Positions 1 to 30,796 of a DNA stretch of 30,796 nucleotides are shown in pieces. The first letter of the stretch is position 1. Every line of letters begins with the position of its first letter. A program made the translations under genes and the position numbers. This stretch comes from a virus. Where the stretch lies: positions 1 through 30,796 of the IMG/VR virus record IMGVR_UViG_3300048592_001279; one strand, written 5' to 3'. The notes under the pieces were generated by a model, which ran no database searches, was not told the DNA's origin, and saw only the letters and a program-made list of their open reading frames with translations.

Positions 1-92
1 AGAAGTTTGAGCGCGGCTCGCGCTGCGGATTCGGCTTCGATGGGTTCATCGACAGCATCAATGTAGGGGATGGTAACGCGGTAGTGATGCAT
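1..92 (-). CDS. partial small hypothetical protein, runs off left edge
   Basis: A minus-strand frame opens at an ATG at 92-90 and stays open to the window edge, giving 30 residues that begin MHHYRVTIPYIDAVDEPIEA. The alternating polar/hydrophobic N-terminus followed by an E/A-rich helix looks like real coding sequence, unlike the other frames here. A GGAG lies about 12 nt upstream of the ATG, a long but usable spacing. The residue pattern (short beta strand, then an acidic Ala-rich segment) is common in small phage and plasmid proteins, but I do not recognise a family. It would be the next gene in the minus-strand run behind the HTH gene at 445-705. Confidence 0.5.
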   Translation of the reverse strand, partial: MHHYRVTIPYIDAVDEPIEAESAARAALKL

Positions 93-150
93 CCATGGTC
101 CATGCTCCGAGGGACAGGGATGCTTTCAGAAGAAAAAATGAAGTGGCGCA

Positions 151-255
151 TCAGTCCTCGGGATAAAAAGCACCCCGGGGAATCTCCCCGGGACGCCAGG
201 TGCTAAGAAAGGCGCCCACACGGGGCTCCAGCTTTTTGTTGGTCGGCTTGTTCAC
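151..255 (-). CDS. possible 34-aa basic peptide (GTG start)
   Basis: A GTG at 255-253 is preceded by AAGGAG at the ideal spacing of 6 nt and opens a 34-codon frame ending in TGA at 151-153. The peptide is lysine/proline rich at its start and ends in an aromatic acidic tail (AFYPED). The same frame is open upstream to a GTG at 405, giving 84 aa, but that start has no Shine-Dalgarno. The last codons overlap a GC-rich hairpin with a T-run that looks like a terminator, which argues against a functional product. No family recognised. Confidence 0.28.
   Translation of the reverse strand: MNKPTNKKLEPRVGAFLSTWRPGEIPRGAFYPED
165..192 (-). terminator. rho-independent terminator candidate
   Basis: An 8-bp perfect GC-rich stem (CCCGGGGA at 174-181, TCCCCGGG at 185-192, 3-nt loop) is followed on the minus strand, after TGC, by a T5 run (A5 at 165-169 on the plus strand). 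It would end minus-strand transcripts coming from the HTH gene at 445-705. It overlaps the 3' end of the doubtful 34-aa ORF. Confidence 0.5.
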
Positions 256-444
256 TGGTTTCTCCTTCATTAGCAACCTTGCGGAAAGGACCTCCCCAAA
301 CAGACTCAAGGGGAGGCCCTGAAGCGGCGCCGGCTCAAAGTTTTTGCGTCGCCCACATTCGGGAATATACAGTTCCCGTTTTTTGGATTCAAAGAAAATC
401 GCCACCGTGCAGATCGAATTTGTAACAGTCAGTTACTCGAAGTA

Positions 445-705
445 TCAGGCTGCAAGGTTCCCGGTTGACATCGCCTTGGAAATGAAAATCTGCCAAGAGG
501 GGTAGTGCTCGTTCATGAACTTCAAAACCTTGCCTGGAGGGAGCGCAACCCCGAGACGCAGTGCCTCGTCGATCGATGGCGTCTTCCCCTTCAGGATACG
601 CCCAATCTGAGGCTTCGAGACTCCGGTGACGCGATGGAGCGCTGCGGGAGAGCGGGATGGGTGTCCGCTCATCCACTCTTTGATCAGATCGGCAAACATG
701 GACAT
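445..705 (-). CDS. small helix-turn-helix DNA-binding protein
   Basis: This is an 86-residue protein whose central segment (about residues 19-55: SPAALHRVTGVSKPQIGRIL, then KGKTPSIDEALRLGVAL) has the spacing of a Cro/XRE helix-turn-helix, with the recognition helix around VSKPQIGRIL. Such single-domain proteins usually act as transcriptional regulators of phage or plasmid genes by binding operator DNA. The ATG at 705 is preceded by AAGGGG about 8 nt upstream; a second ATG lies two codons in. It follows the 97-aa gene on the same strand with a gap of 37 nt, so the two are probably co-transcribed. Its target cannot be read from the sequence. The HTH call is fairly secure; its role as repressor or activator is inference. 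Confidence 0.65.
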   Translation of the reverse strand: MSMFADLIKEWMSGHPSRSPAALHRVTGVSKPQIGRILKGKTPSIDEALRLGVALPPGKVLKFMNEHYPSWQIFISKAMSTGNLAA

Positions 706-742
706 GGTAAGGCCCCTTGCTGTTGGATTGGAAACTTAAGGG

Positions 743-1036
743 TCAGGTGTCCGGTTCAGACTTTGCAATGGCCAGGTATTCCTCGCCATCAAACCGGATC
801 TCGTAAACGTAAAAGTCCTCGTCATCGGCGACAAATGCTGCATCTATAATCCGGTTCCTTGGGCCGCAGCCCTCGCGCTTATCAAGCAGCTCTGCATAGG
901 TGATCGCTGCCTCAACGGGAGAAGACCCTCGCACAACTTCCCACTTTGGAAGCCCATGCTCGCGGCAATCAAGCTCCAGATAGCAGTCGTGGAGCAACCC
1001 TGGAACCTCCTCTCTGCAAACGCGACAAAACATCAT
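743..1036 (-). CDS. 97-aa hypothetical protein with N-terminal Cys cluster
   Basis: The protein begins with a CxxC pair (residues 4 and 7), followed by further cysteines and histidines within the first 30 residues, which suggests a small zinc-binding knuckle. The rest is acidic with a beta-rich C-terminal half (YVYEIRFDGEEYLAIAK). I do not recognise the family. The ATG at 1036 overlaps the stop of the upstream 35-aa ORF in a TCATGA arrangement and has GGAG about 8 nt upstream, so the pair is translationally coupled. It sits between the primase-helicase gene and the small HTH gene on the minus strand, in a run of small genes typical of phage early regions. A zinc role is inference from residue spacing only. 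Confidence 0.55.
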   Translation of the reverse strand: MMFCRVCREEVPGLLHDCYLELDCREHGLPKWEVVRGSSPVEAAITYAELLDKREGCGPRNRIIDAAFVADDEDFYVYEIRFDGEEYLAIAKSEPDT

Positions 1037-1140
1037 GAGAAGACTCCATTCTTGATGATCGGCAGATCGCCGGGCGGTGGATATCCATGAAACGGCTCGT
1101 CAGAAAGAGGCTTTTCATCTGGCAAATCAAAATTTGACAT
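1033..1140 (-). CDS. 35-aa acidic, proline-rich small protein
   Basis: An ATG at 1140-1138, preceded by GGAG seven nt upstream, opens a 35-codon frame (starts MSNFDLPDEKPLSDEPFHGY) that ends in TGA at 1035-1033. The stop overlaps the ATG of the next gene (ATG at 1036), the usual sign of coupled translation. Good Shine-Dalgarno, coupling and tight packing behind a terminator support a real gene despite its size. The peptide is Pro/Asp/Glu rich and probably unstructured. No family recognised; it could be a leader that controls the 97-aa protein or an independent small phage protein. Confidence 0.5.
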   Translation of the reverse strand: MSNFDLPDEKPLSDEPFHGYPPPGDLPIIKNGVFS

Positions 1141-1151
1141 CACATTTCTCC

Positions 1152-1179
1152 GAAAAAACAGGTGCGTGCTCACACCTGT
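1152..1179 (-). terminator. rho-independent terminator after primase-helicase gene
   Basis: On the minus strand a 7-bp stem (ACAGGTG / CACCTGT, arms at 1173-1179 and 1158-1164, 8-nt loop) runs straight into a T6 run (A6 at 1153-1158 on the plus strand). It lies 44 nt after the primase-helicase stop and just before the Shine-Dalgarno of the 35-aa ORF, so it separates the two transcription units. Confidence 0.72.
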
Positions 1180-1222
1180 CCAGACAGAATTTTGATCCAA
1201 TTATTGCGAATACTGAAGCGAA

Positions 1223-3679
1223 TCAGGCATTATTTTCGCCGTTTCGAGATTCCTTTCGTATGCTTTCGAGCGATGCTGGATTGATACGGACGACCTTCTG
1301 TGTGCGAACGCCGCCTGGAACAAAGCACTCCGTCTCCTGCACGAGATTCAACTCGCGCAGACCCTGCAGGGCTCGATCCAGGTCCTTCGCAGTCTTGAGG
1401 TGCTGAAAACGCTTCAAAAGGATGTCCGAGCGCGACATGCCGTCGATGATCTTACCTGCCATAACCTGAGCTGCGAATGAGCGAACCGCCGGGTCCCAGT
1501 AGCCCTGCTTGGGCTCGTAGACCTTGCGCACATGGTAGCCTATGTAGCGGCACCAGCTGGCAGCCATACGCACAGAATGAATGGAAATCTGCTTGCTGAA
1601 TTCACTATTTGCGTCGTTGAATTCACCAGCCTCGAAGCAAAAAAGCATGTGAAAGATGATTGAGAGAGAACAGAAAAGACTTACCTGCTTATCCATGTGG
1701 CTACGAAGAGCAGGACGGGCATTGCTGTCACGCCAGGTATTGTGATGGTTTTCCATCCACTGGGCGACAAACGCCTGCGCCTCGGCATCGAAGTGCAGGG
1801 CTTTCTGGTCTTCGGGAACTTCAAGTTCCCAAAGCCGACGAAACACTTCCTCGAAAAGCTTCCAGCCCTCGGGATGAAAAGGAGCGTCATGCCACTTGAA
1901 AGCTCCGATAGGGCGATCGTGCGCAATAATCAGGCCGAATCGGGCAATGAGGCCATCGTTTTGGTCAGTGCCGGCCATGATCTCATCAATGATCTTTTTG
2001 AGCCAATCGGGCTGGGTGCTGCTGACGAACGAGAGAATTGACCAGCCGGAGAACGATCCCTTCTTGCGGTCGACCTTGAAGTCACCACCATTCCAGACCT
2101 CCAAATACAGGGCGCGGGCATCACTGGTGGTGCCCTTGTCAAGACTACGAACAAAACCCGCCAGCTCATCGTTGAACTTGCAAAGACCGTGCGGATTCCG
2201 GGCCAGCAGCTCCATCATTTTTTCCGGGGTCACGTCCTGGACAATCAGAGCCCGGTTTCCCTCCTCAGCAAGTGCATTGAGCCGGGCGACCTTGCCCGCC
2301 AGACGGTCCTGCAGAAAGGAAATGTCGCCACCTTTTTCGATCGCCACGGCCAGCTGCGCCTCAAGCTGACGCTTTTCTATCCGCAGCACGGACTCCTCGG
2401 CCTCGCGCGCCGCAGCCCGCTCCTTGTTTAGGAGCACGAGATCCTTGTCGAGTTGAAACAGCATGGAGAGCGCAGCCTTCAAAATTGCAGTCTTCTTGTC
2501 ACCCGGCGGCGCAACGAGCAGGTACCAGACGCAGGCATAAACACGCCAGGTCATGCCATGGACCTTCGGATAAAGAAAGACCTTCGACCCTATCACTGCC
2601 GAGAGGCCGGCGATGACCGCTGCGGCTATCGCGTCGACGGGCGCCTGAAGGTCATCCGCGAGGTACTCAATGCGGTAGCGGATAGACCAGTGGAGCATCT
2701 CTTCGGGATCGAAGTAAGGGATGCGCTCGAATCCATTCCAGGACGCTTTAGGGGTGCCCCAGGCAATGAGAACGTCAAGGGTGGCATCAACCATCTTCCG
2801 GAAAGCTTCTGCCGTTCCACCGGCCTTTAGCCAGTCTCTGAAGTCAAAGCCATCCTGTCCGCCAAGGTCCACAATCTTGAGGCCGAGACAAACGGGACGG
2901 AGCGATTCCACAATGGCATTGGCGTACTTTGCGCCGTTGTCATCACAATCGGGAACAATCACAACATGACGCCCCCGAAAGTAGCTCTCGTAATCCTTGT
3001 GCCAGCTATTGCAGCTGCCGGTAGTCGTTCCGGGAAAACCATGGCGATGCGCAGCCTCCACATCACCTTCACCCTCAAAAATGAAGACCTCGCTGGAATC
3101 CTTGCAGGCATTCCAAAGGTACGGCTGGGGGCGTGGGTGCCCGCCTGGCTTCCGGTTCACCCAACGACCACCTGAAGAAAAAATCGTCGGGAGCTGTTTG
3201 CGTTGCAAAGGATCGTTAGGATGCAGTCGGAAGACGCGCTTATTGGGACTCCCGTCATCATTGAACCAGCCATGTTCGTCGGTGCAGCGGAAACTCTTCC
3301 AGGACTGGTAGTAGCGGCGGGCATCTTCGATGGAGTCGAACCAGATGGGTTCCTCCTTGGAACCGCTCTTCTCCTTGGCCTGCTTTTTTTTCGGCGCAGG
3401 CTCTGCAAGGCTCACTCCGGCATACTGTGCCAGGTCGCGGATGCCTTCCGGGAACGTGAGTCCACGCTGCTCGCAGTAAAAGCGGATCACGCTACGTTTG
3501 GCACCACAGGCGAAGCACTTGAAAAACAAAGCCTCCTTGCAGCTCATGCTTGGGTTTTTGTCCGGGTGGTAGGGGCAAAGGATCGTGTGATGCTTCACGG
3601 CAAGGCCGAGTATCCCGGCAAGTTTTTCTGGTGGCAGCTTCGCCTTTATCTCTTCGATGGTTTCTTCTGGGATCGGCAT
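1223..3679 (-). CDS. primase-helicase (CHC2 zinc finger, TOPRIM, DUF3987)
   Basis: An 818-aa protein with three parts. Residues about 35-58 form a CHC2-type zinc finger (CPYH, then CFAC) as in DnaG-like primases. Residues about 196-290 form a TOPRIM fold with the conserved acid in FEGEGDVEAA and the DxD-like PDCDDNGA, which bind the catalytic metal for primer synthesis. From about residue 330 a DUF3987-type helicase/ATPase follows, with a Walker A-like APPGDKKT at 390-397 and FNDELAGF further on. The Walker A is atypical (GDKKT for GxGKT), as is usual in DUF3987. The C-terminal 80 residues look like a winged helix. Similar fused primase-helicases start replication of plasmids, satellites and phages. 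The ATG at 3679 has GGAG about 12 nt upstream. It is a stand-alone transcription unit with its own terminator. It is a second primase in the window besides the 1054-aa protein. Confidence 0.85.
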   Translation of the reverse strand: MPIPEETIEEIKAKLPPEKLAGILGLAVKHHTILCPYHPDKNPSMSCKEALFFKCFACGAKRSVIRFYCEQRGLTFPEGIRDLAQYAGVSLAEPAPKKKQAKEKSGSKEEPIWFDSIEDARRYYQSWKSFRCTDEHGWFNDDGSPNKRVFRLHPNDPLQRKQLPTIFSSGGRWVNRKPGGHPRPQPYLWNACKDSSEVFIFEGEGDVEAAHRHGFPGTTTGSCNSWHKDYESYFRGRHVVIVPDCDDNGAKYANAIVESLRPVCLGLKIVDLGGQDGFDFRDWLKAGGTAEAFRKMVDATLDVLIAWGTPKASWNGFERIPYFDPEEMLHWSIRYRIEYLADDLQAPVDAIAAAVIAGLSAVIGSKVFLYPKVHGMTWRVYACVWYLLVAPPGDKKTAILKAALSMLFQLDKDLVLLNKERAAAREAEESVLRIEKRQLEAQLAVAIEKGGDISFLQDRLAGKVARLNALAEEGNRALIVQDVTPEKMMELLARNPHGLCKFNDELAGFVRSLDKGTTSDARALYLEVWNGGDFKVDRKKGSFSGWSILSFVSSTQPDWLKKIIDEIMAGTDQNDGLIARFGLIIAHDRPIGAFKWHDAPFHPEGWKLFEEVFRRLWELEVPEDQKALHFDAEAQAFVAQWMENHHNTWRDSNARPALRSHMDKQVSLFCSLSIIFHMLFCFEAGEFNDANSEFSKQISIHSVRMAASWCRYIGYHVRKVYEPKQGYWDPAVRSFAAQVMAGKIIDGMSRSDILLKRFQHLKTAKDLDRALQGLRELNLVQETECFVPGGVRTQKVVRINPASLESIRKESRNGENNA

Positions 3680-3721
3680 TTCAGGTCATTCTCCATTCAT
3701 CATGCTGCATTCTCTCGCTGC

Positions 3722-3889
3722 GCGAAGCGTTCAGCTTCGCACCCTCCTAGACAGCGAAGCGTTGAGCTTCGCCTCTTTCCTGCTTTGGTTTTTTCACCCG
3801 CAGTCTTAAAACCCTGTTTTAAGAAAATACCTCCCTCTCCATATATCTCTCTATGGGTAGAGAGCCATTACGGCACACGCATTTGCGTG
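3722..3889. repeat. five tandem perfect inverted repeats
   Basis: Five short perfect stem-loops follow each other: GCGAAGC/GCTTCGC at 3722-3740 and again at 3754-3772 (loops GTTCA and GTTGA), CTTAAAA/TTTTAAG at 3805-3823, CTCTCTA/TAGAGAG at 3847-3864, and CACGCA/TGCGTG at 3876-3889. The first two are nearly identical copies 32 bp apart. None has a clear T-run, so terminators are unlikely. Position just upstream of a primase gene suggests operator sites, a structured 5' leader, or a single-strand replication initiation signal. Confidence 0.65.
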
Positions 3890-4049
3890 CAGAGAAAAAA
3901 TGATGTCCAGGGAACCGGGTCCTCGAATTAAGTCACTTTTACGTGATCACGCAATCTCCTGTTATTACAAACTTTAATCAGGTTAGACATACTGCAAAGT
4001 CAGACTGGCCGAATATGCAAGTTACTTGAATTACAAACATTTCTCAGAT

Positions 4050-4093
4050 CTCTCTCTGGAGAAGCGTTTTCCAAAAACGTTCAAGCGAGAGAG
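4050..4093. repeat. imperfect 44-bp inverted repeat
   Basis: CTCTCTC at 4050-4056 pairs with GAGAGAG at 4087-4093, and a poorly matched inner part includes CGTTTT facing AAAAACG around a CC centre. It lies in the same non-coding region as the five perfect hairpins and has no T-run. Confidence 0.35.
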
Positions 4094-4204
4094 AAAAACA
4101 CAGTAATCAAATGATATTATAGATGTAATCAGTCCTATGGTGCGCTCAACTGAAGAGCAAACATCACTGCAACCAACTGGTATTACTGGACTCAGGAGGC
4201 AGCC

Positions 4205-4467
4205 ATGTCATTCAATCGAAGACAGGTGTTTTGGTAACGCCCCGAAAAATCCAGGGCCTCCATCAACATGAAATGGGACGAACAATATTCGATCCACAAG
4301 ATCACGCCTCTCGGGTGCGCGTTGGCAAGTCGCAATGCACACTGAATCGCATTCGGCAGTTTTCGATATTGGAATCCGCAGGGCTGGACTATCTGAACTA
4401 CGAAACCAAGGATGGACATGGTTCAAATGTCAAGCAATGCGTAGAACTTTCTATTCGTCACGAATAA
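4205..4467 (+). pseudogene. possible frameshifted winged-helix DNA-binding gene
   Basis: An ATG at 4205 has a strong Shine-Dalgarno (AGGAGG, about 5 nt spacing) but its frame stops after 10 codons at 4235-4237. The -1 frame through the same site stays open to 4467 and looks protein-like. Its last 45 residues (CTLNRIRQFSILESAGLDYL, then a GHGSN turn and two strands) have the recognition helix plus glycine-rich wing of a winged helix. One base change near 4229 would join the start to this frame and give a protein of about 87 aa. The simplest reading is a decayed or misread gene; no good slippery heptamer is present. It is weak evidence, based on pattern only. Confidence 0.3.
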
Positions 4468-4996
4468 AAATTCCGCCATCTGAAAACAAAAGTTGGTCTG
4501 AACGATTTTTTTTATTTGCCAGAGGAGCCCAGGACGGGTCATACAGAACATCAGACTGGTAAGTCTTTTTTAAGCTCTGTGGATACCCGTCCCAGACAAG
4601 GTTTTGCGACTGGTGGTACAGTCGCAAAGCCTCCTTCTTTTTGGCCTCATTCTCCTTCATCAAAAGCAGGCTGCAGCAAAAGCGCAGGACGACCGTTTCA
4701 TTGTTGAGAACCATTCCAGATTCCCATTCCCTAACCGTCCGCTCACTTAGGCCGTTCTTATACGGACTGACTTCAGCAGCCGACAACCGCAGAGACTATC
4801 TAAAAGTGTTAGACCGTGAAAGATGAAAAATTGAACTCCGGTGGTATTTGGCAGAAAAAATTTCGTGGTTGGCAAAGCGGGGGTTCGTCTCGACAAATTT
4901 TTTTACAGCCTGGCTGCAATACGGATTATGGATTCGTTGTCTCTGCGCGTCAACTCCAAAGCCAAGGACTGCTGTCCGCTTCGAGATGTTCGACAA
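4451..4996 (-). pseudogene. HTH regulator remnant interrupted by an in-frame amber codon
   Basis: The downstream part (4451-4795) encodes a clear XRE-like helix-turn-helix (LRLSAAEVSPYKNGLSERTV followed by REWESG), then an alpha-helical region and a Lys-rich tail. There is no Shine-Dalgarno at the possible CTG or TTG starts (4792, 4786). In the same frame a TAG at 4796-4798 separates it from an upstream open stretch reaching a TTG at 4996, so the first helix of the domain would lie before the stop. Another frame upstream also looks partly coding and breaks near a run of seven A's (T7 on the plus strand, around 4898-4904). Most likely a decayed regulator gene; a short functional protein is the alternative. 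Confidence 0.4.
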
Positions 4997-5149
4997 TTAC
5001 TAAACAATGCTGATCAGAACTTATATAAGTTTGTAACATCCCGAAATGGAACACGGAAATTCGCAATATTTCCCGGGAAAATGGGTCAAATATTTACTGA
5101 TGAGTGTACTTAAGAGGCGCTTTTTTTGCACACAGTGAAGGCCGGCCGA

Positions 5150-5165
5150 CTATATCAGGATATAG
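5150..5165. promoter_or_regulatory. perfect dyad operator candidate
   Basis: CTATATC-AG-GATATAG is a perfect 16-bp dyad 20 nt before the ATG of the 64-aa gene at 5186, just upstream of its Shine-Dalgarno. A palindrome GGCCGGCC lies just before it (5140-5147). The position fits a repressor binding site; the neighbouring XRE gene at 5428-5679 is a natural candidate binder, by inference. Confidence 0.45.
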
Positions 5166-5185
5166 CGCGTTAAGGGAGTAAGCCG

Positions 5186-5380
5186 ATGCACACACTAAAA
5201 GATCTGATCAGCATAAGGCAATCATTCACGCGGGATCTCAATGAACTTGATCAGCCTGAGCCCGGAAAGCTCTGGCAGCACGGGCAATGGGTGGTCACAA
5301 TGCAGACCATCATCGAGCTTGACAAACTTATTGATGAATGGTCTCAGCCAGCGAAAGACGAGTGCAAACGAACAGTTTGA
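5186..5380 (+). CDS. 64-aa hypothetical helical protein
   Basis: The ATG is preceded by AGGGAG at a good spacing (about 8 nt). The product is 64 aa, mostly helical and amphipathic (LKDLISIRQSFTRDLNELD, later IIELDKLIDEW), with a short Trp-containing loop. Such small helical proteins are common in phage early regions. I recognise no family. It starts just after a perfect dyad (5150-5165), so its expression is probably repressible, and it converges with the XRE gene on the other strand. Confidence 0.5.
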   Translation: MHTLKDLISIRQSFTRDLNELDQPEPGKLWQHGQWVVTMQTIIELDKLIDEWSQPAKDECKRTV

Positions 5381-5427
5381 ACAAAGTCCAATTCCTGGAA
5401 AATCCAGTCCTCACAGCCACTTCAAAC

Positions 5428-5679
5428 CTACTTTTTGATAAGCTCTTCAACGTCGACACCAAAGGCTCGGGCGAGGCGCCAGAGCGATGAAAGCTTAAAG
5501 TCAGACGCCCCTGCTTCGATGGACTGAAGCGATCGGAGATTCAGTCCGTGCATATCAGCCAGCTGCTCCTGAGTCAGACCCATGGCTCGTCGCATTCGTC
5601 GGACGTTGCGTCCAACACGCTCCTTTATATTCTTAAGGCTGGTTCGTTTTGCTTTACGGGCCGAGGTCTTCTTTTTCAT
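5428..5679 (-). CDS. XRE-family transcriptional regulator
   Basis: An 83-aa protein with a basic N-terminus (MKKKTSARKAKRTSL) followed by a textbook Cro/CI helix-turn-helix: VGRNVRRMRRAMGLTQEQLA, then DMHGLNLRSLQSIEAGASDF and SSLWRLARAFGVDVEELI. It binds operator DNA as a dimer and most likely acts as a repressor in a phage-plasmid early region. I chose the ATG at 5679; the frame is open to a TTG at 5727, which would add 16 unlike residues. Neither start has a strong Shine-Dalgarno. It converges with the 64-aa gene and has the 5150-5165 dyad near by. Confidence 0.8.
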   Translation of the reverse strand: MKKKTSARKAKRTSLKNIKERVGRNVRRMRRAMGLTQEQLADMHGLNLRSLQSIEAGASDFKLSSLWRLARAFGVDVEELIKK

Positions 5680-5904
5680 GATTTCATCATCGGCGATGCG
5701 TGAGCAATACACCACGATGTTGAACAACGTATATACGCTTCAACTATCCATAATTATTAGCAAATATGTGTCTTTGATTTTTTCCTCTTCCATCTGGATG
5801 TCATTATTTTGTTTGATATTTTTATGGTTCAGTCTTGCAAGTGAATGACACCAGTGTGAAGGATCAGCGCAATCAGATGGGACGAACTCGCGCACGAGAT
5901 TGAG

Positions 5905-5959
5905 TAGGATCTGTGTAGGATCTGTGTAGGATCTGTGTAGGATTCGTGTAGGATTTCTA
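5905..5959. repeat. array of five 11-bp direct repeats (iteron-like)
   Basis: The unit TAGGATCTGTG occurs three times exactly at 5905-5915, 5916-5926 and 5927-5937, followed by two diverging copies (TAGGATTCGTG at 5938-5948, TAGGATTTCTA at 5949-5959). The period of 11 bp places each copy on the same face of the helix, as in binding arrays for replication initiators or cooperative regulators. It lies in the intergenic DNA between the XRE gene and the DUF2325-like gene. Confidence 0.85.
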
Positions 5960-6007
5960 TAGAAGCGAGAGGATATCCCGGTAACTATAGTCACTCTCCG
6001 CAACCCT

Positions 6008-6091
6008 GCTCACCGCTGACGTCGCGTCGAAACTCTAATTTTTTTATTGATAATGGATTATCAATATCCTGATTGAACCAATCCGGTGAGC
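6008..6091. repeat. nested inverted repeats in AT-rich DNA
   Basis: An inner perfect dyad ATTGATAAT-GG-ATTATCAAT (6046-6065) is enclosed by an outer 8-bp inverted repeat GCTCACCG (6008-6015) / CGGTGAGC (6084-6091). Surroundings are AT-rich with T-runs. It lies between the 11-bp repeat array and the DUF2325-like gene, so it may be an operator of that gene or, together with the iterons, an origin-like region (inference). Confidence 0.5.
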
Positions 6092-6235
6092 GATATATTT
6101 GAAAACTCTTTTTTTTCGCCGTCCCGGGTTCCCTCTTGAATTTCTCACGATCACTCCACTAATCCTGGAAATGGCGTTTGAAGCCTTCCATGGCATCCTC
6201 CGCTTTTAAACTTACCAGTCTAAAAAGGACAACGA

Positions 6236-7330
6236 ATGAATCACCCTCAAAGTCAGGATTGGCGGACCGCTGATTCCAAGTTGAATCAGCAGCGACCGAT
6301 ACGATCAGTTTTGGTTGCTGGTCTAAAGACCAGTGACAACCAGTTCATGAGATACTGCGAGGAGCTTTGGCTCAAGGCGGAACATCTCGAAGAAGCCTCC
6401 CCAACCAAAGTCATCTCCACGAGACACGATGCAGCTATCATTGTTACCACGGTGGCAAGCCACTTCATGTTCCATCGGGTCCGGGACCTCTACTCAGGCA
6501 AGCCGGTATTTATTGCTGGAGCCGGCGTGTCCGGCATCAAAGAGGAGTTTGAATCAAAGGTGTTTGGGGGCTCCAAAATTCTGACAAAGCTGCGGGAGAT
6601 TCCTGCTGAGAATACTCGGAACGGATCCGCAGTGCCGATATCTGTTCGCCTGTGGTGGCTCCTGGCCAATTTCAAAGCCATCGGCGACACGGTCAAATTC
6701 AAAGATGTCTCCAAGTTCTTCGATCGCTTCCTGGTAAAGAGTCAGGAGTCGGCTCTCAGCGGCGCGTGGCATGGAGGACGCAGCTCTGGCTTTCTTGAGG
6801 ACGTGTCGCGTGGCGTTACGATCTTCAATGGAATTCCTCTGAGTGCCTACGAAGCCATGGTTCAACACAAACTACCCTGCCCGGAGAACGTCGTGATGAA
6901 AATGAACAATCCTGCTGTTGTCACCCCGATCAAGGCTCCAGAAAAAGATGATGCGAACACCCTCCAACTGGCTTCAATACAGGATGTACCAGAATCTCCA
7001 CGAAGTGGATCCCAGCATACGGCAAACGATCCTGCCAATGATCTGCTGCTGGATTCCATGACCACTCTTCTCGATCAGCAAAAGCAATTGATCAGCATGC
7101 TCAGTCAGACCGTAATTGATCTCAAAGCTGATATTAAAGTTCTGAAGGAAGAGATCAATGAACTGCGGGAAAAAGTGAGCCATATTCCTGAAGCCATGGA
7201 GCGGGAGCTGCGTGGAGTTGCCGTCAAGACTGATTCGATCAGCGCGAAACTCGCTGGTCTGAATCCCGAGGAGACTGCGGTGGTCGATCAATCCATCGGC
7301 CTGCTTCTGGCAATGCGCAAGAAGGCCTAA
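6236..7330 (+). CDS. DUF2325-like protein with C-terminal coiled coil
   Basis: A 364-aa protein. Residues about 23-110 start RSVLVAGLKTSDNQFMRYCE and contain AAIIVTTVASHFMFHRVRDL plus GKPVFIAGAGVSGIKEEFE; the VxSH and KPV patterns match my recollection of the DUF2325 domain, a small Rossmann-like domain of unknown function. The middle (about 110-210) is unrecognised. A disordered Pro/Ser/Asp-rich linker leads to a C-terminal heptad-rich coiled coil (about 275-340), suggesting oligomerisation. Start ATG at 6236 has AAGGA with 6-nt spacing. It stands alone on the plus strand downstream of iterons and nested inverted repeats, so it may bind them, but no classical DNA-binding motif is visible. 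Family match is from memory and moderate. Confidence 0.6.
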   Translation: MNHPQSQDWRTADSKLNQQRPIRSVLVAGLKTSDNQFMRYCEELWLKAEHLEEASPTKVISTRHDAAIIVTTVASHFMFHRVRDLYSGKPVFIAGAGVSGIKEEFESKVFGGSKILTKLREIPAENTRNGSAVPISVRLWWLLANFKAIGDTVKFKDVSKFFDRFLVKSQESALSGAWHGGRSSGFLEDVSRGVTIFNGIPLSAYEAMVQHKLPCPENVVMKMNNPAVVTPIKAPEKDDANTLQLASIQDVPESPRSGSQHTANDPANDLLLDSMTTLLDQQKQLISMLSQTVIDLKADIKVLKEEINELREKVSHIPEAMERELRGVAVKTDSISAKLAGLNPEETAVVDQSIGLLLAMRKKA

Positions 7331-7337
7331 TCACAAG

Positions 7338-7380
7338 ATCCCAGCTGGAGTCCATCGGGCTCCTGCCTATGGGATTCTAT
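7338..7380 (+). terminator. weak stem-loop terminator between convergent genes
   Basis: ATCCCA (7338-7343) pairs with TGGGAT (7370-7375), with an inner GGAG/CTCC pairing, and a T-rich stretch TCTATTATTTG follows. It lies 8 nt after the DUF2325-like gene stop and in front of the convergent RES gene. Confidence 0.4.
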
Positions 7381-8019
7381 TATTTGTAAAATTGTTGTGC
7401 GAATCCTGAATTACAATCGACGACCGATGAACATCAAGATTTGAAGCAAAGACAGCAAGGTTTGTCGTCCCCTTATGCCTAACACTATGGAACATGATCG
7501 CTTCGTAACCAATATCGAAAGCCGATTTGCCCAGTATCTGGGTGGGACATGGTATTCCTGTCCAAGCTGCCCACTCGATCTCCACTTCGTATTTGGATAT
7601 ATTGGCTTTCTTGCGAACATCTGCGGACGTCAGATCAAGAACGTTCTGCAGGTCCACTGTCACCCAAAAGCGAAAATGCGGCTCGACGATATCAAAACCG
7701 GATTCCCGCCTTTCCGGGAAAACGGCGAATTCATTTGAAGCGAAGTAGAGAGGCGAAAAGAGATTTCGGTCGCACCAGAATCTTCCCGTACCCGGGCCGC
7801 TACCGAGCGGCGTATCCTTGTATTTGAGGTAGGTCCCCCGGCAATAAGCTCCGGCTTTTGCAATACCCAGGTCCCCTGGAAGCTTGCCAAACTTTCCAAG
7901 ACATTGCTTGCTAATCGCTTTTTGGCTTCGTTCAGCTCTTCCATGAGCTTGGCTTTATGACTCAGACGCGTTGCAGAACCCAGTTCAAGAAGGAGTTCCT
8001 TATATCTCTTGATCGACAT
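7367..8019 (-). pseudogene. RES-domain toxin, frameshifted
   Basis: Start ATG at 8019 overlaps the antitoxin stop in a TGATG. The first frame gives a helical N-terminus and then SNVLESLASFQGTW, the usual entry to a RES domain, but afterwards turns unlike the family and ends at 7660. The -1 frame, open from about 7960 to 7367, carries the RES core: GTGRFWCDRNLFSPLYFASN followed by EFAVFPE, then FRFWVTVDLQNVLDLTSADV and a long C-terminus. RES toxins degrade or ADP-modify NAD+ and use a conserved Arg, Tyr and Glu, all visible in this core. A single missing base around 7856-7876 (runs CCCC at 7873-7876, TTTT at 7856-7859) explains the break. Either the toxin is inactivated or the read has a homopolymer error; no standard slippery site seen. 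Confidence 0.7.
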
Positions 8020-8387
8020 CAGCCTCTGAATACCTCTCTGTTTTCAGGGTCGAGATGAGATTGCAGGAACTTCATAACATCTTCTTCGCGCCTCATGTAG
8101 ATCATTTCAATCGGGGTCAGCCCATGGAATGCGACATTGCCTTCGTTCAACCAGGAGGCGATTTTCCCAAAATCGCCTCTGAATATTTTTACGAAGTAGG
8201 GGACAAGCTGCGTCAAGGGCCTTAAAGCCTCGCTCGCCGCTGCCGTGATCTTGTCATCCCGCAGAACCTGATAATTGATGTTATAGACGCGGGCGATTTT
8301 ATCACGCTTGAAGCCAGCCTCAAGAAACTTGGAAATGATGGGCTTATTGCTTTTCATAAACGACGATTGATCGACTGCCTGTAACAT
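8019..8387 (-). CDS. Xre/MbcA/ParS-type antitoxin of RES toxin
   Basis: A 122-aa protein. The C-terminal part (about 80-115) has the DUF2384 toxin-binding pattern: FGKIASWLNEGNVAFHGLTP then IEMIYMRREEDVMKFLQSHL. The N-terminal half contains a helix-turn-helix-like segment (FLEAGFKRDKIARVYNINYQ). In this family the antitoxin neutralises the RES toxin and represses its own operon. I chose the ATG at 8387 with GAGG five nt upstream; the frame is open to 8447. It precedes and overlaps the RES gene (TGATG), the standard order. Four 11-bp-phased TACCAA repeats just upstream are the likely operator. Confidence 0.75.
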   Translation of the reverse strand: MLQAVDQSSFMKSNKPIISKFLEAGFKRDKIARVYNINYQVLRDDKITAAASEALRPLTQLVPYFVKIFRGDFGKIASWLNEGNVAFHGLTPIEMIYMRREEDVMKFLQSHLDPENREVFRG

Positions 8388-8448
8388 AACAACCTCACGA
8401 AGACCATGAAACCAAAGCACATGCTTCACCAGCCTTATCGGCCACATC

Positions 8449-8492
8449 TACCAATACTTTACCACAAATGTACCAATAAAGTACCAAATTTA
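8449..8492. promoter_or_regulatory. four 11-bp-phased TACCA(A) repeats, operator candidate
   Basis: TACCAA or TACCAC begins at 8449, 8460, 8471 and 8482, exactly 11 bp apart (the second copy is TACCAC). The array covers the likely promoter of the antitoxin-RES operon, 62-105 nt upstream of the antitoxin start. Equal spacing on one helical face suggests cooperative binding, most simply by the Xre antitoxin. Confidence 0.7.
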
Positions 8493-8698
8493 TCCTAATT
8501 TCATATAAGTATCTATTTTTATAAGAATTTAGATCACTGCTACCAGACACTCTCGGCTGTAACTATCTGAAATTATTATGTGACGTGTCGCGCTGAGTTT
8601 TGATAGACAAACAGCTGATATTACTAGGTCCATACCACCTTGCGGGGAAATACGATAGAATCGCGGTATCTCGAATGCCTGATACAAGGACCCCTTAA

Positions 8699-9058
8699 AT
8701 GCCTTTGACCAGAGTTCTCTTTGTTGATGACGACACGTCCGTGCTTGAAGCCATTTCCTCTCTTTTGGAAGCGCATGATTTTGAAGTGTTTCAGGCACCA
8801 GACGCGGAAACGGCATTGGAAATCCTGAAGGGGCTCAAAGTCGATGTTATTCTGAGCGACATTTGCATGCCTGGCATGAGCGGAATGCAGCTTGCCTCTG
8901 TCTGCCTTCTACACCAACCGGGAACGCCCGTGGTCATACACTCCGGACACATAGTCCAGAGTGAACATACTCCAAAAAACGTCTTTGCCATGCTTCAAAA
9001 GCCGGTCTTGACTCAGCTGCTGGTTAGCACCTTGACTCTCGCAGCATCATCCAGGTAA
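8699..9058 (+). CDS. stand-alone receiver-domain response regulator (CheY-like)
   Basis: A 119-aa single receiver domain. Acidic pocket residues D10-D12 (FVDDD), phosphoacceptor D54 (ILSDICMPGMSG), the conserved Ser/Thr at about S82 (VIHSGH) and Lys101 (LQKPV) are all present, so it should be phosphorylated by a histidine kinase. No output domain follows, so it would act by protein-protein contact like CheY or Spo0F. Start ATG has AAGGA about 8 nt upstream. No kinase gene is in the window; it probably taps a host phosphorelay. It is unusual cargo on a phage-plasmid and is transcribed alone, converging on the 397-aa gene. Confidence 0.88.
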   Translation: MPLTRVLFVDDDTSVLEAISSLLEAHDFEVFQAPDAETALEILKGLKVDVILSDICMPGMSGMQLASVCLLHQPGTPVVIHSGHIVQSEHTPKNVFAMLQKPVLTQLLVSTLTLAASSR

Positions 9059-9087
9059 TGCGCCCACTCCAGGCAGAGCCGTTAAGT

Positions 9088-10281
9088 CTAGTCGCCCGCT
9101 TGCCCATCCTCCGTTTTAAATCCGCCCACGTCCTTGTTCTTCAAAGCTGCACGCTCCCGCCAGTGCTGTTGGATATAGACGAGCTTGGTCAACTTTTTAT
9201 CTGGACCGTAAGGTTGCAGCCGCTTGTGCCACTTGACCCGCCAGACGCCTTTCTTGAAGACTGGATCCTTTCTCCAGCTGTAGTTGACCAGATGAATATC
9301 GACGGCCGTTGACAGATGCTTGTCTGTTTTGATGGGGGTCTTCGATTGCGGCGATTGAGTCCGCACTGGATTTTTGTAGAAACGCAGATCGGGACGGCCT
9401 GAAAGAACGTAGACCAGGGCTGCAAAGAGAGAATTCATCGACTTTGTATAGCCGTCGCTCAACTCAGATCTGTTGGCTTCAAAGATCACATCCGGCCTGC
9501 CGATATTATGTGCGGACAGAGTCCGATATTGGTGGCGATCGAAGAGTTCAGCTATCCTCACACTTTTATCTTTCGGGAGAAAGGTGGAGAAGTATCCGGC
9601 ATCGATCTTGGCCCTGGGTTTGCTCTCGCCCGGCTGGATACCGACCGGCCCCTTCGCCTGCCAGGTCATGCCAAGATAGTAATCATCGACATCATCGCCC
9701 TGCAAGACTCGATCACGCAAGGTGATCGCTCCCTTCGTAATCCCGACAACTTTCTCGACCAGATCCGCCTTGTCTATCACAACCATCACTTCGTCGAATT
9801 GATAGCCATCCTGATCAAAGAGGGGCTTGGGAAATTTCAAAACCCCTCGGAATGAATCAGGCAGGACCGAAACCGTAACGTCTCCAACATCTGAATCCGA
9901 AAGGTCATCGAAGAAATTTTTCCCAAGCACATAGGCGGGAGCGAAACCCCCTTCGATACACCGAGCAGCACAGTAGTTGATGTTCCTATTGATCACACCC
10001 ATCTGAGGCGATTCCATGAACATCATGAGTCCACTGGCCACCTGAGCCGCTACATCACCTTTTCGATATCTCCTGATGCCACGAAAATCAGCCATCGCCG
10101 CCTCATGCCTTTCGGCCACGCGAAGGCAATCTCCATAGGTGAAGCGCCGCTGTTCCCGGATGGCAGGCAAAAGCGGCTCCACGCCCAGGAGAAAGCTCAG
10201 GTTCACTCCGTGATCTGAACTCGCAATCATCTCGTGAACAAATTTGTCGAAGCGCGGATTGTCTATTGTTTCCTCGGCCAT
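9088..10281 (-). CDS. 397-aa protein of unknown function with Trp-rich basic C-terminus
   Basis: A soluble protein without signal peptide. The N-terminal 150 residues are helical (e.g. CLRVAERHEAAMADFRGIRR); the middle contains an alpha/beta region (VTVSVLPDSFRGVLKFPKPL, VMVVIDKADLV). The last 60 residues hold the pattern GVWRVKWHKRLQPYGPDKKL and YIQQHWRER. This kind of tail (basic, Trp/His, QPYG) recurs in phage and plasmid proteins, and as I recall also in the AcrVA2 anti-CRISPR family, but I cannot confirm homology. ATG at 10281 has AGGA upstream. It begins 17 nt after vapC and is probably in the same transcript as the toxin-antitoxin pair. Confidence 0.55.
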   Translation of the reverse strand: MAEETIDNPRFDKFVHEMIASSDHGVNLSFLLGVEPLLPAIREQRRFTYGDCLRVAERHEAAMADFRGIRRYRKGDVAAQVASGLMMFMESPQMGVINRNINYCAARCIEGGFAPAYVLGKNFFDDLSDSDVGDVTVSVLPDSFRGVLKFPKPLFDQDGYQFDEVMVVIDKADLVEKVVGITKGAITLRDRVLQGDDVDDYYLGMTWQAKGPVGIQPGESKPRAKIDAGYFSTFLPKDKSVRIAELFDRHQYRTLSAHNIGRPDVIFEANRSELSDGYTKSMNSLFAALVYVLSGRPDLRFYKNPVRTQSPQSKTPIKTDKHLSTAVDIHLVNYSWRKDPVFKKGVWRVKWHKRLQPYGPDKKLTKLVYIQQHWRERAALKNKDVGGFKTEDGQAGD

Positions 10282-10298
10282 GGAATATCCTGAAGAGT

Positions 10299-10718
10299 TC
10301 AGATTGGATTTACGAGGTCGATTCCCCAGAAATCAAAGTCTTTCTCATTTGCAGTAGCGATGAGAATATCAGAGTCTTTCATCACTGCCGCTGTGGACCC
10401 TATTAAAAGATCAGCAATGTGCAGCGTCCTCCCCCGACGAAGAAGCTCAGCCTTCTTGAATCCGGCAATGTCAGCAATTTCCGTGTTGACAGGGACCACG
10501 CTAAATCCGCCACCTGTAAGGAATTCGCAAAAGTCATCAATGATCGTCCTGGATGGCAGCATGGACAGGCCACTCATCATTTCATAGCGTGTTATGGTCG
10601 ATATCAGGAGTCGGTCGTTAAGCGACTGTTCAAACCACGCCTGAAGTTTCGCCGATGGCCCTGTCTTTCTGAAGAATTGGGAGAGAACGGAGGTATCAAC
10701 AACAACGGTTTTCGGCAT
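10299..10718 (-). CDS. vapC: PIN-domain toxin, VapC-like
   Basis: A 139-aa PIN-domain ribonuclease. The catalytic acids fit the family: D8 in VVVDTSVL, E46 in TRYEMMSG, D103 in LHIADLLIG, and a C-terminal Asp in TANEKDFDFWGI. VapC toxins cut specific tRNA or rRNA sites and stop translation when unopposed. Length matches the usual 130-140 aa. I chose the ATG at 10718, 4 nt past the antitoxin stop; the frame is open upstream to a TTG at 10739 inside the antitoxin gene. Its partner is a Phd/YefM-like antitoxin directly upstream. Confidence 0.85.
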   Translation of the reverse strand: MPKTVVVDTSVLSQFFRKTGPSAKLQAWFEQSLNDRLLISTITRYEMMSGLSMLPSRTIIDDFCEFLTGGGFSVVPVNTEIADIAGFKKAELLRRGRTLHIADLLIGSTAAVMKDSDILIATANEKDFDFWGIDLVNPI

Positions 10719-10722
10719 TGGT

Positions 10723-11067
10723 TCAGCTTTCAAAGTCAATGGCAGGTTTTTCCGGGTCGCGCACTATGGTCAGCTCTGCGTCGGGATTCTCGTCGTAGAA
10801 CTGTCTCACCTTCTCAAGAACTTTCGAGACTCGGGTTCTACGAACTTCAGCATCAAGGCGCTGGAGCTTATCACTCAGTTCGCTCAAATGAGCCATGGAT
10901 ATACACACGAATTTTTCCTTATGGCCACGCATCGGGGCGATGACCTGGGGGCCTTCGAGAGCCTGGTCAAGCAACCGATCGAATTTATTCCGCGCGTCCG
11001 ATGCCGTCCAGCTCGGTGAGTTCTCAATGCCGGCGAGCAGTTTTTTCACGATGTCTTCAGCACTCAT
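10723..11067 (-). CDS. Phd/YefM-like antitoxin of PIN toxin
   Basis: A 114-aa protein. Residues about 20-70 match the Phd/YefM fold: WTASDARNKFDRLLDQALEG then PQVIAPMRGHKEKFVCISMA and HLSELSDKL. Such antitoxins bind operator DNA through the N-terminus and wrap the toxin with the C-terminus. The C-terminal part is charged and ends in DPEKPAIDFES, overlapping the toxin region. Start ATG at 11067 has AGGAGG 8 nt upstream, the best in its frame. It lies upstream of the PIN toxin with a 4-nt gap, giving the standard antitoxin-toxin order. Confidence 0.82.
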   Translation of the reverse strand: MSAEDIVKKLLAGIENSPSWTASDARNKFDRLLDQALEGPQVIAPMRGHKEKFVCISMAHLSELSDKLQRLDAEVRRTRVSKVLEKVRQFYDENPDAELTIVRDPEKPAIDFES

Positions 11068-11095
11068 AAACAGCACCTCCTGATAGCTAATGTCT

Positions 11096-11124
11096 CTTAT
11101 CGGATAATTGCCATTAAAAGTCAA
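11096..11124 (-). promoter_or_regulatory. putative sigma70-type promoter of the Phd/PIN operon
   Basis: On the minus strand TTGACT (11124-11119) and GATAAG (11101-11096) are separated by 17 nt. The -35 matches 5 of 6 and the -10 4 of 6 of the consensus. Transcription would start near 11089, with AGGAGG of the antitoxin just downstream. Confidence 0.5.
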
Positions 11125-11308
11125 ATACAAAATAAAGTAATCTATTTGTTATAATGAATTATAGTGCTTAATGTCTTTTCGATTTCCGCTGATTGCACAA
11201 AAAATAAGCGATCTAAATACAGTAGTTTTTTGGACGTTTCCGGCCCATAGATTTTATCTATCAGAAATCATTGGAAAAACTTGGTGACAACCATCGCCAA
11301 GGGCATTT

Positions 11309-11336
11309 TCAGGCCATACTGGCCTGATTTTATTTT
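11309..11336 (+). terminator. strong plus-strand terminator with no plus-strand gene before it
   Basis: An 8-bp perfect stem TCAGGCCA (11309-11316) / TGGCCTGA (11320-11327) with a 3-nt loop is followed by TTTATTTTAG. The nearest upstream plus-strand gene ends at 9058, so it could end a short non-coding transcript starting after the TATAAT at 11150-11155, or block read-through into the next gene. Confidence 0.7.
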
Positions 11337-11446
11337 AGATATTTAACGATGGTGAGAAAAAATGTGGATTCCAATTCTGCAAATATTTGTTTTATATTAG
11401 TTGTATAAGATTTTTCATTCCCGGAATAAAAACAGGAGTTGGGAAA

Positions 11447-12322
11447 ATGGCCAGTTCTGTCGCCTTGGAGACCAGGAAGCAACGTGGAAGACCGCCCAAA
11501 CTCCGCGTGGTGCCATCCCAGCTGATAGGACTGAAGCCGCCGGCCACGGCGGACGAGTGGTTCGATCTGGGCGACCGGCTCCTGCTCCTCGACAAAGCCG
11601 GACATGCGCAGCCTATGATGGGTCAGGCGCTGGCCGTCAGCCAAGCAACCGTCTCCCGCATGATCAAGGCCGCAGCATGGCCAGCTCAGATCCGTGCAAA
11701 AATTCTGATCCATGAAGACCGCTTCCCTTTGCGAATGCTGATGCGACTGGCTCGCACCACGTTCAAAGATCAGGGGCGAGTGACCAGCGATGGAAGGCGG
11801 CGCGTGCTGAAGTCCCGACAGACTCTCGCCGCAGCTGTTGATCTTGTCGTTGAGGGAAAATCACCATTTCAGATTTCAGAACCAGCAGAAGTTCGGGCGA
11901 GAAGGCTGGAGCAGCTGGTCAACGAGGAGCGAAGCAGCCGTCAGGCGCAGCAGCGAAAGGTCGAGCAGCTGGAGGCGGAAGTCCGAAGTCTTCAGGGTGA
12001 GCTCTCCATGGATAAATTCTCGGCCGCGCTTCGCCGGGTGAAGGAGCTGGAAGCCGAGGTTCAGCGTCTCGCCCATGCCCCCGGCACAGAAACCGTGCAG
12101 CCGCCTAAGAGCGAGAATGTGAAGCGCACCGAGGAGGATGTGTCCTCGGCACTGAGCAATGCCAAAGCCAATATCATTGACTGGTCCAAAGGTTTGATGA
12201 TGATCAGTGCGGGGAATGGAGATGTTCTGGATGGCGTCTGCGACAGGATCAAGCTGCTTTCTGTGGTCCGATTCAAACACGGCCGTCCGCTCTGTTCCAG
12301 TTGCAGGGGCATGATTGCGTAG
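11447..12322 (+). CDS. ParB/KorB-type HTH protein with AT-hook-like N-terminus and coiled coil
   Basis: A 291-aa protein. Residues 10-18 (RKQRGRPPK) contain the RGRP core of an AT-hook, which binds AT-rich minor grooves. Residues about 56-85 (MMGQALAVSQATVSRMIKAA then WPAQIRAKI) match the KorB/ParB-type helix-turn-helix. Residues about 150-210 form a coiled coil (EQLEAEVRSLQGELSM). A short C-terminal CSSC motif is odd and might bind metal or form a disulphide. It lacks the ParB N-terminal CTPase fold, so it is more likely a regulator or replication accessory than a partition protein. Start ATG at 11447 has AGGAG with 8-nt spacing; the frame continues upstream to 11387 without Shine-Dalgarno. 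It is a lone plus-strand gene. Confidence 0.7.
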   Translation: MASSVALETRKQRGRPPKLRVVPSQLIGLKPPATADEWFDLGDRLLLLDKAGHAQPMMGQALAVSQATVSRMIKAAAWPAQIRAKILIHEDRFPLRMLMRLARTTFKDQGRVTSDGRRRVLKSRQTLAAAVDLVVEGKSPFQISEPAEVRARRLEQLVNEERSSRQAQQRKVEQLEAEVRSLQGELSMDKFSAALRRVKELEAEVQRLAHAPGTETVQPPKSENVKRTEEDVSSALSNAKANIIDWSKGLMMISAGNGDVLDGVCDRIKLLSVVRFKHGRPLCSSCRGMIA

Positions 12323-12345
12323 TTTTTTCCAAAATGCCTAACTAT

Positions 12346-12404
12346 AGAAGTCCGAGTCGCGAAATCTTTGCTTCTGGCGACTCGAAGCTCACAGAATGAC
12401 TTCT
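12346..12404. terminator. nested stem-loop between convergent genes
   Basis: An inner perfect stem CGAGTCGC (12353-12360) / GCGACTCG (12377-12384) sits inside an outer stem AGAAGTC (12346-12352) / GACTTCT (12398-12404). A TTTTTAAA follows 13 nt later on the plus strand, and on the minus strand TTTTGGAAAAAACT lies beyond the stem. It is in the 103-nt gap between two convergent genes, so a two-way terminator is likely. Confidence 0.55.
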
Positions 12405-12425
12405 TCGATCCTCTCGTTTTTAAAT

Positions 12426-13103
12426 TCAACGAATAGCTATGGGTCCGCTCAAAGGATAGCGTCCATAGGGATTCTGCCATCTCTCATACTTATAGATCGC
12501 ATTGGCTGAAGTGAAGCCCTTGTTAATACAGGTGCCATTCTCAAACGTTGATTTCAATGTCTTGTTATCAATGTATTCCCTACTTTCATCAATCACCCAA
12601 GGCCCGTCAGCTGATTCAGACCAATAGGGATAGTCATTTCCATAGGAATCAGTCGGTGCAAAGCATTCGCCCTTACAATCGAGACTCTGAAACATACAGC
12701 CCCAGTAGCCTGAACCATTGGACTTTTTGAAAGTTCCATCAATTGCTGAGATATTGGCAATGCGTCCATCTACAAGCAGGACTCGGAGGTCATGACCAGG
12801 AGATTCACCCAGGAATCTACCAAGCCTCATGCCTTTCGCGTCAAATACATCAAATCCGCTTGTTGCAACTGGCGATCCTGGAGATGGGGATGGCTTCGGA
12901 CCTGTGCTCTTGTTGCACACTTTGTCAGATGTAATCTGCTCCTGTGTGACGCCGATTTCAAATGAACCATCCATACAGACAACATTGTACAGACCATCGG
13001 ATCTAATCTCAGCCCGCTTGATGTCCTTGAATTCAAGGATTTTGGATCTATTCTCTTGAACTCCACACGAGGCAAGCAAAAGCAGCAAAGCCACTCGTTT
13101 CAT
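12426..13103 (-). CDS. lipoprotein of unknown function
   Basis: A 225-aa protein with a lipoprotein signal peptide: MKRVALLLLLASCGVQ has the LLAS-C lipobox with the lipidated Cys at residue 13. The mature part has a Pro/Ser linker (TGPKPSPSPGSP), a repeated-looking beta region and many cysteines (about nine in the mature chain), consistent with an extracytoplasmic, disulphide-stabilised fold. Start ATG at 13103 has AGGAG about 7-8 nt upstream; the frame is open to 13163 but without a signal. It is the third gene of an envelope-protein run (membrane protein, secreted protein, lipoprotein). Function unknown; superinfection exclusion by a phage-borne lipoprotein is possible but unproven. Confidence 0.75.
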   Translation of the reverse strand: MKRVALLLLLASCGVQENRSKILEFKDIKRAEIRSDGLYNVVCMDGSFEIGVTQEQITSDKVCNKSTGPKPSPSPGSPVATSGFDVFDAKGMRLGRFLGESPGHDLRVLLVDGRIANISAIDGTFKKSNGSGYWGCMFQSLDCKGECFAPTDSYGNDYPYWSESADGPWVIDESREYIDNKTLKSTFENGTCINKGFTSANAIYKYERWQNPYGRYPLSGPIAIR

Positions 13104-13128
13104 TTTCAAGCTCCTGAAGGGTGTTGTG

Positions 13129-13458
13129 TTAGACCGGACCAATGTCACAGACTTCATTGTCAATCATGATGCGAAGCAAATACCCGCTGCCAACCTTCTT
13201 GCCGAATACAATTGCATCACTCATCGGCAATGGCGGCAACATCACGCATGCGGAAAGCTTTACCGTGCGACCATTTGATAGCCGCAGAACCGTATCATAG
13301 CTTGCGCGATCAACAGCTGTCACGATGGTCGAATCGATTATGGTCCAGCCTACCATGGACCGAAGATCCCGTGCAGCATCGCGCGCCTCGGCTTTTTGAG
13401 AGAATTGAAACCATACGACGGAAAGCATGACCAATAAAAAAGTTCTCTTGCTAAACAT
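13129..13458 (-). CDS. secreted or periplasmic 109-aa protein
   Basis: The N-terminus has a classic signal peptide: MFSKRTFLLVMLSVVWFQFS followed by QKAEARDA, with cleavage likely after AEA. The mature 85 residues contain two cysteines and alternating strands (VDRASYDTVLRLSNGRTVKL), a small beta barrel-like pattern. No family recognised. Start ATG at 13458 has AGGA 8-9 nt upstream. It lies 51 nt downstream of the membrane-protein gene and 25 nt upstream of the lipoprotein gene, so the three probably form one transcript acting at the cell envelope. Confidence 0.65.
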   Translation of the reverse strand: MFSKRTFLLVMLSVVWFQFSQKAEARDAARDLRSMVGWTIIDSTIVTAVDRASYDTVLRLSNGRTVKLSACVMLPPLPMSDAIVFGKKVGSGYLLRIMIDNEVCDIGPV

Positions 13459-13509
13459 CAGGTCGTCCTATTCTATGGGTTCTACTGGATTAGAGTTATG
13501 CCCCACGGG

Positions 13510-14403
13510 TCATTCCTCGACCGGTGTCATCGAAATCATCAAACCTATTGTCGTGTTAAACGTGGAATCATATTTGATACCGTCATCCACAATTGTTTTG
13601 CCTTCCTTATTGACAAGCTCCATAGCGAGCTTGCCTAGATGACTATCTATTTCAGCCGTCTGGTGCAATGCTCTCACTCCTGCAATAGCTGCCAGCACAA
13701 CATTGGCACCTGACGTCATGGTCCCATCGCCCTGGCCAAGGAACGTGACCGACAATACCTTTTTGTCCATGTTCTCGAACACCATGAAGCCCAAGTGTTT
13801 ATTGATTTCCGCGTAATAAAAAATTTGCTCCGCCTGCTTTTCCCGCTTCTTGATGCGCAGTGCGGGCAGCTTGGATGTTGTTTTGGCCAGATTTTTATTT
13901 ACCCAGCTTACGTATTCGTCAATTCCAAAAGAAAAACTACGGGATTCAACCTGATCAGCCTTGTCAGTCTCTTTCGTTTCCGTGGTCGTTGACCCCGCTC
14001 CTTCCGCCTGAGGATTGGTATCTGCGGTTTTCAATGACTCAGTTCTCGCCAACTCAGACTCAAATGTTGTCGCTGGTTCGCTGACCTTGGTGGGTTCCGT
14101 GGCTTTCTTCGCCGCCTGCTCTTTCTCAACAAACGTACCTGCCACTATGAGAAGAAAGATCACCGCAGCAGTCCTGGGCCACATGCCTATGGGCTTGGCA
14201 AGTTTTCTCTCTAGAAATGCTGTGAGCGGAGGAAACAGCACCAAAGCAATCAGGAAAAGCAGAATAGATTGGACACTGGTATCGCCTGTCGCCAAAGGCA
14301 ATGCACAGAAAAGACTGGTTACCCACAATATGATGGTTGGAACAGACGCTCGCTTCGCCTTAATTTCTGGTGATTTTTGGGCAGGAATATCTATCTGATC
14401 CAT
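13510..14403 (-). CDS. membrane protein with large extracytoplasmic or cytoplasmic C-terminal domain
   Basis: About 297 aa. Residues 20-95 hold three hydrophobic stretches (VPTIILWVTSLFCALPLA, SILLFLIALVLFPPLTAFLE, MWPRTAAVIFLLIVAGTFVE) separated by short loops. A Thr/Glu-rich linker of about 70 residues leads to a folded C-terminal domain that begins SFGIDEYVSWVNKNLAKTTS. I recognise no family, though the paired helices resemble small membrane proteins of superinfection-immunity type. Start is uncertain: ATG at 14403 (GGAA upstream), 14460 or 14529 are in frame; none has a strong Shine-Dalgarno. First gene of the envelope run ending at the lipoprotein. Confidence 0.6.
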   Translation of the reverse strand: MDQIDIPAQKSPEIKAKRASVPTIILWVTSLFCALPLATGDTSVQSILLFLIALVLFPPLTAFLERKLAKPIGMWPRTAAVIFLLIVAGTFVEKEQAAKKATEPTKVSEPATTFESELARTESLKTADTNPQAEGAGSTTTETKETDKADQVESRSFSFGIDEYVSWVNKNLAKTTSKLPALRIKKREKQAEQIFYYAEINKHLGFMVFENMDKKVLSVTFLGQGDGTMTSGANVVLAAIAGVRALHQTAEIDSHLGKLAMELVNKEGKTIVDDGIKYDSTFNTTIGLMISMTPVEE

Positions 14404-14897
14404 GCTCGCATTTTCCACAATGACGTCTCCACTTAAGGCTTTGATTTGGGCTCGAATCATTTTGAAATGGGGCTTATAGAAGAACATCGCAATTCTGGCA
14501 AGTAAGGGAATATGCGTATAGCACGACAATTATTCCGACACATCCGCCTGACTCTCTTGCGTGAAAGGCATCGGAAAAGTCTATCACCAAGGCTTTCATG
14601 GAAACTTACTGTGAAAACCACTTTCACATGCTTTCGAAGTGAAAAAAAATAGTGTTCGTCGAGATCCATAGAAAGACGAACAATGTGCGCCACATTGAAT
14701 CGATTTGCTTAGGCATTTCAGCTTTATCTGGCTGCAAATCTTGCCGTCGTTTCACCAGATTCCATGATCAAATCGCTACGTAAATTTATATTTACAAACC
14801 TCAGCTTCATGATAATTTGCAGAAAATTTTCGGTTTCAGACCTGAGCCCCCCGATGGGGGCTTCACCTGATGCCCAAGCTGGAGGCGTTGCATCCCA
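14404..14897. other. intergenic region between divergent genes
   Basis: No supported gene within these bases apart from possible 5' extension of the membrane-protein gene to 14529. It holds a small dyad GTAAAT-TTAT-ATTTAC (14780-14795) and a GC-rich hairpin AGCCCCC-CGAT-GGGGGCT (14845-14862) 36 nt before the ATG of the GIY-YIG gene, without T-run. The hairpin lies in that gene's leader and could affect its translation or end incoming transcripts. Promoters for both divergent genes must lie here. Confidence 0.5.
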
Positions 14898-16661
14898 ATG
14901 AGTGATGGTGGTTCGTTCTTTTCCGTTTTGCTGTTTTTCCTCTGCGGTTTCCTGGGCATCATGCTTTTAAAAAACCTTCGCAGAAATGAGGCCATCTCCC
15001 GATCTCTCGACAATCAAACAAATGAGATGAAAAATCTCACGAAAAAATTCGACAGCGCATCAGCACAGCTACGAAACGCCAAAACCGAATTGGAGATTGT
15101 ATCTCATGATCTGTCCACTACTTCCCAGGCTCTCAATGCTTCAAGGCTGGAAGCGCAGACGCTCGAAAACCAAGTGAATCGGCTATCGAAATTTTCTGAA
15201 GTCGCGGATGCGCATGATGAAGCAGAGCGCCTGAAATCCGAGGCCCGGTCTGAGGCGAAGGCTGCCAGGGAGCAGGCCCAAAAAGAGGTCAAGGCTGCCA
15301 AGGATCACGCGCATCATTTGATCGAAGATGCCAAGTCAAGGACCATTGCGCTATTGAAGGAAGCCAACGAGCAGGCCGTATTTATCGCAGGCGATGCTCT
15401 TGCCGTCCGCAATGATGCGCGCAAATATGAAAACATAGTTGCGGCGATGAAGAACAGGATAGAGGGTTATGGCAATGCGTATATCGTGCCATCCGTAAGC
15501 CTTCTGGACGATTTGGCCGAATCCTATGGCTTCGCAGAAGCAGGTGTCGAGCTTAAAAAAGCTCGAGAGCGAGCCCGCAAAATGGTGAAGAGTCGTGAAG
15601 CAGCAGAATGCGACTATGTGGAGGCGATTCGTAAAACCACGGCCGTCGACTTCGTTGTGGACGCCTTCAATGGCAAGGTGGACTCCATCCTTTCACGGGT
15701 CAAACACGACAATGTTGGTACTCTGACCCAGGAGATCCACGACGCATACACGCTTGTCAATCACAACGGTGCTGCTTTCAGACAGGCACGTATCACCCCG
15801 AAATACCTTAAGATCCGTCTTGATGAACTCAAGTGGGCTGCCATAGTTCAGGAAATCAAACTGAAGGATCAGGAGGAACAGCGCCGGATCAGAGAACAGA
15901 TCCGCGAGGAGGAAAAGGCCCGCAAGGAGTTCGAGCGCGCCATGAAGGAAGCAGAGAAGGAAGAGGAATCGATTAAAAAGGCGATCGATCGAGTTCTGCG
16001 GGATACGGAGAAGGCATCTGCAGAACAGCGCGAGCAGTATGAAAGCCAGCTTGCGCAGCTGACCGAGAAACTGCGGCTGGCTGAAGAAAAGAATCAAAGG
16101 GCTCTATCCATGGCCCAGCAGACTCGGGCTGGCCATGTTTATGTCATCTCCAACATAGGTTCCTTCGGTGAGCAGGTTCTCAAGATCGGCATGACAAGGC
16201 GTTTGGAGCCTCTTGACCGTGTCCGCGAGCTTGGCGATGCCAGCGTACCCTTTCCCTTTGATGTTCATGCCATGATTTACAGTGAAGACGCACCATCGCT
16301 GGAAAAGAGTCTCCACACCCACTTCGTCAAGGAACAGGTCAACAAGATCAACCCGCGCAAGGAATTCTTCCGCGCTGATCTGAAGTGGATTCGCGAGGCC
16401 ATTGAAAAGCTCGGTGTGAACGCATCCTGGACAATGACAGCCGACGCCCGGGAGTACCGGGAGTCGCAGGCGCTCGAAAAGGCCATAGCGGAGAACCCTG
16501 CTGCGGCCCGGGAATGGACCAGGCACCAGGAAGAGGTCATCGAACAGGCCGACGTCCTGGATGAGGAGGAGGAACCTTCATCGACTCCAGTGAAAGCTCC
16601 TGTGGCTGCCAGACCCAAAGGGCGTCTCAGTGCCCAGTCAGCTGTTCAGGTCGGACTCTGA
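14898..16661 (+). CDS. membrane-anchored DUF4041 / GIY-YIG (T5orf172-type) protein
   Basis: A 587-aa protein. Residues 6-24 form a transmembrane helix (FFSVLLFFLCGFLGIMLL). Residues about 35-175 are a long coiled coil rich in Ala/Glu/Lys. A middle region (about 175-320) fits the DUF4041 pattern with EGYGNAYIVPSVSLLDDLAE. A second charged coiled coil follows (320-405). Residues 412-500 are a GIY-YIG-like domain of the T5orf172 type: GHVYVISNIGSFGEQVLKIG, MTRRLEPLDRVRELGDAS, then EKSLHTHF and KEFFR. This fold often cuts DNA, though many members of this subtype are unproven. The tail is acidic and disordered. GGAGG lies 12 nt before the ATG, a long spacing. The membrane anchor suggests action on DNA at the envelope, possibly incoming DNA; this is inference. 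Confidence 0.8.
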   Translation: MSDGGSFFSVLLFFLCGFLGIMLLKNLRRNEAISRSLDNQTNEMKNLTKKFDSASAQLRNAKTELEIVSHDLSTTSQALNASRLEAQTLENQVNRLSKFSEVADAHDEAERLKSEARSEAKAAREQAQKEVKAAKDHAHHLIEDAKSRTIALLKEANEQAVFIAGDALAVRNDARKYENIVAAMKNRIEGYGNAYIVPSVSLLDDLAESYGFAEAGVELKKARERARKMVKSREAAECDYVEAIRKTTAVDFVVDAFNGKVDSILSRVKHDNVGTLTQEIHDAYTLVNHNGAAFRQARITPKYLKIRLDELKWAAIVQEIKLKDQEEQRRIREQIREEEKARKEFERAMKEAEKEEESIKKAIDRVLRDTEKASAEQREQYESQLAQLTEKLRLAEEKNQRALSMAQQTRAGHVYVISNIGSFGEQVLKIGMTRRLEPLDRVRELGDASVPFPFDVHAMIYSEDAPSLEKSLHTHFVKEQVNKINPRKEFFRADLKWIREAIEKLGVNASWTMTADAREYRESQALEKAIAENPAAAREWTRHQEEVIEQADVLDEEEEPSSTPVKAPVAARPKGRLSAQSAVQVGL

Positions 16662-16684
16662 ACCGTTGCCTCGTGATGGTGGTG

Positions 16685-16728
16685 GGGAGACTTTGCCTAT
16701 CTTTATAAGATAGACGATGAAGTCTCCC
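16685..16728. other. nested double hairpin after the GIY-YIG gene
   Basis: An outer 9-bp perfect stem GGGAGACTT (16685-16693) / AAGTCTCCC (16720-16728) encloses an inner 7-bp stem CTATCTT (16697-16703) / AAGATAG (16707-16713) with a 3-nt loop. It begins 24 nt after the stop codon. There is no T-run on either side, so a simple terminator is doubtful; a structured 3' end or regulatory RNA element is possible. Confidence 0.55.
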
Positions 16729-16905
16729 TGACCAATCGCTCCGAACGCTGAGTGCGTATGCAGATACTTGCATAATATAGGCAGGACGTGAAAGCTGCCT
16801 TCAGAAATTCGTCATTCCATCTAAAATGATAGCTCCATATTTTCGATATTCTTCAGATGTTCCTCAGAATGGATGCATAAAAATGCGTCTTGATGGGAGA
16901 TGTGG

Positions 16906-17061
16906 ATGGCGGGGATAAAATTTGCACTCCGCCAGGCGGGGGTGAGCTCACCTCCAGAGATAGAGGACGCAGAGATCCAGAACCCGGACACCGGATTCTG
17001 GAAAACCGTGGCTGGGGCCTGGTTCTATGCAGCCTCGGATTCTGTCTTTATTGCGGAGTAA
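16906..17061 (+). CDS. 51-aa hypothetical protein
   Basis: An ATG at 16906 with GGGAG six nt upstream opens 51 codons to TAA at 17059. The product starts MAGIKFALRQAGVSSPPEIE and ends in an aromatic segment (TGFWKTVAGAWFYAASDSVF). Good Shine-Dalgarno and sensible composition support a gene. Its 3' end overlaps the 3' end of the convergent 1054-aa gene by 37 nt. No family recognised. It is too short to be seen by usual length filters. Confidence 0.5.
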   Translation: MAGIKFALRQAGVSSPPEIEDAEIQNPDTGFWKTVAGAWFYAASDSVFIAE

Positions 17062-20000
17062 AGTGATCTTCCATTGGTAAGGCGGCGATCACGGAGGGTC
17101 AGCATGCGGGATAGATCGGAAGGCTCGATGAAGCGGATCATGCGCCCGTTGGATTTTCTCCCACCAATACGGAGGCCGAGTCTTCGGAAAATCTTTTGGA
17201 CAAACGTGGTCGCGCAGCGGGGCGGTTGCTCGGGATCAATGATTCCGTCGAACACCGCATTGGCTTTCTGCGCCTGCTCCATAAAGAGGGCAACCACGGC
17301 CTGGCACTCCTTATGCGTAAATTCGCCAACGAAGGTTTTCAGTGAGATCTGAAGCCGCTCGAACACCGCGTTCAGGAATTCCTTTTTTGCGGCCGCGTGG
17401 TAGCGGAGCGATGGATCAAGGGATTGCTTCTCTTCCGCATCGAAGCGCTTCAGGTCGGCATCGCTTCCGAGCAGTGTTTCAAAGAGGGCGACTTTTTTGA
17501 GTCCGCCCTGATCCATGAACGAGACGTTTTCCTCGGTGAGATCGGCGCAAAGGACATGACGGATTTTATAGGCATACATGGCTGCAGCCTCGTTCTCGTC
17601 CGGCATCCAGTGCCGTTTCAGACTTTGATAGTCGCTCTCACTGATCTCCGGCTGGCCCAGGATTCGCCTGAGACGATCCTGCTTCATGCCTTTGGCGATA
17701 TTCATCGTCAGCATGTCGATGGCACTTGCACCTTCCCAGCAGGCTATGTCGAGCATGGAAACCTTGTGTCCCTTCATTTTCAGGATATTCATGGCCAGGA
17801 CAGTAAGGTTCTCACGTGCCTCGATTTCATAGCGATCGGTCGCGTACTTCAGTTCAGAGAAGAGCGTCGGCGACTCCCCAACGCTTTCAAGGTCAATCGA
17901 CGCGCGAAGTCTTTGTTCAGCCCAGCTGCGCGGCGCCAGAGCCAGAAGCCATTCCTCCGCAGTCCGATCGCGGCCGAGCATCTGCATGATGTCGTTCACC
18001 TTGATAATGCCCGTGAAGATTCCAAAGTGCTTCGTGAAATGAGGTGTTGTGATTGAAACACCCGAGGTGATGGCGGGCGAATAGATCAGTACATCGCAGT
18101 CCAGGCACTCGGCGTTTGGATTGTCGTAGAAGCGGCGGATCTTCTCAAGATTGGCCTTGGATGGTTCCCTGTGAATGTTCAAAACCCTTGTCCCGGGCCG
18201 GAGATAGCGAATCGCCCGCTCAATCTCAATGGCTTTTTGCCGGTTATCCGTTGCCAGGAGACAACGCTCGCCATCAGTGGCGGCATCAAGAAGTGCTTTT
18301 CTGACAAAGGATACGGAGTCGGTCACGCCTACCCGCCAGCGTTTCTGCTCGGCCGGTGGATGGCCGATATCAATGAGGGTTATGCTGCGCTCAGGATCGA
18401 TCCGTTTCAACTCACTCACCAGAAAGTCATTGGCGTCGGCATCGGCAATCAGAATGGAACCTGCAGTCTTTATGGAGTTGACGAGGGCCAGGTGGTTGGC
18501 GCGTCGACGCAGGGGATTGCCCAGCGTGGCCACCTGGGGCAGCACCTGGCTGGCTTCATCGAGGCAAAGAAGGTCGAGTTTTTCAAACCAGTTGCGACCG
18601 TTTTCAGCCATGAAGCGCTTGGCTCCCATGGAGTTGATACAGCTAACCATCTGATCGGTGAAATAGGCCCGGAATTTGTCGATATCGCGGTAGTGATCAA
18701 GCTGAAGCCGTCCAGCTGCATCATTGACGACCGACACCCTCGGCAGGATATGGGCTGCACGGCCCGCTCCCCGCATCGCTTTTCGGATCAGAATTTCTGT
18801 TTTTCCGCTCCCCATGGGGGATTTAACGATGACGGTCCTGCCTTTTGCAAGCTCCTCCATCGCGGCCTGGACTGCGTCTTCACCGATGACGAGGTGCCCG
18901 CCTTCGTTTCGTACCGTTTGAAACTGCCGATACTGCTGGACCTTGCCTGGATCAATACCGGCAATGGCCTTGGCCTTGTACTTGCCTGCGATCACGACCG
19001 AGCGGATGGCCTTGAAGATCATGCGATGATCAGCCCGAATGCCGAGAGTCTGGGTGATTCGCTCGCGGAGCGCTTCCTCTGAACTGAGGTGCGGAACCTT
19101 GAGCAGGACGGCCAGTCTTCTGACAATCGCCGGAATCTGCTGCGCGTAGGCGTGGCTGAGAAGGGTCAGTAAAAACTGCTCGCGTTCCCTCGGCGGCCGC
19201 ACAGTGTTGGCAGGATTGAGCAGGGTTTGCCGCAGCTCGTCCAGTCCGAACGAGGTATGAATATCATTGAAGTCAGTCTTTTGCTGACCGATCAGGGGCG
19301 GGACGACGACTTTAAGACCTTCTCCTCGAGTCCGGTTCTGCTGGGCAGCTTCCAAAGCCTTGAACACCCCAGTGTTGCCCTTTGGAGTCCAGTCGTTGTC
19401 GGCCGCGATGATGATTTCGCGTTCGGGATACTTTGAGCGGAAATAGGCACAGACCGGATCAAGGTTGCTTGCGCTATAGGCGAAAACAACAGCCGAGCCA
19501 GTGGCCAGAAAAATGCTGGCGCAGGTGGCGAAACCTTCACCGATGTAAATGACATTGCTCGCTTCCGGGTCCCCGATGACGGAATGAGCACCGACGTACT
19601 GCCCTTCCATCACGGCTGCCGTGAGTTTTTTCGCTCCATCGGCGTAGATGCGCTGCAGGCCAACGTAGTGTCCGTCCCGGTTGAAAAGCGGAAAACAGAT
19701 GAATGGAGTCACGCTTCCGCTGCCTGTGACCTTGCGATCCGAGGTCTGCCGCAGCTCAAAATGATCAAGGATGGGAGCGATGCCTTTTGTGTCGAGATAG
19801 GGAAACCCGGTGCTTTTCTGCGCGGAGTCCCAGCCCTTCTGATAGGCAAGGAACCGTTCCTTGCGCCGCTTGCGCTCGGCTTCTTCGCGGCTGACGTTTC
19901 GCTTCGGAAGCTGCCCACCGTATCCACCAGGCGAACGCGAATACCAATTGCGTGTGACACCGCCGTGTTTGCGAGTGTGGAATGTGATGCTGAGCTGGGG

Positions 20001-20189
20001 GCTGCCGCCCTTGTCCGTGAACTCGCGGACCCACATCGTACAGCGTTTGCTGTACTTCTTATGAGTGGTGGGAAGATCATGGTGCGTGCCGGCCGTCAGA
20101 TCCTTGATCTGATACCAGTCGATCCCGCATGCAGCTGCGAGTTCGGCCAGTTCACTGGCGTGGTCGACAAGCGCAATATGTGCAGCCAT
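17025..20189 (-). CDS. replication initiator-type TOPRIM primase-helicase (N15 RepA-like)
   Basis: A 1054-aa multi-domain protein. Residues about 80-190 resemble the N-terminal part of plasmid/phage primases. Residues 212-310 form a TOPRIM domain: E218 in IYIGEGFATCASI, D264/D266 in IIIAADND, and KTDFNDI. Residues 440-760 form an SF2-like helicase: Walker A SPMGSGKT (457-464), DEAS box LCLDEASQVL (541-550), then ILIADADANDF and the motif VI-like MQMLGRDR (735-742). The layout (primase plus origin-binding-type helicase in one long chain) matches N15 RepA and related plasmid-prophage initiators from memory; the origin of such elements can lie inside the gene. The ATG at 20189 has GGGAG 7 nt upstream. 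Next to parAB it completes a replicon-partition module. Confidence 0.85.
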   Translation of the reverse strand: MAAHIALVDHASELAELAAACGIDWYQIKDLTAGTHHDLPTTHKKYSKRCTMWVREFTDKGGSPQLSITFHTRKHGGVTRNWYSRSPGGYGGQLPKRNVSREEAERKRRKERFLAYQKGWDSAQKSTGFPYLDTKGIAPILDHFELRQTSDRKVTGSGSVTPFICFPLFNRDGHYVGLQRIYADGAKKLTAAVMEGQYVGAHSVIGDPEASNVIYIGEGFATCASIFLATGSAVVFAYSASNLDPVCAYFRSKYPEREIIIAADNDWTPKGNTGVFKALEAAQQNRTRGEGLKVVVPPLIGQQKTDFNDIHTSFGLDELRQTLLNPANTVRPPREREQFLLTLLSHAYAQQIPAIVRRLAVLLKVPHLSSEEALRERITQTLGIRADHRMIFKAIRSVVIAGKYKAKAIAGIDPGKVQQYRQFQTVRNEGGHLVIGEDAVQAAMEELAKGRTVIVKSPMGSGKTEILIRKAMRGAGRAAHILPRVSVVNDAAGRLQLDHYRDIDKFRAYFTDQMVSCINSMGAKRFMAENGRNWFEKLDLLCLDEASQVLPQVATLGNPLRRRANHLALVNSIKTAGSILIADADANDFLVSELKRIDPERSITLIDIGHPPAEQKRWRVGVTDSVSFVRKALLDAATDGERCLLATDNRQKAIEIERAIRYLRPGTRVLNIHREPSKANLEKIRRFYDNPNAECLDCDVLIYSPAITSGVSITTPHFTKHFGIFTGIIKVNDIMQMLGRDRTAEEWLLALAPRSWAEQRLRASIDLESVGESPTLFSELKYATDRYEIEARENLTVLAMNILKMKGHKVSMLDIACWEGASAIDMLTMNIAKGMKQDRLRRILGQPEISESDYQSLKRHWMPDENEAAAMYAYKIRHVLCADLTEENVSFMDQGGLKKVALFETLLGSDADLKRFDAEEKQSLDPSLRYHAAAKKEFLNAVFERLQISLKTFVGEFTHKECQAVVALFMEQAQKANAVFDGIIDPEQPPRCATTFVQKIFRRLGLRIGGRKSNGRMIRFIEPSDLSRMLTLRDRRLTNGRSLYSAIKTESEAA

Positions 20190-20207
20190 CCGTGGCTCCC
20201 AAGACGC

Positions 20208-20256
20208 AAGATATCTTAGCTGCCTAGATTTGCTAAAAACGCAGTGATGCTAGGCA
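20208..20256. promoter_or_regulatory. palindromes upstream of the large primase-helicase gene
   Basis: AAGATATCTT (20208-20217) is a perfect 10-bp palindrome 19 nt before the start codon, and TGCCTAG (20221-20227) / CTAGGCA (20250-20256) is a 7-bp inverted repeat just upstream of it. They fit operator sites for control of the replication gene; the binder is unknown. Confidence 0.45.
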
Positions 20257-20363
20257 GAGATAGTTTGTTAATTTTTCTTTGTGAGAGCTTGCGTAGGAGA
20301 GGAAAGCGAGATAATTTAAGTGTTACCACACAGCTCAAATTAAAATCGAATCCCTAATCCTAC

Positions 20364-20390
20364 ATCCCCCATGAGGGGATTTTTGCTTTT
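20364..20390 (+). terminator. plus-strand terminator between the repA-like and parB genes
   Basis: Stem ATCCCC (20364-20369) / GGGGAT (20375-20380), 5-nt loop, followed by TTTTTGCTTTT. No plus-strand gene precedes it, while both flanking genes are on the minus strand. It could end an antisense or regulatory RNA transcribed over the repA leader. Confidence 0.65.
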
Positions 20391-20416
20391 AAGCTCTTCC
20401 CCACTTAAATTACGAA

Positions 20417-20433
20417 TGGGACACGGTGTCCCA
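20417..20433. promoter_or_regulatory. parS-like centromere site 1
   Basis: TGGGACACGGTGTCCCA: two 8-bp half-sites TGGGACAC around one central base, extended by A/T to 19 bp. It lies 38 bp past the parB stop. The F and N15 SopB sites share the TGGGAC...GTCCCA frame, so this is most likely the ParB binding site. Confidence 0.82.
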
Positions 20434-20453
20434 TTCTCAAAGTATTTTTCGTA

Positions 20454-20470
20454 TGGGACACCGTGTCCCA
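20454..20470. promoter_or_regulatory. parS-like centromere site 2
   Basis: TGGGACACCGTGTCCCA, identical half-sites to site 1; centre-to-centre distance 37 bp. It abuts the parB stop codon. Confidence 0.82.
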
Positions 20471-20471
20471 T

Positions 20472-21335
20472 TTATATCGTGTTCTCAGTTGGGACACCGT
20501 GTCCCATGTCTTCGTTCGTGATCACCAAGAGATTCATTTCGCGGACAAAGTTCAGAATTGCTTCCTGCTCCCTCTTGGAGAGTTGCTTGGATTTAATGTA
20601 CTCACCAACGGAATCTGATGTGAGCTTTGTGGCCTTAGTTGGCTTAGCCTCAGCTCCCTTGCGTTCAGGACTTGCAATCTTCTGCAGCGCTACTAGAACT
20701 TCCGAGTCATCAATCTTCCTGGCAGCGATTGCAAACAGATTCTTAAGAGTAAATTTTCCGGCATTTGCTCTGACAAATGCTTTGGCTTCTGCAGGCCAAT
20801 TGTCGATCTTAACGAGCCGCTCTATATACTTTCTTTCCTTGCCAAGCAATTCGGCAAGTCTGGTTGCAGTATACTTCTCCGCTTTCTTTATATCGTTGAT
20901 CGCAGACGCAAGCTCTAAGGGCTGCAAATTTTGGCGAGCGACGTTCTCCATCAACTGAGCCAGCTTCTGAACCGGTCGATCTTCTAAATTGCGATAGACA
21001 ACCTTAACGCTCTCTTTGCCCAAAGTGCGCAAAGCCTCAATTCTGCGATGCCCCCCAAGACATAAGATCTTCCCTTGATCGAGGTCGACAGTAACGACAG
21101 GCAATTGGAGCAAGCCAACTTCCTTGATACTTTCAACCAGCTGTTTAAATTCAGGATCGTTATGGTCAATCGCGTCTCGAATATTTTGATCGAGGGTTAT
21201 ATGTTTGATGGCCATTTCCAGGCTCACGCCATCCTGGGATTTAGACAGCTTGAAAAGACCTTCTTTGAATTTGATATCAGCTTCGGTTTCTTCAAATCTG
21301 GTTGATGCCTTACTCAAAACTGATCTCCACCTCAT
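20472..21335 (-). CDS. parB: ParB partition protein (centromere-binding, CTPase-type)
   Basis: A protein of up to 287 aa. The N-domain has the C-box LCLGGHRRIEAL (GGHRR at 94-98, for the usual GERR) and ENVARQNLQPLE (130-141) for ENxxRxxL. An HTH follows (TATRLAELLGKERKYIERLV, about 156-175), then a linker and C-terminal dimer region. It loads on parS and forms the partition complex with ParA. The start is ambiguous: ATG at 21335 overlaps the end of parA, but a TTG at 21317 has GGTGGAG 7 nt upstream and may be the real one. The third parS-like palindrome lies inside the last codons and encodes MGHGVPT. Confidence 0.88.
   Translation of the reverse strand: MRWRSVLSKASTRFEETEADIKFKEGLFKLSKSQDGVSLEMAIKHITLDQNIRDAIDHNDPEFKQLVESIKEVGLLQLPVVTVDLDQGKILCLGGHRRIEALRTLGKESVKVVYRNLEDRPVQKLAQLMENVARQNLQPLELASAINDIKKAEKYTATRLAELLGKERKYIERLVKIDNWPAEAKAFVRANAGKFTLKNLFAIAARKIDDSEVLVALQKIASPERKGAEAKPTKATKLTSDSVGEYIKSKQLSKREQEAILNFVREMNLLVITNEDMGHGVPTENTI
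20490..20506. promoter_or_regulatory. parS-like centromere site 3 (inside parB)
   Basis: TGGGACACCGTGTCCCA, 36 bp from site 2 and within the 3' coding end of parB. Spacing of 36-37 bp over three copies is about 3.5 helical turns. Confidence 0.82.
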
Positions 21336-22191
21336 TCGGGTTTACTTCATGAGTAGCCAATTCCTCGAAGTCTTTCGTCGGAATTTCGAGCGCTTTAGGT
21401 CTTCCTCTACGAGGCTTCAACTCAGTCAGCAAAGTGTTAACGAGCGTGATATAGGCCTCGGTTACAGGAAGATCGGCGCGGTAATGGATAAGAGGTTTCT
21501 TGTTCGCAGATGCGGCGGCTACAGCATCAGAGTCTGGGATCTTACCCAAGATGGGATAGCCATGCTTTTCACAGAACGAATTGATCTTTCCGCGAAACAG
21601 CTTATGAGTGCCACTTTTCTCTTTGTTCTTAGTAATCACCATGCCTAAGAAGCCCAACATTTTATTGGATTTCTTTTGGATTTTTCGGATAGTTTCAAAC
21701 ATCATCCCGACGCCGTCGAACGAATCGGCCTCTGGGAAGATGGGAAGCATAAAATAATGTGAGGCATTCAGCGCAATGTAAAACATGAGGTTAATTGCGG
21801 GGTTTGTGTCAATAATTATGTAGTCGTATTGGCTTGTATTGTTTGCTTCAAACCAATCCTTCAGAAGCATCGGTGCCCCTGGATCGATGGTTTTTTCCAT
21901 GTTGATTGTGCTTAACTGGGAGTCGCCAACGACTACATCCAAATTCGCAAACTCAGTTGGGATGATGACATCCTCAAGCGGCCGCTCTTTTATCAACGCA
22001 TCGTAGAGAGTTTTTCCATGCTTCTTGCCTATCATCTTAACGCCAAGATTGGCTGAAGCATTGCCTTGTTCGTCCGCATCAATCAGCAACACTCTATGAC
22101 CACGGGAGGCAAGAATAGCTGCAATATTGATTGCCGCCATCGTTTTGCCGCATCCGCCCTTCTTATTACACAAAGCAAAAATAATAGCCAT
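21310..22191 (-). CDS. parA: ParA partition ATPase
   Basis: A 293-aa deviant Walker ATPase. Residues 10-17 (KKGGCGKT) form the deviant Walker A, LLIDADEQGN (35-44) the A' box and YIIIDTNPA (124-132) the Walker B region. It moves the ParB-parS complex over the nucleoid. No N-terminal HTH, so it is a short, type Ib or chromosomal-like ParA by length. The C-terminal RRGRPK (261-266) is an AT-hook-like motif, unusual for ParA, and may add DNA affinity. The ATG at 22191 has GAGGTG with about 5-nt spacing. parB follows with an overlap, so the two form an operon. Confidence 0.9.
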   Translation of the reverse strand: MAIIFALCNKKGGCGKTMAAINIAAILASRGHRVLLIDADEQGNASANLGVKMIGKKHGKTLYDALIKERPLEDVIIPTEFANLDVVVGDSQLSTINMEKTIDPGAPMLLKDWFEANNTSQYDYIIIDTNPAINLMFYIALNASHYFMLPIFPEADSFDGVGMMFETIRKIQKKSNKMLGFLGMVITKNKEKSGTHKLFRGKINSFCEKHGYPILGKIPDSDAVAAASANKKPLIHYRADLPVTEAYITLVNTLLTELKPRRGRPKALEIPTKDFEELATHEVNPNEVEISFE

Positions 22192-22260
22192 GACTACACC
22201 TCATAAATCCGATTTTTTCACTTTCTCAATCGAAAATAAAGTGTATTTTTATGCCTATTT

Positions 22261-22290
22261 TTTATACAGACTCCTCTAAATGCGTTGCAA
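22261..22290 (-). promoter_or_regulatory. putative promoter of parAB
   Basis: On the minus strand TTGCAA (22290-22285) and TATAAA (22266-22261) are separated by 18 nt, giving a start near 22254, 63 nt before parA. It lies about 110 bp from parS-like site 4. Confidence 0.45.
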
Positions 22291-22399
22291 TCAGTTTGTC
22301 TTGGCTCCTATGCGGCAAAATAAAGCCAAATTTAATGATAAATCGACTCCAAATAAAGCCGATGGCAGCGAGAAGAACAACAAAGAAAAATCCGAATTA

Positions 22400-22416
22400 T
22401 GGGACACCGTGTCCCA
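22400..22416. promoter_or_regulatory. parS-like centromere site 4 (upstream of parA)
   Basis: TGGGACACCGTGTCCCA, identical to sites 2 and 3 but 1.9 kb away, between parA and the tail gene gpD. Scattered single sites plus a cluster recall the dispersed centromere of N15. Confidence 0.8.
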
Positions 22417-22451
22417 TCAGGTATGGAGAAGTACGGTGCCTATGAATCAGA

Positions 22452-23450
22452 TCATGGATTCTCGCTAGTGTCGTCTAATGAAGGTGAATCTTCCTTATAG
22501 CTGTTCACTGAGCAGTTGACGGCACTGACAAAGCCACTTCCATCAATCGAATGCTCGACACTTTTGATAATCCACTCGCCGTCGATTCCCGCGCGGATAC
22601 CACTGACGACTACCGCTCGCTCAACTGCGAGATCCTGGTTGCCAGGCACGGTAAAGCTAAGCGTCTTGCCTTTCCGGGATACCTCACGGAACTTCGCTTC
22701 GGCAACCTTGCGCGCCTGGGCTTCGGACACTTGATTGAATTCGAGTTCGAGTACAACGCCCTGCTGACCGAAAAAAACATATCGCTTCGCTGCAGCCTGG
22801 GAGTCGTACCAGTAGGCTCTTACACCCGTATATCTTTTAGTCTGATCGCCAGAAAACTCGTACCGTATTGGGTTTGACACTTTTATCTTTGGAAGTTCGC
22901 TGCCAGACGCCTTGAGGCTCTTATCAAACGGGGTTGCAATCAATCGTCCACTTGCCACTTTGAACAGAAAATCGTAGCGGCGCCCGAGACGCTGAAGGAA
23001 GGCGGCGTCCGACTCCGTCTGGTTCTCATGGGCGATCGGAATCGCTTTGAGATCTGGGATCACGGCGGGCAGTAGACCATTTCGCCGCGCAATGGCTGCC
23101 ACCAGATCGCCGAGGGTGGTTGACTCCCAGGACTGCTCGCGCCGGGTCTTGAGCGATGCCGCCTGGTTCATCGCCGAAGCTTCGATCTTCAAAATGCGCG
23201 GTGGACCGGATACGGCGATATGCTTGGTTGCGAAGCTGCCGACATTGACCAGAAGGTCTTTGTAGCCGATGGCGACATCGAAGATCTGGTTGTCCTTTGG
23301 CAAAGTGATCGGCGGGTCATCGGCCAACTCAATAGAGAGGGAGTCTGACTTCAGCTTCTTCTCGTCGCGGATTGTAAGTCTTAGGAGGCGGCTTCGGATG
23401 GCGTTGGTCAGATCCTTGCCATCGGAGGTGATACGAAAGTTCGGGATCAA
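22452..23450 (-). CDS. D: phage late control protein D / tail hub (gpD-like)
   Basis: A 332-aa protein of the P2 gpD family, related to VgrG and gp27-type hub proteins of contractile tails. Visible family features: MIPNFRITSDGKDLTNAI at the start, RLLRLTIRDEKKLKSDSLSI then ELADDPP, the DLVAAIARRNGL and DAAFLQRLGRRYDFLFKV segments, and the C-terminal GEWIIKSVEHSIDGSGF. It joins baseplate and tube. The frame begins with TTG at 23450 overlapping the gpX stop (TTGA). It closes the tail gene run on the left, next to parA. Confidence 0.9.
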   Translation of the reverse strand: MIPNFRITSDGKDLTNAIRSRLLRLTIRDEKKLKSDSLSIELADDPPITLPKDNQIFDVAIGYKDLLVNVGSFATKHIAVSGPPRILKIEASAMNQAASLKTRREQSWESTTLGDLVAAIARRNGLLPAVIPDLKAIPIAHENQTESDAAFLQRLGRRYDFLFKVASGRLIATPFDKSLKASGSELPKIKVSNPIRYEFSGDQTKRYTGVRAYWYDSQAAAKRYVFFGQQGVVLELEFNQVSEAQARKVAEAKFREVSRKGKTLSFTVPGNQDLAVERAVVVSGIRAGIDGEWIIKSVEHSIDGSGFVSAVNCSVNSYKEDSPSLDDTSENP

Positions 23451-23674
23451 TCAAAAATTCTCACGCTTTGAGTTGTGTCGGTAGGGCGGGCGAGATCTGG
23501 AAGGAGGATGGTAGTGGGAAGAGCCAGTGGAGTAACGCGGCCGAGATTATCGAAGAGATCAAGCCGATCCCAGTTCGCTCTCAGGACGGCTTCCACCGAG
23601 CCAGGCAGCTCGCCATATTCATCCCAGCAAATACGGTCCAGCTCCTCGCCGTCATTGAGCGGTCGATTGCGCAC
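23447..23674 (-). CDS. X: tail protein X (LysM-like)
   Basis: A 75-aa protein with the P2 gpX pattern: ELDRICWDEYGELPGSVEAV, LRANWDRLDLFDNLG, then PTTILLPDLA near the end. The LysM-like fold is thought to help the tail hub bind peptidoglycan or assemble. I set the start at GTG 23674, overlapping gpU by 23 nt, because an earlier open frame has gpU sequence in another phase. It overlaps gpD by 4 nt. Length is close to the 67 aa of P2 gpX. Confidence 0.8.
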   Translation of the reverse strand: MRNRPLNDGEELDRICWDEYGELPGSVEAVLRANWDRLDLFDNLGRVTPLALPTTILLPDLARPTDTTQSVRIFD

Positions 23675-24116
23675 TGAATTTTTCCAATTCAAGAGTGAAT
23701 TCAATCTTGCGGGGAATCCCGTCACCGTAAAAGATGGTCCGGGATTCCTTGATGCGGTGAATAATGCAAAGTCCAAGGTTCTGGCCGAGCACAGTGTCTG
23801 CATAGACGAAGCGTTGTGGCTTTCCCGAAAGTGCGATGTCCCGGAGCTTTTTAAGGTGATCGATGCGGCCGGACACCTCGGGATAGAGAACTCCTGCGAC
23901 AGTCCAGATATCCTGGTGCGCAGTGGCGGTTTCATCGCGGGGATTGGCGCCGAGGTACTGGAAAACCGGCGGCGCATTGATCGGCTCCTGCCGAACCCAA
24001 CGATACATCGTTTCTCGATCCATCTTGTCGGGCACGAGCGTAAGCAGCTCGAACGAAAAATCGCCGAGCCGCGCCAGGACTTCTTTTCTTGTCAGCGGGA
24101 TGGGATCAACGGCCAT
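23652..24116 (-). CDS. U: phage tail protein U
   Basis: A 154-aa P2 gpU homologue, the terminator-like protein at the end of the tail tube. Family features: RLGDFSFELLTLVPDKM, YRWVRQEPINAPPVFQYLG, GVLYPEVSGRIDHLKKLRDI and the very typical FYGDGIPRKIEFTLELEKF near the C-terminus. P2 gpU is 159 aa. The ATG at 24116 overlaps the tape-measure stop, and gpX starts inside its 3' end, so the tail genes are tightly coupled. Confidence 0.9.
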   Translation of the reverse strand: MAVDPIPLTRKEVLARLGDFSFELLTLVPDKMDRETMYRWVRQEPINAPPVFQYLGANPRDETATAHQDIWTVAGVLYPEVSGRIDHLKKLRDIALSGKPQRFVYADTVLGQNLGLCIIHRIKESRTIFYGDGIPRKIEFTLELEKFSAQSTAQ

Positions 24117-27100
24117 CAGCTCACCATGGGTTCATCAAAGAGATCAAATGATGGCGTCATGCGAAACACCGACTGAATCTCCGATTTGATTTTTTGCGCA
24201 ACTTCGATAGGAGCCTTGGGGCCGGATTCAACGTGAATCTTAGCATTGACGGTGATCACATTGCGCTGGGTGTAACCCGCTTCGCTGCGAGCTTCGCCGG
24301 GAAGCGTTGGAACATCTGATTTGAGGTCCTTTACTGGCGACTCAAATAGACCCGAAAGAAAATCCTTGGCATCGTCCGCGCCTTTGTCGGCCGCGTCCAC
24401 CATACGGGAAAGAAATCCTGGTTTTTCAGGACCAGTGATGGTGATGTCCGTATCACCCTGTGGAAAGATCTTGCTAATGTAGGGCTTGATCTTTTCGTAA
24501 ACCGTTTTGAACATCCCGATGAGTTTTTCCCAGTTCTTCGCTATGTAGACGACGGGATGCCAGCTCATGTGCTCTTTAATCCAGTCCCAAGCGGACTTAA
24601 CGGCCGTCATGACCCGCGAGAGAAGGTCGAAAAAGTAGGTCTTCAAGACTTCCCATTTTTTGATGAGCCAGGGCTGGATAACTCCCCAGTTTTTCCAGAC
24701 GAGAAAGAGTGCGACTGAAATGGCAGTGATCGTCAGACCGATCGGCGTTGTAAGAAGAGCTGCTCCGACCGCGCGAATGCCGGTGATCACCACGCCTATG
24801 GCGCTTGAAATAGCAGGACCCATCGCAATCAGCTTTTGAGCACCCTGCATCAAAAGAGAGCCGCCCGTGCTGAAGCCTTTCATACCGATTTTCGCGCCGC
24901 CTCTGGCTGCCTTTGAAAGCCAACCTAATCCAGACTTGGACAGAAACTTGGCACCTCGCAAGAGCCTGGATCCGCCCCGCTTCGCACCCTTGAAGAGTCC
25001 CCGCGAGATACGGCCCGAAAGCTTATCCTTGCCAAAGACTTCGTAGGTTTTGCCGACGGCATCGACAACGCCGCTCAGTGCGAATTTGCTGACCGCAAGG
25101 ACGCCGTTAAGAAGAGCGAGTCCGCCGACCGTGATCATGACCCATTTTGCCACTTCACGATGCTTCGATATCCACTTTGCAAAAGACTCGGTAAGCGGTT
25201 TGATAACATCCGTGATCTCTTTAAGAACCGGGAGGAATGCGTCCCCGAGCGACACCATCATGTCGCCGAAATCGCCAGAGATTTGCTCAAGATCGTTGGC
25301 CGTATTCTCGCTCAGAGCCTTGCGGGTCTTTTTCATGTTCTGGGTTTCATCGAGAGCCTGCACGAGCTGATCGGAATCCTTGCCGCTCTTTGAGAATTCC
25401 GTGAGTAGTTCCCGCATCCCCCGGCGGGTCTTTGAAAAAAAGATCTCTATGTATTCGAGCTGCTCTTCCATGGGCAGGGTCTGAAGCGCAGTTCGCACTT
25501 CGCGTGTCAGCTCTTCATTCGATTTCTGGCCGCCGAGAGCTTTCGTCGATTTAATGCGAAGTTCCTTCAGAGCCTTTTGAGCATTAGGATCTTTCGCATC
25601 GAATTCCACGGTCTTCATGTCTGAAAGCGAAGGGGCCATGCCGATACCTGAAAGAATCCTCGCAATCTGCTGATTGAAGGCTTCTCCTTTGAGGCCCTTC
25701 AATGACCCACTAAGGTTTTGAATCAGGCCGCCTCCGGACATCGCTCGATTGAACTGGACACCCATCTTTACTGCCAGTTCCTTGATCTTTGCATCAGGCA
25801 TACTGAGAAGGTTCTCGCCGAGCTTGTTGAAAGCCGGCGCCAGACGGTATTTCTTAATCTCCAGCTGAAGGGCTCCGCTCTTTTCAGCTTCCGCTATCTT
25901 CGCAACGCCCGGTGCGGCTTCCTCACCGGCTACCTTCTTCCAGACCGCGGCCTGCTGAGCGGTGCCTGTTCCAAGAAGGGCTTTATTCATATCGTGGATG
26001 ATATCGAGCCAGTTGCGCATATTGCCGGCGCTGTCCTGGAGCTTGACGTTCATGTCCTCCAAAACCTTCTTCGTTGCTCTCGGCGGGTCGGAGAGGCGAA
26101 GAAGGAATGCCCGCATGGTCGTACCTGCCATCGAACCTGTGATAGCGTTATTGTGCAGAACCGACGAAGCGCCCAGGACCTCTTCAAGGCTTGACCCTGT
26201 GACTGTGGCAATGGATGCCACGTACTTGAGCATTTCGCCGAGGGATTCAAGGCTGGAAGCAGAAGACGTATAGGCGGCCGTCAGAGCATCACCGACCCGC
26301 TCCATTTCACTGACATCGATGCTGAAACCACGGAGAACCGATGCCGTAATTTCCGCTGTTCGCGCGAGACTGGTCATGCTGCTATTGGCAAGGGCGAGCA
26401 GGTGGGGCATCGTCTCAATGATTTCGTTTGTGCGAAAGCCTGCAGTAGCCAGTTCGTTCTGGGCCTCAGCGACCTGCAGGGCCGAGTAGACGGTTTCGGC
26501 ACCAAGCCGCCGCGCATCCTCTTTCAGTAATTTATACTCAGCCGACGTTGCCCCGGCCATGGCCTTGACACGCGACATCTGCTTTTCAAAGGCGATGGCA
26601 GCGGTCAGAGGTTTGGTGAAAAGATATCCGAAGCCAACGGCTGCAATCGCATGCCGGGTTGCATCCGAGCGCAGATCGTCTGCGCGATCCGAGAATGTTC
26701 TGGCTCTGTTGTGGTTTTTGATGGCCGCATTCTGGTGTGCCATGGTCTGGTTCAGCTTCTTTTCAGCCTGATCCAGATCATCCACATTAACCCCGGCTTT
26801 CCTTAACGAGTCCGCATATTTCTTTGCATTCTCTTCGCTTTTCTTGAGCTGGGACTCAGTGGCTTTGAGCGTCGAAGCCAGATTTTTTTCATTCCTCGTC
26901 AAAAGTTCCACGCTGGTGCCATCGAGGATCGCAGCTTTGCGGTGATCGTGGGCAGCGGCGGTGGCTTTCTTCAATTCAACCGTGGCCGATTCGTGGACTT
27001 TCTTTGCCTCGTCGCGTTCTCTCTTGAGCTGACGCAGATGTTCTTTTTGAACCTTGGAGGGGCTGAGAAGCTTTTCCTGGGCTTCCTTTTCCTTGGCGTA

Positions 27101-27433
27101 AGCCTCACGCCGCAGCCGATATGTGGCGAGACTTTGCTGTGCAGATCCTGCTGCCTTCCTCTCGGCATCACCAAAGGACTTGGCTGCTGCTGTTGCAAGC
27201 GTCCTTGCGTCCGTCGCTTTTTGTAGCTCGGCCGATTGGAAAGCGATATCCGAAGTCAGCTTTTGCACGGACTCCCGACTCGCCTTGTAATTTTGGATAT
27301 CGGCTGACGTTGCCTTTAGACCCTTAAGGCTTTTTTCGAGCCCCTTGACCCGCTCATCGGCCGTCATGAAAGTTGCATTGAAGGCCGTATCGAACGCAGC
27401 CTTGATCTTTACCCTGACGTGTCTATCAGTCAT
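24116..27433 (-). CDS. T: phage tail tape measure protein
   Basis: A 1105-aa tape measure that sets tail length. The first 250 residues are a long Lys/Ala/Glu-rich coiled coil (ESVQKLTSDIAFQSAELQKA). The TP901-type core follows (ATSAEYKLLKEDARRLGAET, MPHLLALANSSMTSLARTAE, VLHNNAITGSMAGTTMRAFL). Hydrophobic membrane-active segments lie near 760-790 (WVMITVGGLALLNGVLAVSK) and 880-930 (IGLTITAISVALFLVWKNWG). At about 1 nm of tail per 6-7 residues the length suggests a tail near 160 nm, by rule of thumb. The ATG at 27433 overlaps the stop of the E' extension; it ends overlapping gpU. Confidence 0.92.
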   Translation of the reverse strand: MTDRHVRVKIKAAFDTAFNATFMTADERVKGLEKSLKGLKATSADIQNYKASRESVQKLTSDIAFQSAELQKATDARTLATAAAKSFGDAERKAAGSAQQSLATYRLRREAYAKEKEAQEKLLSPSKVQKEHLRQLKRERDEAKKVHESATVELKKATAAAHDHRKAAILDGTSVELLTRNEKNLASTLKATESQLKKSEENAKKYADSLRKAGVNVDDLDQAEKKLNQTMAHQNAAIKNHNRARTFSDRADDLRSDATRHAIAAVGFGYLFTKPLTAAIAFEKQMSRVKAMAGATSAEYKLLKEDARRLGAETVYSALQVAEAQNELATAGFRTNEIIETMPHLLALANSSMTSLARTAEITASVLRGFSIDVSEMERVGDALTAAYTSSASSLESLGEMLKYVASIATVTGSSLEEVLGASSVLHNNAITGSMAGTTMRAFLLRLSDPPRATKKVLEDMNVKLQDSAGNMRNWLDIIHDMNKALLGTGTAQQAAVWKKVAGEEAAPGVAKIAEAEKSGALQLEIKKYRLAPAFNKLGENLLSMPDAKIKELAVKMGVQFNRAMSGGGLIQNLSGSLKGLKGEAFNQQIARILSGIGMAPSLSDMKTVEFDAKDPNAQKALKELRIKSTKALGGQKSNEELTREVRTALQTLPMEEQLEYIEIFFSKTRRGMRELLTEFSKSGKDSDQLVQALDETQNMKKTRKALSENTANDLEQISGDFGDMMVSLGDAFLPVLKEITDVIKPLTESFAKWISKHREVAKWVMITVGGLALLNGVLAVSKFALSGVVDAVGKTYEVFGKDKLSGRISRGLFKGAKRGGSRLLRGAKFLSKSGLGWLSKAARGGAKIGMKGFSTGGSLLMQGAQKLIAMGPAISSAIGVVITGIRAVGAALLTTPIGLTITAISVALFLVWKNWGVIQPWLIKKWEVLKTYFFDLLSRVMTAVKSAWDWIKEHMSWHPVVYIAKNWEKLIGMFKTVYEKIKPYISKIFPQGDTDITITGPEKPGFLSRMVDAADKGADDAKDFLSGLFESPVKDLKSDVPTLPGEARSEAGYTQRNVITVNAKIHVESGPKAPIEVAQKIKSEIQSVFRMTPSFDLFDEPMVS

Positions 27434-27919
27434 TTACAGCTTCCCAGGTTTCTTCATCTTCGCTCCCGTGTTTTGCCTCATCGTCAATCAATGCGTAGAG
27501 CCAGCGATCGAATTCCTCGTAGGCCATCTCCAGGCATTCGGTGGCCGTGAAACCATAGCGTTCGCGCATGATGGCGATGCTTCGCATCAGCGTTTTTGCC
27601 GGCTCCTGCTGGGTGCCTTCCCTGGCTTTTTTCCAGTGCTCACCTGCTCCATGAGCCCATGACGCGCGGCGTATTTCTCCATAACTTCATTGACGTGTGC
27701 TGAAATCACGTCCATGTCGTCAGCGGAGATATCAAGGAAGGATTCAGCTGGCAGATTTTCGCAAAAAGACATGACCAGTGCTTCGTGCTGCTCGCTTTCA
27801 GTTTTGCTGACACTATTCGCTAGAGCCATCTTGTGGCGGGTTTTGAAGTAATCGGAGAGTATGACGGCGTCGTACTTTTTGCCCTTAAAGTGAAGGGCCT
27901 CAATCAAAGGAAGGTCCAT
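27426..27919 (-). CDS. E/E' tail assembly chaperone, -1 frameshift product
   Basis: Ribosomes that slip -1 at the AAAAAAG heptamer (27632-27626) leave the 110-aa frame after residue 98 and continue for 66 residues to the TGA at 27426-27428, giving about 164 aa. The added part reads AREGTQQEPAKTLMRSIAIM, RERYGFTATECLEMAYEEFD and ends ETWEAVND. An acidic, helical tail that ends next to the tape-measure start is typical of gpE' of P2 and gpGT of lambda, which help the tape measure and tube assemble. The site and position match the conserved tail frameshift; efficiency is not known. Confidence 0.78.
27587..27919 (-). CDS. E: tail assembly chaperone E (unshifted product)
   Basis: A 110-aa protein located between the tail tube and tape-measure genes, the place of P2 gene E. 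It starts MDLPLIEALHFKGKKYDAVI and matches the general pattern of phage tail assembly chaperones (short beta start, then helices; EALVMSFCENLPAESFLDIS). The unshifted frame ends in a Lys/Arg-rich tail (TGKKPGKAPSRSRQKR). It is 23 nt downstream of the tube gene. The slippery heptamer near its end gives the longer product. Confidence 0.75.
   Translation of the reverse strand: MDLPLIEALHFKGKKYDAVILSDYFKTRHKMALANSVSKTESEQHEALVMSFCENLPAESFLDISADDMDVISAHVNEVMEKYAARHGLMEQVSTGKKPGKAPSRSRQKR
27626..27632 (-). other. programmed -1 frameshift slippery site A-AAA-AAG
   Basis: In the frame of the 110-aa gene the bases read GGA AAA AAG, so the heptamer A-AAA-AAG is in correct phase, as in dnaX. A Shine-Dalgarno-like CAGGTGAG lies about 8 nt upstream, as a bacterial stimulator would, and a modest stem (GGCACC / GGAGCC) can form downstream. 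The -1 frame stays open for 66 codons. Confidence 0.8.
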
Positions 27920-27942
27920 TCTTATCTCTTACTGTGGAAGAA

Positions 27943-28458
27943 TCAGGTGAGTTTGAGGCCTTTGCGAGCGGCTTCGTGCTGGTCGAGCGGGCCATGCATC
28001 GTGATGCCGCGCATAACGTCGATAGTTACCAGTGGAATGACTCCGCGTGTCATGACCCAGCTGATGACGGACATCTCAAGGGTCTGGTTTGCAGATTTGG
28101 GATCACCGGCCTTGAAAGTTCCCGGATCGACTGTTTTGATCCAGCCGCGCAAGATGCAGGTTAGGTTGTCCGTCGTGCCATCGATGGCTGCGATATGACC
28201 AAAGATGGTTACGGTAACAAATCCCGAAAGAACAACGCCGGCAGACAGGTAGCCTTCGATGGTTTGTTCACCAAATTTCATGGTGCATTCAAGCTTTTCA
28301 AGTCCAACCGGAATCTCGATGGGCGCATCCATGCCGGCCCCGCGCCATTCCTCGGTTTTGTACTTGATCTTGGGAAGAGTGATTTCTTCGCAGACGCCGG
28401 AAAACTCCGACACGCCGAACGTCACGTTGAAATTTTTCAGGTGCTTTGGATATTTCAT
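27943..28458 (-). CDS. FII: phage tail tube protein (FII-like)
   Basis: A 171-aa contractile-tail tube protein, the same size as P2 FII (172 aa). Family pattern: LKNFNVTFGVSEFSGVCEEI, TLPKIKYKTEEWRGAGMDAP, IEIPVGLEKLECTMKFGEQ, and the RGWIKTVDPGTFKAGDP segment with a C-terminal EMSVISWVM strand. I chose the ATG at 28458 (GGAA upstream); the frame is open to 28494. In P2 it directly follows the sheath gene; here a collagen-like gene is placed in between. Confidence 0.88.
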   Translation of the reverse strand: MKYPKHLKNFNVTFGVSEFSGVCEEITLPKIKYKTEEWRGAGMDAPIEIPVGLEKLECTMKFGEQTIEGYLSAGVVLSGFVTVTIFGHIAAIDGTTDNLTCILRGWIKTVDPGTFKAGDPKSANQTLEMSVISWVMTRGVIPLVTIDVMRGITMHGPLDQHEAARKGLKLT

Positions 28459-28537
28459 GATTTGATTCCAGGGAGAGGAGAATGCGGCTGGCATGGTGGG
28501 CTGATGGGAGCCAGCCGCGGAGGATTAGGGATCGAGA

Positions 28538-29770
28538 TCAGTTATTGCAGCAGATGGCTGTGGCGGTGAGTCTTCCCGATATATTGTTGGTGCTTTCGCC
28601 GCGACACTGCCAACGATTGAACAAAGGCTTTCCGGTGCTTGAGTTGATGGTAAGATCGATGGTCGGTACGTTTAGAAGCAATGGCCTTCCGCTGGAGGCA
28701 AAACAGCTTCCGCCCGTGAGAATGGATGGATCCGTAGTTGTATTGCAGTCTGCAGTAGCAAAGAGCGTCTGCGGATTGGTTCCGCCCACGGAACTTGGGC
28801 CTACGTCCTGCGTTACAGTGCGGCATTCCTTAAATCCAGCAGGTCCCTGTGGTCCAGTCGGTCCAGCGGGTCCCCTTGCTCCCACCATTCCGGTGGGACC
28901 GGTGGGTCCCGTTGCACCTGTGGGTCCAGTTGGTCCCGTCGCTCCGCGATCCCCCTGCGGTCCTTTGATGGAGGAAATTGGAATCCATGTGCCGCCCGCA
29001 CAGTTGATCCTTTGCAACTGATCATCGTACCAGCAGCCATCGCCAGGATCTCCCTTGTCACCCTTCGAGCCTTGAGGTCCCGATGGTCCAGCGGGGCCGG
29101 TATCACCCTTGATTCCCTGCGGTCCTGTTGCACCGGTGTCGCCTTTGAAGCCTTGTGGTCCTGTGGCGCCTGTGGGTCCGGTGTCGCCTCTCGGCCCTTG
29201 TGGTCCTGTTGCGCCTGTGTCTCCTTTGGAGCCTTGAGGACCGGCCGGTCCTGTTGCACCAGTGTCGCCTTTGAATCCTTGCGGTCCGACAGGGCCGGTT
29301 CCTCCGGTATCCCCCTTCGAGCCTTGCGGTCCCGCCGGACCGATGGGGCCGGCATCGCCCTTTGGGCCTTGAAGTCCGATGGGACCTTGCGGACCTGTAT
29401 CACCCTTGTCTCCGCGCAGGCCGCTGCTCGGGCCAACCCAGCGACCGGTTGAGTCGATCGTCAGGGTTTTGCCGACATGGAGTGATCGGACATTGACATC
29501 GACCGGCATGTTCACGTTGCCGCTGGCATTGGAGATGATCACGGAGGCCGGGCAGTCCTCCTTTGACTTGCAGTCGAAAGGCGCTTTTTTATTGATGCGC
29601 AGCGTGAGATCGCCGCCAACTGAATTGTTCGACACGTTGTCGATCAGGTAGGTGTTGGAGAAAATCGGTTGCTCATTGTCAGAGAAGGGCGGGGTGGTGG
29701 TCTGTGCGAATACGCCCACAGTCAGAAATCCAACGACAGAAAGAAAAATCAGACGAATCGAGTTTGTCAT
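28538..29770 (-). CDS. secreted collagen-like (Gly-X-Y) protein inserted in the tail operon
   Basis: A 410-aa protein. Residues 1-23 are a signal peptide ([20 protein letters not shown], cut after VFA). Residues 117-245 are 43 Gly-X-Y triplets and 270-312 about 14 more, separated by a Cys-flanked insert ([17 protein letters not shown]). The N-terminal 90 residues and the C-terminal 98 have many cysteines; the last segment ends AICCNN. Collagen-like repeats form trimeric stalks. Phage tail fibres use them, but those lack Sec signal peptides, so this is more likely an exported surface protein carried as cargo. It starts 4 nt after the sheath C-terminal gene stop and is 79 nt upstream of the tube gene. 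Confidence 0.8.
28835..29422 (-). repeat. tandem DNA repeats encoding Gly-X-Y triplets
   Basis: 9-bp and 27-bp related units (coding for [19 protein letters not shown] and similar) run over 29036-29422 and 28835-28963, with a non-collagen spacer between. Such repeats vary in copy number by slippage, so length may differ between isolates. Confidence 0.75.
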
Positions 29771-29774
29771 CAGC

Positions 29775-30527
29775 TTAGGCTGCTCCTATTCCAGCCAGAT
29801 ATTTTTGGGTGAGAACTTCAGTGAAGGTCATGGTTTCAACAACAGGGGTGGGGGTGACGTCGTAGGTCCAAAAAGCCTTGCCATCGTTGAGGTTCCCCGG
29901 CGTGTTGAAGTCGCCATCCGGGATGCATTTGCCGCCTGCAATTGCTCCGAGACGGGTGAGTTCATCGAGGTAGGCATTGACGCTCGATGCAACTGCAGAA
30001 AAGAGGTTATTTGTAATGCCAGCCGCCACTGCCCAGCGATGAGACGCAATGATAGCTTCCCTTATCGCATCGCGGATCCGCACCTTTTGAATTTGATTGG
30101 TCGCAAGGTTTGTTTGGTCGCCCGTACCACGAGCGCCCCACAGCCGCAGTCCATCCTGGCGAACGAAGGTCGCCACTTGTATGGCGTTCAGCCGCTGGCC
30201 CATGGACTGTGGGTCATCGAGAGCAAACGAGATAGGAACGGATGTGCCGAGTGCTCCCTGGACTTCCTGATTGGAAGGCGATCGCCAGAAATCAATGAGA
30301 GCGAAGATGCCGGCGGCCGTCGCGCTGGATGGGACGCTCACGATCTTGTTGTCTTCGGATACCTTAAGGCGTGGCGACGTAATATAGATGCGTTCATCGC
30401 CGTTGAGCTTTCGGAATTTTTCCGCTTCAGCGAAATCATCCGGGCCATCAAGGCAAACGATGGCACCCAGGCGCTTGCCCATGGATTTAAGCTTTACGGC
30501 GATGGGGTTCGCCACTTCTTCAGCCAT
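29775..30527 (-). CDS. FI: tail sheath protein, C-terminal part (FI-like)
   Basis: A 250-aa protein with the C-terminal two thirds of a P2 FI-type sheath: [30 protein letters not shown], then [15 protein letters not shown] (the conserved GxRxWGxRT-like stretch), [20 protein letters not shown] and the C-terminal [20 protein letters not shown]. The sheath contracts around the tube. The ATG at 30527 has a near-perfect Shine-Dalgarno (GAGGTGATC at 30537-30529). The start overlaps the stop of the N-terminal ORF by 8 nt, so the sheath is made as two chains or the gene is broken; a stop TGA lies just upstream in this frame. Confidence 0.85.
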
Positions 30528-30796
30528 TGATCACCTCAACTGTGGAAGTCGTCTTTTTGTTGCTGGCTACTGCCACGGGTATCGTCAAAGGCGGCACGGC
30601 CGATTGAATTACGGCGGGAAATGCGTAGCCAAATCCTGGTGCAGCCAGGATCTTGGGTTTAAAGCCCGTCAAAGCCTCCGCGTCTTCGAGCTTTTCAATG
30701 GCCGCCATGATATCGGCGTCGGAGTCCGATTGAGCGCGAACCACCACAACCGTTGCATCGGTCTGTTCATAGACTCCGCGAAGTGCCTGGTGGAGG
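30520..30796 (-). CDS. tail sheath protein, N-terminal part, cut by right edge
   Basis: The frame is open from the right edge to TGA at 30520-30522 (92 residues visible). It carries sheath sequence LHQALRGVYEQTDATVVVVR, then AAIEKLEDAEALTGFKPKIL and AAPGFGYAF, which in a whole sheath protein come directly before the segment found at the start of the next ORF. It ends with about 30 residues (AVIQSAVPPLTIPVAVASNK) that are not usual in the family at this point. The arrangement suggests a split sheath gene with translational coupling. The start lies outside the window. Confidence 0.75.
   Translation of the reverse strand, partial: LHQALRGVYEQTDATVVVVRAQSDSDADIMAAIEKLEDAEALTGFKPKILAAPGFGYAFPAVIQSAVPPLTIPVAVASNKKTTSTVEVING
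30528..30537 (-). promoter_or_regulatory. strong Shine-Dalgarno deciding the sheath C-part start
   Basis: GAGGTGATCA on the minus strand (30537-30528) matches the anti-Shine-Dalgarno end of 16S rRNA over about 9 bases, with the ATG at 30527 directly next to it and a GAGG-to-ATG spacing of 6 nt. It lies inside the last codons of the N-part, which supports independent start of the second chain. Confidence 0.6.

Follow-up and report, generated by a model that had tools for sequence, protein, structure and literature searches.

A phage tail sheath probably encoded as two separately initiated chains

Introduction

The sheath of the type VI secretion system (T6SS) is assembled from two chains: TssB supplies the arm together with two strands of the core, and TssC makes up the remainder (PMC5807055). 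The break between TssB and TssC is located in domain 3, together with the TssC N-terminal helices for ClpV, and residues 136-172 of the TssB1 tail are untraced in the structure (PMC5807055). A two-chain sheath has so far been a T6SS trait in the literature searched, which yielded no description of a phage sheath built from two chains. The matches on "two sheath proteins" concerned paralogues or neighbouring subunits, and a match on a Campylobacter phage described three genes for gp18 and other types of split gene.

Here we analyse a linear IMG/VR record of 30,796 bases, a fragment, which is referred to as the window throughout and carries a sheath feature at its right end on the minus strand. 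We propose that the sheath gene has undergone fission, very likely giving two separately started chains that pair as one sheath subunit in the manner of TssB/TssC.

Results

Junction of the two sheath reading frames

The sheath of the window is encoded by two overlapping open reading frames (Table 1). The preliminary description had placed the start of the C-terminal frame 8 nt inside the end of the N-terminal frame, and both coordinates were confirmed on the minus strand. The Shine-Dalgarno sequence that it had matched to the 16S rRNA end proved to be a 9-nt match, GAGGTGATC, which occurs once in the window with either strand counted and whose GAGG is spaced 6 nt from the ATG of the C chain. 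The duplex of GAGGTGATC with GAUCACCUCCUUA of the 16S 3' end has an energy of -11.0 kcal/mol, while all ATGs of the relative L006 average -3.75 and 7.6% of them reach -8. In L006, the N chain likewise overlaps the baseplate gene upstream of it by an 8-nt ATGGCTGA (3520-3527), like the junction of the two sheath chains.

Table 1 Coordinates of the split sheath locus in the window
Feature	Position	Strand	Remarks
N-terminal sheath chain ORF	30520..30796	minus	5' end cut by contig end; 91 aa present out of about 162; TGA stop codon at 30522-30520; complete in L006 (3520-4005, 162 aa)
C-terminal sheath chain, 250 aa	29775..30527	minus	ATG 30527, end 29775; rest of core and C-terminal domain PF17482
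Overlap of N-chain stop and C-chain start, 8 nt, ATGGCTGA	30520..30527	minus	
Shine-Dalgarno of C chain, GAGGTGATC	30529..30537	minus	9 nt complementary to 16S rRNA 3' end
N-chain C-terminal tail, 34 residues past APGFGY	30523..30624	minus	Fast-evolving, predicted disordered

Family membership and predicted fold

Judged by profile matches, the window pair is a member of the phage/pyocin tail sheath family (PF04984 and PF17482, phrog_23), since both halves match. Specifically, the C chain matches the C half of PF04984 (E 2e-9), PF17482 (E 2.4e-11), and positions 216-468 of phrog_23 (E 9e-56), and it maps onto residues 136-382 of the R2 sheath, while the L006 N chain aligns with the beginning of the phrog_23 profile (positions 19-105, E 4e-9). 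The single-polypeptide organisation, which is usual in this family without defining it, is absent from the window and 28 relatives, all of which have two ORFs. Four short PHROG families of unknown function (phrog_11242, phrog_12477, phrog_13288, and phrog_16736) match one sheath half only, and some of them could represent further sheaths that are split or truncated.

The sheath fold was recovered through the intact relative L020, whose AlphaFold2 model (pLDDT 85.5, pTM 0.84) adopts the R2 pyocin sheath fold with a Z score of 33 and an rmsd of 2.6-3.0 over 317-324 residues at about 30% identity. The best fold and sequence matches listed begin with phage and pyocin sheaths and contain no TssB/TssC chain; likewise, no TssB chain is among the matches listed for fold searches with the N chain. 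As placed on the L020 model, the break falls in a core loop between the strand 116-120 and the helix 142-153. At this split loop, the sheaths of the cultured phages Bas97, Murka, and Mica have roughly 100 residues inserted; additions are thus tolerated at the site, which probably lies exposed.

The complete N chain is 153-196 aa long in the relatives. The "about 30 extra residues" of the preliminary description correspond to the 34-residue tail beyond the conserved APGFGY. When the N chain was modelled alone, the core reached a pLDDT of about 85, and the tail stayed under 50 and unstructured. Across the relatives the tail contains 9-42% proline, frequently as the repeats PTPNPTPNP or DPVNPTDPVNP, or consists of other low-complexity sequence such as GGNPSGGNPS. 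A 3-residue indel changes its length between near variants, with the frame and the overlap unchanged.

Distribution and history of the split

Further relatives were gathered by alignment-guided scans and counted as distinct contigs. Besides the window, 28 distinct viral contigs have a sheath split at the equivalent loop, many of them at 52-70% identity to the search queries, and 8 contigs have an intact sheath, either with a long Lys/Glu/Pro-rich insert (L010) or with a short loop (L019-L025). Most relative contigs come from one metagenome series. Closest to the window are L002-L009, which have a near-identical C chain and, in all eight, the same 8-nt overlap and Shine-Dalgarno. The genome contigs that were scanned yielded no relative.

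A C-chain phylogeny was built by maximum likelihood, with an outgroup of seven sheaths from phage records, six of them from named phages and one from a human-gut metagenomic scaffold. The window and the relative contigs form one clade (100/100). Within it, L010 branches as the sister of the window clade (100/99), and L019-L025 fall in a group that also holds L026, L028-L030, and L043 (97/99). Forcing all split sequences into one clade was rejected (AU p = 8.8e-6), and at least three switches between the split and intact states are needed. Fitted to the one ML tree, a reversible model exceeds a fission-only model by 7 log units, and the advantage of a split clade ancestor is about 4. At the junction, the DNA of L010 is homologous to that of the window save for two gaps, one of which is 8 nt (0/2000 shuffles). 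The best-fitting history on these sequence data is one ancient fission followed by two re-fusions, one in L010 and one in L019-L025. The preliminary description had counted intact relatives lacking the Shine-Dalgarno here against a functional split; relatives with an intact ORF do occur (L010 and L019-L025), but their position within the split clade suggests that they re-fused later.

We also considered the intact L010 with its long insert as the ancestral state and set it aside, as the homologous junction DNA, the rooted tree, and the model fits favour re-fusion, though they do not prove it. Because the backbone branches are weakly supported (25-40% bootstrap), about three independent fissions can still be accommodated on the well-supported branches, with L010 and L019-L025 keeping the ancestral single chain. 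This alternative concerns the history only and is compatible with a two-chain sheath; given the poorer fit of the fission-only model and the favoured split ancestor of the ingroup, we regard it as rather unlikely.

Selection on both chains and variation of the junction

Among four lineages close to the window, the C chain shows dS of 0.41-0.94 and dN of about 0.01 (between five sequence variants), and the N-chain core shows dS of 0.40-0.58 and dN of 0.02-0.04 (four complete variants). The N-chain tail has a dN of 0.13-0.18 (three variants of equal length). By these rates, both chains appear to be translated and are under purifying selection within the window clade. Comparison with the sheath genes of related phages, a check proposed in the preliminary description, has recovered the split in 28 further contigs, and these together with the selection on both chains in the window clade support its reading of a functional split rather than a simple frameshift.

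The junction itself differs among relatives. An 8-nt overlap occurs in the window clade, L026, and L030/L033, and a 4-nt overlap in L027 and L032; in L028 and L029 the stop is followed at once by TTG (0 nt), and gaps of 3, 4, 7, 8, or 9 nt separate the ORFs at the other junctions. All three frame relations of the C chain to the N chain (0, +1, and +2) are represented. The strong Shine-Dalgarno stressed in the preliminary description stands for the window but is not universal, with weak C-chain initiation signals in L026 and L028-L030, including the TTG start of L028/L029. In L027/L032, the C-chain start position is occupied by ATA as the sole codon and the N-chain start position by ACG, and the C frame of both contains no ATG, GTG, or TTG ahead of an ATG about 33 codons on. 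The ACG and ATA of L027 (3405-3419, 3920-3940) and of L032 (3378-3392, 3920-3940) each lie 6 nt after the GAGG of a good Shine-Dalgarno.

This variation bears on the alternative that recoding, by frameshift or stop readthrough, fuses both frames into a full-length sheath, as in tail-assembly chaperone genes. Readthrough would indeed fuse the chains in L028/L029, L031, L043, L048-L050, L053, and L055, in which the C-chain ORF lies in the frame of the N-chain ORF, with nothing but the stop codon and 0-3 additional codons in between. However, the junctions vary and all three frames occur, so that no single event fits and a conserved frameshift or readthrough cannot explain the clade, while separate initiation can. 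A programmed frameshift pair of the gpG/gpGT type keeps a constant frame and a slippery site, whereas the clade uses all three frames and the window junction has, by inspection, no slippery heptamer; if the glycine tRNA slipped by +1 at this junction, from GGC to GCT, it would mispair. Moreover, a Shine-Dalgarno and a start codon are present at the junction in the window and most relatives. We therefore consider recoding improbable.

Gene context

Besides the sheath pair, the window encodes tube FII, GpU, GpD, and tape-measure genes (Pfam and PHROGs). The pair lies downstream of the baseplate genes and upstream of the tube gene, the usual place of a sheath. Between the sheath and tube genes, a collagen-repeat protein with a signal-peptide-like N-terminus is encoded at 28538-29770, and L006 has such a gene at the equivalent place. 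The window also carries genes for a RepA-like replication protein (17025-20189), ParB (20472-21335), and ParA (21310-22191), and the nearest proteins to the first are RepA of the phage-plasmids phiHAP-1 (33%) and VP882 (30%). From the RepA-like and ParA/ParB genes, the window virus looks like a phage-plasmid. The sheath of VP882 is a single ORF, unlike that of the window.

The split chains might be accessory, with a separate intact gene supplying the virion sheath, and such a second gene could lie outside the records, which are fragments. Searches with phrog_23 nevertheless found no second sheath in the 13 records searched, none a proven complete genome; in split records of up to 55.6 kb the profile detects the split pair alone, and the pair occupies the usual place. 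We judge this explanation very improbable. That the split reflects faulty sequencing or assembly, or decay of the gene, is scarcely credible: a single base change could create overlapping frames and IMG/VR contigs are uncurated, but 28 other contigs share the split, dS in the near clade reaches 0.94, dN/dS is far below 1 for both chains, two records bear an IMG identifier (2667527381) different from that of the metagenome series, and the remaining tail genes of the window are intact.

Discussion

The conservation of the split, the variability of its junctions, the purifying selection, and the place where the break falls in the modelled fold are established at the level of sequence. The two-chain sheath that we favour would work as follows. 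One mRNA would carry both chains. The N chain would comprise the N-terminal arm, the first half of the core sheet, and a disordered tail, and the C chain the second half of the core and the C-terminal domain. The C chain would be initiated separately, at a codon that lies just past the N-chain end or overlaps it; in the window, its start would be driven by the strong Shine-Dalgarno and probably coupled to N-chain termination. Because each chain supplies part of one core fold, the two would associate one to one as a single sheath subunit, and such two-chain subunits would build a working contractile sheath with the N-chain tail on its outer face. More broadly, we lean towards the view that this phage clade has independently evolved and long kept a heterodimeric contractile sheath analogous to TssB/TssC, with two or more later re-fusions and with a variable, disordered N tail exposed on the outside.

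The clade thus offers split, apparently re-fused, and intact forms of one phage sheath, which makes the function of the two chains, the free chain end at the loop, and the transition from a single chain to two chains directly testable. For annotation pipelines, it advises caution against flagging such split sheath genes as broken.

Among single-chain sheaths, those of the P2 gpFI type (P2, VP882, Wolbachia WO, ZRG1, and AcaML1) have homologous chains and a P2-like tail gene order, but they are encoded by one ORF in the cultured phages inspected. The sheaths of Bas97, Murka, and Mica have an extra domain at the split loop, yet remain a single chain. The R2 pyocin sheath (PA0622; PDB 3J9Q, 3J9R) is the closest solved fold to the intact relative L020; it is also a single chain, and the phage break falls just ahead of its residue 136. 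TssB/TssC (VipA/VipB, IglA/IglB) differ from the window pair, which belongs to a phage tail and to the R2/P2 sheath family by sequence and fold, and the order of secondary-structure elements suggests a phage break one strand beyond theirs. To judge by its two ORFs, the phage pair would resemble them in forming a sheath of two chains, of which the short N-terminal one would supply the arm, part of the core sheet, and a tail.
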